64,000 nt of DNA from Curtobacterium aurantiacum (GTDB taxonomy: Bacteria; Actinomycetota; Actinomycetes; Actinomycetales; Microbacteriaceae): positions 1-64,000 of the forward strand of contig NZ_JAHEWN010000002.1 in the NCBI RefSeq assembly GCF_018598555.1, given 5' to 3'. Position numbers and translations under genes: made by a program. Under the pieces are notes generated by a model. That model ran no database searches, was not told the origin of the DNA, and saw only the letters and a list, made by a program, of their open reading frames with translations. Below, piece by piece: positions 1 through 64,000 of this stretch (positions are counted from its first letter, which is position 1; each line of letters starts with the position of its first letter).

Positions 1-2
1 AA

Positions 3-97
3 CCGGGCATACCTGGCGGAACCGGGCGTGCCTGGTGGTACCGGGCATACCGAGCGGAGCCGGGCGTACCTGGCGGAGCCGGGCGTACCTGGTGGGT
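3..97. repeat. 19-bp tandem repeat, five copies
   Basis: The core CCGGGC recurs at 3, 22, 41, 60 and 79, an exact 19-bp period with units of the form CCGGGCGTACCTGGCGGAG. Units differ by a few substitutions. The array begins at the window edge and may extend further left. It lies in a 378-bp stretch without a supported gene that also holds a hairpin (164-211), an imperfect palindrome (254-291) and a pentanucleotide repeat (313-375). Confidence 0.8.
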
Positions 98-163
98 TCT
101 TCCGACCAGGTACGCCCGTTCTTGCAAACCAACGCGCCCGCGATGGGAAAGAACGTGCGCGCA

Positions 164-211
164 GACGGACGGGAGGCCCGGTGCCGGCTGGCACCGGGCC
201 TCCCGTCCGTC
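164..211. terminator. Family A hairpin, copy 1
   Basis: Two perfect 22-nt arms (164-185 and 190-211) around the loop GGCT; the arm contains GACGGGAGGCCCGGTGCC. There is no T tract. Related hairpins occur at 4515, 10957, 17960, 39298, 53168 and 57978, nearly always just past a stop codon, so a role in transcript 3' ends is inferred. This copy lies past the 3' end of the DUF1992 gene. Confidence 0.65.
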
Positions 212-253
212 CTGTGGGACGCCGGGCCGGCGGCCGCCGTCGTCACGTGCTGG

Positions 254-291
254 GCGACACCTCACGCGCTCACGTGCGCGTGAGCTGTCGC
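254..291. repeat. Family B imperfect palindrome, copy 1
   Basis: GCGACACCTCACGCG (254-268) faces CGCGTGAGCTGTCGC (277-291) with one C:C mismatch. The same element occurs at 5515-5552 and 53254-53291. It starts 42 nt after the family A hairpin, almost the same arrangement as at 53168-53291. Confidence 0.65.
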
Positions 292-312
292 TCAGCGCGA
301 AATCCCGCCCCC

Positions 313-375
313 GCACCGCACCGCGCCGCCGCACCGCACCGCACCGCGCCGCCGCGCCGCGGCACCGCGCCGCGC
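313..375. repeat. CACCG/CGCCG pentanucleotide repeat
   Basis: About twelve five-base units of CGCACC and CGCGCC type fill the DNA directly after the stop codon of the minus-strand DUF1992 gene (stop at 379). A similar pentanucleotide array abuts the stop of the glycerate kinase gene at 59295. Confidence 0.6.
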
Positions 376-378
376 AGC

Positions 379-981
379 TCAGCCGCGCCGCCACCACCGC
401 CGCGGCTTCGCGTCGAGCCGTGCCTGCTCCGCAGCCTGCGCAGCCGAGGCCATGCGCACCTCGCGGCGCTCCCGCCACGCCTGCACCTCGGCCTCGATGT
501 CACGCATCGGTGTCACCACGGGTGGCCCGCCGAGCAGCTGCCGCCTGGCCTCCTTCACGCGGGCGTTGAAGTCGACCAGGACGTCCCGCACGTCGGACTC
601 CAGGGACAGGGCGTCGAGTGCGTCGTCGAGCTCGGCGTCCTCGGTGCGCAGCGCCAGCGCGGGCGGGGCGATGCCGCGGATGTCCTCGCGCTCGATCTTC
701 GACTTGATCCACCAGTCCGGATCGTGCTGCCCGTCGAGTCCGGGCAGGGGCTTGCCGTGGTACGGGTTGCCCTCGAAGACGCCGCGGCGCTCGGCCTCCT
801 CGATCTGCGCCCGGGCGTGCGCGGCGACGTCGGCGGCCTTGAGCAGCCGACGTTCCTCGCGTTCCGCGCGGACCTCGTCGGGGTCGAGCGACCCCCGCTC
901 GATCTCCTGGTCGACGAGCTGCTGGTAGCGGTAGCGGGCTGCCCTGCGGAGCCGGTCCATCCGTGCATCGACGTCGTTCAT
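379..981 (-). CDS. DUF1992 (DnaJ-homologue subfamily C member 28-like) protein
   Basis: A 200-residue cytoplasmic protein with the DUF1992 domain in its first 90 residues: the IERG motif near 27 and the GNPYHGKPLPGLD block near 71-83 are typical. The remainder is charged and probably helical, ending in a basic WWRR tail. The family shares a domain with eukaryotic DNAJC28 but has no J domain here, and its function is unknown. The gene lies 46 bp downstream of the GH15 gene on the same strand and is probably co-transcribed with it. A pentanucleotide repeat follows the stop directly. Confidence 0.85.
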   Translation of the reverse strand: MNDVDARMDRLRRAARYRYQQLVDQEIERGSLDPDEVRAEREERRLLKAADVAAHARAQIEEAERRGVFEGNPYHGKPLPGLDGQHDPDWWIKSKIEREDIRGIAPPALALRTEDAELDDALDALSLESDVRDVLVDFNARVKEARRQLLGGPPVVTPMRDIEAEVQAWRERREVRMASAAQAAEQARLDAKPRRWWRRG

Positions 982-1027
982 CGTCAGACCATGATGCCCC
1001 GCACCCCCGACGCGCCCGTCCAGCCGG

Positions 1028-2848
1028 TCAGGACTCCGCCGACAGCTCCTCGATGGTCAGCGCAGCCTGGATGAGCGCCAGGTGCGACAGCCCCTGCGGG
1101 ATGTTGCCCATGAAGTCCCCGTCGACGGCGCTGAGCATCTCGCTGAAGAGCCCGACGTCGTTCGCCTGCGCGACCATGTCGTCCATCAGCTGCTTCGCGT
1201 CGTCGGAGCGTCCGACACACGCCAGCGCGGCTGCGAGCCAGAACGAGCACGCCACGAAGGGCGACTCCTCGTCCTGGATGCCGGAGTAGCGGTACACGAG
1301 CGGACCGTGCTGCAGCTGGTCCTCGATGGCCCGGATCGTGGACTCCATGCGCGGACCACGGTCGAACGCCGACATCGCGTGCAGCAGGATCGAGCAGTCG
1401 AGCGCGTCGGTGCCCGGGTACATGACGTAGTGGCCGAGCTCCTCGTTCCACCCGTTCTCGGCGACCCAGTCCTCGATGAGTTCGCGGTTCTCGACCCACT
1501 TGTCGCGCGGGCCGTCGATCATCCCCGCGTCGTGCAGCTCGACCGCGGCGTCGAGCGCCTGCCAGCAGCCGATCTTGCTCGTCGTGTAGTGCTGCGCCTC
1601 CTGCAGCTCCCACATGCCCGAGTCCGGCTCCACCCAGCGGTGGCAGGCGTCGTCGGCCAGGTCCTGCAGCACCGAGGCGGTCTTGCGGTCGAGCACGTTG
1701 CCGGCGCGGACGTACTGGCGCATGATCTCGAACACGTCGCCCCAGACACCGAGCTGCAGCTGGTCACCCGCGCGGTTGCCGATCGTGACCGGGCCGATCC
1801 CGTTCCAGCCCGGGACGTCGCGTTCCTCGACGTCGTCGCTCTTCGACCCGTCGAGCCCGTAGAAGATCGGCATCGTCTCGTCGTGCTCGGCGATCGTGCG
1901 CATGACCCAGGACACCGCGGCGTGGGTCTCCTCGCGCAGCCCGAAGCGGGTGAGCGCGTGCACCGTGTAGGCGAGGTCGCGCACCCAGGCGAACCGGTAG
2001 TCCCAGTTCTTCCCGCCCGTGCGGTCCTCGGGCAGGCTCGTCGTCGGCGCAGCTGCGATGGCACCGGTCGGCGCGAAGATCAGGAGCTTGAGCGCGAGCG
2101 CGCTGCGCTGCACGGCGTCGGACCACGGCCCGTCGTAGCTGAACTCCTTCGACCACGTCGACCAGTTCTCGATCGTGCGGTCGACCCCCTCGAGCGTGCG
2201 CTCCGGCTCCGGCAGGAAGATCGGCTCGTCGTGGGTGCCGACGATCGTCAGGATCGACTTCGATCCCTCGGCCGTCGCGAACCGCCCGGAGAACCGCGGG
2301 CCCTCGTCGTGGACGGGCTCGAACCCCTGCTCGACGATCGCGATCGTCACGCCGTCGATGCCGATGACGGTGCCGTTGGCGGTGTCGAGCCGTCGGGGCT
2401 CCGCGGTGTTCAGGATCGTGCCAGGCACGACGGCCCACTCCATCTCGACCGTTCCCTCGACCCCCTGCACGCAGCGGCCGATCTCAGCCCAGGGAAGGCG
2501 GCCGGCGACCCCGGTGACCATGGCGTCGGTCACGGTGGCGGTGCCGGTCGGGGTCGTCCACGTGGTCACGAGCACGTTCGTGCCCGGCAGGTACGCACGG
2601 GACACCTGCGCCTGGTCGTCCACCGGCCGCAGCGCGACGTGTCCGCCGTGCTCGGCGTCGACGATGCTCGCGAACACCGGCGGTGAGTCCATCGACGGGA
2701 TCGGCAGCCAGTCGATCCGGCCGTCGAGCGCGATGAGGGCGACCGTCCGCCCGTCACCGATCGCGCCGTACGAACGGAGCGGGACGTACCCGTTGGTCCG
2801 CTCTTCGTTCTCGGTCGCGTCGGGGGTGTCTCGCGTGCGCTCGGTCAT
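1028..2848 (-). CDS. Glycoside hydrolase family 15 protein (glucoamylase/trehalase-like)
   Basis: A 606-residue cytoplasmic enzyme without a signal peptide. The GH15 N-terminal signature GAIGDGRTVALIALDG is at 28-43, the (alpha/alpha)6 catalytic domain carries GGKNWDYRFAWVRD near 280, a GPVTIGNRAGDQLQLG block near 350 and GNIPQGLSHLAL near 580. Family members hydrolyse terminal alpha-glucosidic bonds; mycobacterial relatives act on trehalose, so trehalase is possible, but substrate cannot be read here. The ATG has no Shine-Dalgarno sequence; CAGGCT lies 6 nt upstream, consistent with a leaderless transcript. The DUF1992 gene follows. Confidence 0.88.
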   Translation of the reverse strand: MTERTRDTPDATENEERTNGYVPLRSYGAIGDGRTVALIALDGRIDWLPIPSMDSPPVFASIVDAEHGGHVALRPVDDQAQVSRAYLPGTNVLVTTWTTPTGTATVTDAMVTGVAGRLPWAEIGRCVQGVEGTVEMEWAVVPGTILNTAEPRRLDTANGTVIGIDGVTIAIVEQGFEPVHDEGPRFSGRFATAEGSKSILTIVGTHDEPIFLPEPERTLEGVDRTIENWSTWSKEFSYDGPWSDAVQRSALALKLLIFAPTGAIAAAPTTSLPEDRTGGKNWDYRFAWVRDLAYTVHALTRFGLREETHAAVSWVMRTIAEHDETMPIFYGLDGSKSDDVEERDVPGWNGIGPVTIGNRAGDQLQLGVWGDVFEIMRQYVRAGNVLDRKTASVLQDLADDACHRWVEPDSGMWELQEAQHYTTSKIGCWQALDAAVELHDAGMIDGPRDKWVENRELIEDWVAENGWNEELGHYVMYPGTDALDCSILLHAMSAFDRGPRMESTIRAIEDQLQHGPLVYRYSGIQDEESPFVACSFWLAAALACVGRSDDAKQLMDDMVAQANDVGLFSEMLSAVDGDFMGNIPQGLSHLALIQAALTIEELSAES

Positions 2849-2991
2849 GCGTCCAGCCTGCCCCGGCGCTGGCGCCGACCATCAGGCGGACGTACCCCTC
2901 GTGGAGAACGCACGCCGGGCCTCCCGCCTGTGGAGAACCGTCGGCACACCGCGGGCGGATCCCCGGAGCACCGCCGACACGCCCACGTGAC

Positions 2992-3021
2992 TTGCGCATC
3001 CCGGGCGTGTCGCACTAGCGT
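2992..3021 (+). promoter_or_regulatory. Candidate promoter of the 33-aa ORF
   Basis: TTGCGC (2992-2997) and TAGCGT (3016-3021) are separated by 18 bp. A start site a few bases later would give a leader of about 50 nt before the ATG at 3077. This is the only sigma-70-like pair I see in the 485-bp gap between the GH15 and rtcB genes. Confidence 0.4.
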
Positions 3022-3076
3022 CGTCCTCCTGCCGATCGGCAGACCGCCCGTCCCGGGCACACCGGAAGGACCGCGC

Positions 3077-3178
3077 ATGCGCGCCGTGCAGCACAACGAG
3101 GAACGCGTCGAGCTCCAGCTCGACGCGACCGCCGTGCTGCTCGGACAGCAGCAGTGGTCCCTCAGCTATCCCGCGTAG
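3077..3178 (+). CDS. Probable 33-residue small protein
   Basis: ATG at 3077 opens 33 codons ending at TAG 3178. A good Shine-Dalgarno sequence (GGAAGGA) lies 7-8 nt upstream and the third codon positions are almost all G or C, as in neighbouring genes. The peptide (MRAVQHNEERVELQLDATAV then a short hydrophobic tail) has no signal peptide, membrane segment or recognised domain. A hairpin at 3195-3226 follows. It sits 155 bp upstream of rtcB on the same strand and could be a separate small gene or a leader ORF. I do not recognise it. Confidence 0.45.
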   Translation: MRAVQHNEERVELQLDATAVLLGQQQWSLSYPA

Positions 3179-3194
3179 GCACGCGACGTCTGAC

Positions 3195-3226
3195 GACGCC
3201 CCCGTGCCCACCCGGCCCGGGGCGTC
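3195..3226. terminator. Candidate hairpin terminator
   Basis: GACGCCCC (3195-3202) pairs perfectly with GGGGCGTC (3219-3226) across a 16-nt loop, 16 nt past the small ORF and upstream of rtcB. No T tract follows, so terminator activity is uncertain. Confidence 0.35.
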
Positions 3227-3333
3227 CGTCTGCACGGCTTCCTTCCGTCCGCCACGTCCGGCGACGACCAGGAGGCCCGGCGTACGACCGTCTCGGACCG
3301 TCACCTCGACCGTCACGAAAGCGAGACGACACC

Positions 3334-4500
3334 ATGCAGACGATCACCGACCGATTACTGAGCTGGGCCTCGATGCTCGAGGACAACACCGAGCAGCAGG
3401 CCCGCACGACCGCGCGCATGCCGTTCGTGTTCCCGCACCTGGCCCTCATGCCCGACGCACACCTCGGCCTCGGGGCCACCGTCGGGTCCGTCATCCCGAC
3501 CCTCGGCGCGATCATGCCGGCGGCCGTCGGTGTGGACATCGGCTGCGGCATGATCGCGGTCCGCACGCAGTTCACGGCGGCCGACCTGCCCGCCGACCTG
3601 CAGGGGCTGCGCGAGCAGATCGAGCGGGCGATCCCGCTGTCGGCCGGTGCGTCGAACCGGAAGATCGTCGCGACCGCCGCACCTCGGATCGCCGAGCTCG
3701 AGGCGATGGCCGAGACCGCCGGGTTCGACCCCGACGGCGTGCACGGCGCCTGGCGCAACCAGCTCGGCACGCTCGGGTCCGGCAACCACTTCATCGAGGT
3801 CTCCCTCGACGAGCAGGACCGGGTCTGGCTCTTCCTGCACTCCGGGTCGCGGGGTGTCGGCAACAAGATCGCGCAGCGCCACATCAAGGTCGCCAAGAAG
3901 GCGATGGAGCGCTGGTGGATCCAGCTGGCGGACCCCGACCTGGCGTACCTGGTCGAGGGCACGCCGGAGTTCGACCGGTACATCGCCGAGCTGCGGTGGG
4001 CCCAGCACTTCGCGCTGCTCAACCGCGAGGAGATGATGGACCGCGTCGTCCGGCAGCTGTCCGAGGCCGTCGGCACACCCGTCGACGAGCGCGAGCGGAT
4101 CAACTGCCACCACAACTTCACGCAGCGTGAGACGCACTGGGGCAAGTCCGTGTGGGTGTCGCGCAAGGGTGCGATCCAGGCGAAGGCCGGTCAGCCCGGC
4201 CTGATCCCCGGGTCGATGGGCACCGCGTCGTACGTGGTCGAGGGGCTCGGCAACAAGCCCTCGCTGGAGTCGTCGCCGCACGGTGCCGGTCGGCTGTTCT
4301 CGCGGAGTGCGGCCCGGCGGACCTTCACCCACGAGCAGCTGCGCGCGGCGATGGCCGGCATCGAGTACCGCGACACCGACGCGTTCCTCGACGAGATCCC
4401 GGCGGCGTACAAGCCGATCGACCAGGTCATGGCGGACGCCGAGGACCTCGTGTCGATCCGGCACACCCTGCGGCAGGTCGTCAACGTGAAGGGCGACTGA
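3334..4500 (+). CDS. rtcB: RtcB family RNA-splicing ligase
   Basis: A 388-residue RtcB ligase, which joins 2',3'-cyclic phosphate or 3'-phosphate RNA ends to 5'-hydroxyl ends using GTP and manganese. Visible family blocks: VDIGCGM with metal-binding Cys71, GNHF at 150-153, HSGSRGVGNK from 169, CHHNF near 260, GSMGTASYVVEGLGN, and the C-terminal GAGRLFSRS block near 320 that precedes the guanylylated-histidine region in the family. An upstream in-frame extension to 3154 is rejected: ATG 3334 matches the family start. No archease gene or RtcR activator is adjacent, so the RNA target is unknown. A family A hairpin begins 15 bp after the stop. Confidence 0.9.
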   Translation: MQTITDRLLSWASMLEDNTEQQARTTARMPFVFPHLALMPDAHLGLGATVGSVIPTLGAIMPAAVGVDIGCGMIAVRTQFTAADLPADLQGLREQIERAIPLSAGASNRKIVATAAPRIAELEAMAETAGFDPDGVHGAWRNQLGTLGSGNHFIEVSLDEQDRVWLFLHSGSRGVGNKIAQRHIKVAKKAMERWWIQLADPDLAYLVEGTPEFDRYIAELRWAQHFALLNREEMMDRVVRQLSEAVGTPVDERERINCHHNFTQRETHWGKSVWVSRKGAIQAKAGQPGLIPGSMGTASYVVEGLGNKPSLESSPHGAGRLFSRSAARRTFTHEQLRAAMAGIEYRDTDAFLDEIPAAYKPIDQVMADAEDLVSIRHTLRQVVNVKGD

Positions 4501-4514
4501 GACGCGCCCCCGGA

Positions 4515-4558
4515 CGGACGGGAGGCCCGTGGCGGCACCGCCACGGGCCTCCCGTCCG
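4515..4558. terminator. Family A hairpin, copy 2
   Basis: Perfect 21-nt arms (4515-4535 and 4538-4558) containing GGACGGGAGGCCCGTGGCGG, just past the rtcB stop. The inner part (GTGGCGG) differs from copy 1 while the outer GGACGGGAGGCCCG is shared. Confidence 0.7.
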
Positions 4559-4626
4559 CCAGGGGTCGACACCACGGCCCGGCGCGCCCCGGACAGGACG
4601 GCGCGCGTCGGGCACGCTGGGGCGTG

Positions 4627-5460
4627 ATGAGCGACACGGCGGAGCACGCAGCGAAGGAAACCGGACGACAGGTCCGGCGAGCGGCGGACAGCCGCTGGTT
4701 CGAGGTCACGGCGCGCGCCGGGTTCGTCGGCAGCGGCATCGTCCACCTGCTGATCGGGTACCTGGCGATCCTGCTCGGCATCGGCAATGCATCCTCCGGC
4801 GGTGAGACGGACCAGTCCGGCGCGCTGCAGCAGATCGCCGCGGTGCCCGGCGGGGTGTTCCTGCTCTGGCTGATCGCCGTCGGCACGGCCGCACTCACCG
4901 TGCGCCTGATCGTCGAGGCGATCGTCGGCGGCCGCTCCGACACCACCCGGGGGTGGCTCGCCCGCCTGAAGGACGTCGCGAAGGCCGTGGTCTACGGCGT
5001 GATCGCGTACTCGGCGGCCTCGTACGCGCTCGGCGCCGGGTCGAGCTCGAGCAGCTCGTCGCAGAGCGCCGCGGCGAAGACCCTCGCGACGCCCGGCGGG
5101 GTGTTCGTGCTGCTCCTGGCCGGGGCCATCGCGGTCGCGGTGGGCATCGGACTCGTGGTGATCGGTTGCCGCCGGTCGTTCCGCAAGCAGATCACGCGAC
5201 CGTCCGGCCAGCTCGACCGGGTGGTCACCGTGCTCGGGGTCGTCGGGTACGTCGGCAAGGGCATCGCCGTGGCCATCGTGGGCGTGCTCATCGCCGTCGC
5301 GGGGCTGCGGAGCGACCCGGACCAGGCCACCGGCCTCGACGCCGCGTTCGACGCGGTGCGGAGCATGCCCGGTGGGGTGTTCGTCCTCGTCGCGATCGGC
5401 ATCGGGTTCCTGGCCTTCGGCGTCTACAGCTTCTTCCGCGCGCGGTTCGCCCGCCTCTGA
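4627..5460 (+). CDS. DUF1206 integral membrane protein
   Basis: A 277-residue membrane protein with three tandem repeats of about 85 residues, each a pair of transmembrane helices and a PGGVF(V/L)L block, as in DUF1206 proteins of actinobacteria. The function of the family is unknown. The N-terminus before the first helix is hydrophilic, and a serine-rich linker precedes the second repeat's end. GTG 4624 directly before ATG 4627 could also start the protein; CACGCT at 4613-4618 suggests a leaderless or nearly leaderless transcript. It stands alone between rtcB and the SMP-30 gene. Confidence 0.85.
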   Translation: MSDTAEHAAKETGRQVRRAADSRWFEVTARAGFVGSGIVHLLIGYLAILLGIGNASSGGETDQSGALQQIAAVPGGVFLLWLIAVGTAALTVRLIVEAIVGGRSDTTRGWLARLKDVAKAVVYGVIAYSAASYALGAGSSSSSSSQSAAAKTLATPGGVFVLLLAGAIAVAVGIGLVVIGCRRSFRKQITRPSGQLDRVVTVLGVVGYVGKGIAVAIVGVLIAVAGLRSDPDQATGLDAAFDAVRSMPGGVFVLVAIGIGFLAFGVYSFFRARFARL

Positions 5461-5514
5461 CCCGCCGCGCCGGAACGGCCGGACCGGCGGGACCGGCGGA
5501 GACTTTCGCGCTGC

Positions 5515-5552
5515 GCGACACCTCACGGGCACCCGCGGGCGTGAAGTGTCGC
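5515..5552. repeat. Family B imperfect palindrome, copy 2
   Basis: GCGACACCTCACG (5515-5527) faces CGTGAAGTGTCGC (5540-5552). The single mismatch falls at the same arm position as in the copies at 254 and 53254 (C:A here, C:C there). It lies 54 bp past the DUF1206 stop; a CG-rich low-complexity stretch follows at about 5570-5620. Confidence 0.6.
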
Positions 5553-5652
5553 TGGACGCGTGAACTCGCCGCGCCGCGCCGCGCCCGCGCCCCCGCCCGC
5601 GCCGCCCCCACGCCTGAACGGGCACGGACCGCCCCCGCGGTAGACGGGGTCG

Positions 5653-6528
5653 ATGAGCACCAACGCCACGACCGGCCCCGCCACGGTCTTCGCCGACGCA
5701 CGAGCGGTCCTCGCCGAGAGCATCGTCTGGGACCCGTCCGCACAGCTCCTCCGGTGGGCCGACATCACCCTCGGCACGCTCAACACCGCCGAGGCCGACG
5801 GCACCGTGCGCTCGAGCGTCCCGCTCCCGCCCCCGTTGGCGAGCTTCCAGCCGCGGGCATCCGGCGGGTTCGTCGCGGCCCTCGGCGACACGATCGTGCT
5901 GACCGACGAGCACGGCTCCGTCGATCGCGAGATCGCCCGCGTCGCGCACAGCACCTCGGGCAACCGGTTCAACGAGGGCAAGTGCGACCCGTTCGGCCGG
6001 TTCCTGGTGGGCAGCATGAACGTGACGACCGGTGAACCCGACGCCGCGCTCTACTCGTTCGAGGCCGACGGCACGACCCGGCTGCTCCGCGGCGGCTTCG
6101 GCGTGACGAACGGCATGGAGTGGTCGGAGGACGGCAGCACGATGTACGTCACCGACACCAGTGCCTCGACGGTCTTCCGCGGGTCCTACGGCCCGGACGG
6201 CGAACTCGGTGAACTCGAGCCGTTCATCGTCGGCCACGCCCACGACGGCCTGGTCCGCGACGACGAGGGCTGCTTCTGGAGCGCGATCTACGGCGGCTCC
6301 CGCGTCGAGCGCTACGGGCCCGACGGCTCGCACCTCGAGACCGTCGAGCTGCCCGTCGCGAACCCCACGTCCGTGGCGTTCGGCGGACCGGACATGTCGA
6401 CGCTCTTCGTGGGGACGGCCCGCGAGAACCTCTCCGAGGACGACCTGGAGCAGGCGCCGCGGTCCGGCGCCGTCTTCGCGGTGCCGACCACGGTGCACGG
6501 CTTCCCCGCGAACACCTTCAGCGGCTGA
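5653..6528 (+). CDS. SMP-30/gluconolactonase family protein
   Basis: A 291-residue six-bladed beta-propeller of the SMP-30/gluconolaconase/LRE family, a group of metal-dependent sugar lactonases. Diagnostic blocks are an N-terminal Glu in the AESIVWD segment, NRFNEGKCDPFGRF from 104 with the metal-binding Asn, TNGMEWSEDG from 152 and VTDT near 166. No signal peptide, so cytoplasmic. TAGACG ends 6 nt before the ATG and there is no Shine-Dalgarno site, suggesting a leaderless mRNA. The substrate (aldonolactone or a related lactone) is not evident from neighbours. Confidence 0.87.
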   Translation: MSTNATTGPATVFADARAVLAESIVWDPSAQLLRWADITLGTLNTAEADGTVRSSVPLPPPLASFQPRASGGFVAALGDTIVLTDEHGSVDREIARVAHSTSGNRFNEGKCDPFGRFLVGSMNVTTGEPDAALYSFEADGTTRLLRGGFGVTNGMEWSEDGSTMYVTDTSASTVFRGSYGPDGELGELEPFIVGHAHDGLVRDDEGCFWSAIYGGSRVERYGPDGSHLETVELPVANPTSVAFGGPDMSTLFVGTARENLSEDDLEQAPRSGAVFAVPTTVHGFPANTFSG

Positions 6529-6598
6529 GCACGTCGCCGCCGCCGGTGCGGACGGCGGCCGGGTATCCTGGGCGACCGCCCGACCGGAGGAGACCCAC

Positions 6599-7669
6599 GT
6601 GGACGACGAACGCCCGGCAGCCCGGCCGGACCCGGCGGGCGAACTCGCACAGGCCGAGGACGCGGACGTCACGGTGCGGGTCGACCGGGTCGCGGTGGAC
6701 GGCACCTACGTCCGGGTGAGTTCGATCGGTGAACCCGGATCCCGAGCCTTCGTGCTCGTCGCCGGCCTCGGCATCGCGTCGACGTACTACGAGCGGCTCG
6801 CCCCACACCTCAACGAGAACGGCCCCGTGCACGCGCTCGACCTGCCGGGGTTCGCCGGCGTCCCGCGGTTCCGGGGCACGGTCTCGATCGAGCGCTACGC
6901 CGATGCGGTGGAGCGGGTGATCGACGACCTCCGGCTCGAGGACCCGGTCCTCATCGGACACTCGATGGGCACCCAGGTCGTCACCGAGGTCGCCGCCCGT
7001 CGTCCGGAGATCTCCGACCTCGTGCTCATCAGCCCCGTGGTCGACTCGTCGGCGCGCACCGCACGGCAGTCGGCGTTCCGGTTCCTGCGGTCCACCCTGC
7101 ACGAGCCCGCCGCGGTCCGCTGGCACGGCATCACCGCCTACGCGCTGTGCGGCTGGCACTGGTTCCGGAAGGTGCTGCCACGGATGATCGCGTTCCCGAT
7201 CGAGGAGCGCGCCGCCCACGTGCAGGCCCGCACCCTGATCGTCCGCGGTGAGCACGACGCGATGGTCCCGCGGGACTGGATCCGTCGGCTCGCGCGGGTG
7301 TTCCCCTACGCCGTCCTCCGCGAGGTCGTCGACGGCGCGCACTCGGTCATGCACGCGCAGGCCGACGCGGTCGCACGGCTCGCGGTCGCGCACGTCGACC
7401 ACCGGCTGCCCGACCGGGGCGTGTCCTCGCTGCAGCGGGTGCGCGACGGCTCCACGTCGTCGGACCTGGCCCGACTCGGCCCGAGGGACGCCTGGCTGCT
7501 GGTCAAGTCGCGGTTCATCGAGCTGTTCGGCATGGCCCGGAACGACGACGAGACGCTCGCGGCGGCCAAGTCCGCGCACGCCGTCGCGATGGCGGACGGC
7601 GACGACCTGCCGGTCGACCCGGCGGACCGCCGGGCGGTCGTCGACGACGTCGCGCCCGAGTCGAAGTAG
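6599..7669 (+). CDS. Alpha/beta hydrolase
   Basis: A 356-residue alpha/beta-hydrolase-fold protein. The nucleophile elbow GHSMG puts the catalytic Ser at about 122, the acid is in GEHDAMVP near 220 and the His in DGAHSVMH near 248. About 30 acidic residues precede the fold and a 70-residue charged tail follows it, both unusual. GTG 6599 is chosen because GGAGGA lies about 7 nt upstream and longer in-frame readings enter the SMP-30 gene; TATCCT at 6564-6569 is a plausible -10. Substrate unknown. Confidence 0.85.
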   Translation: MDDERPAARPDPAGELAQAEDADVTVRVDRVAVDGTYVRVSSIGEPGSRAFVLVAGLGIASTYYERLAPHLNENGPVHALDLPGFAGVPRFRGTVSIERYADAVERVIDDLRLEDPVLIGHSMGTQVVTEVAARRPEISDLVLISPVVDSSARTARQSAFRFLRSTLHEPAAVRWHGITAYALCGWHWFRKVLPRMIAFPIEERAAHVQARTLIVRGEHDAMVPRDWIRRLARVFPYAVLREVVDGAHSVMHAQADAVARLAVAHVDHRLPDRGVSSLQRVRDGSTSSDLARLGPRDAWLLVKSRFIELFGMARNDDETLAAAKSAHAVAMADGDDLPVDPADRRAVVDDVAPESK

Positions 7670-7700
7670 CAAGACAGTGACCGCCGCGACGGGCGAGCAG

Positions 7701-8894
7701 TCAGGGCGTGATGCGGCCCGGCAGCATGTCGGGCGTCAGCGCGTTCGCCTCGGCGAGCACCTTGCGGGCCTCGTCGGTCTTGTCCCACACGTTCCAGAGC
7801 AGCACGCCACGGACCGTGTCGTCGTCGTCCAGGTAGTAGACGACGCCGGTCACGGTGGGGTCCTGCCAGTCCTCGACCGTGCGGAGCTTCGAACTGACCT
7901 GCCCCACGGCCTCGTACCCCATGTCGAAGACGTCGGAGTAGAACATCGGCGTGTGGTCGTAGGTCTCGTCGGCGTCGGCGAGGTTGCGGCCGGCCTGCCG
8001 ACCCTGCTGCTGGGCGTTGTCGACGTGCTCGACCCGGCGGGTACCGAGGATCCGGTCCGGGTACTCGGCGACGTCGCCGGCGGCGAACACCGAGTCGTCG
8101 TCGGTGAGCAGCGTCGAGGTCACCACGATGCCGTCGCGGACGGTGAGCCCGGCGTCGGCGGCGAGCTGCGTCGCGGGTTCGATGCCGAGTCCGGCGACGA
8201 CCGCGTCGGCCTCGATGACCGACCCGTCGTCGAGGGTCAGCCGCACGCCGTCCGCCGTCTCGGTGCCCTCGGACACCCGGCGGCCGGTGCGGAGTTCCAC
8301 GCCGTGGTCGATGAAGCGCTGCTGGAACGCCTGCGCGAGGTCGGCCGGGAACATCCGTCCGCCGACGACCTCGTCCGGGTCGACGAGCGTCACCCGCGCG
8401 CCGTTCTGCACGATGCCCGCGGTGATCTCCTGTCCGATGTAGCCGCCGCCGACGACGGCGACGTGTGCACCGGCGTCCGCGAGCTCGCGCAGTCGGCGGT
8501 AGTCCGACGCGCTGCGGTAGTCGAGCACGCGTTCCGACGGGGACAGCCCCGGCAGCCCGCGCGGCTTCCCCCCGGTCGCGAGCAGGAGCCGCTCGTACCC
8601 GTGGGTCGCGCCGTCGGCCGTGGTGACGGTCTTCGCGGCACGGTCGATCGCCGTCACCGTGGTGCCCAGGACGAACTGCGCCCCGGTCTCCTCGGTGTGC
8701 AGGTCGACCTTGTCGTCCCAGCTGAAGTCCGGGTCGGTCCAGAGCTTCTTCGAGAGCGCCGGCCGGGCGTAGGGCCGGTCGACGTCCTCGCTGAGGATCC
8801 CGATCGACCCGTCGGCGTCGAGCTCGCGGATCCCGCGGGCGGCGGCGTCGGCGACCATCCCGCCGCCGACGATGAGGTAGCGGAAGTCGGTCAT
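7701..8894 (-). CDS. FAD-dependent ferredoxin-reductase-like oxidoreductase
   Basis: A 397-residue pyridine-nucleotide-disulphide-oxidoreductase-fold protein resembling ferredoxin/rubredoxin reductases. The FAD-binding GGGMVADAAARG motif is near residue 10, the RPALSKK segment typical of this family is near 44-50, the NAD(P)-binding GGGYIGQEI motif is near 147, and FAAGDVAEYPD near 270 is the second FAD contact. AGGAGG lies 6 nt before the ATG. It is the last gene of a minus-strand block downstream of the SDR gene (31-bp gap) and dps, which suggests stress-related redox work. No ferredoxin gene is adjacent. Confidence 0.87.
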   Translation of the reverse strand: MTDFRYLIVGGGMVADAAARGIRELDADGSIGILSEDVDRPYARPALSKKLWTDPDFSWDDKVDLHTEETGAQFVLGTTVTAIDRAAKTVTTADGATHGYERLLLATGGKPRGLPGLSPSERVLDYRSASDYRRLRELADAGAHVAVVGGGYIGQEITAGIVQNGARVTLVDPDEVVGGRMFPADLAQAFQQRFIDHGVELRTGRRVSEGTETADGVRLTLDDGSVIEADAVVAGLGIEPATQLAADAGLTVRDGIVVTSTLLTDDDSVFAAGDVAEYPDRILGTRRVEHVDNAQQQGRQAGRNLADADETYDHTPMFYSDVFDMGYEAVGQVSSKLRTVEDWQDPTVTGVVYYLDDDDTVRGVLLWNVWDKTDEARKVLAEANALTPDMLPGRITP

Positions 8895-8925
8895 GACGCC
8901 TCCTGGCGGTGCTGTGGTGCCACGG

Positions 8926-9726
8926 TCAGACCGTGGCGACCGAGCCGGAGTCGACCCGGTAGTTGGCGCCGTTCACGAAGCTGGCCAGGTCGGAGCACAG
9001 GAAGGCCACGACGTTCGCGACCTCTTCCGGCTCGCCACGGCGCTTGAGCTCCATGTACGGCCGTTCTTCTTCGAGGAAGCTGCCGATGGCCTCGTCGAAC
9101 GAGGTCCCGCGCTGCTTCGCCCGCTTGTCCATCATCGCGTCGGTCATCGGCGTGTGGATGAACGCGGGGGAGACCGTGTTCACCAGCAGGCCCTCGGAGG
9201 CGTAGGAGCGCGACAGGCCCTTGGCGAACGAGAGCACCCCGGCCTTGGCGGCGCAGTAGGGCAGTTCGTCGTCGTACGGCTGCGAGGCGTCCTCGGACAC
9301 CAGGTAGACGATGCGTCCCCAGCCGCCCTGTCGCAGGTCGCCGATGAACTCGCGGGTGATCCGCACCGGCCCCATCAGGTCGATGTCGATCGTCTCCGCC
9401 CAGCCGGCCTCGTCGATCTCGTGGAACATGCCCTGGGCGCCCGTGACGCCCGAGGACTGCACCAGGATGTCGATCTCGCCGACGGCCTCGCGCACCTTGT
9501 CGTGCAGGGCGGCGAGGCTCTCGGCGCTCCGGACGTCGGCCGCGAAGGCGTGCAGCTTGCCGAGCGGAGCCTCGAGCTGGTCGGCACTCGTGTCCAGACG
9601 GCTCTGGTCGATGTCGGTGACGACCACGGTCGCGCCCTCCGCCAGGAGGATGCGCGCCGTGTTCCAGCCGATGCCGGAGTCGCCGCCGAAGACGAGTGCG
9701 GTCTTGCCCTGGATCCCGAGGTCCAC
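8926..9726 (-). CDS. SDR family oxidoreductase
   Basis: A 266-residue short-chain dehydrogenase. The cofactor-binding GGDSGIG at 14-20 replaces the usual TGxxxGIG glycine pattern but keeps its spacing, VTDID follows beta-2, and the active-site Y157-CAA-K161 is preceded by a Ser in YLVSED. The GTG at 9726 is chosen because it follows the dps stop by 8 bp and begins the Rossmann strand; a longer reading would overlap dps. Probably translated from the dps mRNA. Substrate unknown. Confidence 0.85.
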   Translation of the reverse strand: MDLGIQGKTALVFGGDSGIGWNTARILLAEGATVVVTDIDQSRLDTSADQLEAPLGKLHAFAADVRSAESLAALHDKVREAVGEIDILVQSSGVTGAQGMFHEIDEAGWAETIDIDLMGPVRITREFIGDLRQGGWGRIVYLVSEDASQPYDDELPYCAAKAGVLSFAKGLSRSYASEGLLVNTVSPAFIHTPMTDAMMDKRAKQRGTSFDEAIGSFLEEERPYMELKRRGEPEEVANVVAFLCSDLASFVNGANYRVDSGSVATV

Positions 9727-9734
9727 CCGACCCC

Positions 9735-10241
9735 CTACGCGTGCGCCGACGCGTCGGCGACGGCGGGCGTGGTGGCGGAGGCCAGCGGGGTGATGGGTGC
9801 GCGGTTCTCGGCGGAGACCATCCACGCGAGCTGCTCGAGGCGCTCGATGAAGCCGTGGAGCAGGTCCGCGGTCGTCGGGTCCTCCTCGTCGACCTCGTCG
9901 TGGACGTCGCGCATGGTGCCGGTCGCCTGGTACAGCCGGAGCGTGACCTGGTCGATGGCGTCGTGCGTGGTGATCTCACCCGAGGGGAACGCGTCGAGGT
10001 GGCTGCCCGCGGAGACGGTCGCCGAGCGGCCGTCCGGCACGAGGTACAGCGCGCGCATGCGCTCGGCGGTGTCGTCGGCGAACTCACGGGCCGCGTCGAC
10101 GATCTCGTCGAGCTGCAGGTGCAGATCGCGGAAGTTGGTGCCCAGGATGTTCCAGTGGGCCTGCTTGCCCTGCAGGTGCAGGTCGATGAGGTCCACGAGG
10201 ACCGCCTGGAGGTTCTTGGCCATCTTGTCCGAAGCGTGCAT
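9735..10241 (-). CDS. dps: Dps-family ferritin-like DNA-protection protein
   Basis: A 168-residue Dps protein, which forms dodecamers that oxidise and store ferrous iron and protect DNA in starvation and oxidative stress. The four-helix ferritin-like core carries the intersubunit ferroxidase motif KQAHWNILG then DLHLQLDEIVD (His29, Asp45 and Glu46 region). The Ala/Thr-rich C-terminal tail is extra. An AAGGAG Shine-Dalgarno site lies 8 nt before the ATG. It is the first gene of a dps-SDR-flavoprotein cluster on the minus strand; the MarR-type regulator lies upstream, separated by 122 bp. Confidence 0.93.
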   Translation of the reverse strand: MHASDKMAKNLQAVLVDLIDLHLQGKQAHWNILGTNFRDLHLQLDEIVDAAREFADDTAERMRALYLVPDGRSATVSAGSHLDAFPSGEITTHDAIDQVTLRLYQATGTMRDVHDEVDEEDPTTADLLHGFIERLEQLAWMVSAENRAPITPLASATTPAVADASAHA

Positions 10242-10363
10242 GGTTGTGGCTCCTTTCGCGTCGGTGTGACCGTTCCGGTCTACGCGGTGCCGCAGTGCAC
10301 GCTCTCAGTGCGCTCGGAGGCAGCGTCCCCCGACGGCGCCGGTGCGAGCGTCACGCCGGTCGC

Positions 10364-10876
10364 TCAGTGCGACGGAGCGGGGTCGACCTGGTCGACCGCC
10401 TGGCGCATCTGCTCGAGGAACCCGGCGACGATCCGGGCCTCCGACGCGGGGAGTCCCTCGGCGATGGACATCATCCGGCGGTGCATGACGCCGAGCGTGG
10501 CGCGGACCTCGTCATCGGTCTCGGTCGTCGGCGTGATGACGAGGGCGCGACGGTCGGTGGGATGCGGGTCGCGGCGCACGTGGTTCGACTTCACGAGGCG
10601 GTCGATGAGGATGGTCGTCGACGCCGACGAGATCTTGAGGTACGCGGCGAGGTCCTTCGGGCTCACGGCGGTGCCGGAGCGCTGCGCCTGCAGCAGGAAG
10701 CGGACGGCGAGCAGGTCGGTCTCGCCCATGCCCATCGAGTCACGGGTCCGGCGGCGCATGGCCGTCTCGGCGGAGCGGTACCGGCGCAGGGCGTTGAGCA
10801 CCGCGACGCCGCGTTGGGTCGCGTCGTCGTCCGGGAACCAGTACCCGGACGCCTCGGTGATCTCCTGCGTGGACAT
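10364..10876 (-). CDS. MarR family transcriptional regulator
   Basis: A 170-residue winged-helix regulator. Residues about 30-130 form the MarR domain with recognition-helix region LAAYLKISSASTTILIDRL and wing VRRDPHPTDRRALVI. The ATG at 10876 is chosen because TACCCT ends 7 nt upstream, matching the leaderless pattern of the window; a longer reading would run into the family A hairpin. It may regulate the dps cluster downstream or the FMN reductase gene upstream, both on the same strand. Ligand unknown. Confidence 0.87.
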   Translation of the reverse strand: MSTQEITEASGYWFPDDDATQRGVAVLNALRRYRSAETAMRRRTRDSMGMGETDLLAVRFLLQAQRSGTAVSPKDLAAYLKISSASTTILIDRLVKSNHVRRDPHPTDRRALVITPTTETDDEVRATLGVMHRRMMSIAEGLPASEARIVAGFLEQMRQAVDQVDPAPSH

Positions 10877-10956
10877 GGCGTTCAGGGTAACCCGTCTCGT
10901 TTCTCGTCTGTCTAGCGGACTCCCGGGTTCCGCTCCGCCCGATGCGGACGCACCGA

Positions 10957-11002
10957 ACGGACAGGAGGCCCGTGGCGGGGTCGCCACGGGCCTCCTGTCC
11001 GT
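10957..11002. terminator. Family A hairpin, copy 3
   Basis: Perfect 21-nt arms (10957-10977 and 10982-11002) containing GGACAGGAGGCCCGTGGCG, 12 bp past the stop of the FMN reductase gene and upstream of the MarR gene. The change to ACAGG is compensated in the other arm (CCTGT), so pairing is maintained. Confidence 0.7.
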
Positions 11003-11014
11003 CTGCTGGTCGCG

Positions 11015-11581
11015 TTACGCGGCTGCGGACTCGTCGGTGCCGGCTGCGGCCTCGGCGAGCGCGGTGAGCGCGCCCTGCACGAGCGTCGTGACCTCGGCGT
11101 CCTCACGCGGGTGGGTCTCCGCGAAGCGGACGACCGACTGCGGGATGGCGACCTTGACGTCCTCCAGGACCTTCGCGCCGGCGATGCCGGCGGCCTTGCG
11201 GGCGTCGTCGTGCGCCCAGACGCCGCCGTACTGACCGAACGCCGAGCCGATCACGGCGAGGGGCTTGCCGGACAGCGGCGAGGCGCCGAACGGACGCGAG
11301 CCCCAGTCGAGCGCGTTCTTCAGCACGGCGGGGATGGTGCCGTTGTACTCGGGGGTGATGAGCAGGACGCCGTCCGAGGCGGCGACCGCGTCACGGAACG
11401 CGACGGCGGCGGCCGGCGGGGTGTCGCCGTCGATGTCCTCGTTGTAGAACGGCAGGTCGACGATGCCGTCGAAGGTGTGCAGCTCGATGCCCTCCGGCGC
11501 GTGGTGCGCGGCGGCCTCGGCGAGCTTGCGGTTGATGGAGTCGGCGCGCAGGCTGCCGACGAGGACGAGGACGTTCGTCAT
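11015..11581 (-). CDS. NADPH-dependent FMN reductase
   Basis: A 188-residue flavodoxin-like reductase that uses NAD(P)H to reduce FMN or quinone/azo substrates. The FMN-phosphate loop GSLRADSINRKLA is at 9-21, the PEYNGTIPAVLKNALDW block near 78-94 is the family signature, and GSAFGQYGG follows. The C-terminal tail is rich in Ala and acidic residues. AAGGAG lies upstream of the ATG. It is transcribed divergently from the GH13 gene (94-bp gap) and ends 12 bp before a family A hairpin. Confidence 0.9.
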   Translation of the reverse strand: MTNVLVLVGSLRADSINRKLAEAAAHHAPEGIELHTFDGIVDLPFYNEDIDGDTPPAAAVAFRDAVAASDGVLLITPEYNGTIPAVLKNALDWGSRPFGASPLSGKPLAVIGSAFGQYGGVWAHDDARKAAGIAGAKVLEDVKVAIPQSVVRFAETHPREDAEVTTLVQGALTALAEAAAGTDESAAA

Positions 11582-11675
11582 GGAGCTCCTTCTGGTGCTG
11601 GACGGAAGAGGTGTCAGCGACGACCAATGCGATCGTCGGGGGCGCTATTCCCGCAAGCGTGGGTACGGTGGCGAC

Positions 11676-13322
11676 GTGACCACGCTTCGGACCCCGGCCA
11701 GCACGCCACGAACCACCGACCCGACCTGGTGGCGCGATGCCGTCGTCTACCAGGTCTACCCGCGCAGCTTCGCCGACACGGACGGCGACGGACTCGGTGA
11801 CGTCGCGGGCATCACGAGCCGGGTGCCGTACCTGGCGTCGCTCGGTGTCGACGCGCTGTGGCTCTCCCCGTTCTTCCCGTCACCGCTCGCCGACGGCGGG
11901 TACGACGTCGCCGACTACCGGGCAGTCGACCCGAAGCTCGGGTCCCTCGAGGACCTCGACGCCCTGGTCCGCGCTGCGCACGAGCACGACCTCAAGGTCA
12001 TCGTCGACATCGTGCCGAACCACACCTCGGACCAGCACGCGTGGTTCCGGGCCGCGCTGGCTGCTTCGCCGGGGTCGGCCGAGCGGGCGCGGTACGTGTT
12101 CCGCGAGGGGTCCGGTGCCTCCGGAGAACTGCCGCCGAGCGACTGGGTGTCGAACTTCGGCGGCAGCGCCTGGACCCGGGTGCCGGACGGCCAGTGGTAC
12201 CTGCACCTGTTCGCCCCCGAGCAGCCCGACCTGGACTGGTCGAACCCCGAAGTCCGTGCCGACTTCGAGGACACCCTGCGCTTCTGGTCCGACCGCGGTG
12301 TCGACGGGTTCCGCGTGGACGTCGCGCACGGACTGGCGAAGGACCTGTCGACCCCGTACCGGCCGTCGAACGAGCAGGACCTGCCGCTCGACGGCTCCGA
12401 CCCGCTGTACGACCGCGACGAGGTGCACGAGATCTTCGCCACCTGGCGCCGGGTGCTCGACGAGTACGACCCGCCCCGTGCCGCCGTCGCCGAGGCCTGG
12501 GCACCGGCACCCCGACGCGTCCTGTACGCCCGGCCGACGGAGCTCGGGCAGGCCTTCAACTTCGACCTGCTCGAGGCCCCGTTCGAACCCGACGCCTTCC
12601 GGCAGATCATCGAGCGCAACCTGGCCGCCTCGGAGCAGTCCGGCGCCTCGAGCACCTGGGTGCTGTCGAACCACGACGTCGTACGGCACCCCACCCGCTA
12701 CGGCCTGCCGGACGGCACCGACACCGACGCGTGGCTCATGACGGACGGCACCTCGCCCGAGCTCGACCGTGCACGTGGGCTTCGTCGGGCGCGGGCGGCG
12801 ACGCTGCTGATGCTCGCGCTGCCCGGTTCGTCGTACGTGTACCAGGGCGAGGAGCTCGGGTTGCACGAGGCCGCCGCGATCCCGCGCGACCTGCTGCAGG
12901 ACCCGAAGTGGCTCCGCACCGGGCACACCGTGAAGGGCCGGGACGGCTGTCGCGTGCCGATCCCGTGGACGCGGTCCGGGCCGTCGTTCGGCTTCGGGGA
13001 CGTCGCACCGCACCTGCCGCAGCCGCAGGACTTCGGGGAGTCCTCGGTCGAGGCCGAGGACGACGATCCCGAGTCGACCCTGTCGCTGTACCGCCGGGCG
13101 CTCGCCACCCGCCGTCGGCTGCAGCAGGGGGAGACGCTGACGTGGCTGGAGTCCGGCTCCGAGGTCGTGGCGTTCGCGCGGCACGACGGCTGGCGGTCGG
13201 TCACGAACTTCGGCACCGCGCCGGTGCCCCTGCCGGCCGGGACCGTCGTCGTCGCGTCCGGGCCGCTCGACGGGGTCGCGCCGGGGCTGCTGCCGGGTGA
13301 GACGACGGTGTGGCTGGCCTGA
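11676..13322 (+). CDS. GH13 alpha-glucosidase
   Basis: A 548-residue cytoplasmic GH13 enzyme, most like oligo-1,6-glucosidase or alpha-glucosidase. VYQVYPRSFADTDGDGLGD begins the barrel, VDIVPNHTS is conserved region I, GFRVDVAHG gives nucleophile Asp215, AVAEAW gives acid/base Glu273, and SNHD gives Asp334. QPDLDWSNPEVR is typical of alpha-glucosidases. A short beta domain ends the protein. GTG 11676 is chosen because TACGGT lies 6 nt upstream with no Shine-Dalgarno site. No transporter or LacI gene is adjacent. Confidence 0.92.
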   Translation: MTTLRTPASTPRTTDPTWWRDAVVYQVYPRSFADTDGDGLGDVAGITSRVPYLASLGVDALWLSPFFPSPLADGGYDVADYRAVDPKLGSLEDLDALVRAAHEHDLKVIVDIVPNHTSDQHAWFRAALAASPGSAERARYVFREGSGASGELPPSDWVSNFGGSAWTRVPDGQWYLHLFAPEQPDLDWSNPEVRADFEDTLRFWSDRGVDGFRVDVAHGLAKDLSTPYRPSNEQDLPLDGSDPLYDRDEVHEIFATWRRVLDEYDPPRAAVAEAWAPAPRRVLYARPTELGQAFNFDLLEAPFEPDAFRQIIERNLAASEQSGASSTWVLSNHDVVRHPTRYGLPDGTDTDAWLMTDGTSPELDRARGLRRARAATLLMLALPGSSYVYQGEELGLHEAAAIPRDLLQDPKWLRTGHTVKGRDGCRVPIPWTRSGPSFGFGDVAPHLPQPQDFGESSVEAEDDDPESTLSLYRRALATRRRLQQGETLTWLESGSEVVAFARHDGWRSVTNFGTAPVPLPAGTVVVASGPLDGVAPGLLPGETTVWLA

Positions 13323-13353
13323 GCGGTCCGCTTGCGTCGTTCTTCCTCCACAG

Positions 13354-13385
13354 CCAGGAGGCCCGTGGCGGCGTTCCACAGATCG
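13354..13385. repeat. Unpaired family A-like half element
   Basis: CCAGGAGGCCCGTGGCGG matches a single arm of the family A hairpins, but the opposing arm is missing; instead it runs into CACAGATCG. A close relative with the same CACAGATCG tail is at 46590-46620. It lies in the 109-bp gap upstream of the surface-protein gene. Confidence 0.5.
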
Positions 13386-13431
13386 TCCCGCCGCCGCCCG
13401 GGGGTGACGTCCTGGTCGCGAGCATCGGGGC

Positions 13432-15435
13432 ATGACAGATCCCACTGCTCCAGCTCCTGCTCCTTCCCCTGATCCGCGATCGCTCCGGTCGCGCGTCGTC
13501 CGTCGCCTCGCCGCGGCCTGCGCCACGCTGACCGCGCTCGGCGTGCTCGCGGCTCCGGCCGTCCTGCCGTCCGGGTCGAGCGCCGCTGCCCTCGACTTCC
13601 CGTACGTCAACCAGTTCTCCAGTGCGTCCGGGGGTGCCCTGCACGGGGACGCGGCGGTGTCCGGCGGTCGGCTGCGCCTGACCGACGACGTCCGGAACCA
13701 GGCGGGGGCGTGGTCGACGAACGACACGTTCCCGTCCGACACCGGGCTCGAGATCGAGTTCACGTACGCGATGTACACCGCGAAGGACGACCCCGGCGCC
13801 GACGGCCTGCTCCTGTACCTGGCCGACGGCGCCGCAGCGCAGGGCGTCGGGTCCTTCGGCGCCGGGCTCGGGTACGCCTGCCGCAAGGAGGCGACCGAGG
13901 GCGGCGGTCGTGAATGTGACCTGCCGGGTGTCCCCGGGGGCTTCGCCGCCGTCGCGATCGACCACTACGGCAACTTCTCCTCGCGCATCAACGGGTCCGG
14001 TCCGGGCGCGGAGCCCGACCACGTGGTGGTCCGCGGGTCGGGCAACGGGACCGAGGGCTACCGGTACGTCGCCGGTGCCGCGGCCCCCGGTGGCACGGTG
14101 ACCGCCGGCTCCACGCCGCGGAAGGTCCGCATCACCCTGCTGCCCGACGACGACGGCGGACTCGCGGTCACCGTCCGGCTGCAGGCCGGCTCGACCATGC
14201 GCACCGTGCTCGACGCGGTCCCCCTGCACGGCGACGGGCAGGCCCCGCTGCCGAGCACGCTGCGGCTCGGGTTCGCGGGGGCCACCGGCAGCCACGTCGA
14301 CAAGCACGAGGTCGACGCGCTGCGGGTCTGGAAGCCGGCGGACCTGTCGGTCGCGCACGACCTGCCCGCGACCGCCACGGCCGGTGAGCCGCTCCGCTAC
14401 ACCGTGACGGCGCGGAACCCCGGGCCGAACGCCGCCGACCCGAGCCCGCTGCAGGTCGACGTGCCGGACGGCATCGAGGACGTCCGCTGGACCTGCACGG
14501 CGGCGGACGGCTCCGCCTGCGCCACCGCGTCGGGCACCGGGGACGTCGCGACCGACCTGTCCCTGCCCCGGGGTGGATCGGCCGTCGTGACCGTCGAGGG
14601 CCGCGTCGCCGAAGGCACGTCGGGGGCGCTGGAGAGCGTCGCGACCATCGCTCCGCCGACCTCGTTGTCCGACACGAACGAGGCCGACAACGCCTCGCGG
14701 GCGAGCACCAGCGTGACGGCCCCGGTGGTGGAGGCACACCTCGAGACGGACAAGTCGGTGTCACCGTCGACCGTCCGGCCCGGCGACGAGGTCGAGTACC
14801 TCGTGACCGCCCGGAACCGCGGGCCGTCGGTGGCGGAGCAGGTCGGCGCGGTCGACGACCTGCCCGAGGCGATGCGCTTCGCCGGCTCGGACGACGGGTG
14901 CACCGCCGAGGGGCAGCGGGTGACCTGCAGCTCCGAGGTGTCGCTCGACGTGGGGGAGACCCTGGACTTCCGGATCCGTGCCGTGCTCGACCCCGGGTAC
15001 CAGGGGGACGGCTCCGACGTGGTGAACGTGGCGACGGCGACCTCCCCGACCGACCCGGACGGTGGAGACCCGTCGACCGGGGTGGCGATCGTCGTCGGAC
15101 CGGACGACGAGGGGCCGGCACCGAGTCCCGCACCGACGACCGGCCCCGCGCCGGACGACGGCACCGGGGACGACGGTGACGACGGCAACGGCAACGGCGG
15201 CGGAACGAACGACGGTGCGGGTGACGGTTCCGGCGACGGGCGGGGCACCGGTGACCCCGCAGCCGATCGCGGGCCGGCCTCCCCCGCCGGGGCGCTCGCC
15301 TACACCGGCACCGAGGGGCTCGGCCTCGCCGCCGCGCTCGCCGCCGTGGCCGCGGCTGCGGGGTCCGTGTGCTGGTGGCTCGCCCGACGTCGTGCCCGCC
15401 GTGGGACCTCGACCGAGGACCCGCAGCAGCCCTGA
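13432..15435 (+). CDS. LAxTG-anchored surface protein with lectin-like and DUF11 domains
   Basis: A 667-residue predicted cell-wall protein. A signal peptide spans about 20-60, followed by an L-type-lectin-like region (about 55-300, with the YADGAAAQG/GFGAGLGYAC type core and paired cysteines), then two DUF11 repeats (about 305-425 and 435-560) and an acidic Asp/Gly/Asn linker. The C-terminus has LAYTG at 622-626, a hydrophobic helix and a basic tail, the arrangement recognised by class E sortases (LAxTG). No sortase gene is in the window. Likely role in adhesion or surface binding; the ligand is unknown. Confidence 0.8.
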   Translation: MTDPTAPAPAPSPDPRSLRSRVVRRLAAACATLTALGVLAAPAVLPSGSSAAALDFPYVNQFSSASGGALHGDAAVSGGRLRLTDDVRNQAGAWSTNDTFPSDTGLEIEFTYAMYTAKDDPGADGLLLYLADGAAAQGVGSFGAGLGYACRKEATEGGGRECDLPGVPGGFAAVAIDHYGNFSSRINGSGPGAEPDHVVVRGSGNGTEGYRYVAGAAAPGGTVTAGSTPRKVRITLLPDDDGGLAVTVRLQAGSTMRTVLDAVPLHGDGQAPLPSTLRLGFAGATGSHVDKHEVDALRVWKPADLSVAHDLPATATAGEPLRYTVTARNPGPNAADPSPLQVDVPDGIEDVRWTCTAADGSACATASGTGDVATDLSLPRGGSAVVTVEGRVAEGTSGALESVATIAPPTSLSDTNEADNASRASTSVTAPVVEAHLETDKSVSPSTVRPGDEVEYLVTARNRGPSVAEQVGAVDDLPEAMRFAGSDDGCTAEGQRVTCSSEVSLDVGETLDFRIRAVLDPGYQGDGSDVVNVATATSPTDPDGGDPSTGVAIVVGPDDEGPAPSPAPTTGPAPDDGTGDDGDDGNGNGGGTNDGAGDGSGDGRGTGDPAADRGPASPAGALAYTGTEGLGLAAALAAVAAAAGSVCWWLARRRARRGTSTEDPQQP

Positions 15436-15578
15436 GAGCACCGGGACGGCACCGCGGGACGGTGCCGTCCCGGCACGCGGGTGCGGACGGTCGCGCGGGT
15501 TCGACCCCGCTCCGGTCGGGCGTCCACCCCACCGGCGGTAGGATCGGATCCACGATCCGCATGCCCGAAAGAGGTCTC

Positions 15579-16238
15579 GTGTCCGACACCGTGGACGACG
15601 CCACCACCGTGGACGACGCGACCCAGCGCGCGCGGTACTGGCCGATCCCGATCCTCCGCGCGGTCCCCGCAGCGGTCGTCGCGCTCGTGATCACCTTCTC
15701 GACGAACCACGCCGCGGGCTACGGTCTGCTGCTGTTCGGCGGCTTCGCCCTGGTCGAGGGCCTGGTGCTCCTGTTCGCCGGGATCGCCCGACTGCCCCTC
15801 GACGGCCGTTCGCGCCGGACGACCCTGCTGCAGGCGCTCATCACCCTGCTGGCCGCGGTCGCCGGGTTCGCCTGCAACGGGTTCGGACTGCCGGCCTTCA
15901 TCACGGTCGTCGTCGCGTTCGCCGTGCTGACCGGGGCCCTCGAGCTGTCGCAGGGTCTCCGTGCCCGTCGTCGTTCGCCCTTCGCCCGTGACTGGACCAC
16001 GATCGGCGGTCTCACGCTGCTGCTCGCGATCGCCTTCCTCGTCACCCCGCCGGACTACTCCCAGCAGCTCGGTGGTGTGGAGCAGGTGAGCGGCATCCTC
16101 GACGCCTCGATCGTGCTCGTCGGCCTGCTCGGCGCGTACCTCGCCATCACGGCCGTCTTCCACGTGATCGCCGGCCTCTCGCACAAGTGGGGAACGGCCG
16201 CTCCGGCCGCCGCCCCGGACGGAGCACCACACGCATGA
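15579..16238 (+). CDS. HdeD/DUF308-like membrane protein
   Basis: A 219-residue membrane protein with six predicted helices in short pairs, resembling the HdeD/DUF308 family. Gly- and Leu-rich helices and short RARRR loops are visible; there are no catalytic motifs. GTG 15579 is preferred because AGAGG lies 5 nt upstream; ATG 15561 is an in-frame alternative adding six residues. TAGGAT at 15539-15544 could be the -10. The stop overlaps the start of the next small membrane gene (ATGA), so the two are translationally coupled. Function unknown; HdeD in enterobacteria is linked to acid resistance. Confidence 0.75.
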   Translation: MSDTVDDATTVDDATQRARYWPIPILRAVPAAVVALVITFSTNHAAGYGLLLFGGFALVEGLVLLFAGIARLPLDGRSRRTTLLQALITLLAAVAGFACNGFGLPAFITVVVAFAVLTGALELSQGLRARRRSPFARDWTTIGGLTLLLAIAFLVTPPDYSQQLGGVEQVSGILDASIVLVGLLGAYLAITAVFHVIAGLSHKWGTAAPAAAPDGAPHA

Positions 16239-16498
16239 CCACCCCCAGCCGTCGTGACCGCCTGCGCCCGGTCGAGCTCCTCGGGATCTCCGCGATCGTC
16301 GCGGTGTTCACCGGGCTCGTCGTGCTGTTCTCGACGCGGGAACTGCAGCTGGCCGTGATCTTCCTCGGCGTCGCGTTCATCGTGGTCGTCGTCGTGCTCG
16401 CGATGCTGCAGCTCGCCTCGTCGAGCGAGCAGGACGACAACGACATGCTCGGTGGGCACAAGACGCCCGGCGAGGGCGACGGCGACGACTTCCACTGA
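16235..16498 (+). CDS. Small two-helix membrane protein
   Basis: An 87-residue protein with two transmembrane segments (about 14-32 and 36-58) and an acidic, His-containing C-terminal tail. Its ATG overlaps the previous stop by 4 bp, so it is made with the HdeD-like protein and may interact with it. I do not recognise a family. The tandem heptamer array at 16515-16555 follows. Confidence 0.75.
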   Translation: MTTPSRRDRLRPVELLGISAIVAVFTGLVVLFSTRELQLAVIFLGVAFIVVVVVLAMLQLASSSEQDDNDMLGGHKTPGEGDGDDFH

Positions 16499-16514
16499 CG
16501 GCTGAGCGTCGATC

Positions 16515-16555
16515 GCTGACGCCTGACGCCTGACGCCTGACGCCCGACGCTCGAC
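16515..16555. repeat. 7-bp tandem repeat (GCCTGAC type)
   Basis: Six consecutive units related to GCCTGAC: three exact copies (16521-16541) flanked by partial or altered copies. It follows the small membrane gene and precedes the ECF sigma gene by about 90 bp, so copy-number change could alter that spacer. Confidence 0.7.
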
Positions 16556-16643
16556 CCGGCGGACACGCCCGGGGTCACGAATCCGTCACGGTCCTGTCAG
16601 GATCGCTCGTCCTGCCGACACCTCTGAGTGAAGGAGGTGGGAT

Positions 16644-17189
16644 GTGGACGTGACGACCGGCACCGACACGGACGAGGGACTCGTCCGTGCGATGGCACAG
16701 GGGGACACCGGCGCGCTCGCCCGGGCGTTCGACCGGTACGCCGCCACCCTCACCCGTTACGCCTGGGCGCTGGTCGACGACCGGTCCGACGTCGAGGAGA
16801 TCGTGCAGGACGCGTTCCTGACGCTCTGGCAGCGCGCTGCGACCCTCGAACTGCCGGCCGACACGATGCTGCCGTGGCTGCTCGTCGTGTGCCGCAACCA
16901 CGCCTTCAACACCGGGCGCAAGCAGGCCCGGCGCCGCGCGGACGAGCTCCCCGAGCACCTCGCCTCGCCCGCCGAGCACGACGAGGCCCGCGAGACCCTC
17001 CGCTGGGTCCGGGCCGAGATCGCCGCGCTCCCCGACCTCGACCGTCGCATCTGCGAGCTCTGCCTGCTCGAGGGTCACTCGTACGCCGAGGCCGCCGAAC
17101 TCCTCGGGCTCACGGTCGGCGCGGTCACCCAACGGGTGTCCCGCAACCGTCGACGACTCAAGAAGGTGGTGATGCACGATGAACACTGA
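16644..17189 (+). CDS. ECF RNA polymerase sigma factor
   Basis: A 181-residue extracytoplasmic-function sigma factor. Region 2 (about 24-90) includes DVEEIVQDAFLTLWQRA, the -10 binding helix; region 4 (about 118-175) includes the helix-turn-helix SYAEAAELLGLTVGAVTQRV. The GTG has a strong AAGGAGGTG site 5-6 nt upstream. Its last 11 bp overlap the next gene, which encodes a membrane protein and is therefore the candidate regulator. No ECF-type autoregulatory promoter could be assigned with certainty. Confidence 0.92.
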   Translation: MDVTTGTDTDEGLVRAMAQGDTGALARAFDRYAATLTRYAWALVDDRSDVEEIVQDAFLTLWQRAATLELPADTMLPWLLVVCRNHAFNTGRKQARRRADELPEHLASPAEHDEARETLRWVRAEIAALPDLDRRICELCLLEGHSYAEAAELLGLTVGAVTQRVSRNRRRLKKVVMHDEH

Positions 17190-17955
17190 GCCTCCCGAGG
17201 GAGACGACCTGCAGCGCATGCTCGTCTCGATGAAGCAGAACGTCCTCGAACGTGCCGCCCCGCTCCCGAAGCGTCGTCGTGGCCGGTCCGGGATCGTCAT
17301 CGGCGTCGTCGCGCTGCTCGCCGTCGGCACTGCGACCGGTGCCGTCGCCCTGACCCTCTCGCAGCAGAACGCCGACCCGGTCGCCGCTCCCACCCAGACC
17401 CAGCAGCCGGAACCCTCGCCGTCCGCGACCACGCCGAGCTCCGCCCCGATCACGGGTACCCCGACCCCGAAGCCCACCCCGACGTCGACACCGACCCCCG
17501 CCACGGCGACCATCCCCACGGACTGTCGCGCGCTCGTCTCGGCAGCCGACTACGTCCGTTTCTTCGGTGACACTCCGCTGACGCAGCTCGACCCGCCGTC
17601 GGGGACGGACCGCGTTCCGGATGGTCAGGACCCGGAAGGCACCCAGTCGAAGGTCTCCTGCTCGTGGCGTGACCCGCGCGCGGACATCTCCGGGATCGAG
17701 GTCCGGGCCGGGACCGCCACCGCAGCCACCATCCAGCGGGAGATCGAGGAGTTCCCCGCGTACGACGGCGGCGGGACGTGCACCGAGCGAGACGGCGGAA
17801 CCTTCTGCCAGTCCCGCGGGATCGTGGAGCCGTACGGCGCCGAGAAGGCGTACACGTACTTCACCCGCGGTGACACCTGGATCACCATCGAACAGACCAA
17901 CGTCCCGACCGACGGGCTCCTGGCCGCGCTCATCGCGACGTTCTGGGGGGACTGA
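17179..17955 (+). CDS. Membrane-anchored protein, candidate anti-sigma partner
   Basis: A 258-residue protein with about 37 cytoplasmic residues, one transmembrane helix (about 39-61), a Pro/Thr/Ser-rich linker (about 68-112) and an extracytoplasmic domain with four cysteines (near 115, 156, 198 and 207). It overlaps the sigma gene by 11 bp. There is no HxxxCxxC zinc anti-sigma motif and the cytoplasmic part is short, so if it holds the sigma factor it does so by an unrecognised domain. A DUF3558-like lipoprotein-type domain is a possible alternative. Start ATG 17179 has GAAGGTGGTG just upstream. Confidence 0.7.
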   Translation: MNTEPPEGDDLQRMLVSMKQNVLERAAPLPKRRRGRSGIVIGVVALLAVGTATGAVALTLSQQNADPVAAPTQTQQPEPSPSATTPSSAPITGTPTPKPTPTSTPTPATATIPTDCRALVSAADYVRFFGDTPLTQLDPPSGTDRVPDGQDPEGTQSKVSCSWRDPRADISGIEVRAGTATAATIQREIEEFPAYDGGGTCTERDGGTFCQSRGIVEPYGAEKAYTYFTRGDTWITIEQTNVPTDGLLAALIATFWGD

Positions 17956-17959
17956 CGGC

Positions 17960-17995
17960 CTGGAGGCACGCGGCGGACCCGACCCGTGCCTCCAG
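17960..17995. terminator. Family A-related hairpin (CTGGAGGC variant)
   Basis: CTGGAGGCACG (17960-17970) pairs perfectly with CGTGCCTCCAG (17985-17995) across 14 nt, 4 bp past the stop of the sigma-partner gene. It shares only the GGAGGC core with the other family A hairpins. It also serves the convergent side of the LysR gene ending at 18026. Confidence 0.55.
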
Positions 17996-18025
17996 TCCGT
18001 CGGTGGGGAAGCCCACTTCCCTGGG

Positions 18026-18904
18026 TCACCCCACCCGCGCCGCCACGATGTCGCGCGCCAGCGTCCGGACCGCGCGGCTCGGTTCCGGGGACGTCCGGAC
18101 CGCCAGGCCGATGCGGAGCGGTTCGACCTCGTCCTCCAGATCGAGCACCGCCCCGTCGTACCGCACCCCCGAGTCCGGCACGACCCCGACGCCGAGCCCG
18201 GCCGAGGCGAAGCGGACCACGGCGGGCATGTCGTTCATCTCCGCGACGATGCGCCGACGGATCCCGAGCCGCTCGAGTGCCCCGTCGAGGATGATCCGGT
18301 TGCCGAACCCGTGCGCCGTGTCGACGAACGGCTCGTCGGCGAGTTCGGCGAGCGACACCGACGACCGGCCAGCGAGCGGGTGGTCCGACGCGGTGAACAC
18401 CCGGAACGGCATCTCCCGCAACGGCTCCACGGCGACACCGGTCGGCACGGTGGGCAGGCCCGTGTAGGCGATGTCGAGCCGCCCGGCGACCAGGTCCTGC
18501 ACGAGGCCGGTCGTCCCCGACGGCGAGGTCATCAGCTCCACGGCGACGAGCGGGTGCTGCCGCCGGAACCGCTGCAGCACGCCCGTCAGGTCGACGATGT
18601 CCATGCTCGTGAAGATGCCGAGCCGCACCCGGCCCCGCAGGTCGGCGTCGTCGGCGGTGGCCAGGTCGCGCATCCGGTCGAGGGACTCGAGCACCGCGCG
18701 GGCGTGGGGGAGCAGGTCGTCACCGGCGGGGGTGAGCACGAGCTGCCGGCCCGTGCGGTCGAAGAGTCGCACCCCGAAGCTGCGCTCGAGCGACGCGATG
18801 CCCGCGGACACCGTGGACTGCGCGGCCCAGAGCCGTTCCGCCGCGCGGGTGACGCTGCCCTCGGCGGCGACGGTGACGAACTGTTCGAGCAACCGGGTCT
18901 CCAT
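18026..18904 (-). CDS. LysR family transcriptional regulator
   Basis: A 292-residue LysR regulator: winged HTH at 1-60 (FVTVAAEGSVTRAAERLWAA then SLERSFGVRLFDRTGR), followed by a periplasmic-binding-like effector domain (about 90-290). ATG 18904 is 6 nt after GATACT and lacks a Shine-Dalgarno site; longer readings run through the MFS gene on the other strand. It is divergent from the MFS transporter gene across 81 bp that contain a T-N11-A palindrome, so it probably controls that transporter and itself. Effector unknown. Confidence 0.9.
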   Translation of the reverse strand: METRLLEQFVTVAAEGSVTRAAERLWAAQSTVSAGIASLERSFGVRLFDRTGRQLVLTPAGDDLLPHARAVLESLDRMRDLATADDADLRGRVRLGIFTSMDIVDLTGVLQRFRRQHPLVAVELMTSPSGTTGLVQDLVAGRLDIAYTGLPTVPTGVAVEPLREMPFRVFTASDHPLAGRSSVSLAELADEPFVDTAHGFGNRIILDGALERLGIRRRIVAEMNDMPAVVRFASAGLGVGVVPDSGVRYDGAVLDLEDEVEPLRIGLAVRTSPEPSRAVRTLARDIVAARVG

Positions 18905-18913
18905 CGTCCGAGT

Positions 18914-18928
18914 ATCGACCTGCTCGAT
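18914..18928. promoter_or_regulatory. LysR-type T-N11-A operator
   Basis: ATCGA (18914-18918), five spacer bases and TCGAT (18924-18928) form a perfect palindrome containing the T-N11-A consensus of LysR operators. It lies between the divergent LysR and MFS genes and overlaps the predicted LysR -10 region, as expected for autoregulation. Confidence 0.55.
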
Positions 18929-18985
18929 GGTTCGCATCAAGCGCATCCGTTGGACTCGATGCACCCCGAGCGCGACCATCGGAGC

Positions 18986-20275
18986 ATGTCGACCGTCACC
19001 GAGACCCCGACGGGCACCGTCCCCGCCACCAGCGCCGCTCCCGCAACCGCGGGTGACCGCGTCGTCGCTCCCCGCGGGCGCCGTGCCCACACCCGGCGGC
19101 GCCACGGCTTCGGCTTCTGGGTCGTCGCCTTCGCGTTCCTCTCGGTGATGGCGTTCGCGACCGTCCCCGCGCCGCTCTACGTCATCTACCAGGCCCGCGA
19201 CGGCTTCCCGACCTTCACGACGACGGTGATCTTCGCCGCGTACGGGGTCGGGGTCGTCGGGTCGCTGTACCTCGCGGGGCACCTCAGTGACGTGCACGGA
19301 CGGCGGCCGCTCATCCTGGTGTCGATCGCCCTCGAGCTCGTCGCCGCCGTGCTGTTCCTGCTCTGGAACGACGTCACCGGCCTCATCGTCGCCCGGCTCG
19401 TGACCGGCCTCGGCGTCGGGACGCTCACCGCGACCGCGACGGCGCACCTCGGCGAGCTCCGGGTTCGGGCGACCGGTTCGAGCGACTCCGCGAAGGGCGC
19501 GAGCGTCGCCGCCGGGGCCGTGAACCTCGGTGGCCTGTCACTCGGCGCCCTGGTCGGCGGAGCACTCGCCGAGTTCGTCGGGCAGCCGCTCATGGTCCCG
19601 TACGTGGTGTTCGTGATCGCGCTGGCGGTCGCGTTCGTGCTGGTGCTCGCGGCGCCGGAGACGGTCGACCGTCCCGAGCAGCCCGTGGCCTACCGCCCGC
19701 AGCGCATGCAGGCGCCGGAGGGGCAGGGTGCCGCGTTCTGGGCCGCCGGGGCAGCCGCGTTCGCCGCGCTCGCCGTGCAGGGCCTCTTCACCTCGGTCGC
19801 ACCGAGCTTCCTCGGCACCACGTTCCACGTCACCGACCGCCTGGCCGCCGGCGCCACGACCTTCGGGGTCTTCGCCGCGAGTGCGCTGTCGCAGATCGTG
19901 TTCGCCCGGCTGTCGCAGCGTGTGCAGATCCGACTCGGCATGGTGCTCCTGGTCATCGGGCTGGTCGTCCTGGCCGTCGCCGCGGTCCTGCTGCAGGTCG
20001 CCGGGTTCATCGGCGGCGGCGTCGTCGCGGGTGCCGGCGTCGGCCTGCTCTTCCGTGCCGCCATCGGCAGCGCCGCGGCACTGGTCGGCCCGGAGCGTCG
20101 GGGCGGCGTGCTCGCCGCCACGTTCCTCATCGCCTACGCCGGGCTCACCGTGCCGGTCGTGGCCGTCGGCGCGGCGCTCCTGGTGGTCCCGACGCTCCCC
20201 GTCCTGATCGGGTACGTGGTGCTCGTCGCCGTCCTGGCCGTCGTCGCCGGCACCCGCCTGGCCGCGCGCGCCTGA
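18986..20275 (+). CDS. MFS transporter
   Basis: A 429-residue major facilitator with about 35 polar residues then twelve predicted helices. The loop 2-3 signature is visible as GHLSDVHGRRP, and the second half begins near a RPQRMQAPEG cytoplasmic loop. It probably exports a drug or metabolite by proton antiport. The ATG at 18986 follows CGGAG; it is divergent from a LysR gene that likely controls it. A 17-bp-arm hairpin lies 38 bp past the stop. Confidence 0.88.
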   Translation: MSTVTETPTGTVPATSAAPATAGDRVVAPRGRRAHTRRRHGFGFWVVAFAFLSVMAFATVPAPLYVIYQARDGFPTFTTTVIFAAYGVGVVGSLYLAGHLSDVHGRRPLILVSIALELVAAVLFLLWNDVTGLIVARLVTGLGVGTLTATATAHLGELRVRATGSSDSAKGASVAAGAVNLGGLSLGALVGGALAEFVGQPLMVPYVVFVIALAVAFVLVLAAPETVDRPEQPVAYRPQRMQAPEGQGAAFWAAGAAAFAALAVQGLFTSVAPSFLGTTFHVTDRLAAGATTFGVFAASALSQIVFARLSQRVQIRLGMVLLVIGLVVLAVAAVLLQVAGFIGGGVVAGAGVGLLFRAAIGSAAALVGPERRGGVLAATFLIAYAGLTVPVVAVGAALLVVPTLPVLIGYVVLVAVLAVVAGTRLAARA

Positions 20276-20312
20276 CGCGGGGCGGGCCTGGCGTCCGCCC
20301 ATCGCATCCCGC

Positions 20313-20370
20313 AACCAGGTTCCGGACACCGCACCACGTGATCGCGCGGCGCCGTGTCCGGAACCTGGTT
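20313..20370. terminator. Long perfect hairpin
   Basis: AACCAGGTTCCGGACAC (20313-20329) pairs perfectly with its complement at 20354-20370 across a 24-nt loop. It follows the MFS gene and precedes the next gene's -10 element. No T tract. Similar isolated long-arm hairpins occur at 25882 and 37087. Confidence 0.5.
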
Positions 20371-20405
20371 CCGTCGTGCGGCCGCACTCCCGGCATACTG
20401 GGCGG

Positions 20406-21008
20406 GTGCCCCGGAACCGCAACCGTCCCGTGATCACCGGCGTCGCGGCCGTGGTGGCCGCCGGGCTCCTCGCCGGCGGGCTGTTCCTGACGGCACGGCA
20501 GGGCGCTGACGACCCGACCATCGGCGGTTCGACCGTCGGTGCGACGACCGGTGCGGCATCGCCCTCGGGTGACAGCACCGTCACGATCACCCGCACGGGG
20601 CCGGACATGCCCGGCTCCGCCGCCCTCGCACGGTGCGACGGCACGACCCGGGCGGCCGTCGCCCGGTACGAGACCGAGGCCCTCGGCCGCGTCACCCTGC
20701 AGTGCGGCACCGCTGCCCAGGGCTACGAGCACATCCGGGTGCGGCACACCGCCGACTGGCAGGACGTCGTCACCGGGCACGGCTCGCGGGACTGGGACGA
20801 CGCCATGCTCACCGCGGTGCAGACGGCGCTCGAGGCCCCGCGCCCCGGGTTCCCGGTCGACGCCGGCGACGGCAAGGTCTGCTACGCCGCACCCGTCCGG
20901 TTCGACGACGGTTCGCGCCCCGACGAGGACCCGTACGTCAAGGTCATCGTCTCGGCCACCACCGACCGGGTGATCACGGCCTACCCCACGCGCACCGACG
21001 ACTGCTGA
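20406..21008 (+). CDS. Membrane-anchored or secreted protein of unknown function
   Basis: A 200-residue protein with a basic N-terminus and a single hydrophobic segment (about 9-29) that could be an uncleaved anchor or signal peptide. The rest is extracytoplasmic with four cysteines (in LARCDGT, TLQCGT, GKVCYA and TDDC), possibly two disulphides. No recognised domain. GTG 20406 lies 6 nt after CATACT, so the transcript is probably leaderless. Convergent with the CDF exporter gene. Confidence 0.7.
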   Translation: MPRNRNRPVITGVAAVVAAGLLAGGLFLTARQGADDPTIGGSTVGATTGAASPSGDSTVTITRTGPDMPGSAALARCDGTTRAAVARYETEALGRVTLQCGTAAQGYEHIRVRHTADWQDVVTGHGSRDWDDAMLTAVQTALEAPRPGFPVDAGDGKVCYAAPVRFDDGSRPDEDPYVKVIVSATTDRVITAYPTRTDDC

Positions 21009-21222
21009 CCCGGTGGGCGGCGGCGCTGGCCACTGACGTCGTACGACACCGCCGTTGTCGTCCGACATCGGCCCTGTCGCAACCGGTGCCACGCAACAGT
21101 CCGCTTGTGCACGGAGCGACGATGTCGTCGTCGTACGACGTCGACCCTGTCGTTCCGCGTCGCCTCCCCCGTCGCCGCCAATCCCGACCGAGACCCGAGA
21201 CGCACACGCCCCAGCACGCGAC

Positions 21223-22137
21223 CTACGCGTGCACCTCGTACTCGTGCCGCCGGTGCGACACCGGCTCCAACTGGAACGTCGAGTGCTCCACCGGCACGTC
21301 GAAGTGCTCCGCCACGCACCGCTGCAGCTCGTCGAGGATCGCCGGGGCGTGCGCCGTCGAGAAGCAGTGGTCGTCCACCACCACGTGCGCCGTCAGGTTC
21401 GGCACCCCGGTCGCAACGAGTGTCGCGTGCAGGTCGTGCACCGCGATGACGTGGTCGAGCTCGAGGATGTGGCCGCGCACGTCGTCGAGGTCGAGCCCTG
21501 GCGGCGTCGATTCGAGCAGCACGTTCGCGGTCTCGCGCAGCAGCCGGATCGCCCGCGGCAGGATGAGCAGACCGATCAGGATCGCGGCGACGGAGTCCGC
21601 CCGCTCCCACCCGGTCAGCATGAGCACGATCGCGGCGACGATGACGGCGACCGAGCCGAGGGTGTCGTTGAGCACCTCGAGCCGGGCGGCCCGCGAGGTG
21701 AACCCTTCACCCGAGGCCCGCAGCAGCACCGCGTAGGCCACGAGGTTGCCGACGAGTCCGACGATGCCGAAGACGAGCAGCGGCCCGGAGTGGATCTCCT
21801 CCGGCACGAACAGCCGCTGGACCGCCGAGATGATCACGTAGACCCCGACGGCGAGCAGGATCGCGGCCTGCGCCGTGGCACCGAGGACCTCGGCCCGCTG
21901 GAAGCCCCAGGTGCGCTGCGCGGTCGGGGACCGGCGGGCGAGCCGCGTCGCGACGAGCCCGATGCCGAGCCCGCCGGTGTCGACGACCATGTGCCCGGCG
22001 TCGACGAGCAGGGCGAGCGAACCGGTGACCACGGCGCCGACGACCTCGGCGAGCAGGATGCCCGCCGAGATGCAGAACGCGATGAGCAGGGCGCGCTCGG
22101 ACGCGTGCCCGACGCCGTGCCCGTGGTCGTGTCCCAT
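21223..22137 (-). CDS. Cation diffusion facilitator (CzcD-like) metal exporter
   Basis: A 304-residue CDF transporter that exports zinc or related divalent cations against protons. It begins with a metal-binding HDHGHGVGH segment, has six helices with HMVVD in helix 2 and the ELNDTLGS-type motif (EVLNDTLGS) in helix 5, and a cytoplasmic C-terminal domain with DHCFSTAH. In helix 5 the usual HxxxD His position is Glu, common in actinobacterial members. ATG 22137 is 7 nt after TACGAT; ATG 22146 is an in-frame alternative overlapping that hexamer. Divergent from the DUF4166 gene. Confidence 0.9.
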   Translation of the reverse strand: MGHDHGHGVGHASERALLIAFCISAGILLAEVVGAVVTGSLALLVDAGHMVVDTGGLGIGLVATRLARRSPTAQRTWGFQRAEVLGATAQAAILLAVGVYVIISAVQRLFVPEEIHSGPLLVFGIVGLVGNLVAYAVLLRASGEGFTSRAARLEVLNDTLGSVAVIVAAIVLMLTGWERADSVAAILIGLLILPRAIRLLRETANVLLESTPPGLDLDDVRGHILELDHVIAVHDLHATLVATGVPNLTAHVVVDDHCFSTAHAPAILDELQRCVAEHFDVPVEHSTFQLEPVSHRRHEYEVHA

Positions 22138-22185
22138 GTGCGACATCGTAGGGATCCGCACCGACGACATGCCAGGATCGTCACC

Positions 22186-22863
22186 GTGAGCGGGTCGCCC
22201 TACGAGCTGTCGACACCCCCCGAGGTGCTGGCCCGGCTGCACCCTCGACTCCGCACGTACTTCGGTGCCGTCCCACCCGGACACGTCGGCCGGGGCGAGG
22301 GCGTGTTCCGCGTCGTCGGCACGCCGCGCCGTTGGCTGTGGCCCCTGCTCGCCCTGTTCGCGCGCGACGCGGTCATGTTCCCGGTCTGGGAGCGGGACGT
22401 CCCCTTCACGGTCGAGAACCGTCCGGCTCGCGTCCGACGCGGATCCGGGACCAGCCTGGAGGCCCGCCCCGCCGTCCGCGCGCACCGCACCTTCCGCTTC
22501 CGCTCCGGCACCCGCACGATGGTGGACGCCATCACCGCCGAACCCGACGGCCTGGTCGACCACCTCGGCCGCCGTGGGCGCGTCAGCGCCCTGCTCCGGG
22601 CGCAGGTCGACGCGCACGGCCCGGATGCGGGCGCCCTGCGCCTGGTCTCCGAGCGCGTGACGTTCCGCGCGCTGGGACGCGATCTGCGCCTCCCGGCCCT
22701 GATCGCACCGCGGGTGCTGCTCACAGAACGATTCGATGACGAAGCCGACCTGCAGCGCGTGTCCCTGGTGCTCACGGCGCCGGTGCTCGGCACGCTGTAC
22801 CGGTACGAGGGGGCGTTCCGGTACGCCGTCGTGCCCGATGCCGGTCCTGAAGGGGGACGTTGA
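22186..22863 (+). CDS. DUF4166 domain protein
   Basis: A 225-residue protein matching DUF4166, usually found fused to or beside saccharopine-dehydrogenase-like or epimerase proteins. Visible landmarks are a GEGVFRVVGTPRRW segment near 43-56, FRSGTRTMVD in the middle and LGTLYRYEGAFRY near the C-terminus. No membrane anchor except one hydrophobic stretch near 58-70. GTG 22186 lies 7 nt after CAGGAT (leaderless pattern). Its stop overlaps the next ATG (TGATG), so it works with the TIGR01777-type protein. Confidence 0.8.
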   Translation: MSGSPYELSTPPEVLARLHPRLRTYFGAVPPGHVGRGEGVFRVVGTPRRWLWPLLALFARDAVMFPVWERDVPFTVENRPARVRRGSGTSLEARPAVRAHRTFRFRSGTRTMVDAITAEPDGLVDHLGRRGRVSALLRAQVDAHGPDAGALRLVSERVTFRALGRDLRLPALIAPRVLLTERFDDEADLQRVSLVLTAPVLGTLYRYEGAFRYAVVPDAGPEGGR

Positions 22864-23837
22864 TGGTCGAGCAGCAGAAGGTCGTGATCGCGGGAGCGAG
22901 CGGCTTCGTGGGGCGGTACCTGCGGGACGCCTTCACGGAAGAGGGCTACCGGGTCGTCACCATCGGCCGGACCGGGGACGCCGTGTGGGGCAACACCATG
23001 CGCATCCGGGAACTCGTCAACGGCGCCGCCCTGGTCGTGAACATGGCGGGCAAGAGCGTGAACTGCCGCTACGGCCGACGGAACCGCGCGGAGATCATGC
23101 GCTCCCGGGTGGACACCACACTCGAGCTCGCCGAGGCCATCCGGACGTCGGAGCACCCGACGCCTCTGTGGTTGAACGCCTCGACCGCGACGATCTACCG
23201 GCACGCAGACGACCGCCCGCAGGACGAGACGACGGGGGAGATCGGCGAGGGGTTCTCGGTCTCCGTCGCCCGCGCGTGGGAGGACGCGTTCTTCGGCGCC
23301 GACCTGCCCGCGACCCGTCGTGTGGCGCTCCGGATGGCGATCGTGTTCGGCGACGGCAGCGCGCTGCTGCCGCTCCTCCGGCTCGCGCAGGCCGGACTCG
23401 GCGGGCCGCAGTACGACGGGCCGTGGGTACCGACGCGCTCCCGGCTCCGCGCCGGCACGTACCACCACCACCGGCCGACCCACGGCCGACAGCGGTTCAG
23501 CTGGGTGCACATCGAGGACGTGCTCGGCTCGATCCGGTTCCTCCGCGACCACCCCGAGATCGAGGGGCCGGTGAACATCTCGAGCCCGAACCCGTCGGAC
23601 AACCGCACCGTGATGGCGACCCTCCGCGACGCCGTCGGCCGCCGGTTCGGGGTGCCGACCTGGCGGTGGATGCTCGAGCTCGGGTCGTTCGCGATCCGCA
23701 CCGAGACCGAACTCGTGTTGAAGAGCCGGTGGGTGGTGCCGACCCGGTTGACCCAGGCCGGCTACGAGTTCCGGTACCCGCACCTGCACGGGGCACTCGC
23801 CGGGATCATCGCGGAGCGCCGCCAGCACCGGGGGTGA
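22863..23837 (+). CDS. TIGR01777/YfcH-type NAD-dependent epimerase
   Basis: A 324-residue extended-SDR protein. GASGFVGRYL at 11-20 binds the dinucleotide, a VNMAGKSVNCRYG block typical of the TIGR01777 (SulA/YfcH) family is near 60, NASTATIYRH near 102 precedes the catalytic region, and a DUF1731-like C-terminal segment (NPSDNRTVMATLRDAVGRR) follows. Activity of this family is unknown. It is coupled to the DUF4166 gene by a 1-nt overlap and its 3' end overlaps the convergent EamA gene by 32 bp. Confidence 0.85.
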   Translation: MVEQQKVVIAGASGFVGRYLRDAFTEEGYRVVTIGRTGDAVWGNTMRIRELVNGAALVVNMAGKSVNCRYGRRNRAEIMRSRVDTTLELAEAIRTSEHPTPLWLNASTATIYRHADDRPQDETTGEIGEGFSVSVARAWEDAFFGADLPATRRVALRMAIVFGDGSALLPLLRLAQAGLGGPQYDGPWVPTRSRLRAGTYHHHRPTHGRQRFSWVHIEDVLGSIRFLRDHPEIEGPVNISSPNPSDNRTVMATLRDAVGRRFGVPTWRWMLELGSFAIRTETELVLKSRWVVPTRLTQAGYEFRYPHLHGALAGIIAERRQHRG

Positions 23838-24828
23838 CGGTCGGGTCGAGATCGCGCGCACTGCCGCTCACGAGCGGTCCGGGCAGCACGTCGTGCGATC
23901 CCGGCGGCACGGCAGCGGCGCGTCGTTCGACCTCGTCGGCGGGGGCCGGTCGCGGACCGGCGCCCCGCGCCGGTCGCGACGACCACAGCACGGCGGCGAC
24001 CACGACCGTGCCGGCGAGCACCTCGACGAGGTCAGGCACCTCGCCGAAGGCCGCCCACGACGCGAGCACCCCGACCACCGGCACGAGCATCGAGAACGGT
24101 GCGACGGTGCTCGACGGGTAGGTCACCAGCAGCCGCGACCAGATGCCGTACCCCACCAGGGTCGCGACGACCACGATGTACAGCAGGCCGAGGTCCGCGG
24201 GCAGCGCCGACGCCGTGAACGCCGTGCCGAGTGCGGCACCGATGCGGTCGGGCCCCTCGACCACGAACGACAGCACGGCCATCGGGACCGGCGGCACGAC
24301 CGACCACCACAGGGTCAGGTGCAGCGGGTTCGCCGCCCCCGCCCGCCGGGTCGCGACGTTGCCGATCGCCCACCCGAGCGCCCCGCACAGGGCGAGCACG
24401 ACGGGCAGCAGGGCAGCGGTCTGCGAGCGGTGGAGGGCGATCAGGCCGAGGGCCGCGACGGCGACCGTCACCCCGACGAGCTGTCGTCCGGTCAGCCGCT
24501 CACGCAGGAACACCCCGGCCAGCACGACGGTGAACGGTGCCGATGCCTGCAACACGAGCGAGGCCAGCCCCGACGGCATGCCCGACGCCATGCTGAGGTA
24601 CAGGAACGAGAACTGCAGCACCCCGAGCCCGAGGCCGACGAGCAGCAGCCGCCCGAACGGGATCCGCGGCCGCGGCACGAACAGCAGCGTCGGGACCGCC
24701 AAGATCGTGAACCGCAGCGCTGCGAGCAGGAACGGCGGGAAGTGCTCGAGCGCGAGTGCCGTCGCGGGGAAGTTCAGGCCCCAGACCACGGCCACGACGA
24801 CGGCGAGCAGGCGGTCACGAGTGGTCAT
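23806..24828 (-). CDS. EamA/DMT family transporter
   Basis: A 340-residue drug/metabolite transporter with ten predicted helices forming two EamA repeats (WGLNFPATALALEHFPP begins the first). A hydrophilic 60-residue C-terminal tail follows and overlaps the convergent epimerase gene. ATG 24828 lies 6 nt after GACGAT on its strand; an in-frame ATG at 24864 would enter the intergenic operator region. It is divergent from a LysR gene with two GTTGTAGG motifs between them, so that regulator probably controls it. Substrate unknown (amino acids or metabolites are usual). Confidence 0.86.
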   Translation of the reverse strand: MTTRDRLLAVVVAVVWGLNFPATALALEHFPPFLLAALRFTILAVPTLLFVPRPRIPFGRLLLVGLGLGVLQFSFLYLSMASGMPSGLASLVLQASAPFTVVLAGVFLRERLTGRQLVGVTVAVAALGLIALHRSQTAALLPVVLALCGALGWAIGNVATRRAGAANPLHLTLWWSVVPPVPMAVLSFVVEGPDRIGAALGTAFTASALPADLGLLYIVVVATLVGYGIWSRLLVTYPSSTVAPFSMLVPVVGVLASWAAFGEVPDLVEVLAGTVVVAAVLWSSRPARGAGPRPAPADEVERRAAAVPPGSHDVLPGPLVSGSARDLDPTVTPGAGGAPR

Positions 24829-24851
24829 GGTCCGATCGTCCCCGGCCTCAT

Positions 24852-24895
24852 GTTGTAGGTCCATCGAAACTCTTGCAACCGACGTTGTAGGGTCC
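24852..24895. promoter_or_regulatory. Direct-repeat operator between EamA and LysR genes
   Basis: GTTGTAGGTCC (24852-24862) and GTTGTAGGGTCC (24884-24895) repeat in the same orientation 32 bp apart, about three helical turns, with CTTGCAAC between them. The second copy contains TAGGGT, the likely -10 of the LysR gene. This placement fits autoregulation and control of the divergent transporter. Confidence 0.5.
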
Positions 24896-24899
24896 CTGC

Positions 24900-25814
24900 A
24901 TGGTCGACTTCGACGTGCAGCTGCTCGCGGTCCTGCGCGAACTCGCCGAGCGGGGGAGCGTCACCGCCGTCGCCGAGGCCACCCACCGCACGCCGAGCGC
25001 CGTCTCCCAGCAGCTGCAGACCCTGCAGCGGCAGGTCGGCGTCCCGCTGGTCGAACGTGTCGGGCGCGGGGTCCGGCTGACCCCGCACGGCGAAGTGCTC
25101 GCGGGCCTGGCATCCGGTGTCGCGACCGCGATCGCGCGGGTCGACGCCGCCTGGCAGGAGCACCTCGGCGGGACGACCGGGCCGGTGTCCCTGGCGATCT
25201 TCCCGTCGGCGGCGGAACTGCTGCTGCCCGGCGTGCTCACCCGGATGCAGGCGCACCCGGGCATCACGCTGACCCTGGTCGACGTGGACGTCAGCGAGGG
25301 GGAGTTCGCACCCCTCGCCGCGGACCACGACGTCGTCGTCGGGCACCGGTCGGACGGCGTCCGACCGGCCGACCAGGGATCGGTCGACACCGTGCCGCTG
25401 CTCCGCGAACCCCTCGACGTGGCCCTGCCGCCCGGGCACGCCTTGGCCGGCCGCGTGCGCGTGGGCATCGACGAGGTCGTCGGGGAACGCTGGATCGGCG
25501 TCCCCGAGGGCTACCCGATCGACCGGGTGCTGCACGCGATGGCCGCGGCGACGGACACCCCACCGAGTGTCGCGTTCCGCACGATCCACCTGCCGGTCAT
25601 CGAGAACCTGGTGGCGGCCGGCCACGGCATCGCACTCGTCCCGCGGTACACGTCGGGCACGCGGGCCGCCGGGCGCTTCCACCTGGCGGAACTCGCCGAC
25701 GTCCGTGCCGGCCGCCGCATCGAGGCACTGGTCCGCCCGGACCGGGCCGTCCGTCCCGTGGTGCGCACCGTCCTGGAGGCGCTGGTCGCCGTGGCCCTGG
25801 ACGTCACCACCTGA
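24900..25814 (+). CDS. LysR family transcriptional regulator
   Basis: A 304-residue LysR protein: HTH at about 1-60 (ELAERGSVTAVAEATHRTPS then QVGVPLVERVGRGVRL) and an effector domain from about 90. ATG 24900 lies 6 nt after TAGGGT and has no Shine-Dalgarno site. Divergent from the EamA transporter gene, its probable target. The 23-bp-arm hairpin at 25882-25938 lies after the stop. Confidence 0.9.
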   Translation: MVDFDVQLLAVLRELAERGSVTAVAEATHRTPSAVSQQLQTLQRQVGVPLVERVGRGVRLTPHGEVLAGLASGVATAIARVDAAWQEHLGGTTGPVSLAIFPSAAELLLPGVLTRMQAHPGITLTLVDVDVSEGEFAPLAADHDVVVGHRSDGVRPADQGSVDTVPLLREPLDVALPPGHALAGRVRVGIDEVVGERWIGVPEGYPIDRVLHAMAAATDTPPSVAFRTIHLPVIENLVAAGHGIALVPRYTSGTRAAGRFHLAELADVRAGRRIEALVRPDRAVRPVVRTVLEALVAVALDVTT

Positions 25815-25881
25815 GATGGTTGCGCCCACTGCCGGGCGCACGCCGCGCCTCCAGGCCGCGGGCGGGCCGCGGCAGACCCGC

Positions 25882-25938
25882 TTCGTGAGCAGGAATGGTC
25901 GGGTCCCGATGCGGAACCCGACCATTCCTGCTCACGAA
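25882..25938. terminator. Long perfect hairpin between convergent genes
   Basis: Perfect 23-nt arms (25882-25904 and 25916-25938) around an 11-nt loop; the arm contains GTGAGCAGGAATGGTCGG and is less GC-rich than its surroundings. It sits between the convergent LysR and L,D-transpeptidase genes and could end transcripts from both sides. No T tract. The preceding 60 bp hold a GCCTCCAGG half motif but no gene. Confidence 0.55.
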
Positions 25939-25957
25939 CTGTGGCGGGGTGAGCCCG

Positions 25958-26764
25958 TCAGCGCACCTGGAACGGCGTGCCGAGCGGCAGGCGCTCCGCC
26001 AGGGCCGTGATGTCGGCGTTGTGCATGCGGATGCAGCCGTGCGAGGCCGCCGTGCCGATGCTCGACGTGTCGTCGGTGCCGTGCAGCCCGATCTGTCCGG
26101 GGCCGCCGCCGAACGAGTTGAGCACGTCGGAGAACGCCGTCGTGCCGTACGCGTACGGGCCGTAGCCCTCGTTCGTGGGCGCGAGCAGCTCGGTCAGCGC
26201 GAACCGACCGATCGGCGACGGGGTGCCGCCGGTGCCGGTCGCGACGGGGTAGCTGTCGACGACCTTCCCTGCCTTGTACAGGTCGAGGGTGTTCGTCGAG
26301 CGGGTGACGACGATCGCGTACGGGTCCTCGGACAGGGTGAGCGCGCTCGTCGGCACCCAGCCGGTGCTGCCGTTCGGGCGCTGTGCGAGCTGCACCTCCG
26401 CCCAGCCGTCCTGCTGGTCGACGACCCGGAAGACGAGCGGGGCACCGGACGCCTGCGGGTTCTCGAGGGTCGTCGTGCTCGCGCCACCCGGCTTGCTGCT
26501 GACCGGGACGGACGCGCCGCTGACGGCGGCGACGGTGGTGCTGGCCGGGGCGTCGACCGCGTCGACCGGTGCTGCCGACCGGGTCGGCTTCGGTGTCGTC
26601 GTCGGGGTGGGCGTCGGTGCCGCGACGGACCGGGTCGATGTCGGGGCGGGTGCGGCTGACAGGGGACCGAGCGCGACGAACGCGACGGCCCCCGCACAGA
26701 CGACGGCCACGGCGGCGGCGATCACAGTCGCACGCCGCCGTGGCTCGGTCGGGAGGATCGGCAA
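25958..26764 (-). CDS. L,D-transpeptidase (YkuD domain)
   Basis: A 268-residue exported L,D-transpeptidase, which makes 3-3 peptidoglycan cross-links or attaches proteins to the wall. An N-terminal anchor or signal segment (about 12-36) is followed by a Thr/Pro-rich linker, an SH3-like stretch (about 110-145) and the YkuD domain (about 148-268) with the catalytic motif SHGCIRMHN (nucleophile Cys244). It is 2 bp downstream of the gene for a secreted protein, so the two form an operon and may act together at the cell wall. Confidence 0.9.
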   Translation of the reverse strand: MPILPTEPRRRATVIAAAVAVVCAGAVAFVALGPLSAAPAPTSTRSVAAPTPTPTTTPKPTRSAAPVDAVDAPASTTVAAVSGASVPVSSKPGGASTTTLENPQASGAPLVFRVVDQQDGWAEVQLAQRPNGSTGWVPTSALTLSEDPYAIVVTRSTNTLDLYKAGKVVDSYPVATGTGGTPSPIGRFALTELLAPTNEGYGPYAYGTTAFSDVLNSFGGGPGQIGLHGTDDTSSIGTAASHGCIRMHNADITALAERLPLGTPFQVR

Positions 26765-26766
26765 GA

Positions 26767-27990
26767 TCAGCCCGTGAAGGTCGCCGTTCCGGGCACCGGG
26801 ACGGCAACCGGAGCCGTGCCCGGGTCACCGGCAGCGGCCGGGTCGGCGGTGACGGTGAGCGCGGCCTGTGCGGCCTGCGCGGACGAGGCGCCGACGAGAC
26901 CGACGCTGTAGGCGCCGGCGGCGTTCACGAAGTCGGCGGGCAGGACGATGGTGCCGGAGACGTTGCCCTCGGCGTCGGCGCGGAACGCGACCCCGGGGAT
27001 CTCGGTGCCCTGAGCACCGGTGCCGACGCCGGCGCCGACGACCTCACCGGGGGCGAAGCCCGAGCCCTGGATGCGGACACCGGCGGTGGTGGCCTCGGTC
27101 AGGGTCGCGGTCGGGGTGAGGAGCTCGGCGGCCGCGGTGGGCTGCGGCGTGAAGTACGTCGTGGTGTCGTCGACGCGCAGCGCGGAGATCGAACCGCTGG
27201 CGTCGGCGGCGAGGGCCTGCCCGTTGACCTCGAGCGGCGCGGCGAGGCTCTTCAGCTCGGTGCCGCGAAGCCCGGTCGGTGCCGGAGCGCCGTCCACGGT
27301 CGGGGCCGGGGTGGGCTGATCGGTCGGAGCCGGCGTCTCGGTCGGCTCGGTCGGGGGCGCGGTGATCCCGTCGGCGATGTCGATGCCGACGTAGACGACG
27401 TAGCCGACGACCTCGGCGTCCGCGTCCCGCAGGTCGGCTGCGAGCTCGGTCGTCGACTCGACCTCGCCGGTCGTCGGGTCGATCCAGTTGCTGGTGCCGC
27501 TGATCGTGCCGCCACCGTCGGTGACGGGTTCGTCCGTGGCGAAGACCACGGACTGTGCGGTGGAGTCGTCGCCCTCCTGGACCGCGAGGCCGAAGCTCGT
27601 CGCGCCGGTCGTCGTCATGCTGATCCCGGCGGCGAGCGCGGGGACGGCAGCCGGGGCCACCGGCGTGTTCAGGCCGCGGACCAGCGCGACGGCTTCACCC
27701 TCGGAGACGGACAGGCCGTCCTCGTCGAGCGTGGCGTGGTCGGTGATCGTGCCGCCGCCACCCAGGTCGGTCACGGATGCCCAGTACCACTGGTCGTTCA
27801 GGGGGAACGTGCCGGTCGGCGCGGCCGTGAACTCGTCGGCGGAGTCGGTCCAGGTGACGATGGCCGAAGCGGCGGTGCTCGTCACGACGGCGGTCGAGAC
27901 CGTCGGGACGAGGGCGGCGGAGACGCCGAGCACGGTGGCGCCGACGGCGGCCGCGGTGATGCGAGAACGAAGCACGGTGTGGAGATCCAT
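26767..27990 (-). CDS. Secreted Ala/Thr-rich protein of unknown function
   Basis: A 407-residue exported protein. A signal peptide covers about 1-40; the mature part has an N-terminal domain (about 45-200), a Pro/Thr linker (TEPTETPAPTDQPTPAP), and a C-terminal region (about 290-390) resembling an Ig-like or IPT fold (GVRIQGSGFAPGEVV). No cysteine pairs or catalytic motifs stand out. ATG 27990 is chosen because it begins the signal peptide. It is the first gene of an operon with the L,D-transpeptidase, and an inverted repeat lies 40-60 bp upstream. Confidence 0.75.
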   Translation of the reverse strand: MDLHTVLRSRITAAAVGATVLGVSAALVPTVSTAVVTSTAASAIVTWTDSADEFTAAPTGTFPLNDQWYWASVTDLGGGGTITDHATLDEDGLSVSEGEAVALVRGLNTPVAPAAVPALAAGISMTTTGATSFGLAVQEGDDSTAQSVVFATDEPVTDGGGTISGTSNWIDPTTGEVESTTELAADLRDADAEVVGYVVYVGIDIADGITAPPTEPTETPAPTDQPTPAPTVDGAPAPTGLRGTELKSLAAPLEVNGQALAADASGSISALRVDDTTTYFTPQPTAAAELLTPTATLTEATTAGVRIQGSGFAPGEVVGAGVGTGAQGTEIPGVAFRADAEGNVSGTIVLPADFVNAAGAYSVGLVGASSAQAAQAALTVTADPAAAGDPGTAPVAVPVPGTATFTG

Positions 27991-28029
27991 CCGGTCAGTG
28001 GACAGGGTGCATCCACTGCGACGCCCCCC

Positions 28030-28050
28030 GTGCTGAGATGTACTCAGCAC
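28030..28050. promoter_or_regulatory. Operator-like inverted repeat
   Basis: GTGCTGAG (28030-28037) and CTCAGCAC (28043-28050) form a perfect palindrome with a 5-bp spacer, 40 bp upstream of the secreted-protein/L,D-transpeptidase operon. Size and symmetry fit a dimeric regulator; no cognate gene is nearby. Confidence 0.45.
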
Positions 28051-28091
28051 CACGAATCTATCGAACCGCTCAGGATTGCGCACCCCCTGGC

Positions 28092-28152
28092 GGAGATCCG
28101 GCTGGACGGAGATCCGGCTGGACGGAGATCCGGCTGGACGGAGATCCGGCGG
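28092..28152. repeat. 16-bp tandem repeat, 3.7 copies
   Basis: GGAGATCCGGCTGGAC repeats exactly at 28092, 28108 and 28124, with a partial fourth copy from 28140. It lies between the secreted-protein operon promoter and the purB stop. A second unrelated array with the same 16-bp period is at 43278. Confidence 0.85.
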
Positions 28153-28162
28153 CGGACCGACG

Positions 28163-28179
28163 ACCGTCCGGCCGACGGT
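28163..28179. terminator. Short hairpin past purB
   Basis: ACCGTC (28163-28168) and GACGGT (28174-28179) pair around CGGCC, 10 bp past the purB stop. Short stem and no T tract, so weak evidence. Confidence 0.35.
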
Positions 28180-28188
28180 CCACCGTGC

Positions 28189-29574
28189 TCAGACGTCGAG
28201 GTGGTCCACCAGCTCGTCCGCCAGGCCCGTGTAGGTCGCCGGCGTCAGGTTGGTCAGCCGGGCCTTCGCGCCGTCCGAGATGTCGAGACGGTTCACGAAC
28301 ACGATGAGGTCCTGCTGGCTCACACGCTTGCCGCGCGTGAGTTCCTTGAGCATCGCGTAGGGGTCCTCGATGTTCGACTGCCCGGCGGTGACCTCGGCAC
28401 GGATGACCGTCTGGATGGCCTCGGCGAGCACCTCCCAGTTGTGGTCGAGGTCGTCGGCGAGCTTCGCCTCGTTCACGGCGATCTCGCCCAGGCCCCGGCG
28501 CAGGTTGTCGAGTGCGAGCAACGAGTGCCCGAACGCGACGCCGATGTTCCGCTGGGTGGTGGAGTCCGTCAGGTCGCGCTGCAGGCGGCTCGTCACGAGG
28601 GTCTCGGACAGCGTCGAGAAGAGCGCCGACGAGATCTCGAGGTTCGCCTCGGCGTTCTCGAACTTGATCGGGTTGATCTTGTGCGGCATCGTCGACGACC
28701 CGGTGGCACCGGCGACGGGGATCTGCGTGAAGTACCCCATCGAGATGTAGGTCCACACGTCGGTGGCCAGGTTGTGCAGGATCCGGTTGGCGTGACGCAC
28801 CCGGTCGTACAGCTCGGCCTGCCAGTCGTGCGACTCGATCTGGGTGGTGAGCGGGTTCCACGTCAGGCCGAGGCCCTCGACGAACTCGCGGGACAGTGCG
28901 GGCCAGTCGGCCTCGGGGTCCGCGGCGAGGTGCGCCGAGAAGGTGCCGGTCGCGCCGGAGAACTTGCCGAGGTACTCGCCGCCCTCGATCTGGGCGAGCA
29001 CGCGCTCGAGCCGGTAGACGACGACCGCGAGCTCCTTGCCGAGCGTCGTCGGGGTGGCCGGCTGACCGTGGGTGTGCGAGAGCATCGGCACGCTCTTCAG
29101 CTCGACGGCGAGCGTGCGGAGCTTCTCGATCACGGCGCGGAAGCCGGGCAGCCAGACCTGGTCGACGGTGTCCCGCACGGTGAGTGCGTAGGACAGGTTG
29201 TTGACGTCCTCGCTCGTGGCGGCGAAGTGGGTGAGCTCGGCGATCGCGTCGAGCCCGAGCTCGGACAGGCGGCGGCGCACGAAGTACTCGACGGCCTTGA
29301 CGTCGTGACGGGTCGTCGCCTCGATCTCGGCGAGCTCCGCGATCTGGTCGTGGCCGAAGGTCGAGGCGATCGCGCGGAGTGCGGCCTTGTCGTCGACGCT
29401 GAGCGGCGAGGTGGTGAACATCGCGTGGTCGGTCAGGAAGATGAGCCACTCGACCTCGACCACGATGCGCGCGCGGTTGAGGCCGGCCTCGGAGAGGTGC
29501 TCGCCCACCGTGTGCACGATCGGGTAGTAGCGCCCGTCGAGCGGGCTGATCGGCTGCGGGGGAAGGGGGGTCAT
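28189..29574 (-). CDS. purB: Adenylosuccinate lyase
   Basis: A 461-residue cytosolic lyase of the fumarase/aspartase superfamily, acting twice in purine synthesis (SAICAR to AICAR; adenylosuccinate to AMP). The superfamily signature GSSTMPHKINP near 292 holds the flexible catalytic-serine loop, and SHTHGQPATPTTLGKE near 158 contains a catalytic His. The N-terminal SPLDGRYY is typical of the longer E. coli-type PurB. The ATG overlaps the phosphatase stop by 4 bp (ATGA), so the genes are coupled. Confidence 0.95.
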   Translation of the reverse strand: MTPLPPQPISPLDGRYYPIVHTVGEHLSEAGLNRARIVVEVEWLIFLTDHAMFTTSPLSVDDKAALRAIASTFGHDQIAELAEIEATTRHDVKAVEYFVRRRLSELGLDAIAELTHFAATSEDVNNLSYALTVRDTVDQVWLPGFRAVIEKLRTLAVELKSVPMLSHTHGQPATPTTLGKELAVVVYRLERVLAQIEGGEYLGKFSGATGTFSAHLAADPEADWPALSREFVEGLGLTWNPLTTQIESHDWQAELYDRVRHANRILHNLATDVWTYISMGYFTQIPVAGATGSSTMPHKINPIKFENAEANLEISSALFSTLSETLVTSRLQRDLTDSTTQRNIGVAFGHSLLALDNLRRGLGEIAVNEAKLADDLDHNWEVLAEAIQTVIRAEVTAGQSNIEDPYAMLKELTRGKRVSQQDLIVFVNRLDISDGAKARLTNLTPATYTGLADELVDHLDV

Positions 29575-30083
29575 GGGGCTCCCTGACGGACTGCCGGCTC
29601 GAGCTGGTGGAAGAGCGCCCGGCAGGCACGTTCGACGGTCGAGAGCACTCGGTCGAACTCGTGCCGGTCCGCGTAGTACGGGTCCGGCACGTCGGCCTGC
29701 TGGGGCCAGGCGGCGTCGTACCGCAACAGGAGCGTCACCTTGGCGGAGTCGTCCATGGTCGGGGCCCACGAGCGCAGGATGCGTTCGTGGGAGCGGTCGA
29801 GTGCGACCACCAGGTCGAGGTCCGGGAACCGGTCCGGGTCGAACTGACGGGCGCGATGCCTGCTGCCATCGTATCCGCGCGCCGCCAGGGCTGCGATCGT
29901 GCGCTCGTCGGCGGGTTCCCCGACGTGCCAGTCACCGGTGCCGGCCGACTCCACCTGGAACCGGTCGGCGAGACCGGCGTCCGCGGCGATCTGCGCGAAC
30001 ACGACACCGGCCATGGGGGAGCGGCAGATGTTGCCGCTGCAGACGAACGAGACGCGGAACGGGGCGTCGACGTCCTGGGTCAT
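29571..30083 (-). CDS. Low-molecular-weight protein tyrosine phosphatase
   Basis: A 170-residue LMW phosphatase. The P-loop CSGNICRSP puts nucleophile Cys15 and Arg21 near the N-terminus and the general acid is in the DPYYAD motif near 130. Members dephosphorylate protein tyrosines, or arginines in some firmicutes. ATG 30083 lies 6 nt after CATGAT (leaderless pattern). The stop overlaps the purB start. Confidence 0.92.
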   Translation of the reverse strand: MTQDVDAPFRVSFVCSGNICRSPMAGVVFAQIAADAGLADRFQVESAGTGDWHVGEPADERTIAALAARGYDGSRHRARQFDPDRFPDLDLVVALDRSHERILRSWAPTMDDSAKVTLLLRYDAAWPQQADVPDPYYADRHEFDRVLSTVERACRALFHQLEPAVRQGAP

Positions 30084-30130
30084 GAGCACATCATGACGCA
30101 GGGCGGGGTCCGCCGCGAGGTCCGCCGACC

Positions 30131-30529
30131 TCACGCCCGCTGGCGGTTGAGGACCGGGCGAGCGAAGAGCCCGATCAGCCACGCGAAGACCGCGAGCACG
30201 AAGGCACCGACGATGCCCCAGCCGAAGGAGTCGACCTCGAGCCCGAAGCCGAACGCCTCCGAGATGCCCGCGACGATGAGCAGCAGGATCGCGTTCACGA
30301 CGAACGAGATGAGCCCGAGCGTGAGGATGTAGATCGGGAACGCCACGATCCGGATGAGCGTGCCGATCACCGCGTTCACGAGGCCGAACACGAACGCCAC
30401 GAGCAGGAAGGTGAGCACGGTCGCGGTGGTGCCGCCGTCACCGAACGGCGTCACGGAGACGCCGCTGACGATGAGCGTGGTGAGCCAGAGCGCGAGGGCG
30501 TTGACGACGAGGCGGACGAGGAATCGCAT
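30131..30529 (-). CDS. Phage-holin-4-like small membrane protein
   Basis: A 132-residue protein with four predicted transmembrane helices, matching the family often named 'phage holin' (Phage_holin_4_2) but found widely as a chromosomal gene of unknown role. Landmarks are FGLVNAVIGTLIRIVAFPIYILTLG and a final WLIGLFARP. No phage genes are near. ATG 30529 lies 6 nt after CATCAT on its strand. Divergent from the hisC-like gene. Confidence 0.8.
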   Translation of the reverse strand: MRFLVRLVVNALALWLTTLIVSGVSVTPFGDGGTTATVLTFLLVAFVFGLVNAVIGTLIRIVAFPIYILTLGLISFVVNAILLLIVAGISEAFGFGLEVDSFGWGIVGAFVLAVFAWLIGLFARPVLNRQRA

Positions 30530-30590
30530 GTGCCCATGATGCCCTCGCTTCCCCTCGTGGGTGCCGTGTACGTGCCGGTAGCCTGTGCGG

Positions 30591-31670
30591 GTGAGCGAGC
30601 AGCGTGTGCACATCCGGCCCGAGGTGGCGGTCCTCCCCGCGTACAAGCAGGGACGCCAGGCGGCCGACTCCGCCTTCAAGCTGTCGAGCAACGAGAACCC
30701 GTTCCCACCGCTCCCCGGGGTCGTCGAGGCCGTGCAGGCGCAGACCTCGTACAACCGCTACCCCGACGCCACCGCCCTCGCCGTGCGTGCCGTGCTGGCC
30801 AACCGCTTCGGCCTGACCGCCGAGCAGGTGCACGTCGCCCCGGGCAGCGTCGCGATCCTGCACGAGCTCGCCCGTGCCACCTCGGGCCCCGGCGACGAGG
30901 TCGTCTACGCCTGGCGCTCGTTCGAGGCGTACCCCGGCGTCGTCACGGTCGCCGGTGCCACCAGCGTGCCGGTGCCGAACCGCGCCGACGGCGGGCACGA
31001 CCTCGACGCCATGGCTGCTGCCGTCACGGAGCGCACCCGCATGGTGATCGTCTGCTCGCCGAACAACCCGACGGGGCCGATCGTGACCGCCGACGAGTTC
31101 GACGCGTTCATGGCAGCGGTGCCGCAGTCGGTGCTGGTCGTGCTCGACGAGGCATACGCCGAGTTCGTCACCGACGAGACCGCCGTCCACGGTCACCCGT
31201 TGCTCGCCGCGCACCCCAACCTCGTGGTCCTCCGCACCTTCTCGAAGGCGTACGGGCTCGCAGGCCTCCGGGTGGGCTACGCGCTCGGCCCGGACTACGT
31301 GCTCGACGCGGTCCGCGCGTGCGCCATCCCACTGTCGGTGACCGCCCAGGGGCAGGCAGCGGCGCTGGCCAGCCTGGAACGCGAGGCCGAACTGCTCGAG
31401 CGCGTGTCCGAGATCGCGACCCTGCGGGACCGGATCGTCGGCGAGCTCCGCGCCCAGGGCTGGGACGTCCCGGACGCCCAGGGCAACTTCCTCTGGCTGC
31501 CGACGGGGGAGCGGACGGCCACCGCGGCAGCGGCGTTCGAGGACGCCGGGATCATCGTCCGGGCCTTCCCGCCGGAGGGCATCCGCATCTCGATCGGCGA
31601 GCACGAAGCTGTGGAAACGCTCCTCGAAACGGCCCGCTCACTTGTGGGGGACCTCCAGGTGGCCGACTAG
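30591..31670 (+). CDS. hisC: Histidinol-phosphate/aromatic aminotransferase
   Basis: A 359-residue PLP-dependent fold-type I aminotransferase. SSNENPFPP near 33 and SPNNPTGP near 158 are family landmarks, DEAYAEF contains the PLP-ring Asp, and [15 protein letters not shown] gives Schiff-base Lys219. Could act as histidinol-phosphate aminotransferase or the aromatic aminotransferase Pat; no other his genes are near, so the specific role is open. GTG 30591 lies 6 nt after TAGCCT (leaderless); the upstream GTG 30585 would overlap that hexamer. A 2-oxo acid dehydrogenase operon follows after 23 bp. Confidence 0.85.
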
Positions 31671-31693
31671 TGCCTGGCGCTACGCTGGCCCGC

Positions 31694-32830
31694 ATGTCAT
31701 TCCGCGCCGCGGCTCCCGCGACGACCACCGTCCGGCTCCTCGACCCCGAGGGTCGGTTCGTGGAGACCGACGAGAACGCCGAGTTCGCCGCCGCCGCGCG
31801 AGCGATCCCGGACGAGACCCTGCTGGCGATGCACCGCCGCATGGTCCTCACCCGTCGGTTCGACCACGCCGGCCACAACCTCCAGCGCACGGGCCAGCTC
31901 GGCCTGTGGGTCCCCAGCCACGGGCAGGAGGCCGCGCAGACCGGCTCCGCGTTCGCCCTGCGCGCCCAGGACCACGTGTTCCCGTCGTACCGCGAGCACG
32001 CCGTCACCATGCAGCGCGGCGTCGAGCCGATGGAGATCATCGCGATGTACCGCGGGCAGACCCACGGCGGGTGGGACCCGGACCAGCGCGGCAACACGCA
32101 CATCTCCACCCTGGTGATCGGCTCGCAGACCCTGCACGCCACCGGGTACGCACTCGGCCAGAAGCTCGACGGCGACGTCGGCACGGGCGACCCGGACCGC
32201 GACGCCTGCTCGATCGTCTACTTCGGCGACGGCGCCACCAGCCAGGGCGACGTGAACGAGGCCTTCGTGTTCTCCGCGTCGACCGGGGCACCGGTCGTCT
32301 TCTTCCTGCAGAACAACCACTGGGCCATCTCGGTGCCGGTGTCGGTGCAGTCCCCGACGCCGCTCGTCGACCGACCGCGCGGCTTCGGCATCCCGAGCGT
32401 CCTCATCGACGGCAACGACATCCTCGCCTCCTACACGGCGTCCGTCGTCGCGACCGAGCACGCCCGCAGCGGGCAGGGCCCGGCCTTCATCGAGGCCGAC
32501 ACCTACCGCATCGGTGCGCACACCAGCTCGGACGACCCGAGCCGGTACCGCGCCGACGGCGAGCTCGAGGAGTGGGTCCGCCGTGACCCGATCGTCCGGT
32601 CCGAGGCGTACCTGCGTTCGAAGGGCGCGACGGACGAGCAGTTCGCCGCGTTCGACGAAGAGGGCGAGGACATCGCCGCCGACGTCCGGCGCCGCACCGT
32701 CGCGCTGACCGCACCGTCCGTCGACGTGATGTTCGACAACGTCTACCGCGAGCCGCACCCGCGGATCACCGAGCAGAAGGCCTGGCTCGCCCAGTACGAG
32801 GCCGGCTTCGAAGGGGGCGCCCACGCATGA
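31694..32830 (+). CDS. 2-oxo acid dehydrogenase E1 alpha subunit
   Basis: A 378-residue thiamine-diphosphate enzyme subunit. [19 protein letters not shown] near 54-72 begins the conserved core; the GDG-N ThDP motif is [15 protein letters not shown] near 177 with QNNHWAIS following; the phosphorylation-loop equivalent [16 protein letters not shown] near 274 is typical of branched-chain enzymes. It decarboxylates a 2-oxo acid and passes the acyl group to E2. Annotation as branched-chain or pyruvate dehydrogenase cannot be settled here. ATG 31694 is 7 nt after TACGCT. The stop overlaps E1 beta by 4 bp. Confidence 0.9.
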
Positions 32831-33876
32831 GCACCACCGAGCAGCTCTTCGACTACACGCTCCGCGCCCACCCGGGCGCCGGCGAGGTCCCGAGCGACCC
32901 CACCCCGACCCTGCCGATGGCCAAGGCGCTCAACGCCGGGCTCGCCGCGGCGATGGAAGCGGACGACAAGGTCCTGCTGATGGGCGAGGACATCGGCCAG
33001 CTCGGCGGCGTCTTCCGCATCACCGAGGGCCTGCAGGACCGCTTCGGCGCCGAGCGCGTGCGGGACACCCCGCTCGCCGAGGCCGGCATCATCGGCACCG
33101 CGATCGGCCTCGCCCTGCGCGGCTACCGCCCGGTCGTCGAGATCCAGTTCGACGGCTTCGTGTGGCCCGGCTTCGACCAGATCACGTCGCAGCTCGCGAA
33201 GATGGCGAACCGCCTGCCGGCGCACATGTCGCTGCCGGTCGTCATCCGCATCCCCTACGGCGGGCACATCGGCGCCGTGGAGCACCACCAGGAGTCCCCG
33301 GAGGCGTACTTCGCGCACACCCCGGGCCTGCGCGTGGTCAGCCCGAGCACCCCGAACGACGCCTACTGGATGATCCAGGAGGCCATCGCGTCGAAGGACC
33401 CGGTGATCTTCCTCGAGCCGAAGTCGCGTTACTGGCCGAAGGGCCAGGTGGACCTCGTCGAGGGCCACGTCCCGATGCACACCACCCGCGTCGCGCGCAC
33501 CGGCACCGAGGTCACCCTCGTCGGTCACGGCGCGATGGTCGCGACGCTGATGCAGGCCGCGGACATCGCCGAGGCCGAGGGCACCAGCTGCGAGGTCATC
33601 GACCTCCGCTCGATCTCGCCGATCGACTGGGAGCCGCTGCTCGCCTCCGTCCGCAAGACCGGTCGCCTGGTCATCGCACAAGAGGCCTCCGGCTTCGTCA
33701 GTGTCGGCAGCGAGATCGCCGCGACCGTCGCCGAGCGGGCGTTCTACACGATGCAGGCACCGCCGCTGCGGGTCTCCGGCTTCGACGTGCCGTTCCCGGT
33801 CTCGAAGCTCGAGCACCTGCACCTGCCGGATGCCGACCGCATCCTCGAGGCCGTCGACCGCGCCCTCGCCTACTGA
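32827..33876 (+). CDS. 2-oxo acid dehydrogenase E1 beta subunit
   Basis: A 349-residue transketolase-like subunit that completes the E1 heterotetramer. [18 protein letters not shown] near 55-72, [20 protein letters not shown] near 78 and [13 protein letters not shown] near 142 are conserved blocks of PdhB/BkdB proteins, including the ThDP-activating Glu. About 30 extra residues precede the core. Coupled to E1 alpha by an ATGA overlap and followed after 41 bp by E2. Confidence 0.92.
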
Positions 33877-33917
33877 CCCGTCCGACCGAGCACGACCAGA
33901 TCCGCGAAGGAGCCGTA

Positions 33918-35519
33918 GTGGCCGCCGCCGAATTCCCCCTGCCCGACGTGGGTGAAGGCCTCACCGAGGCCGAGATCGTGCAGTGGCGCGTCGCCATCGG
34001 GGACGAGATCGCCGTCGACCAGGTGCTCGTCGAGATCGAGACCGCGAAGTCGCTCGTCGAGCTGCCCTCGCCGTTCGCCGGAACCGTCACGGGCCTGCTC
34101 GTGTCCGAGGGTGACACGGTCGAGGTCGGCAAGCCGATCATCCGCGTCGACTCGGACGCCTCGGTCGCGTCCGGAGCAGCCCTCACGCCGCCTGCGGAAC
34201 AGCCGGGAGGCACGGTTCCCGTCGCCGATTCCGCCCCGGTCTCGCCCGTGGTCGCGTCCACCCCTCCGACCGCTGCCGCCCCGTCGGCTCCGGTCGCGCA
34301 GACCCCTCCCGCTCCCGCGGCGGTGCCGGCACGCGCCGCTGCCCCCGCTCCGGCCGCGCCTGCCCCTGCCGCCGCACCGGCGGCTGCGCCGATCCAGCCG
34401 GTCGCGGTCGACGCCTCCGTCCAGGGCACCGACGAGTCCTCCGGCGCCGTCCTCGTCGGCTACGGCTCGGCGACCTCGTCGCCCTCCCGACGCAAGCCGG
34501 GTGCCCGCCGGGCCGCAGCGCTCGCGGCCGAGGCGAGCCGCGCCTCCAGTGTGGACACCGCGGCGGCCGCCGAAGCCTCCGTCGACCCGGGCGAGGAGAG
34601 CACGGCCGAGGCGATCAGCGCGCTCGGCACCGGCTCCGCGCACAAGCAGAGCACGGCCACCAACGTGCTGGCGAAGCCGCCGATCCGGAAGCTCGCGAAG
34701 GACCTCGGCGTCGAACTGACCGAGATCGTCGCGACCGGTCTGGCCGGCGAGGTCACCCGCGACGACGTCATCCGGCACGCGAAGCAGGCCAGCGTCTTCC
34801 GCAACATCGAGACGCCCGAGTGGGGCGAGGTCCGCAGCGAGACGATCCCGGTCAAGGGCGTCCGCAAGGCCATCGCGACCGCGATGACCACGTCCGCGTT
34901 CACGGCACCGCACGTGTCGCTGTTCGTCGACGTCGACGCGACCCACACGATGGAGTTCGTCAAGCGGCTCAAGGCCTCGCCGACGTTCGCCGGCGTCAAG
35001 GTCTCGCCGCTGCTCATCGTCGCGAAGGCCGTCATCTGGGCCGTCCGTCGGAACCGCTCGGTGAACTCGACCTGGACCGACCGCGAGATCATCGTCCACC
35101 ACTTCGTGAACCTCGGCATCGCCGCGGCGACCCCGCGCGGGCTCATCGTGCCGAACATCAAGGACGCGCAGGACATGTCGCTGCTCGAGCTGGCACAGGC
35201 GCTCGAGGAGCTCACCCTGACCGCCCGCGACGGCAAGACCACGCCGAAGCAGATGGCGAACGGCACGGTGTCGATCACGAACATCGGTGTGTTCGGCATG
35301 GACACCGGGACCCCGATCCTCAACCCGGGCGAGGTCGCGATCGTCGCCATGGGCACGATCAAGCCGAAGCCGTGGGTCGTCGACGGCGAGGTCCGTTCGC
35401 GCATGGTGACGACGATCGGCGCCTCGTTCGACCACCGGGTCGTCGACGGTGACGTGGCGTCCCGCTTCGTGCACGACGTCGCCTCGGTGCTCGAGGAGCC
35501 CGCGCTCCTGCTCGACTAG
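33918..35519 (+). CDS. Dihydrolipoamide acyltransferase (E2)
   Basis: A 533-residue E2. One lipoyl domain (1-80) with the lipoylated Lys44 in ETAKS, a very long Pro/Ala linker (about 85-235), an E3-binding domain (about 250-290, [14 protein letters not shown] then [12 protein letters not shown]) and a catalytic acyltransferase domain (about 300-533) ending in DHRVVDG with His506 and Asp510. GTG 33918 is preceded by AAGGAG at 33907. No E3 gene follows, so lipoamide dehydrogenase must be supplied elsewhere. A hairpin lies directly after the stop. Confidence 0.93.
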
Positions 35520-35530
35520 TCGCCGCTCCC

Positions 35531-35566
35531 GTGCGGACTCCCTGCGGCTCTCCGCACGGAGTCCGC
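35531..35566. terminator. Hairpin with two alternative pairings after E2
   Basis: GCGGACTCC (35533-35541) pairs with GGAGTCCGC (35558-35566), while GTGCGGA (35531-35537) can instead pair with TCCGCAC (35551-35557). The two foldings exclude each other. It lies 11 bp past the E2 stop and probably ends the operon. Confidence 0.5.
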
Positions 35567-35629
35567 GCGATCCGGCGATCGTCGCGTGGTGTTCACGCGG
35601 ATGTCGTGGGTCGGCGGCATGATCGGTGC

Positions 35630-36211
35630 ATGGTCCACCAGCTCCTGACCCCCTCGCAGGAGATCCGAACGGATCGCCTCCTGCTCACCCCGCTGACGCC
35701 CGCCGACATCGACGACGTGCACGCGCTCTTCTCGGACGCCCGCACGTGGCAGCACCTGCCCACCGGTCGGCACGTGGCGCGGAGCTCGAGCGTGGACATG
35801 GTGCAGCGCAAGATCGGCGGTCGTGCACGGCACGGCCTCGGGTCCTGGGCGGTCCGGAACGCCTCCGACCACGCCTTCGTCGGCGTCGGTGGGGTCGACA
35901 TGACCGCCGGAGGGGTCTGGAACCTCGGCTACCGCCTGGCGCCGGCCGCGTGGGGGCAGGGCTTCGCGTCCGAGATCGCCCTCGCGGCCGTCCGCGCTGC
36001 TGCCGAGACCGCTCCCGACGTGCCGGTGACCGGGCGCGTGCTCACGAACAACCCCGCCTCCGCCGCGGTGCTCCGTCGTGCCGGACTCTCGCTGGTCTGG
36101 CAGGGGCCGCCCGCCGTGCAGAACCGTGCGGCCGCCGGGGTCGACGGACAGGTCTGGACGGATCGGCTGCTCTCCGACGAGCAGTTCGCCTGGCTCGTGG
36201 CCAACGCCTGA
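35630..36211 (+). CDS. GNAT family N-acetyltransferase
   Basis: A 193-residue RimJ/RimL-type acetyltransferase. RTDRLLLTPLTPADIDDVHAL near 13-33 is the usual N-terminal strand-helix; the acetyl-CoA loop appears as APAAWGQGFASEIA near 105 (Q/RxxGxG/A form) and NNPASAAVLRRAGL near 141 is motif B. It probably modifies a protein N-terminus or small amine. ATG 35630 lies 6 nt after CATGAT (leaderless pattern). Confidence 0.85.
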   Translation: MVHQLLTPSQEIRTDRLLLTPLTPADIDDVHALFSDARTWQHLPTGRHVARSSSVDMVQRKIGGRARHGLGSWAVRNASDHAFVGVGGVDMTAGGVWNLGYRLAPAAWGQGFASEIALAAVRAAAETAPDVPVTGRVLTNNPASAAVLRRAGLSLVWQGPPAVQNRAAAGVDGQVWTDRLLSDEQFAWLVANA

Positions 36212-36281
36212 GCGCCCGCTCCGCCGTCCGACGCCGGTGCACGTTGGTCTTCCCGGGCTGACTCGCTACTGTGATGGGAAC

Positions 36282-36303
36282 TGGTCATGTCCGCGCATGA
36301 CCA
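36282..36303. promoter_or_regulatory. GntR operator at its own promoter
   Basis: TGGTCATG (36282-36289) and CATGACCA (36296-36303) form a perfect palindrome with a 6-bp spacer, between the likely -10 TACTGT (36267-36272) and the gntR start. A related GGTCATGACC palindrome stands upstream of the PTS EIIC gene at 37907. The motif resembles NagR/DasR half sites (TGGTC). Confidence 0.6.
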
Positions 36304-36337
36304 CCGCCCAGGACCAGCAACGGAGCACGAGGGACGC

Positions 36338-37072
36338 ATGACGAGCCGCATCACCGAGGGTGCCGAACCGAAGCACCAGCAGCTGCGGCGCATCCTGCTC
36401 GACCTCGTCACCACCCGCCTGGCCCCCGGCGCCGCGATCCCCTCCGAACGCCAGCTCATCGCCGAGTACGGCGTCTCCCGGATCACCGTGCGCGAAGCCC
36501 TCGGCCAGCTCGTCAACGAGGGCTACCTCGAGCGTGTCCGGGGCAAGGGCACCTTCGTGGCGCACCGCCCCGTGCAGTCGACGCTGCACCTCGCCTCGTT
36601 CACGGAGGAGATGCGGGCGATGGGGCACGAGCCGACCACCGTCGTGCTCGTGCGCGAAGAGCGGGTACCGCCGGCCGACACCGCCGCGGCGCTGCGCATC
36701 GACCCGGACGTGCCGGCCTTCCACGTGAAGCGCCTGCGGATGGCCGACGGCGCCCCGGTGTCGATCGACGACGCCTGGCTCGTGGCCGACGCGTTCCCGG
36801 GCCTGCTCGACCACGACCTGTCCGGTTCGGTGTACTCGATCATCGCGACGGCGTACGGCACCCCGATCGACCGCGCGCAGCAGACCGTCGCGGCGAACCC
36901 CGCTGCCGACGACGTGGCGACGCTGCTCGGCACGAAGACCGGAGCGCCGGTGCTCGAGTTCGACCGGGTGTCGTACGCGGGGGAGCGCCCCGTGGAGCAC
37001 ACCCGGAGCTGGTACCGCTCGGACCGCTACCGGGTGCAGATGGAGGTCACCGCGACCCCGGCGGTCGCCTAG
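36338..37072 (+). CDS. GntR/HutC-type regulator with UTRA domain (NagR/DasR-like)
   Basis: A 244-residue regulator: winged HTH at about 10-75 (IPSERQLIAEYGVSRITVREALGQL) and a UTRA ligand domain (about 95-240) ending with the EFDRVSYAGERPVEHTRSWYRSDRYR block. This architecture is that of NagR/DasR, which sense phosphorylated glucosamine derivatives. ATG 36338 has GAGGGA upstream; the earlier in-frame ATG 36287 lies inside the operator palindrome. The next genes encode a split PTS with a matching operator, its likely target. Confidence 0.88.
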   Translation: MTSRITEGAEPKHQQLRRILLDLVTTRLAPGAAIPSERQLIAEYGVSRITVREALGQLVNEGYLERVRGKGTFVAHRPVQSTLHLASFTEEMRAMGHEPTTVVLVREERVPPADTAAALRIDPDVPAFHVKRLRMADGAPVSIDDAWLVADAFPGLLDHDLSGSVYSIIATAYGTPIDRAQQTVAANPAADDVATLLGTKTGAPVLEFDRVSYAGERPVEHTRSWYRSDRYRVQMEVTATPAVA

Positions 37073-37086
37073 ATCCCTCAGCAACA

Positions 37087-37135
37087 CGAGAGCGACCGTG
37101 TGCCGCGGGTGTTCCGCAGCACACGGTCGCTCTCG
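37087..37135. terminator. Long perfect hairpin between convergent gntR and EIIA genes
   Basis: CGAGAGCGACCGTGTGC (37087-37103) pairs perfectly with 37119-37135 across 15 nt, between two convergent stops (37072 and 37151). A bidirectional terminator is the simplest reading. Confidence 0.6.
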
Positions 37136-37150
37136 AAGGGGGAAGTGGCC

Positions 37151-37603
37151 CTAGACCTCGTACAGGGTGTCGCCGTCGAGCACCGTGGTGCCGACCATCC
37201 CCTGGTCGACGCTGTCCGCGGTCGAACCGAGCACGACGACGGGGCAGATCGGCGAGTAGCCGGCCGCCGAGATCACCGAGGGGGTGAAGCGGACGACGGG
37301 TTCGCCGGCAGTGACGGTGTCGCCCTCGGCGGCGAGGAGCTCGAAGCCCTCGCCCGACAGCTTCACGGTGTCGATCCCGACGTGGACCAGGATGTCCGTG
37401 CCCGCAGCGCCCTGCAGCGCGAACGCGTGCGGGTGCAGCTTCACGATGGTGCCGTCGACCGGGGCGACCGCGGTGATCGCACCCTCGACGCCCGTCGGGT
37501 CGACCGCGACACCGGCGCCGACGAGCTGCCCGGCGAACACCGGATCGGGCACGTCGGCGAGGGCGACGACCGGGCCGGCGAACGGGGTGCGGACGACGGT
37601 CAC
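37151..37603 (-). CDS. PTS EIIA component, glucose type
   Basis: A 150-residue EIIA of the glucose/GlcNAc class as a free protein. The two active-site histidines are His59 (HPHAFAL) and His74 (ILVHVGIDTV, the phosphorylated one in the family). It receives phosphate from HPr and passes it to EIIB. It is coupled to the EIIB gene by a 4-bp overlap. In many bacteria these domains are fused to EIIC; here all three are separate. Confidence 0.93.
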   Translation of the reverse strand: MTVVRTPFAGPVVALADVPDPVFAGQLVGAGVAVDPTGVEGAITAVAPVDGTIVKLHPHAFALQGAAGTDILVHVGIDTVKLSGEGFELLAAEGDTVTAGEPVVRFTPSVISAAGYSPICPVVVLGSTADSVDQGMVGTTVLDGDTLYEV

Positions 37604-37836
37604 AGTTCGTCCTGGATGTCCTGCGCGAGGTTGTCGGCGATCGTGCCGACGATGACCTGCCAGCCGGTCCCGCCACCGACCACGGCCTGTGCCCCGGCGG
37701 CCTGCAGGGCGGCCTTGTCGACGAGGTCCCCGTCCTCGACCTCGACGCGGAGGCGCGTGATGCAGCCCTCGACCTCTTCGATGTTGTCGGCACCGCCGAG
37801 CGCGGCGATGATGTCGGCAGCCTTGATGTCGGCCAT
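37600..37836 (-). CDS. PTS EIIB component, glucose/GlcNAc type
   Basis: A 78-residue free EIIB with the phosphorylated Cys25 in the motif EVEGCITRLRVEV. ATG 37836 is chosen over the upstream ATG 37866 because GAGGAGGAAAC lies directly before it and the shorter form matches the domain. It starts the EIIB-EIIA transcript, divergent from the EIIC gene; the 178-bp gap holds a GntR-type operator. Confidence 0.92.
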   Translation of the reverse strand: MADIKAADIIAALGGADNIEEVEGCITRLRVEVEDGDLVDKAALQAAGAQAVVGGGTGWQVIVGTIADNLAQDIQDEL

Positions 37837-37869
37837 CGTTTCCTCCTCGTTAAGGGTTTGCGTCACAGG

Positions 37870-37916
37870 TTGACACCGGACCGCTCTCGGATCAGACTAC
37901 GGAACTGGTCATGACC
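37870..37916 (+). promoter_or_regulatory. EIIC promoter with GntR-type operator
   Basis: TTGACA (37870-37875), 17 bp, then CAGACT (37893-37898) form a good sigma-70 promoter toward the EIIC gene. The perfect palindrome GGTCATGACC (37907-37916), within AACTGGTCATGACC, lies just downstream of the expected start site, where a repressor would block transcription. It shares AACTGGTCATG with the gntR operator at 36279-36289. Confidence 0.65.
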
Positions 37917-38014
37917 GGACAGGACCGGACCTGGCGACACCGCCGAGGTTACCTGCGCTGGCTGCACGACTCAACTCACCCCGACAGCTCCACCCAATGA
38001 CGAGAGGACCTCCG

Positions 38015-39283
<1,269 letters not shown>

Positions 39284-39297
39284 ACGCGAGCGTTTCC

Positions 39298-39339
39298 GGA
39301 CAGGAGGCCCGGTGCCAGCTGGCACCGGGCCTCCCGTCC
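39298..39339. terminator. Family A hairpin, copy 4
   Basis: Arms 39298-39318 and 39319-39339 pair around an AGCT centre except for one A:C mismatch; the arm holds GGACAGGAGGCCCGGTGCC. It lies just past the EIIC stop and is nearly identical to the copy at 53168. Confidence 0.7.
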
Positions 39340-39373
39340 GTTCCCGGTCGCGCTGAGAGCCCTCATAGCGGTT

Positions 39374-39403
39374 TTGACAATCGTTATCAGTAGGCGTTAG
39401 CGT
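39374..39403 (+). promoter_or_regulatory. znuA promoter with Zur-like box
   Basis: TTGACA (39374-39379) and TAGCGT (39398-39403) are 18 bp apart, and TAGCGT ends 6 nt before the znuA ATG. TGACAATCGTTATCA (39375-39389) overlaps the -35 and is a near palindrome of the TGA-N-AAT/ATT-N-TCA type bound by Zur proteins. Its position suits repression by the Zur encoded at the end of the operon. Confidence 0.7.
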
Positions 39404-39409
39404 CGTGCC

Positions 39410-40315
39410 ATGCGCAACCGCCTCCTCGCCCTCCCGCTCGTCGCCGGCGCCGCCGCGCTCGCCCTGACCGGGTGCGCGACCTCATCCGCCTCGGGGGAGG
39501 CCGGCACCGACGGCACGATCAACGTCGTCGCCTCCACGAACGTCTACGGCTCGATCGTGAAGACCATCGGCGGCGACGCCGTCTCGGTGACGAGCATCCT
39601 CAAGGACCCGTCGCAGGACCCGCACTCCTTCGAGTCGAGCGCCCGCACGCAGCTCGCCGTGTCGAAGGCCGACCTGCTCATCGAGAACGGTGGCGGGTAC
39701 GACGACTTCATGACGACGCTCGCGGACGCCTCGGACACCAAGGCCGACACGATCAACGTCGTGAAGCTCTCCGGGCTCGACAAGGGCGGCGAGTTCAACG
39801 AGCACGTCTTCTACAGCTACCCGACGATGGTGAAGCTCGTCGACGCGGTCACGAAGGACCTCAGCGCGCTCGACGAGGGCGGGAAGGACGCGTTCGAGAA
39901 GAACGCGGACGCCCTCACCACCAAGCTCGAGGACCTCGAGTCGCAGACCGACGCGGTCAAGCAGCAGGACGCGGGCGACAAGGTCGCGTACACCGAGCCG
40001 GTGCCCGGGTACCTCTTCGACGCGATGGGCCTGACGAACGAGACCCCCGGTGACTTCTCCGAGGCGATCGAGGAGGGCGACGACGTCCCGCCGGCGGCGC
40101 TCCGCGACACCCTCGCGCTGTTCACCGGCAAGCGCGTGCAGCTGCTCGCCTACAACAACCAGGCATCGAGCCCCGAGACCGAACAGGTCCAGAAGGCGGC
40201 CGAGGAGAACGACATCCCCGTCGTCGGTGTCACGGAGACGCTCCCCGAGGGGCAGGATTACGTCTCGTGGCAGCAGGCGAACATCGACGCGGTGAAGGCA
40301 GCGCTCCAGAAGTGA
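39410..40315 (+). CDS. znuA: Zinc ABC transporter substrate-binding lipoprotein
   Basis: A 301-residue cluster A-I (TroA/ZnuA) binding protein. The signal peptide ends in the lipobox LTGC, so the mature protein is a lipoprotein. Metal ligands visible are His72 (DPHSFES) and His132 (NEHVFYSYP); Glu196 (YTEPVPGY) stands where other members have a third His. No His-rich zinc loop is present. It delivers zinc to the ZnuB permease. The ATG is 6 nt after the -10, so probably leaderless; the stop overlaps znuC. Confidence 0.9.
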   Translation: MRNRLLALPLVAGAAALALTGCATSSASGEAGTDGTINVVASTNVYGSIVKTIGGDAVSVTSILKDPSQDPHSFESSARTQLAVSKADLLIENGGGYDDFMTTLADASDTKADTINVVKLSGLDKGGEFNEHVFYSYPTMVKLVDAVTKDLSALDEGGKDAFEKNADALTTKLEDLESQTDAVKQQDAGDKVAYTEPVPGYLFDAMGLTNETPGDFSEAIEEGDDVPPAALRDTLALFTGKRVQLLAYNNQASSPETEQVQKAAEENDIPVVGVTETLPEGQDYVSWQQANIDAVKAALQK

Positions 40316-41208
40316 CGACCTCGACCGCAGCAGCGGCGACCCACGGCCCGGCGACCACCACGGTGGACGACCGGGCTGCGGCTCGTCCGGTCCTCGCGCT
40401 CCGCGACGCCGGGTTGTCGTACGGCGCCCGGAAGCTCTGGGCGGGCCTCGACCTCGACCTCGCACCGGGGGAGTTCGTCGCGGTCCTCGGTCCGAACGGC
40501 GCGGGCAAGACCTCGCTGCTCCGCACGGTCCTCGGCCAGCAGCGGCTGACGAGCGGCACGATGTCCTTCCTCGGGCAGCCGGTGCACCGGGGACACCGGA
40601 AGATCGGGTACATACCGCAGCAGCGACTCATGGAGGCGGGGACGCCCCTCCGCGCGCGGGACATGATCGCCCAGGGTGTCACCGGGCACCGGTGGGGCAT
40701 CCGTCGGGCGTCGAAGGCCGATCGGCTGCGCATCGACCGCGTCCTCGACGAGGTCGGTGCCACCGACTTCGCGGACGCCCCCGTCGCGGAACTGTCGGGT
40801 GGTGAGCAGCAGCGCACCCGCGTCGGGCAGGCCATCGCCGCCGACCCCGCCCTGCTGCTGTGCGACGAACCCCTCATCTCCCTCGACCTGCGGCACCAGC
40901 GCGGGATCACCGAGCTCATCGACCGCGAACGTCGGCAGCGTGACGCCGCCGTGCTGTTCGTGACGCACGACGTGAACCCGATCCTCGACGTCGTCGACCG
41001 CGTGCTCTACATCGCGGGCGGCCGGTTCCGGATCGGTTCGCCGGACGAGGTCCTGCGCGCCGACGTGCTGAGCGACCTGTACGGCACGCCCGTCGACGTC
41101 GTCCGCACCATGGGCCGGATCGTCATCGTCGGGGCGAACGAGGCCCACGAGCACCACCCGGGCGAGGTCGACCCGCACGCCGACCCGTCGGACGAAGGGC
41201 GGATCTGA
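40312..41208 (+). CDS. znuC: Zinc ABC transporter ATP-binding protein
   Basis: A 298-residue ABC ATPase. Walker A is GPNGAGKTS near 60, the signature is LSGGEQQR near 163, Walker B LLLCDEP near 183 and the switch His in FVTHD near 220. About 25 residues of Ala/Thr-rich sequence precede the domain. GTG 40312 overlaps the znuA stop (GTGA), indicating coupling. The C-terminal His pair region (HEHHPGEVDPHAD) might bind metal. Confidence 0.92.
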   Translation: MTTSTAAAATHGPATTTVDDRAAARPVLALRDAGLSYGARKLWAGLDLDLAPGEFVAVLGPNGAGKTSLLRTVLGQQRLTSGTMSFLGQPVHRGHRKIGYIPQQRLMEAGTPLRARDMIAQGVTGHRWGIRRASKADRLRIDRVLDEVGATDFADAPVAELSGGEQQRTRVGQAIAADPALLLCDEPLISLDLRHQRGITELIDRERRQRDAAVLFVTHDVNPILDVVDRVLYIAGGRFRIGSPDEVLRADVLSDLYGTPVDVVRTMGRIVIVGANEAHEHHPGEVDPHADPSDEGRI

Positions 41209-42146
41209 TGGACCTGCTGTCGACCGTCTTCTCGTTCCAGGACTACGGCGAGCTCCTGGTGCTCGTGCAGAACTCGATCTGGGCCGGCGCGGTGCTCGGC
41301 ATCGTCGGCGGACTCATCGGCCCGTTCGTCGTCGCCCGGAACATGCCGTTCGCCGTGCACGGCATCTCGGAGCTCTCGTTCGCCGGTGCCAGTGCGTCGC
41401 TGCTGCTCGGCGTGAACGTCGTCTCCGGCTCGCTCGTGGGGTCGGTCATCGCCGCCCTGCTCATCGGTGTGCTCGGCTCCCGGGCCCGGGAACGCAACTC
41501 GATCATCGCCGTCCTCATGCCGTTCGGACTCGGGATCGGCATCCTCTGCCTCGCCCTCTACAAGGGCCGGGCCGCCAACAAGTTCGGGCTGCTCACCGGG
41601 CAGATCGTGTCGGTCGACAACCCGCAGCTGACGTTCCTCATCGTGGTCGCCGCGATCGTCGTCGCGACGCTGCTCGTCATCTGGCGTCCGCTGATGTTCG
41701 CCTCGGTCGACCCGGACGTCGCCGCGGCCGCCGGGATCCCGGTGCGCACCCTCGCGATCGTGTTCATGCTCGTGCTCGGACTGGCCACCGCGGTGTCGGT
41801 GCAGATCGTCGGCGCGCTGCTCGTGCTGTCCCTGCTCGTCACACCGGCGGCCGCAGCCCTGCGGCTCAGTTCGCACCCGGTCGTCGTACCGGTGCTGTCG
41901 ACACTGTTCGCGGTGACGTCGGTCGTCGGTGGCATCCTGCTCGCACTGGGTGGCGGCCTGCCGATCAGCCCCTACGTGACGACCATCTCGTTCGCGATCT
42001 GGGTGGTCTGCCGGATCGTCGGGTCGCGACGTGACCGGCGGGGACGCAACCGTGTCGCCGGGCGGGGCGAGCGCGGCGGGGACGAGCCGGGCCTCCCGGC
42101 AGCAACGACGTCGACAGCAGGCCGGAAGGAAGAGGTGACAGCATGA
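41208..42146 (+). CDS. znuB: Zinc ABC transporter permease
   Basis: A 312-residue ABC-3 family permease with eight or nine predicted helices; AVHGISELSFAGASASLLLG near 48-67 and the ISPYVTTISFAIWVVC end are typical of ZnuB/TroC proteins. The last 35 residues are hydrophilic and Arg/Gly-rich. ATG 41208 overlaps the znuC stop by 1 nt, and the stop overlaps zur. Confidence 0.92.
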   Translation: MDLLSTVFSFQDYGELLVLVQNSIWAGAVLGIVGGLIGPFVVARNMPFAVHGISELSFAGASASLLLGVNVVSGSLVGSVIAALLIGVLGSRARERNSIIAVLMPFGLGIGILCLALYKGRAANKFGLLTGQIVSVDNPQLTFLIVVAAIVVATLLVIWRPLMFASVDPDVAAAAGIPVRTLAIVFMLVLGLATAVSVQIVGALLVLSLLVTPAAAALRLSSHPVVVPVLSTLFAVTSVVGGILLALGGGLPISPYVTTISFAIWVVCRIVGSRRDRRGRNRVAGRGERGGDEPGLPAATTSTAGRKEEVTA

Positions 42147-42568
42147 ACGCCGTGCAGAAGACCAAGCGGAACACGTGGCAGCGCGAAGCGGTGCGCGGAG
42201 CCCTCGACTCCACCGAGGGGTTCGTCAGCGCCCAGGCACTGCACCAGCACCTGCGGGACGAGGGCTCGACCATCGGTCTGGCCACCGTCTACCGGGCGCT
42301 CGCCGACCTGGCGACCGAGGGTGACGCCGACTCGCTGCAGCAGGACGGCGAATCGCTGTACCGGGCGTGCACGACGGACACGCACCACCACCACCTGATC
42401 TGCCGGAACTGCGGCCGGACCGTCGAGATCGAGGCGGACCCGGTGGAGCAGTGGGCGCAGGACGTCGCCGCGGCCAACGGGTTCACGAACGCCAGCCACG
42501 TCGTCGACATCTTCGGCGACTGCGCCGTCTGCACCGCCGCCCGAGCGACCGCGGCCAGCGACGAGTAG
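42143..42568 (+). CDS. zur: Fur-family zinc uptake regulator
   Basis: A 141-residue Fur-family repressor: HTH in about 1-80 (GLATVYRALADLA recognition helix), then the metal/dimer domain with HHHHLICRNCGRTVEIE near 77-93 and CAVCTAA near 129, together the CxxC...CxxC structural zinc site. Its position at the end of znuABC identifies it as Zur. The ATG overlaps the znuB stop by 4 bp. It probably binds the box at 39375-39389. Confidence 0.93.
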   Translation: MNAVQKTKRNTWQREAVRGALDSTEGFVSAQALHQHLRDEGSTIGLATVYRALADLATEGDADSLQQDGESLYRACTTDTHHHHLICRNCGRTVEIEADPVEQWAQDVAAANGFTNASHVVDIFGDCAVCTAARATAASDE

Positions 42569-42578
42569 CCTGCCCCGC

Positions 42579-43274
42579 ATGCACGTCATCCTGGTCCCCG
42601 GGTTCTGGCTCGACGCGAGCGCGTGGGACGACGTCGCCCCTGTGCTCCGCGAAGCCGGGCACTCGGTGCAGGCGGTCACGCGCGACGGTGGCACGCTCGA
42701 CGAGCAGGTCACCGCACTGGTCGCGATCCTCGACGACGTCGCGTCCCCCGACGAGCGGGTCGTGCTGGCCGGGCACTCGGGAGCCGGGCCGATCGCGTAC
42801 ATGGCTGCCGACCAGCGGCCCTCGCTCGTCGCGCACCTGCTCTACGTCGACACCTTCCCCGGGCCGGAGGGCGGGTGCGTCAACGACGAACTGCCCGTGG
42901 TCGACGGGGTCGTACCGCTGCCGGCGTGGGACATCTGGGAACCCGCCACCGTCCGGGGCATGACGCCCGAGGTCCGGCAGGACGTCGAGCGCCGAGCGGT
43001 CCCGGAGCCCGCGTCGGTGCCGTCCGACCGGTTCCACTACTCCGACCCCGCACGGCACACGATCCCGGCGACGATCATCACGTGTGAGATCCCCGCTGCC
43101 GAGCTGCTCGCGATGGTCGCGGACCACCAGGCCTGGGCGGCCGAGCTCGTCGCCACCGAAGAGCTGTCCATCGTCGGGCTCGAGACCGGACACTGGCCGA
43201 TGTTCACGGCGCCCGAGCAGCTCGGGGAGCTGATGGTCCAGGCGCTGGCGCCCAAGCCGACGCAGACTCCGTAG
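42579..43274 (+). CDS. Alpha/beta hydrolase
   Basis: A 231-residue alpha/beta hydrolase of the short esterase-like type. The oxyanion segment VPGFWLDASAW is at 6-16, GHSGAG near 65-70 carries the nucleophile Ser and the C-terminal His is in ETGHWPMF near 208. No signal peptide. ATG 42579 is 7 nt after TAGCCT (leaderless), so it has its own transcript despite following zur by 10 bp. Substrate unknown. Confidence 0.85.
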   Translation: MHVILVPGFWLDASAWDDVAPVLREAGHSVQAVTRDGGTLDEQVTALVAILDDVASPDERVVLAGHSGAGPIAYMAADQRPSLVAHLLYVDTFPGPEGGCVNDELPVVDGVVPLPAWDIWEPATVRGMTPEVRQDVERRAVPEPASVPSDRFHYSDPARHTIPATIITCEIPAAELLAMVADHQAWAAELVATEELSIVGLETGHWPMFTAPEQLGELMVQALAPKPTQTP

Positions 43275-43277
43275 GCC

Positions 43278-43331
43278 ACGCACGCCGTCGGCGACGCACG
43301 CCGTCGGCGACGCACGCCGTCGGCGACGCGT
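43278..43331. repeat. 16-bp tandem repeat, 3.4 copies
   Basis: ACGCACGCCGTCGGCG repeats exactly at 43278, 43294 and 43310, with a partial fourth copy, starting 3 bp after the hydrolase stop. The unit is itself nearly palindromic (GCCGTCGGC). It ends 50 bp upstream of the next gene's start. Confidence 0.85.
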
Positions 43332-43382
43332 CGGGCGTGACGCCGAGACGGACCGCAGCCCGCTCCGCGTACCGTCCCGCTC

Positions 43383-44879
43383 GTGGATCTCGCAGCGTGG
43401 ACACAGTGGGCGGGCGCGTCCGACTACGACGTCGCCCGGTTCGTCCTGCAGCGCGGCGTCGCGGCGATCGCCTGCCTCGCCTTCCTCTCCGCCCTCGCCC
43501 AGTTCCCGGCACTCGTCGGCGAGCGGGGGCTGCTCCCCGTGCCCCGCTTCATGGAGCACCCGTACGCCCGTCGGCTCCCCGTGGTCTGGCGGTGGTGGCG
43601 GTACACCGACCGACGGCTGCGGCTGCTCGCCGGCGGGGGAGCCGTGGTGTCCTTCGCCCTGGTGGTCGGGCTGCCGCAGCGGGCCCCGTGGTGGGTGCCG
43701 ATGCTGTGCTTCCTGCTGCTCTGGCTGGCGTACCTGTCGATCTCCGACGTCGGGCAGACCTTCTGGGCGTTCGGGTGGGAGTCCCTGCTGGTCGAGGCGC
43801 TGTTCACCGTCGCGTTCCTCGGTTCCGACGACGTCGCACCGCCGATCGTCGTGCTCGTCGCGCTGCGGTGGCTCGTGTTCCGGCTCGAGTTCGGTGCCGG
43901 GATGATCAAGATGCGTGGCGACCGTTCGTGGCGGGACCTGACGGCGCTGTACTACCACCACGAGACGCAGCCGATGCCGAACCCGGTGTCGCGCACGGCA
44001 CACCTGCTGCCCCGTCCCGTGCACCGGTTCGAGACCCTCGGCAGCCACTTCGTGCAGCTGGTCGTGCCGTTCTTCCTGTTCGCGCCGCAGCCCGTGGCCT
44101 CGATCGCAGCCGCCCTCGTCCTGCTCACCCAGCTCTGGCTCGTGGTCTCCGGCAACTTCGCCTGGCTCAACTGGATCACCCTCGTGCTGACCTTCGCCGC
44201 GATCGACGACCGGTCGGTGGCGGCGGTGCTGCCCTGGTTGCACGACGCCGTCGCAGCCGGGCCGTCGGCCACCCCGGTCTCCTTCGTCGCGGTGACCGTC
44301 GCCGTCGGACTGCTGCTCGCATGGCTGTCCTGGCCGGCGGCGAAGAACCTGGTGTCGCGGCGACAGCTCATGAACGCCTCGTTCAACCGGTGGCACCTGG
44401 CGAACGCCTACGGGGCCTTCGGCAGTGTGACGCAGCAGCGTGACGAGGTCATCGTCGAGGGGACCCTGGCCGAGGACCCGTCCGACGAGGACTGGCAGCC
44501 CTACGAGTTCCGCGGCAAGCCGGGCGACCCGAGGCGCCGGCCCGGGCAGTTCGCGCCGTACCACCTCCGGCTCGACTGGCTGATGTGGTTCCTGGCGCTC
44601 GGGGCCGACGACCGGTGGTTCCGGGTGTTCGTCCTCCGCCTGCTCGAGGCCGACCGGCCCACGCTGCGGTTGCTCGCCCACGACCCGTTCGACGGGCGGC
44701 CTCCGCGGTGGGTGCGTGCGCGGATGTTCCACTACCGGTTCGCCACCCGAGCCGAGCGGCGGGAGACGGGGCTGTACTGGATCCGGCGGGAGCGGTACCT
44801 GCTCATGGCGCCGGTCGGGCTCCCGCGCGGTCGTGCCGCGGAGGGTGGTTCTGCTCACGATCGCGGGCGGTGGGGGTGA
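43383..44879 (+). CDS. Lipase maturation factor family membrane protein
   Basis: A 498-residue protein of the LMF1/LMF2 family. The N-terminal two thirds hold about eight helices with the conserved ISDVGQTFWAFGWESLLVEA block near 119-138 and RLEFGAGMIKMRGDRSWRDLTALYYHHETQPMPNP near 170, which is the family signature; a soluble C-terminal domain with FRGKPGDPRRRPGQFAPYHLRLDWLMW follows near 379. Human LMF1 helps fold secreted lipases; the bacterial role is unknown. GTG 43383 is 7 nt after TACCGT. Confidence 0.88.
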   Translation: MDLAAWTQWAGASDYDVARFVLQRGVAAIACLAFLSALAQFPALVGERGLLPVPRFMEHPYARRLPVVWRWWRYTDRRLRLLAGGGAVVSFALVVGLPQRAPWWVPMLCFLLLWLAYLSISDVGQTFWAFGWESLLVEALFTVAFLGSDDVAPPIVVLVALRWLVFRLEFGAGMIKMRGDRSWRDLTALYYHHETQPMPNPVSRTAHLLPRPVHRFETLGSHFVQLVVPFFLFAPQPVASIAAALVLLTQLWLVVSGNFAWLNWITLVLTFAAIDDRSVAAVLPWLHDAVAAGPSATPVSFVAVTVAVGLLLAWLSWPAAKNLVSRRQLMNASFNRWHLANAYGAFGSVTQQRDEVIVEGTLAEDPSDEDWQPYEFRGKPGDPRRRPGQFAPYHLRLDWLMWFLALGADDRWFRVFVLRLLEADRPTLRLLAHDPFDGRPPRWVRARMFHYRFATRAERRETGLYWIRRERYLLMAPVGLPRGRAAEGGSAHDRGRWG

Positions 44880-44917
44880 CCACGCGTGCGCGTGAGCGGT
44901 CCGGTCGGCCGCACCGG

Positions 44918-44935
44918 GCCTCCCGGCCTGGAGGC
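44918..44935. repeat. GCCTCC/GGAGGC inverted pair
   Basis: GCCTCC (44918-44923) and GGAGGC (44930-44935) face each other across CGGCCT, the family A core in the reverse order. It lies immediately upstream of the rpmB promoter in the 315-bp gap before that operon, which otherwise holds the promoter and a leader hairpin. Confidence 0.4.
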
Positions 44936-44940
44936 GTGGC

Positions 44941-44969
44941 TTGCGACACGCCCGGTCCTCGCGTAACGT
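44941..44969 (+). promoter_or_regulatory. Promoter of the rpmB-rpmG-rpsN operon
   Basis: TTGCGA (44941-44946) and TAACGT (44964-44969) have the ideal 17-bp spacing. A start near 44976 gives a leader of about 219 nt before rpmB. I see no Zur-like box at this promoter. Confidence 0.6.
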
Positions 44970-45088
44970 GGACCCCTGGTTCTCCGCGTCCGCGCGGGCG
45001 GACCCGTTGTTCCAAGCCCTCCGACCGTCGCGAATGCCGCGGTCGCGCGGTGTCCGGCTCTCCTTCGACAGGGGATGCGGACCTGGGC

Positions 45089-45140
45089 GGTGCACACAAC
45101 CCCTCGCACGGCCACCCCGGTGGCAGTGCGCGTGTGCACC
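45089..45140 (+). ncRNA. Structured 5' leader hairpin of rpmB operon
   Basis: GGTGCACAC (45089-45097) pairs perfectly with GTGTGCACC (45132-45140). Inside, CGCAC (45105-45109) pairs with GTGCG (45126-45130) and GCCAC with GTGGC around a CCCG tetraloop. The stacked structure lies 55 nt before the rpmB ATG in the predicted leader. Ribosomal-protein leaders are often autoregulatory, which is the inferred role. Confidence 0.5.
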
Positions 45141-45194
45141 AGGCAAGTGAACTTGGGTGCGGCCGTCCGGTCGCACGGTACTCAGGAGGAAACC

Positions 45195-45431
45195 ATGGCA
45201 GCAGTGTGCCAGGTGACCGGCGCCGTTCCCGGCTTCGGTCACAACATCTCGCACTCGCACCGCCGGACGAAGCGTCGCTTCGACCCGAACGTGCAGAAGA
45301 AGACGTACTACGTGCCTTCGCTTCGTCGTAACGTCACGCTCACGCTCAGCGCGAAGGGCATCAAGGTGATCGACGCACGTGGCATCGAGTCCGTCGTCAA
45401 GGATCTCCTCGCCCGTGGGGAGAAGATCTGA
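45195..45431 (+). CDS. rpmB: 50S ribosomal protein L28, zinc-free type
   Basis: A 78-residue L28. [29 protein letters not shown] is the usual start, but only one cysteine (Cys5) remains and the second CxxC pair is absent, so it cannot hold the structural zinc of the C+ form. AGGAGGA precedes the ATG. It overlaps rpmG by 1 nt (TGATG). First gene of an rpmB-rpmG-rpsN operon, an arrangement that in other actinobacteria is often the zinc-starvation paralogue set. Confidence 0.96.
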
Positions 45432-45601
45432 TGGCGAAAAAGGGTCAGGACATCCGTCCGATCATCAAGCTCCGCTCGACGGCGGGCACCGGGTTCACCT
45501 ACGTGACCAAGAAGAACCGTCGGAACAACCCCGACCGTCTCGTGCTCAAGAAGTACGACCCGGTGATCCGCAAGCACGTCGACTTCCGTGAGGAGCGCTA
45601 A
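45431..45601 (+). CDS. rpmG: 50S ribosomal protein L33, zinc-free type
   Basis: A 56-residue L33 ([20 protein letters not shown] start, then [22 protein letters not shown]). The positions of the CxxC pairs of C+ L33 are filled by other residues and no cysteine is present at all, so this is the zinc-independent form. It begins on the last base of the rpmB stop and ends 2 bp before rpsN, so the three genes are one translationally linked unit. Confidence 0.96.
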
Positions 45602-45603
45602 GC

Positions 45604-45909
45604 ATGGCGAAGAAGAGCAAGATCGCGAAGAACAACCAGCGTGCCGTCATCATCGCGCGCTACGCCGAGCGTCGTCTCGAGCTGAAGAAGGCCCTCGTGG
45701 ACCCGAACGGCACCGACGAGTCGCGTGAGGCCGCCCGCGTGGGCCTGCAGAAGCTGCCCCGCGATGCATCGCCCATCCGGTACCGCAACCGTGACGCCAT
45801 CGACGGCCGCCCCCGTGGCCACCTCGGTGAGTTCGGCATCAGCCGTGTCCGTTTCCGTGACATGGCCCACCGCGGCGAGCTCCCCGGCATCACGAAGAGC
45901 TCCTGGTAA
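45604..45909 (+). CDS. rpsN: 30S ribosomal protein S14, long zinc-free type
   Basis: A 101-residue S14 with the long internal insertion typical of the C- form (short C+ S14 has about 61 residues and a CxxC-CxxC zinc site). The C-terminal [33 protein letters not shown] block is conserved and no cysteines are present. Last gene of the operon, followed by a strong terminator. Confidence 0.96.
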
Positions 45910-45925
45910 GCACTCGCAGTACCCG

Positions 45926-45955
45926 ACGCCCCGTCACCTCCTGGTGGCGGGGCGT
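45926..45955 (+). terminator. Terminator of the rpmB-rpmG-rpsN operon
   Basis: ACGCCCCGTCACC (45926-45938) pairs with GGTGGCGGGGCGT (45943-45955), 13 pairs with one G:T, around a TCCT loop, 16 bp past the rpsN stop and followed by a weak T-rich stretch. The remaining 240 bp before the HU gene hold no recognisable gene. Confidence 0.8.
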
Positions 45956-46199
45956 TCGCTGTGTACGGGGTACAGGTGACCGTTCATTCGTCACATCTGC
46001 CCCTCCAGCACCCCTCCGGACCCCCGACAACCCCGGAAATCCGGGCGAGTCGGCAGGTTCCGTCCCCTGGGGCTGGTAGGTTCAACTCCGGTTCCGCCGG
46101 GCCCTCGGCCCACTGGCACCGTGGCACGGGGCAACCGCTCCGGGCGCCGGACGACACGTGCGTCCGACCGATACTGCAAGAAGTCCGAGGAGGACATCC

Positions 46200-46487
46200 A
46201 TGGCTGACAAGTCACTGAACCGCACCGAGCTCGTCGCTGCCGTCGCCGCTGAGTCCGGCCAGAGCCAGGCCACCGTCAACGGCGTCGTCGACGCGCTCTT
46301 CAGCGTCGTCTCGTCGTCCGTCGCCGACGGCACGAAGGTCACGATCCCCGGTTGGATCGCCTTCGAGAAGACGCACCGCGCCGCCCGCACCGGCCGCAAC
46401 CCGCAGACGGGTGACGCCATCGAGATCGCCGCGAGCGACTCGGTCAAGGTCAGCGCCGGCTCGAAGCTCAAGGCTGCGGTCAAGTAA
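46200..46487 (+). CDS. hup: HU family DNA-binding protein
   Basis: A 95-residue HU/IHF-type nucleoid protein. LNRTELVAAVAAESGQSQA is the dimerising helix pair; VTIPGWIAFEKTHRAARTGRNPQTG forms the DNA-binding arm with the conserved RxGRNPxTG and the intercalating Pro. It lacks the long Lys/Ala tail of mycobacterial and streptomycete HupS-like proteins. GAGGAGG lies 8 nt before ATG 46200. A UUCG-loop terminator follows. Confidence 0.95.
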   Translation: MADKSLNRTELVAAVAAESGQSQATVNGVVDALFSVVSSSVADGTKVTIPGWIAFEKTHRAARTGRNPQTGDAIEIAASDSVKVSAGSKLKAAVK

Positions 46488-46507
46488 GACTGTTCCGCGC
46501 ATCGGGA

Positions 46508-46530
46508 GGGACGGCTTCGGCCGTCCCTTT
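46508..46530 (+). terminator. Intrinsic terminator after HU
   Basis: GGGACGGC (46508-46515), TTCG tetraloop and GCCGTCCC (46520-46527) followed by TTT. This is the most canonical terminator in the window, 20 bp past the HU stop. Confidence 0.9.
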
Positions 46531-46589
46531 CGTCGTTCCCGGGGGCGGGCGGGCGCGTGCGTGGGCGGGCGCCCGGTGCGCGCGTCCGG

Positions 46590-46620
46590 CCTGGAGGCCC
46601 GTGCCGCTTTGCACAGATCG
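46590..46620. repeat. Unpaired family A-like half element
   Basis: CCTGGAGGCCCGTGCCGC followed by CACAGATCG, closely matching the half element at 13354-13385 (same order, same tail). Neither has the complementary arm of the full hairpins. It lies between the HU terminator and the CopD-CtaG gene. Confidence 0.5.
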
Positions 46621-46665
46621 GCCCGCCCGTTCGGCGGCCGGGTGGGCACCGCCTAGGCTTGACGG

Positions 46666-48693
46666 GTGAATCGGATCGCGCGCATCGCCGGTCCCGCCGT
46701 GCTCCTGCTCGTCGGGTTCGTGGCGCTGCTCACGGCACTCGTCATCGGCGGCGGTGCGGACCCCGCGCTCATCGCCGACCCGGGGCCCGTCGTCCGCTTC
46801 GGGCTGCCGATCGCCCGGCTCGTCGTCGACCTGTCCGCGGCCACCACGATCGGTGGGCTCGCCCTCGCGACCATCGGGCTCTCACGTTCGGGCCCCGAGT
46901 GGAACCGCGCGATCGACGTCGCCGCCGGGGCCAGTGGCGTCTGGACGGTCGCGTCGGCCGTCGCCACGTTCTGCACCTTCCTCAGCGTCGCCGGTTCGCG
47001 CGTCAGCATCGACGAGCAGTTCGGGCAGTCGATGGGGGTGTTCCTCACCGGCACCGAGCTCGGGCTCGCCTGGCTGGTGACCGTCCTCGTCGCCGCGGCC
47101 GTCACGGTGCTCTGCTTCGCCGTCCGCTCGCGGGGCATGGTCGCCCTGACCGCCGGGGTGTCGATGATCGGCCTCATCCCGCTCGCGCAGCAGGGCCATG
47201 CCGCCGGCACCGCCAGCCACGACGCCGCCGTGACCGCCCTGGGGCTGCACCTGGTCGGCGCCGCGCTGTGGGTCGGTGGGCTCGTCATGCTCGTGCTGCT
47301 GCGCGGGGTGCTGCCCGATGACCGTCTGGCCGTCGTCGTCGCCCGGTACTCGAGCATCGCCCTCGGGTGCTTCGTGCTCGTCGCCGTGTCCGGCATCGCG
47401 ACTGCGCAGATCCGCGTCGGGGCGCTGTCGAACCTGTTCACCCCGTACGGCACGCTCGTGCTGGTGAAGATCGGGGCGATCGTCGTCGCGGGGGTCCTCG
47501 GTGCGTTGCAGCGCCGTCGGGTCATCCGGGCGCTGACGACGTCGCCCGCTCGGCAGCGGCCCTTCTGGACCCTGATCGTCGTCGAGCTCGCGGTGATGGG
47601 GGTCGCATCCGGCTTCGCCGCGGCCCTCGGGCGCACCGCGACCCCGGTCGACCAGATCGCTCTGAGCAAGACCACCGACCCGAGCCCGGCGGAACTCCTG
47701 ACCGACGACCTGCTGCCGCACGCGCCCGGTGCGTGGGGCTGGCTGACGCATTGGAACATCGACCTGTTCTGGCTGATGGCGGCCGTGCTGCTCGTCGTGA
47801 CCTACGCGGCCGGCGTGGTGCGACTGCGTCGGAGCGGCGTGCGGTGGCCCGTGCGGCGCTCGGTCGCCGCAGCCCTGGCGATCGTGTCACTGGTGATCGC
47901 GACCTCCGGCTCGCTGCACCAGTACGACCGCTTCCTGATCTCCGCGAACGTCGGCGCCCACGTCCTGCTCGGCCTGGTCGTGCCCGCGCTGGTGTGGGCC
48001 GCGGCGCCCGTCGCGCTCATCCGTGCCGCCGTGCACCCCCGGAGCGACGACAGCACGGGTGTGCGCGAATGGACCGACGTCATCGTCGAGCACCCGACCG
48101 TGCGGTACCTGGCACAGCCGTTCCCCGCGTTCGCGCTGGCGGCGGCGCTCTGGTGGGCCTTCTTCGCCACCGACGCGCTCCGGTGGTCGGTGAGCGATCC
48201 GATCGGACGCACGGTCAGCGACGCGGTGTTCCTGCTGGTCGGGCTGCTGGCCGTCCCGACACTGTGCACCCCGATCCCTGCCGGGCGCCGGCGTCCGACC
48301 ACCGCTGCCACCGTCGTCCGGATCGTCGGGGCCGCGGTGATCGCCGCGGGCACCGTCTCGCTCGGGTTCGCCATGCGCGGGCCGCTCGGGCTGCTGCAGG
48401 CATCGTGGTTCGGCGCGATGGGCCGGACGTGGGGGCCGGACCCGCTCGTCGACCAGGCCCGGGCCGGCCTCGTGCTCATCGTCGCCGGGGTGCTGCTCCT
48501 GGTGACCGTGGTCGTGGTGGTGCTCGTGCGACTGCGGCGTGACGGGGGAGCTCCGGGCGACGCAGCGACGCCCGACGACGCGGTTGTCCGAGCTGTCCCC
48601 GCTGCCCGGGCCGACCGGGACGACCTGGGCGACCTGGACTTCGACGACGGCAGCGACGACCTCGAGCCCTCGCCGGGGGCGGACACTCGATGA
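46666..48693 (+). CDS. CopD-CtaG fusion membrane protein (copper handling/cytochrome oxidase assembly)
   Basis: A 675-residue membrane protein: an N-terminal CopD-like domain (about 1-330, with QQGHAAG and HLVGAALWVGGL metal-site histidines) fused to a CtaG (caa3_CtaG) domain (about 355-630, with THWNIDLFW, HQYDRFLISANVGAHVLLGL). The acidic last 70 residues are cytoplasmic. Fusions of this type are common in actinobacteria and are linked to copper uptake and Cu insertion into cytochrome c oxidase. GTG 46666 is 6 nt after TAGGCT. The stop overlaps the helicase gene by 4 bp. A second CtaG-like gene is at the right edge. Confidence 0.88.
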   Translation: MNRIARIAGPAVLLLVGFVALLTALVIGGGADPALIADPGPVVRFGLPIARLVVDLSAATTIGGLALATIGLSRSGPEWNRAIDVAAGASGVWTVASAVATFCTFLSVAGSRVSIDEQFGQSMGVFLTGTELGLAWLVTVLVAAAVTVLCFAVRSRGMVALTAGVSMIGLIPLAQQGHAAGTASHDAAVTALGLHLVGAALWVGGLVMLVLLRGVLPDDRLAVVVARYSSIALGCFVLVAVSGIATAQIRVGALSNLFTPYGTLVLVKIGAIVVAGVLGALQRRRVIRALTTSPARQRPFWTLIVVELAVMGVASGFAAALGRTATPVDQIALSKTTDPSPAELLTDDLLPHAPGAWGWLTHWNIDLFWLMAAVLLVVTYAAGVVRLRRSGVRWPVRRSVAAALAIVSLVIATSGSLHQYDRFLISANVGAHVLLGLVVPALVWAAAPVALIRAAVHPRSDDSTGVREWTDVIVEHPTVRYLAQPFPAFALAAALWWAFFATDALRWSVSDPIGRTVSDAVFLLVGLLAVPTLCTPIPAGRRRPTTAATVVRIVGAAVIAAGTVSLGFAMRGPLGLLQASWFGAMGRTWGPDPLVDQARAGLVLIVAGVLLLVTVVVVVLVRLRRDGGAPGDAATPDDAVVRAVPAARADRDDLGDLDFDDGSDDLEPSPGADTR

Positions 48694-50000
48694 GCATCGA
48701 ACTGAGCGACGAACAGCGCGCCGTCTTCGAGTACATCGAGCACACCCGCGACAACGTCTTCATCACCGGCCGCGCCGGCACGGGCAAGTCGACGCTGCTC
48801 AACCACCTGTCCTGGAACACCGAGAAGCAGGTCGTCATCTGCGCCCCGACGGGGGTCGCCGCGCTCAACGTGGGCGGCCAGACGATCCACTCGCTGTTCC
48901 GGCTGCCGATCGGGCTCATCGCCGACGCCGAGCTGCGACAGGGCCCCGACACCCGCAAGCTCCTCAACACCATCGACACCCTGGTCATCGACGAGGTCTC
49001 GATGGTCAACGCCGACCTGCTCGACGGCATGGACCGCTCGCTCCGCAAGGCGCGCGGTCGGCAGTTCGAGGCGTTCGGCGGCGTGCAGGTCGTGATGTTC
49101 GGCGACCCGTACCAACTGCCCCCGGTGCCCGGCGACGCCGACGAGCGCGCCTACTTCACCGACCACTACCGGTCGATGTGGTTCTTCGACGCCAAGGTGT
49201 GGCTCGAGACCGAGCTCAACATCATCGAGCTCGCGACCGTGCACCGGCAGCGTGACGACGCCTTCGCCGCCATGCTGACCGCCGTCCGGCACGGTCGGGT
49301 CACCGCGGACATCGCCGAGCAGCTGAACACGGCCGGTGCGCGTCCCGCGCCGGACGACGCCATCACCCTGGCGACGCGCAACGACACGGTTGCCCGGATC
49401 AACAAGGCGGCCCTCGAGCGGCTGCCCGGCAAGGTGAAGACCGCGAAGGCAGACGTCAACGGCGACTTCGGCGGGCGGAACTTCCCTGCGGACGAAGCCC
49501 TCGAGCTGAAGCCCGGCGCGCACGTGATGTTCCTGCGCAACGACGCCGACCAGCGCTGGGTGAACGGGACGCTCGGCATCGTGACGGCCATCCGCGACAC
49601 CGTGTGGGTCGACGTCGACGGGGAGTCCTTCGAGGTCCAGCCGTCGGTGTGGGAGAAGTTCAAGTACTCGTACGACCCCGACAAGAAGGAACTCAAGAAG
49701 GACACCGTCGGGGAGTTCCAGCAGTTCCCGCTCCGGCTCGCCTGGGCCGTGACCATCCACAAGTCACAGGGCAGCACGTACGACCGCGCCGTGGTCGACC
49801 TCGGCAACCGGGTGTTCAGCGCCGGGCAGACGTACGTGGCGCTGTCCCGGCTGACCTCGCTCGAGGGGTTGTTCCTCACCCGCCCGCTCCGGCCGCAGGA
49901 CATCATCGTCGACCTGGACGTCCGTCGCTTCATGTCCGAGGCACCCCGCATCGTCGCGACCGAGCTCGAGCCCCCGAAGCCGAAGCCCGACGCCGACTGA
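48690..50000 (+). CDS. PIF1/RecD-like DNA helicase
   Basis: A 436-residue SF1B helicase-like ATPase. Walker A GRAGTGKST at 27-35, a PTGVAALNVGGQTIHSLFR segment typical of PIF1 near 53, Walker B LVIDEVSMV near 97, motif III FGDPYQLPPV near 136, and the C-terminal TIHKSQGSTYD and YVALSRLTSLEGL motifs (V and VI) of the PIF1/RecD group. It unwinds DNA 5' to 3' by family precedent. It is translationally coupled to the copper protein gene, with no obvious functional link. Confidence 0.9.
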   Translation: MSIELSDEQRAVFEYIEHTRDNVFITGRAGTGKSTLLNHLSWNTEKQVVICAPTGVAALNVGGQTIHSLFRLPIGLIADAELRQGPDTRKLLNTIDTLVIDEVSMVNADLLDGMDRSLRKARGRQFEAFGGVQVVMFGDPYQLPPVPGDADERAYFTDHYRSMWFFDAKVWLETELNIIELATVHRQRDDAFAAMLTAVRHGRVTADIAEQLNTAGARPAPDDAITLATRNDTVARINKAALERLPGKVKTAKADVNGDFGGRNFPADEALELKPGAHVMFLRNDADQRWVNGTLGIVTAIRDTVWVDVDGESFEVQPSVWEKFKYSYDPDKKELKKDTVGEFQQFPLRLAWAVTIHKSQGSTYDRAVVDLGNRVFSAGQTYVALSRLTSLEGLFLTRPLRPQDIIVDLDVRRFMSEAPRIVATELEPPKPKPDAD

Positions 50001-50170
50001 CCCGTTCGGTCCGCGCGCCTGCATGCCCGGCGGCACACCGCCGAGCGGTCACGACTCCTCGTCGGTCCTGCGCCGAGTGGTCACTCGTCGTCGCCTGGAC
50101 ACTCCGCGTCCGACAGTTCGTGACCGGCCGGCGGACCTGAGCGGGGAGTCGTGACCGCACACACGACGAC

Positions 50171-50197
50171 GCCCGCCTGCCGGAGCGGCAGACGGGC
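50171..50197. terminator. Hairpin terminator of the DUF4383 gene
   Basis: GCCCGCCTGCC (50171-50181) pairs with GGCAGACGGGC (50187-50197) with one C:A mismatch and a GGAGC loop. It is 24 bp past the minus-strand DUF4383 stop and can also serve the helicase gene on the other side. Confidence 0.6.
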
Positions 50198-50221
50198 GGT
50201 GAGTCGAGTGGAGCGGGTGCG

Positions 50222-50668
50222 TCAGGCGCGCGCCGCACGCAGCGCGCGGAGGTTCTCCTTGTCGGCACCGAGCGCGGTGAGCAGCAGGAGCACACCGACG
50301 ATCGCGTGGAACACGTTGTCCGTGGTGTTCAGCGCGAAGACGTTCGCCGAGGTGTCCACGAAGACGAAGCCGTACACGGCGAAGACGACGAGCAGGGCAC
50401 CGACGAGCAGGTTGCCGTTGCGCGAGCCGATGGTGTTGCCGAGACCCGTGATGAGCAGCACGACGGCGAGCAGCACCCAGACCAGGCACAGCGCCGGGTT
50501 GACGCCGAACGCGTTCCAGAGCATGCCGCCCTGACGGCTGAAGAAGCCCGGGTCGCCGTCGGCGGCGAAGAAGAAGCCCAGGATGCCCCAGAGTGCGAGG
50601 ACGCTGCCGGCCGTGAGCGCGAGACCCCGGTTCGGCGAGGCGGTGATGCCCGGTTCCTTGATGGCCAC
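50222..50668 (-). CDS. DUF4383 membrane protein
   Basis: A 148-residue protein with four predicted helices, matching DUF4383, an actinobacterial family of unknown function. Landmarks are NRGLALTAGSVLALWGILGFF, an aqueous loop with FGVNPALC, and NTTDNVFHAIVGVLLLLTAL, the conserved end. GTG 50668 is chosen because GAGGAGGAAACC lies directly upstream; longer readings cross the promoter of the divergent PAP2 gene. Confidence 0.83.
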   Translation of the reverse strand: MAIKEPGITASPNRGLALTAGSVLALWGILGFFFAADGDPGFFSRQGGMLWNAFGVNPALCLVWVLLAVVLLITGLGNTIGSRNGNLLVGALLVVFAVYGFVFVDTSANVFALNTTDNVFHAIVGVLLLLTALGADKENLRALRAARA

Positions 50669-50909
50669 TTCGGTTTCCTCCTCGTACACTGCCGACGCGA
50701 CGTGCGTCGGTCCCGCGTGGTGCGACGGCCCGGCGGGGACCACTGATCCGGTCGTCCCGGCGCGGGGCGCGCGGCCGACGGGGGTGCGGTTCCCAGCCTC
50801 CGGCCGGTGCTGCAACGGTATCGTGTCGGACCCCGACCGACCCAATCGCAGCGCCGCCGCCAGTCGTGCGACGAGCCCGACGACGACCACTCCGAGGAGG
50901 ACCAGCCCG

Positions 50910-51809
50910 GTGACCTTGACACCCGAGCGCAGTGCATCCGAGTCGCGCGGACCGTGGGTCTCGCGGCGGGTGCGGTGGGCTGCGCTGGCGGCTCTGGGGT
51001 TCGTGATCGTGCCTCTCGTCTACTGGGTCGCGGTGCTGACCCCGGTCGGTCAGAAAGCGGAGGACGCCGCGCTCGGCGGGGTCCGGGAGTCCGACCTGTT
51101 CAGCTCGGACACTGCGCTCAACGTCATCTCGGTGCCGGTGATCCTGTTGCTCGTCGTCGTGATCGCGGCCGTGGCGTTCGCCAGACGGCGGCTCTCGGTG
51201 GGTCTCGGCGCGGGGGTCGTGGTGCTCGCGTCGGCGGCCACTTCGACGCTCGTGAAGCGTATCGCCGTGCGCCCGGAGATCGCTCAGTCAACGACGCCGA
51301 ACTCGTTCCCGTCGGGGCACGCGACGATCGCGCTGGCGGCGCTGTTCGCGGTCCTGATGGTGACGCCACGCCGGTTCCGGCCCCTCGTGACGATCGTCGG
51401 CGCCGGGTACGCGGTCTTCGTGGCGAACCAGACCGTGGTCTACGGGTGGCACCGGGTCAGCGACATCATCGGCGCGTGCGCGATCGCGATGTTCTGGCTC
51501 GGGATCGTCCGTGCCGCCGGTCCTCGGGTCGACCGCGGACTCCGGGGTGACCGCAACGGCCGGCGGGGTCCGCGCCGCGTGGTGAGCGTCGTGCTCCTCG
51601 TCGCGACCGGGGTGACGCTGGCGGTCGGTGTCACCGCGCTCGTCCTCGGACTGACCGGGGAGGGCGCGCACGACCACGCGGCGATCCTCGTCGCGGGGCG
51701 GATGGCCTCGAGTGCGAGCGTCCTCGCCGTCGTGACCGTGGTGTGGTTCCTCGACGGGATGCACCACGCGGCGCGGACCGACCCGGCCACGCTGCCGACC
51801 GCACGCTGA
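50910..51809 (+). CDS. PAP2 superfamily phosphatase
   Basis: A 299-residue membrane protein with a PAP2 domain. Motifs are KRIAVRP near 107 (C1), PSGHATIAL near 125 (C2) and VVYGWHRVSDIIG near 168 (C3, with nucleophile-type His and Asp). Two further helices follow. Members dephosphorylate lipid phosphates such as undecaprenyl diphosphate or phosphatidic acid at the membrane. GTG 50910 follows GAGGAGG by 9 nt; an upstream in-frame reading would enter the DUF4383 control region. Confidence 0.83.
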   Translation: MTLTPERSASESRGPWVSRRVRWAALAALGFVIVPLVYWVAVLTPVGQKAEDAALGGVRESDLFSSDTALNVISVPVILLLVVVIAAVAFARRRLSVGLGAGVVVLASAATSTLVKRIAVRPEIAQSTTPNSFPSGHATIALAALFAVLMVTPRRFRPLVTIVGAGYAVFVANQTVVYGWHRVSDIIGACAIAMFWLGIVRAAGPRVDRGLRGDRNGRRGPRRVVSVVLLVATGVTLAVGVTALVLGLTGEGAHDHAAILVAGRMASSASVLAVVTVVWFLDGMHHAARTDPATLPTAR

Positions 51810-51841
51810 CCGGCCGAGCCGAGCCGGGCCTCCAGTCCGCC

Positions 51842-51917
51842 CGAACGGGCCGTCCCGACGGCCGGCCCGAACGGGCCGTCCGACGGGCGGCACGAACAGC
51901 CCGTCCGACGGGCGCGA
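51842..51917. repeat. Degenerate 25-bp tandem repeat, three copies
   Basis: Units beginning CGAACGGGCCGTCC at 51842 and 51868 and CGAACAGCCCGTCC at 51893 repeat with 25-26 bp period after the PAP2 stop. They also carry CGGGCCTCCAG just upstream (51826), another lone family A-like core. Confidence 0.6.
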
Positions 51918-51962
51918 GCCTGGCGGGAATGCCCACGCGTGCGCTACGTTGTACCGAGCAAG

Positions 51963-51980
51963 TCGATGCAAACGCATCGA
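51963..51980. promoter_or_regulatory. Operator-like palindrome upstream of LLM gene
   Basis: TCGATGC (51963-51969) and GCATCGA (51974-51980) form a perfect palindrome around AAAC, 22 bp before the LLM start and just after a TACGTTGTACC stretch that could hold the -10. Size fits a MarR- or TetR-type dimer; the regulator is unknown. Confidence 0.5.
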
Positions 51981-52001
51981 TATCGCGAAAGGCGGCGCAT
52001 C

Positions 52002-53141
52002 ATGCAGTTCGGCATCTTCACGGTCAGTGACGTCACGACCGACCCCACCACCGGAACGACGCCGGACGACACCCGGCGGGTCCGCGACATCCTGACGATC
52101 GCCGAGCACGCCGACCAGGCCGGGCTCGACGTCTTCGCGACCGGTGAGCACCACAACCCGCCGTTCGTCGCCTCGTCGCCGACCACGTTGCTCGCCTACC
52201 TCGCGGCGAAGACGAAGGACATCACCCTGTCCACGTCGACGACCCTGATCACCACGAACGACCCGGTGCGCATCGCCGAGGAGTACGCGATGCTCCAGGT
52301 CGTGTCCGACGGCCGCATGGACCTGATGATGGGCCGCGGCAACACCGGCCCCGTGTACCCGTGGTTCGGTCAGGACATCCGCCAGGGCGTCAACCTGGCG
52401 ATCGAGAACTACGCGCTCGTCCGCCAGCTGTGGGAGAACGACGTCGTCAACTGGCAGGGCAAGTTCCGCACGCCGCTGCAGGGCTTCACCTCGACCCCGC
52501 GTCCGCTCGACGGGGTGCCGCCGTTCGTCTGGCACGGCTCGATCCGCACGCCGGAGATCGCCGAGCAGGCCGCCTACTACGGTGACGGCTTCTTCCACAA
52601 CAACATCTTCTGGCCGATCCAGCACACCGAGCAGATGGTCGGCCTCTACCGCCAGCGCTTCGAGCACTACGGGCACGGCCGCGCCGACCAGGCGATCGTC
52701 GGCCTCGGCGGGCAGTTCTTCGCGCGGAAGAACTCGCAGGACGCAATCGACGAGTTCCGCCCGTACTTCGACAACGCCCCGGTCTACGGCCACGGCCCCT
52801 CGATGGAGGACTTCACCGCCCAGACCCCGCTCACCGTCGGCTCGCCGCAGCAGGTCATCGACCGGTACGCCGCCATGAAGGACCACGTCGGCCACTACCA
52901 GCGCCAGCTGTTCCTCATCGACCACGCGGGGCTGCCGCTGAAGACCGTGCTCGAGCAGATCGACATCCTGGCGGAGGACATCGTGCCGGAGCTGCGCAAG
53001 CTGAACGACGAGGGTCGCCCGGCCGACGTGCCGTCGGACCCGCCGTCGCACGCGGCGCGTGCCGCTGCCGCGATGGCTGCGGGCACCCTCGGCAGCGACC
53101 ACGTCGCCGCCGAGGACGAGTGGACGGGCGCGTCCGTCTGA
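52002..53141 (+). CDS. LLM class flavin-dependent oxidoreductase
   Basis: A 379-residue bacterial-luciferase-like TIM-barrel monooxygenase using reduced FMN or F420. MQFGIFTVSDV is the first strand, GEHHNPPF near 52 and MMGRGNTGPVYPWFG near 108 are typical of the group-2 LLM family, and a C-terminal segment with AMKDHVGHYQRQLFLIDHAG near 288 follows. ATG 52002 is used; an upstream ATG at 51939 lies within the operator region. Reduced flavin could come from the FMN reductase elsewhere in the window. A family A hairpin follows after 26 bp. Confidence 0.88.
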   Translation: MQFGIFTVSDVTTDPTTGTTPDDTRRVRDILTIAEHADQAGLDVFATGEHHNPPFVASSPTTLLAYLAAKTKDITLSTSTTLITTNDPVRIAEEYAMLQVVSDGRMDLMMGRGNTGPVYPWFGQDIRQGVNLAIENYALVRQLWENDVVNWQGKFRTPLQGFTSTPRPLDGVPPFVWHGSIRTPEIAEQAAYYGDGFFHNNIFWPIQHTEQMVGLYRQRFEHYGHGRADQAIVGLGGQFFARKNSQDAIDEFRPYFDNAPVYGHGPSMEDFTAQTPLTVGSPQQVIDRYAAMKDHVGHYQRQLFLIDHAGLPLKTVLEQIDILAEDIVPELRKLNDEGRPADVPSDPPSHAARAAAAMAAGTLGSDHVAAEDEWTGASV

Positions 53142-53167
53142 CGAGTGCCGTGAGCGCCACCAAGCGC

Positions 53168-53209
53168 GGACGGGAGGCCCGGTGCCAGCTGGCACCGGGC
53201 CTGCCGTCC
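53168..53209. terminator. Family A hairpin, copy 5
   Basis: Arms 53168-53188 and 53189-53209 pair around AGCT with one G:G mismatch; nearly identical to the copy at 39298. It follows the LLM gene and is itself followed 44 bp later by the family B palindrome. Confidence 0.7.
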
Positions 53210-53253
53210 GTCTCGGCGCGCGTTCTCGGGCCCGCGCCGACGTCACGGGGTGA

Positions 53254-53291
53254 GCGACACCTCACGGGGCTGCCGGCGCGTGAGCTGTCGC
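53254..53291. repeat. Family B imperfect palindrome, copy 3
   Basis: GCGACACCTCACG (53254-53266) faces CGTGAGCTGTCGC (53279-53291) with the same C:C mismatch as the copy at 254. The right arm abuts the stop codon of the SMR gene (53292). Both copies continue with TCAGCGCG. Confidence 0.65.
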
Positions 53292-53645
53292 TCAGCGCGT
53301 GAGCTCGGCGGTGGGCTCCGCGACGGGGCGGGCCGGCACGAGCTTGAGGCCGACCACGCAGCCGACGATGCCGGCGATGAACAGCAGGCGCAGCACGGTG
53401 ACGGGCTCGGCACCGGTGGCCATGCCCCACAGCACCGTGAGTGCGGCGCCGGTGCCGGTCCACACCGCGTACGCAGTGCTGATCGGGATGTGCTTGAGGA
53501 CGTAGCCGAACGCGACGAGGCTGATCACGATCGTGACGCCGAACACGATCGTCGGGCGGAGTTCGGTGAAGCCGTCGCTCTCGCCGAGGGCGGTCGCCCA
53601 GACGGTCTCGAGCGCGGCGCTGACGAACAGGACGATCCAGGCCAC
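53292..53645 (-). CDS. SMR family transporter subunit
   Basis: A 117-residue small multidrug resistance protein with four helices; the essential Glu is in SAALETVWATALG near residue 13 and STAYAVWTGTGAALTVLWG is helix 3. The ending GCVVGLKLV resembles Gdx/SugE-type guanidinium exporters. It starts 1 bp after the previous SMR gene, and pairs of this kind form heterodimers. No guanidine riboswitch is visible; a TetR operator controls the operon instead. Confidence 0.9.
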   Translation of the reverse strand: MAWIVLFVSAALETVWATALGESDGFTELRPTIVFGVTIVISLVAFGYVLKHIPISTAYAVWTGTGAALTVLWGMATGAEPVTVLRLLFIAGIVGCVVGLKLVPARPVAEPTAELTR

Positions 53646-53646
53646 G

Positions 53647-53961
53647 TCAGCTCACCACCTTGAGGCCGATGACGCACGCCACCAGGCCGAAGACGAGGGC
53701 GAGGCGGGCGAAGGACGCGGCCTCCTGACGTCGGAGTATCGCGACGACCACGGTCAGTGACGCCCCGATTCCGACCCAGACCGCGTAGGCGGTGCCGACC
53801 GGGATGCTCTTCATCGCGAACGCCAGCCCCACCATGCTCAGTGCCATCCCGGCGACGAAAACGATCGTCGGGACCACCTTCTTGAAGCCGTTCGAGGCGC
53901 CGAGGGCGGTGGCCCAGACGGCCTCGAGCACGCCGCTCAGCACGAGGATCACCCATGCCAT
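53647..53961 (-). CDS. SMR family transporter subunit
   Basis: A 104-residue SMR protein, partner of the next gene. Conserved Glu in SGVLEAVWATALG near 13, GTAYAVWVGIGASLTVV in helix 3 and CVIGLKVVS at the end. ATG 53961 is preceded by a GGAAAGGAC-like site on its strand. First gene of the two-subunit exporter operon, divergent from tetR, with a TetR-type operator at 54003-54018 upstream. Confidence 0.9.
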   Translation of the reverse strand: MAWVILVLSGVLEAVWATALGASNGFKKVVPTIVFVAGMALSMVGLAFAMKSIPVGTAYAVWVGIGASLTVVVAILRRQEAASFARLALVFGLVACVIGLKVVS

Positions 53962-54002
53962 GACGATGTCCTTTCCTGCGGAAGTCGTTGTCGGTGTCGT
54001 TC

Positions 54003-54018
54003 TCGCACGACTGTGCGA
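54003..54018. promoter_or_regulatory. TetR-type operator 1 (SMR side)
   Basis: TCGCAC-GACT-GTGCGA is a perfect inverted repeat located 42 bp upstream of the SMR operon start. The same sequence with one change recurs at 54044-54059, 41 bp away (about four turns). Confidence 0.75.
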
Positions 54019-54043
54019 CAACGACCACGACGGTAGCACGAGT

Positions 54044-54059
54044 TCGTACGACTGTGCGA
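54044..54059. promoter_or_regulatory. TetR-type operator 2 (tetR side)
   Basis: TCGTAC-GACT-GTGCGA, one base from operator 1, overlapping the predicted -10 region (GAGTAT, 54058-54063) of the tetR gene. Binding would repress tetR itself. Confidence 0.75.
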
Positions 54060-54068
54060 GTATGGCGT

Positions 54069-54647
54069 GTGGCCAGGAGCATGGACGTCGACGAACGGCG
54101 CCGCACCGTGTCCGAGGCGGCGTGCCGGGTCCTCGCCCGCGACGGCCTCGGGGCACTCAGCGTGCGGAACGTCGCCGCCGAGGCGGGGCTGCCGCCGAGT
54201 ACGGTCCGCTACACGTTCCCGACCCAGGCGAGCGTCCGCGAGCACACCATCACCCTCGTGTTCGATCGGATCCGGGAGCGCATCGACGCCATCCCGGCTG
54301 ATCTGGCACCGGTCCGACGCGCACGCCGGATCGTGCTCGAGCTGCTGCCCCTCGACGAGGAGCGGGTCATCGAGCTCGAGGTCTACCTTGCACTCGGGAA
54401 CGCCGCGCTCACCGACGTCGGGCTCCGACCGACGCTCGACCGCGTCGTCGCGGCGATGCGGACCTGGTGCGAGGAGGTCCTCCGGCTGCTCGGGGTACCG
54501 GCGGGTGACCGGGAGTACGAGGCGTGCCGCCTGCACGCCCTCCTCGACGGGCTCGCGATGCAGGTCGTCCGGCTGGCTCCGGGGGAGTCCGGTGACTGGG
54601 CGATCGACGTGCTCGACCGACACCTGGACGGCGTCGCCGCAGGCTGA
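54069..54647 (+). CDS. TetR family repressor of the SMR operon
   Basis: A 192-residue TetR regulator: HTH in about 10-55 (VSEAACRVLARDGLGALSVR then AAEAGLPPSTVRYTFPTQ) and a divergent C-terminal ligand domain. GTG 54069 is preferred because GAGTAT ends 5 nt upstream with no usable Shine-Dalgarno site; ATG 54081 is an in-frame alternative four codons later. Two matching operators in the divergent promoter region show it controls itself and the SMR genes. Confidence 0.87.
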   Translation: MARSMDVDERRRTVSEAACRVLARDGLGALSVRNVAAEAGLPPSTVRYTFPTQASVREHTITLVFDRIRERIDAIPADLAPVRRARRIVLELLPLDEERVIELEVYLALGNAALTDVGLRPTLDRVVAAMRTWCEEVLRLLGVPAGDREYEACRLHALLDGLAMQVVRLAPGESGDWAIDVLDRHLDGVAAG

Positions 54648-54660
54648 GCTCGCGGGCCCC

Positions 54661-54677
54661 CCTCGCACCGTGCGAGG
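54661..54677 (+). terminator. Hairpin after tetR
   Basis: CCTCGCA (54661-54667) and TGCGAGG (54671-54677) pair around CCG, within a longer C-rich/G-rich pairing, 14 bp past the tetR stop. Confidence 0.6.
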
Positions 54678-54722
54678 GTGGGTGCGCAGCCCCCCGCGGC
54701 ACGCGTCGCCTATCCTGTCCCG

Positions 54723-55736
54723 GTGACGACGACCACGCGGCCGCCGCAGCGCACCCGGAGCCTCACCGGCCCCGGGCTGGTGCTGCTCGCCGTCGTCGTC
54801 CTGCTGGGGATCCGGCTGTTCTCGCCGAGCATCGGGACCGCGGGGCTGCCGGACGTCGTGCAGGACTTCCTCACGCTGGCGATCAGCGTCGTCGTCGAGT
54901 CCCTGCCGTTCGTGGTGCTCGGCATCGTGCTGTCGATCGTCGTCGAGGTCTGGGTCCCGGTCGGCGCGCTCGAGCGGGTCCTGCCGCAGAACGCCTTCGG
55001 TCGCCGCGCCGTGATCTCCCTGATCGGCATGCTCTTCCCGGTGTGCGAGTGCGGCAACGTCCCGCTCGCCCGCGGCCTGATGATGCGCGGGTTCACCCCC
55101 GCCGAGGCCGTCACGTTCCTGGTCGCGGCCCCGATCCTCAACCCGCTCGTCATCGTCAGCACCGCGCAGGCGTTCGGCTGGTCGGGCTGGATCCTGCCGG
55201 TGCGCATCGTCGGCGGGTTCGTCATCGCGAACCTCGTCGGCTGGATCGTCGCCGCGCACCGCCGTCCGGCCGACCTGCTGCTCCCCGCCTTCGAGGCCCG
55301 GTGCCGCGCTGCCGTCGGAGCACCTCGAGGCCTGCACCGCTGGCGGCAGAGCGCCGCGCAGTTCGGCGGCGAGACGGCGACGATGATGCCGGCGCTGTTC
55401 GTCGGTGCCGGGCTGGCCGCCGCGATCCAGGTCGCCGTCCCCCGCTCGACCCTGGTGGCCATCGGCTCGAACCCGGTGCTGTCCGTCGCGGCGATGATGC
55501 TGCTGGCGATGACGGTGTCGCTCTGCTCGAACGTCGACGCCTTCTTCGCGCTGTCGTTCGCGTCGACGTTCCTGCCGGGGTCGATCACGGCCTTCCTGAT
55601 CATCGGGCCGATCATCGACGTCAAGATGATCGCCCTGCTGCGCACGACCTTCCGGGTCCGGTTCCTGGTGCTGCTGTCGGTCGTGTGCGTCCTGTTCGCC
55701 GGAGCCGTCGGGTTGGTGATGAATGTCCTCGTCTGA
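54723..55736 (+). CDS. UPF0718/ArsP_1-like permease
   Basis: A 337-residue membrane protein with about eight helices of the DUF318/permease family (PF03773). The motif FPVCECGNVPLARGLMMRG near 107 with two cysteines and AAPILNPLVI near 137 are signatures, and SNVDAFFALSFA near 273 is the second conserved block. Arsenical and organoarsenical exporters belong here, but many actinobacterial members are unassigned. GTG 54723 is 6 nt after TATCCT (leaderless). Its 3' end overlaps the TIGR03943 gene by 14 bp. Confidence 0.87.
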   Translation: MTTTTRPPQRTRSLTGPGLVLLAVVVLLGIRLFSPSIGTAGLPDVVQDFLTLAISVVVESLPFVVLGIVLSIVVEVWVPVGALERVLPQNAFGRRAVISLIGMLFPVCECGNVPLARGLMMRGFTPAEAVTFLVAAPILNPLVIVSTAQAFGWSGWILPVRIVGGFVIANLVGWIVAAHRRPADLLLPAFEARCRAAVGAPRGLHRWRQSAAQFGGETATMMPALFVGAGLAAAIQVAVPRSTLVAIGSNPVLSVAAMMLLAMTVSLCSNVDAFFALSFASTFLPGSITAFLIIGPIIDVKMIALLRTTFRVRFLVLLSVVCVLFAGAVGLVMNVLV

Positions 55737-56529
55737 TGCACGCAACAACGCGGCCGCGTACCTGGGCCTCGGGTCGGTGCTGGCCGCGGCGCTCTGCACG
55801 CTGTGGCTCGCACTGGTCGGGCACCTCGACCTGTACATCAACCCGCGGTACTCGGTGTTCACGGTCGTGCTCGCGGCCGTGGGCGTGCCCGCGTCGATCG
55901 CCGCCCTCGTCGTCATCGCCCGGGGCCACGGCCACACCCACGGCGACGACGACGACCTCGATCTGCACCAGCAGCAGCGGACGGGAGGCCGCGGTCGCGC
56001 CGTCCGCATCGCCCTCGGCGGAGCAGCGGCCATCATCACGATCGGCGTGACCGTCGCGATGCTCGTCCTGCCCCCGACGACCCTGTCCGCCCGCACCGCA
56101 CAGCAGCGGAGCGTCGACTCGGCGACCCTGTCGAACGCCACCGGTTCCGAGGCCGCGGTGTCGCTGCTCGGCAGCGAGGGCGTCGACACCTCGGAGTACG
56201 GCGTCAAGGACTGGGCCGCCCTGATCCGGCAGACCACCGACACCACGGCGCTGGTCGGCAAGCAGGTCGAGCTGACCGGCTTCGTGGTGCCCGGCGCCGA
56301 CGGGTCCTTCACCCTCACCCGCTTCGTCATCAGCTGCTGCGCCGTGGACGCGCAGCCGGTCGGTCTCGGCGTCGTGACCGGCGACGGCTCCGTCCCCGAC
56401 GAGGGCCAGTGGGTCACCGTCCGCGGAGCCCTCGCGGCCAACCCGGACCAGTCCGCCGACGCCCGCATCGTCGTCAGGGCCGCGAAGATCACCGACATCG
56501 CACAGCCCGAGGACCCGTATGAGTTCTGA
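55723..56529 (+). CDS. TIGR03943 family putative permease subunit
   Basis: A 268-residue protein that in many genomes accompanies the DUF318 permease. Two N-terminal helices (about 13-33 and 43-63), a His/Asp-rich cytoplasmic loop (GHGHTHGDDDDLDLH), a third helix (about 93-115) and an extracytoplasmic domain with the conserved FVISCCAVDAQPVG motif near 203. The histidine loop and vicinal cysteines suggest metal or metalloid handling. Translationally overlapped on both sides (14 and 11 bp). Confidence 0.87.
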   Translation: MSSSDARNNAAAYLGLGSVLAAALCTLWLALVGHLDLYINPRYSVFTVVLAAVGVPASIAALVVIARGHGHTHGDDDDLDLHQQQRTGGRGRAVRIALGGAAAIITIGVTVAMLVLPPTTLSARTAQQRSVDSATLSNATGSEAAVSLLGSEGVDTSEYGVKDWAALIRQTTDTTALVGKQVELTGFVVPGADGSFTLTRFVISCCAVDAQPVGLGVVTGDGSVPDEGQWVTVRGALAANPDQSADARIVVRAAKITDIAQPEDPYEF

Positions 56530-57964
56530 GCGGCGCGGTGACCAGCGCCGCGAGCGGCGCGGTGACCAGCGCCGCGGGCGGCGCCCCGTCGCGCACCGGT
56601 TCCACCGCCGGTACGTGGCCGTCGTGGTGGTGCTGGCCGTGGTGGCAGCGCTCGCCGCGGTCGTCGGCTCGCAGCAGGGCCCCAGGCTCCGCGACGTGTC
56701 CTACGACGCCACGGGTCTCGTCACCCGCCCGGCCCAGCGCGTCATCCTCACGGCGAACCAGGCCCTGCAGAAGGTCTCCGCCGCCGACGTCCGGGTCAGC
56801 CCGGCAGCGGCGCACACCGTGACGTCGAGCGGCAACACCATCGCCGTGGAGTTCGCCGGACCCCTGGCCTACGACCGCGACTACACGGTCACGGTCGCGG
56901 GCGTCCGGGCGCCCGGGCAGCGCGCCACGTCGGACCTGACGGCGTCGATCCGCACCGGCAGCACCGACGTGCTCGCACTCGTGCCCGGTCAGGCCGGGGC
57001 GAAGGACCGCATCGTCCGGCGCTCCCTCGACGCCGGCGGCGCGACCACCGTCTACGAGGGCACCGCGATCTCCGAGTACGCCAGACTCGGCCGTTCCCTG
57101 GTCGTCGTGAGCGGCACGGACGCCAGCTCGTCGGTCGACGTCGTGGCCCTGAGCGGCGGCGTGCAGGACGACGACGCCCCCGTCGAACACCTCACGCTGC
57201 CGACCTCCGAGGGGCGGGTCACCGCGCTGCACGTCGCCGACGACGGTGCCTCGTTCGGGTTCGAGTACGCCGACACCTCCACCGGGCAGTCCCGGAACAC
57301 CGGCCTGTACGTGGTCGACATGACGGGCACGCACCTGCCCACCGCCATCGCGGCGAACGGCAAGCCGACGACGGGTGCCGTCCCGATGACGGTGGCCCAG
57401 TGGGCCTACGTGCCGCGTACTGAGAGCGCACTCGTCCGGACGGGCAGCGACGACCTGGTGCTGGTCGACATGAGCGGACGTGCCGACCCGGTCCGGCTCG
57501 GCAGCGCCACGTACCTGCACGGCTTCGTCGGCACCGGCACCACGGCCGTCGTCGAGACGGGCACCGGCATCGAGCGGCTGGACCTCACCGACGGGTCGAA
57601 GTCGGCGTTGCAGGCCCCCGCCGCGAGCACCGACGCGGCCGTCCTCGGCCGCATCGCCCAGCTGACCGACGACACGTACCTGCGCGTGCTGGGGGACGTG
57701 CGGTCGGACGGCACGATCTCGGCACGGATCGTGCGTGTGGACGGAGGACGGGCCTCCCGGCTGCCGGTGACCATCCCGGACGACGCGAGCGTCACCGCGG
57801 TCTGCCCGTCCCCGAACAGCCAGTTCGTCGCGGTCGCGACGAAGTCGGCGACCGGCGAGCTCGTGAGCATCGTCGACGCGGCCTCCGGCGCGCTCGAGGC
57901 GAGCATCGACGCGGGCTCCGTCGACTGGTGCGGCGCGCTGCCGTCCGGTGACGAGGTCGGCTGA
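56519..57964 (+). CDS. Membrane-anchored protein with Ig-like and beta-propeller regions
   Basis: A 481-residue protein anchored by one helix (about 32-50). The cytoplasmic start contains the duplicated RRGDQRRE/RRGDQRRG, encoded by a DNA tandem repeat at about 56524-56580. An SbsA-type Ig-like domain (about 65-145) is followed by repeated blade-like segments ending near 470, probably an incomplete or seven-bladed propeller. No catalytic motif is visible. It overlaps the TIGR03943 gene by 11 bp, so it may be a third subunit of that system. A family A hairpin follows after 13 bp. Confidence 0.75.
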   Translation: MSSERRGDQRRERRGDQRRGRRPVAHRFHRRYVAVVVVLAVVAALAAVVGSQQGPRLRDVSYDATGLVTRPAQRVILTANQALQKVSAADVRVSPAAAHTVTSSGNTIAVEFAGPLAYDRDYTVTVAGVRAPGQRATSDLTASIRTGSTDVLALVPGQAGAKDRIVRRSLDAGGATTVYEGTAISEYARLGRSLVVVSGTDASSSVDVVALSGGVQDDDAPVEHLTLPTSEGRVTALHVADDGASFGFEYADTSTGQSRNTGLYVVDMTGTHLPTAIAANGKPTTGAVPMTVAQWAYVPRTESALVRTGSDDLVLVDMSGRADPVRLGSATYLHGFVGTGTTAVVETGTGIERLDLTDGSKSALQAPAASTDAAVLGRIAQLTDDTYLRVLGDVRSDGTISARIVRVDGGRASRLPVTIPDDASVTAVCPSPNSQFVAVATKSATGELVSIVDAASGALEASIDAGSVDWCGALPSGDEVG

Positions 57965-57977
57965 CGGCACCGAGACC

Positions 57978-58023
57978 ACAGACGGGAGGCCCGTTGCCAG
58001 CCGGCAACGGGCCTCCCGTCTGT
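57978..58023. terminator. Family A hairpin, copy 6
   Basis: Perfect 21-nt arms (57978-57998 and 58003-58023) around AGCC, containing GACGGGAGGCCCGTTGCC. It lies between two convergent stops (57964 and 58037), where it can act for both genes. Confidence 0.75.
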
Positions 58024-58036
58024 CAGGTGGTGACGA

Positions 58037-59083
58037 CTACGCCAGCGTGGCCGCGTCGATCACGAAGCGGTAGCGGACGTCCGAGGACAGCACGCGCTCG
58101 TAGGCCTCGTTGATCTGGTCGGCGCTGATGAGCTCGGTCTCCGGGAGGATCCCGTGCTCGGCGCAGAAGTCGAGCATCTCCTGGGTCTCCTGGATGCCGC
58201 CGATGGCGGAACCGGCCCAGCTGAGCCGACGCGGGATGAGCGCGAAGGCCGGCACCTCGAGCGGCTCGGCCGGAGCACCCACGTTGACGAGCGTGCCGTC
58301 GACCTTGAGCAGGCCGAGGTAGGCACCCATCGGGATCTTCGCCGAGACGGTGTTGATGATGAGCTCGAAGGAGTTCGCGAGCTTCTCGAACGTCTCCGGG
58401 TCCTTGGTCGCGTAGTGGGCCTTGGCACCGTAGCGGAGCGAGTCCTCCTGCTTCGAGGTCGTCTGCGACAGGACGGTGACCTCGGCGCCGAGCGCGACGG
58501 CGATCTTGACGGCCATGTGACCGAGTCCGCCCATGCCGACGACGGCGACCTTGGTGCCGGGGCCGGCGTTCCAGTGGTGCAGCGGCGAGTAGGTGGTGAT
58601 GCCGGCGCAGAGCAGCGGCGCGACCTTCTCGATGTCGAGCGACTCGGGGACGCGGAGGACGAAGTCCTCGTTCACCACGACGGCCTGCGAGTACCCGCCC
58701 TGGGTGATCGAGCCGTCGGCCGGGTCGACGCTGGCGTAGGTGCCGATGTTGCCCTTGAGGCAGTACTGCTCCTGGCCGGCGACGCAGTTCTCGCACTCGC
58801 CGCACGAGTTCACCATGCAGCCGACGCCGACGCGGTCGCCGACCTGGTGCTTGGTGACGTTCTCGCCGACCTCGGTGACGTGGCCGACGATCTCGTGGCC
58901 GACGACCTGCGGGTACTGGATGGGGCCCCACTCACCGCGGACGGTGTGGATGTCCGAGTGGCAGATGCCGGCGTAGGCGATGTCGATCGCGACGTCGTCC
59001 GGGCCGACGTCGCGACGGGTGATGGTGGTCTTGACGAGCGGCTCGGTGGCTGACGGTGCCGCGTACGCGTTGACGGTGCGCAA
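58037..59083 (-). CDS. Zinc-dependent NAD(P) alcohol dehydrogenase (YahK/CAD-type)
   Basis: A 348-residue medium-chain dehydrogenase. Catalytic zinc ligands are Cys41 and His63-Glu64 ([14 protein letters not shown]) with a third cysteine near 158 (LLCAG); the structural zinc site is Cys94, Cys97, Cys100 and Cys108. [11 protein letters not shown] near 183 is the nucleotide-binding loop. The family reduces aldehydes with NADPH. The start is TTG at 59083, preceded by GAGGAG; a GGTTCCG palindrome and a (TGTGC)n repeat lie upstream. Confidence 0.92.
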
Positions 59084-59116
59084 TGATCTCCTCGTGGGGG
59101 TGGTGCGTTGCGGGCC

Positions 59117-59133
59117 GGTTCCGGCCCGGAACC
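59117..59133. promoter_or_regulatory. GGTTCCG palindrome upstream of ADH gene
   Basis: GGTTCCG (59117-59123) and CGGAACC (59127-59133) form a perfect 7-bp inverted repeat with a 3-bp spacer, 34 bp upstream of the alcohol dehydrogenase start. Operator-like, but no regulator is adjacent. The hairpin at 20313 also contains GGTTCCGG. Confidence 0.4.
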
Positions 59134-59220
59134 AGTGTGCGCGCAGCCGTGGCCGGGTGGGAGGTACAACCAGGACACCCCTGTGCCCGCGGACGGGCGA
59201 GTCGCGGCGCGGCGGTGCCG

Positions 59221-59290
59221 TGCGCTGCGCTGTGCTGTGCTGTGCTGTGCTGTGCTGTGCTGTGCTGTGCTGTGCTGTGCTGCGCTGTGC
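59221..59290. repeat. (TGTGC)n pentanucleotide repeat, 14 units
   Basis: Ten exact TGTGC units (59231-59280) flanked by TGCGC variants on both sides. The array lies 4 bp past the stop of the glycerate kinase gene and about 140 bp upstream of the alcohol dehydrogenase start, both on the minus strand, so copy-number change could alter transcript 3' ends or the ADH promoter region. Confidence 0.9.
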
Positions 59291-59294
59291 TCGC

Positions 59295-60335
59295 TCAGGC
59301 GAGCCGGGCCAACCGCTGCCCCGCGATCGTGGCGAAGCGCAGCGGGTCGGCCAGGGCGTCGTCGGGCTCGCCGGTGGTCTGCGTCGCGAGGACGGTGAGC
59401 GAGGCGGCAGCGGCGTAGTCGTCGAGCGGTGCCTCGATCGCGCCGGCGACGAGCATCGACCGGGCTCCGGGAGCGTGCGCCACGGCCAGGTCGCGGACCA
59501 CCGAGGGCACCTTGCCGACGGCGCTCTGCCCGTCGAAGCGCCCCTCGCCGCTGATCACCACATCGGCGCCGTCGAGCAGCGCCGGCAGCCCGAGTACCTC
59601 GGCGACGGCCGCGGCCCCACCGGCGAGCGTGGCGCCCCACACCAGCAGGCCGAACCCGACACCGCCCGCGGCTCCGGCCCCCGGCGTGCTCGGGTCGATG
59701 TGGGGGAAGCGTGCGGCCCAGGTGGCGAGCCGCTCGTCGAAGGACGCCACACGGTCGGGCGTGATGCCCTTCTGCGGGCCGAAGACGGCGGCGGCACCGG
59801 TCGGGCCGAGCAACGGCGAGGTGACGTCGGTGAGCACGGTGACGCCGAGCGGGGGGAGTGCGCGGAGGCCGCCGGCGCCTTCGCTGTCGAGGCCGAGCGC
59901 CTCGAGCACCGGACGCCCGCCGTCGGTGGACGCGCTGCCCCCGATGCCGAGCACGAGCCCCGTGGCACCGGCGTCGAGCGCGGCGGCGACCGCCTCGCCG
60001 AACCCACGGCTCGTCGCCGTGTCCGGCATCGGTGCGTCGAGCAGGGGGAGGCCGCTCGTCGCCGCGAGCTCCACCACCGCGCGACCGTCGGGCAGCCGCA
60101 GCCAGTGGGTGTCGACCGGCGTGCCGCCCGGCCCGGTCACGGTGACGGGGGCCCGGACGGCTCCGGGGACGGCGGTCTCGAAGGCGTCGAGCGTGCCCTC
60201 GCCGCCGTCGGCCATCGGGACGAGCACCACGTCGTCATCGGGGCGTTCGGTCAGCCAGCCGTCGCGGACGGCCGCAGCGATCGACGCCGCGGTCGCGGTG
60301 CCCTTGAACGAGTCCGGAGCCACGATGATGCGCAC
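59295..60335 (-). CDS. glxK: Glycerate kinase
   Basis: A 346-residue GlxK-type glycerate 2- or 3-kinase (PF02595). [11 protein letters not shown] at 3-13, [14 protein letters not shown] near 39, [11 protein letters not shown] near 130 and [19 protein letters not shown] near 170 are the family blocks; [12 protein letters not shown] near 280 is the catalytic Asp region. It feeds glycerate into glycolysis. GTG 60335 lies 7 nt after TACGGT on its strand; GTG 60344 is an alternative adding three residues. Confidence 0.93.
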
Positions 60336-60360
60336 GGCTCCCACCGTAGTGGCCCGTTAC

Positions 60361-60495
60361 GAGACGCCGGCGTGTGCGCGTTTGCGAGACGCCGGCGTGT
60401 GCGCAGGACGCCGCGTTGTCCGCGAGACGCCTCCGGATCCGGCGGCGTCTCGACGACATGGCGGCGTCCAACGAACACGCCGGCGTCTCGCGAAC
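60361..60495. repeat. GAGACGCCGGCGT repeat cluster
   Basis: GAGACGCCGGCGTGTGCGC occurs directly at 60361 and 60386 (25-bp period); GAGACGCC recurs at 60424; inverted copies are at about 60443-60450 and 60476-60492 (ACACGCCGGCGTCTCGC). The core GACGCCGGCGTC is itself a palindrome. The cluster fills the gap between the oxidase stop and the glycerate kinase start. Confidence 0.75.
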
Positions 60496-60510
60496 GACCC
60501 CGCGCTGGCG

Positions 60511-61647
60511 TCAGTGCGCGGGCACCGCCGCCGGCAGGGCGAAGCGCGGGTGCGGCGCCCCACCCGTCGCGAGGTCCGCGAGCATCTCCCCGAGCAACGG
60601 CGCGAACTTGAAGCCGTGCCCGGAGAACCCGGTCGCCACGGTGAGCGGCCCCACCCGGTCCATCACGAAGTCCTCGTCGGGGGAGTTGTCGTACAGGCAG
60701 CTGATGAACGTCGGCCGGGTCGCGTCGACCCCCGGCACGTACCGCGCGACGTACGCCTGCAGCCGCTCGGCCTCGGTCGGCACGGGTGCGAAGTCCCGGT
60801 TGTCCGGTTCGACGACGGGACCGGTGCCGTGGAACCCGACCTTGACACCCTCGCCGGGCGTCAGCAGCCCGTACACGTCGTCACCGTCGGCCCAGTGCAC
60901 GAAGCTCGGCCAGGCCTCGTCCGGCAGGTGGCTGGGGAAGTGGGCGGGCTGCTCCTGGGTGACGCGGATGGCCGGGAGGTCCGCCCCGCGTCCGGCGAGC
61001 AGCCCGCCGACCAGCACGGGGGCCCACGACCCCACGGCGGCCACCGCGGACGCGGTGCGGATGGCGGTGCCGTCGGACAGGACCACGGTGACGTCGTCAC
61101 CGTGGTCCTCGAGCCCGGCGACCCCGGTGTCGAACCGCAGGTCGGCGAGACCGGTCCGCTCGGCCAGCGTCAGGAAGACCTCGATCGCCCGATCGGCGCG
61201 GATGCGTCCGGCGGAGGCATGGGTCAGCACGCGCCCCTCGAACGCGATGCCGGGCCAGCGCGCCGCTGCGTCGTCCGGGGTCAGCACCTCGTGCGGGATG
61301 TCCGCGTCGGTGAGGGCCGCGGCGATCGCGTCGACGACCTCGGGCCGACCGTGGTCGACGGCCCCCGTGCGGACGATGAGCTCCTCGCCGGCAGCGGCCT
61401 CGAGCGCTTCCCACAGTTCCAGCGCCCGGGTGGTCAGGGCGACGTACTCCGCGTCGGCGTAGCCCTGCCGGAAGATCCGGGTCGCACCGTGCGAGGAGCC
61501 GAGGTGGTGTCCGCGGGCGTGCTGTTCCAGAAGCAGGACGCGCTCGCCGCGGGCGGTGAGGGCGAACGCGGTCGCAGCGCCGACGACCCCGGCACCGATG
61601 ACGACCACGGGTGCGACGTGTTCGGGGGAACCGGGAGAGGAGGACAT
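60511..61647 (-). CDS. Monomeric sarcosine oxidase/N-methyltryptophan oxidase-like flavoenzyme
   Basis: A 378-residue amine oxidase that demethylates N-methyl amino acids to give formaldehyde and hydrogen peroxide. VVVIGAGVVGAATAF at 13-27 binds FAD, GSSHGATRIFRQGY near 50 is the family motif, and Cys317 in ISCLYDNSPDEDFVMD is where FAD is covalently attached in relatives. ATG 61647 is 6 nt after TACGCT on its strand. Upstream lies the tRNA-Gly gene, on the same strand. Confidence 0.9.
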   Translation of the reverse strand: MSSSPGSPEHVAPVVVIGAGVVGAATAFALTARGERVLLLEQHARGHHLGSSHGATRIFRQGYADAEYVALTTRALELWEALEAAAGEELIVRTGAVDHGRPEVVDAIAAALTDADIPHEVLTPDDAAARWPGIAFEGRVLTHASAGRIRADRAIEVFLTLAERTGLADLRFDTGVAGLEDHGDDVTVVLSDGTAIRTASAVAAVGSWAPVLVGGLLAGRGADLPAIRVTQEQPAHFPSHLPDEAWPSFVHWADGDDVYGLLTPGEGVKVGFHGTGPVVEPDNRDFAPVPTEAERLQAYVARYVPGVDATRPTFISCLYDNSPDEDFVMDRVGPLTVATGFSGHGFKFAPLLGEMLADLATGGAPHPRFALPAAVPAH

Positions 61648-61669
61648 GCGGCGAGCGTACGTCCGACGG

Positions 61670-61740
61670 AGCGAGTGACGGGAATCGAACCCGCGCTACC
61701 AGCTTGGGAAGCTGGAGTTCTACCATTGAACTACACTCGC
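61670..61740 (-). tRNA. tRNA-Gly(CCC)
   Basis: The minus strand folds into a 71-nt tRNA: acceptor GCGAGTG (61734-61740) with CACTCGC (61671-61677), D arm with AATGGTAGA, anticodon stem CCAGC/GCTGG with loop TTCCCAA (anticodon CCC), T arm GCGGG-TTCGATT-CCCGT and discriminator U at 61670. CCA is not encoded. U73 is usual for bacterial glycine tRNAs. Confidence 0.96.
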
Positions 61741-61936
61741 GCGCCCCGGTGAACGGGACTCGGCAAGCCTAGCGGATTCTCGCCTGGAAGCCAGCCGAAC
61801 GTGCACCGTACGCCTCCTGCCGGGCGTGTGTCGCGCCTCCCGAGTCTCCGCTGTGAGGGTGCGAGCCTGACGGACAGGTGTCGTACCCGTGTGTACCGTC
61901 CAGGGAGTTCCAGCCCCGAACCCGAGGAGGCCCCGG

Positions 61937-63046
61937 ATGGTCAGGCATCCCCTCATCGACGACGTGGTCGGCCCCGCCATCGTGGTCGAGTCGGCCTCGC
62001 CCGTCGTGTGGCTGACCGACGCGCTCGCCTCGCTGCTCCGCCGGTCGGCGGACGCCGGACGGACGGTCGTGCTCCGCACCGGACGTTCGGCGGCGATCAC
62101 CCCGGCGCTCCGGCACGCACTCGGTGCGTACGGTGCCGCGTGGGCCGTCTCCGACTTCGACGGCACGCTGCGGGACGGCCGGACGGGCGTCGCCGCATCG
62201 GGCATCGAGGACTTCGTGCACCGCGGCCCCGAGCTCGTGGGCACGCCGTCGCCCGAGCACCCGGTCTCGGCCGACTCGGTGCGTCAGATCAGCATCGACC
62301 TGACCCTCCGCCACCACCCGGGCCGCGCGGTCGACATGGGGTCCGCCATCGAGGCGCTGTGCCACACCGTCGGCACCTGCCCGACCCGGTGGGGTACCGC
62401 AGAACCACTCACCGTGCCGTGGGACCGCTGGGTCGTCACGCAGTACGCGAAGCACGAGGCGCCCGGCATCTCGACCTCGTACGCCGTCGGCGAGGGCTTC
62501 TCCGCGACGATGACCGCGCACCTGGTGGGCGGAGTGGTCGTCGAGACCATGTCCGCCGTGCTCACCGTGCCCGAGGAGAACACCGATCCGGGCCTGGCCA
62601 ACCGCATGTTCGACGCGGTGCAGCGGGTCGCCGACCAGGTCGTCCCCGTCTTCGGCGTCGTCATGCAGCGCCGCGGCGACGCCGACCACCTGGTGCGGGC
62701 CGTCTCGCACGGCGAACCGTCACCGCTCGCCGTCGTCATCGGACCCGAGGCCGCCGGCTTCCTGGACCGCGACGGCGTCTGGCCTCCGCCGCGCACCACG
62801 ACCGCAAGGTTCGCAGCCGGCACCGGCCCGTCGACCCGCCCGGGTTCCGACGCCGACGCCGACGGCGGGATGATCGTCCGCTTCGAGGACGGTTGGGAAG
62901 CGCTCGAGGCGTTCCTCGACCGCATCGACGAGGACCGCTTCCTGCAGCTGGTCGGCGGCGCGCCGCTCGACCCCGCCCACGACGAGGGCACGCTCGACGG
63001 CCACGTCCGTGACGACCGGATGGTGGGCGGCCACGGTGCCGCGTGA
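61937..63046 (+). CDS. DUF6177-like protein of unknown function
   Basis: A 369-residue soluble protein resembling the actinobacterial DUF6177 family. Visible landmarks are MVRHPLIDDVVGPAIVVESA at the start, HHPGRAVDMGSAIEALCHTV near 132, and a C-terminal FEDGWEALEAFLDRIDEDRFLQL. No signal peptide, membrane helix or catalytic motif is clear. GAGGAGG precedes ATG 61937. It overlaps the next small gene by 11 bp, so the two act together; I cannot name the system. Confidence 0.65.
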   Translation: MVRHPLIDDVVGPAIVVESASPVVWLTDALASLLRRSADAGRTVVLRTGRSAAITPALRHALGAYGAAWAVSDFDGTLRDGRTGVAASGIEDFVHRGPELVGTPSPEHPVSADSVRQISIDLTLRHHPGRAVDMGSAIEALCHTVGTCPTRWGTAEPLTVPWDRWVVTQYAKHEAPGISTSYAVGEGFSATMTAHLVGGVVVETMSAVLTVPEENTDPGLANRMFDAVQRVADQVVPVFGVVMQRRGDADHLVRAVSHGEPSPLAVVIGPEAAGFLDRDGVWPPPRTTTARFAAGTGPSTRPGSDADADGGMIVRFEDGWEALEAFLDRIDEDRFLQLVGGAPLDPAHDEGTLDGHVRDDRMVGGHGAA

Positions 63047-63383
63047 CGTCACCATCCTCTGCCGGCAGCCGGTGGAGGCGCGCGACGTCGCCGAGGCGCT
63101 CCTGCTGCACGACGAGACCTGGGGAGTCCGGGCACTCGACGACGGTCCGATGATGCAGGTCTGCCGTGACGCCACGCACCCCGTGATCACCGTGCTCGGC
63201 GTGCGCCGGGTGGACTCCTTCGACGAGGTCGAGCGGATCCTCCCGGACGCCCCGACCCTGGCGACGCCGCTGTGGTGGGTCGACACCGTCATCCCCGCCG
63301 GCCCGGACGGCGAGTCCGGGATCTCGGCCGCGCTCGAGGCCGCGATGGACCTCGACGCGGTCTGCATCGTCCACGGGGACTGA
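63036..63383 (+). CDS. Small protein of unknown function, partner of the DUF6177-like gene
   Basis: A 115-residue soluble protein (VPRDVTILCRQPVEARDVAEAL start, WWVDTVIPAGPDGESGI near 84) with three cysteines and no recognised domain. GTG 63036 is chosen because it overlaps the previous gene by 11 bp and starts the conserved-looking strand; an upstream ATG at 63009 is possible. Convergent with the CtaG-like gene. Confidence 0.6.
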   Translation: MPRDVTILCRQPVEARDVAEALLLHDETWGVRALDDGPMMQVCRDATHPVITVLGVRRVDSFDEVERILPDAPTLATPLWWVDTVIPAGPDGESGISAALEAAMDLDAVCIVHGD

Positions 63384-63411
63384 GCGCGGCCGCACTCACC
63401 CCGGGCCCGGT

Positions 63412-63454
63412 GCGGCTCAGTCCCGCTTGCCGGGCGCGGCTCAGTCCCGCTTGC
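63412..63454. repeat. 19-bp direct duplication at the 3' end of the CtaG-like gene
   Basis: GCGGCTCAGTCCCGCTTGC occurs at 63412-63430 and again at 63436-63454. The second copy contains the last codons and stop of the minus-strand CtaG-like gene (stop at 63441), so the first copy is a duplicated gene end lying just downstream. Confidence 0.75.
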
Positions 63455-64000
63455 TCATCGCTGCGAGGCGCTCGTTGTACGCCTTGAGGTCGGCGTCGCC
63501 GTCGCGCTCGGCCTTGCGGTCCAGGCGCTTCGCGTCGCGCTTGTCCGAACGCATCCAGTTCCGCACGACGAGCAGCGCCACGAACACCATCGGCAGCTCG
63601 GATGCACCCCAGGCGATGCCGCCACCGGTGTGCTGGTCGTCGAGCAGCGCGGCGTCGTTCGTCTGCCCGAGAGCGTGGAACCAGTCGACCGCGAACACCG
63701 ACTGCGACGTCATGACCGCGACGCCGAAGAACGCGTGGAACGCCAGGGTGGCCAGCAGGGTGATGATGAGCATCGGGTACGGCGGACGCTGCGGGCCCGG
63801 GTCGACCCCGACGAAGACCCAGAAGAACAGGTACCCGCTCAGGACGAAGTGGATGATCATCGCGACGTGCCACTCGTGCGACTGCATCGCGGCCTGGTAC
63901 GCCGGCGTGAAGTAGAACACCACGAGGGACCCGGCGAAGATGATCCCCGCGACGGCCGGCTTGCCGAGGAACTGCATCCAGCGGGAGTGCACGAAGAGCA
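63441..64000 (-). CDS. CtaG-like cytochrome c oxidase assembly protein, 5' part cut by window edge
   Basis: The reading frame is open to the right edge, so the N-terminal part is missing; about 186 C-terminal residues are visible. HSRWMQFLGKPAVAGIIF, then FWVFVGVDPGPQRPPYPM and FHAFFGVAVMTSQ match the caa3_CtaG domain, with five helices and a charged cytoplasmic tail. It is a paralogue of the C-terminal half of the CopD-CtaG fusion at 46666. Family role: copper delivery to cytochrome oxidase. Confidence 0.8.
   Translation of the reverse strand, partial: LFVHSRWMQFLGKPAVAGIIFAGSLVVFYFTPAYQAAMQSHEWHVAMIIHFVLSGYLFFWVFVGVDPGPQRPPYPMLIITLLATLAFHAFFGVAVMTSQSVFAVDWFHALGQTNDAALLDDQHTGGGIAWGASELPMVFVALLVVRNWMRSDKRDAKRLDRKAERDGDADLKAYNERLAAMSKRD

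Follow-up and report, generated by a model that had tools for sequence, protein, structure and literature searches.

Dispersed palindromes in bacterial genomes can be mobile debris, RNA hairpins or protein sites, and these are seldom distinguishable. REP/BIME elements are dispersed, multi-copy intergenic palindromes that form mosaics with other palindromes and carry complementary mutations. In high-GC bacteria, terminator hairpins are found without a T-tract. DNA uptake sequences (DUS) are present in thousands of copies. One report, in the part available, describes species dialects of the DUS of Neisseriaceae and inverted DUS pairs at terminators (PMC3630211). Among literature titles and abstract starts on Curtobacterium palindromic repeats there was no title on such elements, and the RepRanger paper (PMC12306157), as far as its main text goes, does not mention Curtobacterium.

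The window, the 64,000-nucleotide stretch of Curtobacterium aurantiacum DNA analysed here, belongs to a genome of 3.6 Mb in 35 contigs. It holds two composites of a hairpin, element A, and a palindrome, element B. A preliminary description had placed A at 164-211 and the B core at 254-291, 42 bp apart, and a second A at 53168-53209 and B core at 53254-53291, 44 bp apart. These positions are correct, the two spacers are unlike each other as claimed, and TCAGCGCG continues both composites at 292-299 and 53292-53299. The core of B had been located properly, but its extent was drawn too short: the palindrome runs on into outer arms that had been missed, so the elements cover about 243-302 and 53243-53302. 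The features are as follows, the palindromic elements being given without a strand.

164-211, no strand: element A copy 1, of the GGAGGC..GCCTCC hairpin family; fold -57 kcal/mol, z -10.9
243-302, no strand: element B copy 1, core 254-291; fold -47 kcal/mol, z -8.1
379-981, minus strand: gene for a DnaJ-homologue conserved-domain protein (PF09350), right neighbour of composite 1
4515-4558, no strand: further A hairpin
5504-5563, no strand: element B copy 3, core 5515-5552, between two tandem genes
10958-11001, no strand: further A hairpin
17956-17999, no strand: further A hairpin, with 15 of 18 pairs
39297-39340, no strand: further A hairpin
52002-53141, plus strand: luciferase-like monooxygenase gene (PF00296), left neighbour of composite 2
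53167-53210, no strand: element A copy 2; fold -48 kcal/mol, z -7.6
53243-53302, no strand: element B copy 2, core 53254-53291; fold -35 kcal/mol, z -4.4, on the minus strand
53292-53645, minus strand: small multidrug resistance (SMR) protein gene (PF00893), convergent neighbour of composite 2
57979-58022, no strand: further A hairpin, the sole element between two convergent genes

The inner half-sites of B copy 1 are TCACG and CGTGA, its outer arms are TCACGTGCTGG on the left and TCAGCGCGAAA on the right, and the stop of the PF09350 gene faces it. At composite 2, A lies 25 nt past the stop of the luciferase-like gene, and the right outer arm of B overlaps the stop codon of the SMR gene. B copy 3 has no A in the same gene gap. 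Contig C34 opens with a partial duplicate of composite 1, some 300 bp long and 91% identical, that extends into the right arm of B; the shared similarity places these contig ends in a repeat. The first 77 bp of the window are identical at the start of C34 (L032), with the similarity running on into B, and the contig start (1-290) carries repeats of ACCGGGCGTACCTGGCGG-like units. Rfam models at the gathering threshold matched only one tRNA in the window.

Element A forms a hairpin of 44 nt; its outer arms are of the type GACGGGAGGC..GCCTCCCGTC. Near-matches number 238 in the 3.6-Mb genome, against 1 for a control pattern. A pattern with an 18-base centre was rejected, with one place against three for its control; it failed because the true centre is 20 bases. 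The exact skeleton is present in 98-233 copies per genome in all 24 genus genomes, in 1-3 copies in 5 of 117 other genomes of the family Microbacteriaceae, and in none of 15 genomes from other families of the order. The detector needs 14 or more of 18 positions to be paired, and weaker A-like hairpins escape it, such as one seen by eye between the two B sites of locus L004. Words over-represented between genes are mostly pieces of A, with pieces of B falling below the list. Two further words, GCAAGCAAG and TGCTTGCTT, are also over-represented between genes (GCAAGCAAG 13 times against 0.4 expected, in gaps sampled from the window and L132-L151). Three plasmids, two from Microbacterium and one from Curtobacterium, have an A hairpin match of 87-91% identity over 46 bp (NZ_CP038257.1, NZ_CP126587.1 and NZ_CP064874.1).

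The hairpin lies at gene ends: its median distance to the nearest stop codon is 14 nt (n=53). As a strong GC hairpin at this distance after stops, it resembles the terminators that lack a T-tract; unlike them, it repeats nearly one sequence 98-233 times per genome. With intrinsic terminators it shares a GC stem after the stop and covariation within the stem, but it lacks the T-tract. TTTT was found within 24 nt outside the stem at none of the 132 strand-ends of 66 A hairpins, and at least five T in eight bases at two of them. The stretch 53000-53500, around composite 2, contains no terminator-like site.

Element B has a 38-bp core, GCGACA-NN-TCACG-N12-CGTGA-NN-TGTCGC, and reaches about 60 bp with outer arms such as TTTCGCGCTGA../..TCAGCGCGAAA. 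Four related half-sites are arranged outer-inner and inner-outer around this fixed core. The centre is 12 bases in all matches listed, although 8-16 were allowed. At three mismatches or fewer, the pattern occurs at 34 places in the genome and its reversed control at none. With both families this far above their controls, chance is ruled out for each. Among stretches from named genomes that carry the pattern, 93 of 94 are from Curtobacterium and one is from a Microbacteriaceae bacterium. A looser skeleton (GCGAC-N6-CG-N12-CG-N6-GTCGC) has 1-60 places per genome in all 24 genus genomes, against 0-4 in the 15 from other families, and reversed controls give 0-2; part of these loose matches look like chance.

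The B sites listed for complete genomes are scattered along the length of these genomes, and they prefer a particular gene context. By the codon-usage-based gene calls made in this analysis, the 34 sites of this genome comprise 22 convergent, 8 tandem, 1 divergent, 1 in a gene and 2 at an edge. The 97 sites of named relatives, taken from 80 of the 94 stretches and many of them mutual orthologs, comprise 62 convergent, 23 tandem, 5 divergent, 1 in a gene and 6 at an edge. Counted as distinct gaps, 20 of the 30 with B are convergent; among all gaps of at least 60 bp in 859 kb of this genome, the convergent share is 87 of 447. In three genomes B lies between divergent genes (L012 at 1501-1538, L084 and L115), flanked by genes that, by labels read from their translations, are HTH regulator-like and ABC transporter ATPase-like.

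Both A and B are like REP/BIME in being dispersed, multi-copy intergenic palindromes in mosaics with other palindromes. Unlike REP/BIME, they occur in genomes where the REP-type Y1 transposase family is not detected: a profile search for PF01797 at E <= 0.001 gave no match in 40 genus genomes, and 5 of 14 control genomes were positive. B also differs in its length of about 60 bp, its four half-sites and, as judged by eye, the lack of a GTAG head. In addition, its arms are mostly without covariation, and its sites stay in place while their letters switch between species. With DUS, B shares a short word with species dialects and inverted pairs; unlike DUS, it has tens of copies, is nearly absent from genes and holds four half-sites at fixed spacing.

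The preliminary description took two palindromes in the same order and at the same distance as a sign of one functional or mobile unit and proposed a genome-wide search for both motifs and their separation. In that search, A was found within 400 bp of 14 of the 34 B sites, all 14 at 23-51 bp from the A edge to the B core, and was absent within 400 bp of the other 20. These 14 pairs are partly dependent, as two B sites share one A (L021) and composite 1 is partly duplicated in C34. For the 97 B sites of named relatives, an A lies nearby in 28 cases, at distances of 16-236 bp that in 21 cases are 70 bp or less. Spacing was compared with B placed randomly within the same gene gap at 13 independent loci, 10 from this genome and 3 from relatives. 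A gap of 41-45 bp was found at 5 of the 13 against 0.9 expected (p 0.0014), in a band that was suggested by the window pair, one of which is among the 13. At the same loci, gaps up to 51 bp numbered 11 against 7.8 expected (p 0.047), a second apparent class at 22-28 bp was not significant with 3 against 1.4 (p 0.16), and the overall spread of gaps compared with random placement gave p 0.058.

The two elements also co-occur modestly beyond comparable gaps. Among convergent gaps of at least 130 bp, each distinct gap counted once, A is present in 9 of 17 with B and in 10 of 45 without B (p 0.023 one-sided, 0.030 two-sided). Fisher tests that count B sites, which take one gap twice and include gaps below 130 bp, gave 10 of 22 against 4 of 25 (p 0.053 two-sided) and 10 of 22 against 10 of 45 (p 0.049 one-sided). 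In convergent composites A usually lies beside one stop codon and B beside the opposite stop. Their placement as gene-end elements at opposite ends of a short gap largely explains the fixed distance, a genuine effect of moderate size. The preferred distances sustain part of the earlier view, but not the part that makes A and B one mobile unit. The reading that we prefer, at about even odds, is that the composite consists of two independent gene-end elements in one short gap, A a hairpin and B a putative protein target. B-A-B triplets with spacers of about 25 bp were noted at L021, L037 and L087; as a unit the triplet was rejected, since its three strict examples are one orthologous group.

The orthologs of composite 2 were compared in 28 relatives that have both flanking genes. 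The gap of L168 is not readable, and L092/L174 and L102/L157, which look like the same two genomes, were each counted once. Judged by eye, 26 of the 27 relatives with a readable gap have an A hairpin after the luciferase-like gene, rearranged in L157, L169, L172 and L175; the remaining one, L171, has a single arm. The left gene of L158, with just 63% identity, is possibly a paralog. In the other half of the gap there is a dialect-1 B in 4 of 27 (L035, L157, L172 and L174) and the TCTCG form in 3 of 27 (L154, L155 and L158). The remaining halves hold degraded variants of 38 bp, direct repeats of GCGACAG, a different palindrome or no recognisable element. Direct repeats containing GCGACAG take the place of B in L153, L173 and L175. 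A third palindromic family (GTGAGCAGNAANGGTCGGGTC and its complement) appears in several of these gaps and forms an inverted repeat at 25857-25963 of the window; its exact word is present in 12 of 254 loci examined.

B occurs in two nearly exclusive dialects, with TCACG half-sites (dialect 1) or TCTCG half-sites (dialect 2). Among the 24 genus genomes, the TCACG form has 7-20 copies in 8 (G000 18, G001 14, G002 7, G003 20, G007 10, G008 11, G014 10, G016 14), one copy in 4 (G005, G010, G015, G017) and none in 12. The TCTCG form is most numerous in G005 (17) and G017 (12), followed by G011 (7), G015 (4), G009 (3) and G022 (3), with single copies in G003, G016 and G021 and none in 15 of the 24. 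Both exact forms are absent from the 15 genomes of other families. As 8 of the 24 genus genomes have neither, G006 for instance using other inner letters, the dialect picture covers part of the genus.

The outer half-sites follow the same division. The outer word CTCG is found in 1 of 64 arms in this genome against 81 of 90 arms in dialect-2 loci, a set with at least 9 of 13 core columns paired from which nine loci were removed by hand (three each from G006, G009 and G013). Counts of the motif CGAGWCTCG are 91 in dialect-2 loci (78 kb), 1 in the B loci of this genome (83 kb) and 3 in background (400 kb); for GTTTCGCGC or its complement the corresponding counts are 1, 22 and 1. Genome G005 has 16 stretches with 17 exact dialect-2 sites. 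Nine of these stretches align to B loci here and seven do not, and in the nine B lies at the corresponding place in both genomes, as dialect 1 here and dialect 2 there. From G017, 3 of 12 align clearly to B loci here and a fourth weakly; from G015, 1 of 3.

On a single-gene tree the dialects are scattered, with no clustering by descent: changes are no fewer than with shuffled labels, and well-supported branches force at least four changes for each dialect. The tree has 27 rows (7 dialect 1, 6 dialect 2, 4 none and 10 unknown) and several weak branches, with L158 left out for its low identity. Its label "none" includes G010, which has one TCACG copy, and the dialect-2 label of G043 rests on that genome's own matched rows.

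Although the two families lie in the same gene gaps, they gave opposite outcomes in one covariation test. At 47 A sites, picked by GGAGGC/GCCTCC alone and without a pairing filter, the variable stem columns pair far more often than chance would give: columns 6/25, for instance, are paired in 33 against 18.5 expected and columns 13/18 in 41 against 23.8, levels reached in 0 of 1000 shuffles in both cases. Copying of whole subfamilies may account for part of this. The variable core columns of B mostly pair no better than shuffled across 52 ortholog groups, with, for instance, 23 of 52 against 24.9 at columns 6/31 and 22 of 52 against 17.8 at columns 7/30. Some outer columns of dialect 2, in a set of 37 elements of which some are orthologous and not independent, fall below expectation (columns -11/48, 8 of 37 against 17.5; columns -5/42, 10 of 37 against 17.6). 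In each dialect, 4 of the 35 column pairs of B have a slight excess of pairing, reached in fewer than 50 of 1000 shuffles (dialect 1: -15, -14, 10/27 and 18/19; dialect 2: -15, -12, -9 and 5/32). Complementary mutations of the kind typical of REP/BIME are seen in A, and B has no excess at most columns. That A covaries and B mostly does not, under the same shuffle test, is the main reason to regard A as structured RNA and B as a DNA target, though it falls short of proof given the relatedness of the A copies and of some dialect-2 elements.

From the positions, copy numbers, gene context, core length, dialects and conserved sites, together with the covariation of A and its near-absence in B, we infer a B-binding protein, its co-evolution with the half-sites and the roles of both elements. 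A, as a hairpin just past the stop codon, would most likely end transcription or protect mRNA 3' ends without a T-tract. B would be a palindromic DNA target of four half-sites, most likely bound by a putative sequence-specific protein, and bound B could form a boundary between convergent genes, as a roadblock or an insulator. The in-place change of inner and outer half-sites seen at many loci matches what co-evolution with a putative reader would predict. We propose only tentatively that B is the target of a Curtobacterium protein whose specificity has turned over repeatedly between species, with tens of four-half-site targets per genome rewritten in place. If true, bacteria would have a system of sites and reader that comes in dialects, marks convergent gene ends and differs from both transposons and uptake signals. 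With its sites conserved, the switch of dialect is a natural experiment on a co-evolving reader and, if the reader exists, would offer a new model of a genome-wide set of binding sites changing together.

Counting against B as a DNA target, its RNA also forms a strong hairpin (-47 and -35 kcal/mol), and in position A and B seem to be interchangeable, as two types of terminator would be. Both might then be plain hairpin terminators or stabilisers of mRNA 3' ends without a T-tract, the dialects of B arising by gene conversion or drift with no dedicated protein. This is the most serious alternative to a protein target, though we consider it rather unlikely. Its strengths are that both elements fold strongly and follow stops, that each is found alone between convergent genes, and that other sequences can replace B at the same orthologous gap. 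Against it, the arms of B mostly lack the covariation that A shows under the same test, and the flanks of dialect-1 B read TTT..AAA, a terminator tail in reverse. Gene conversion would be expected to make the centre of B uniform as well, yet its innermost six bases vary about as freely as the DNA around the element. Between whole 12-base centres of dialect 2 the identity is 0.47, compared with 0.30 between random 12-mers, a point for conversion; part of this identity is a conserved rim beside the half-sites.

B could instead be an architectural site, for a nucleoid-associated protein or topoisomerase, where convergent transcription piles up supercoils, A being unrelated. The preference for convergent gaps and the scatter of the listed sites along complete genomes agree with this, and E. 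coli BIME-2 binds gyrase according to the part of one report available (PMC2817692). We nevertheless consider it improbable: the dialects would not follow from a conserved enzyme such as gyrase alone.

That the composite is a mobile mosaic unit, MITE or BIME-like, is very improbable. The triplets, the preferred spacing and the partial duplicate at a contig end would suit such a unit, but the triplets are one orthologous group, and much of the spacing follows from A and B lying after opposite stops of a short gap. A and B vary independently at the site of composite 2, where A is kept in 26 of 27 relatives while the B half varies, and B sites are conserved in place between species. A far outnumbers B and is missing within 400 bp of 20 of the 34 B sites. 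PF01797 has no match in the 40 genus genomes, the composite has no match in phages, and three plasmid records match its A part only. Least probable of all is a self-recognition signal like the Neisseria DUS, which shares the species dialects and inverted pairs described in the available part of that report (PMC3630211) but is hard to reconcile with just tens of B copies and almost none inside genes.

Apart from these families, the window contains a large imperfect palindrome at 60363-60512, with 79-nt arms that are 82% complementary.
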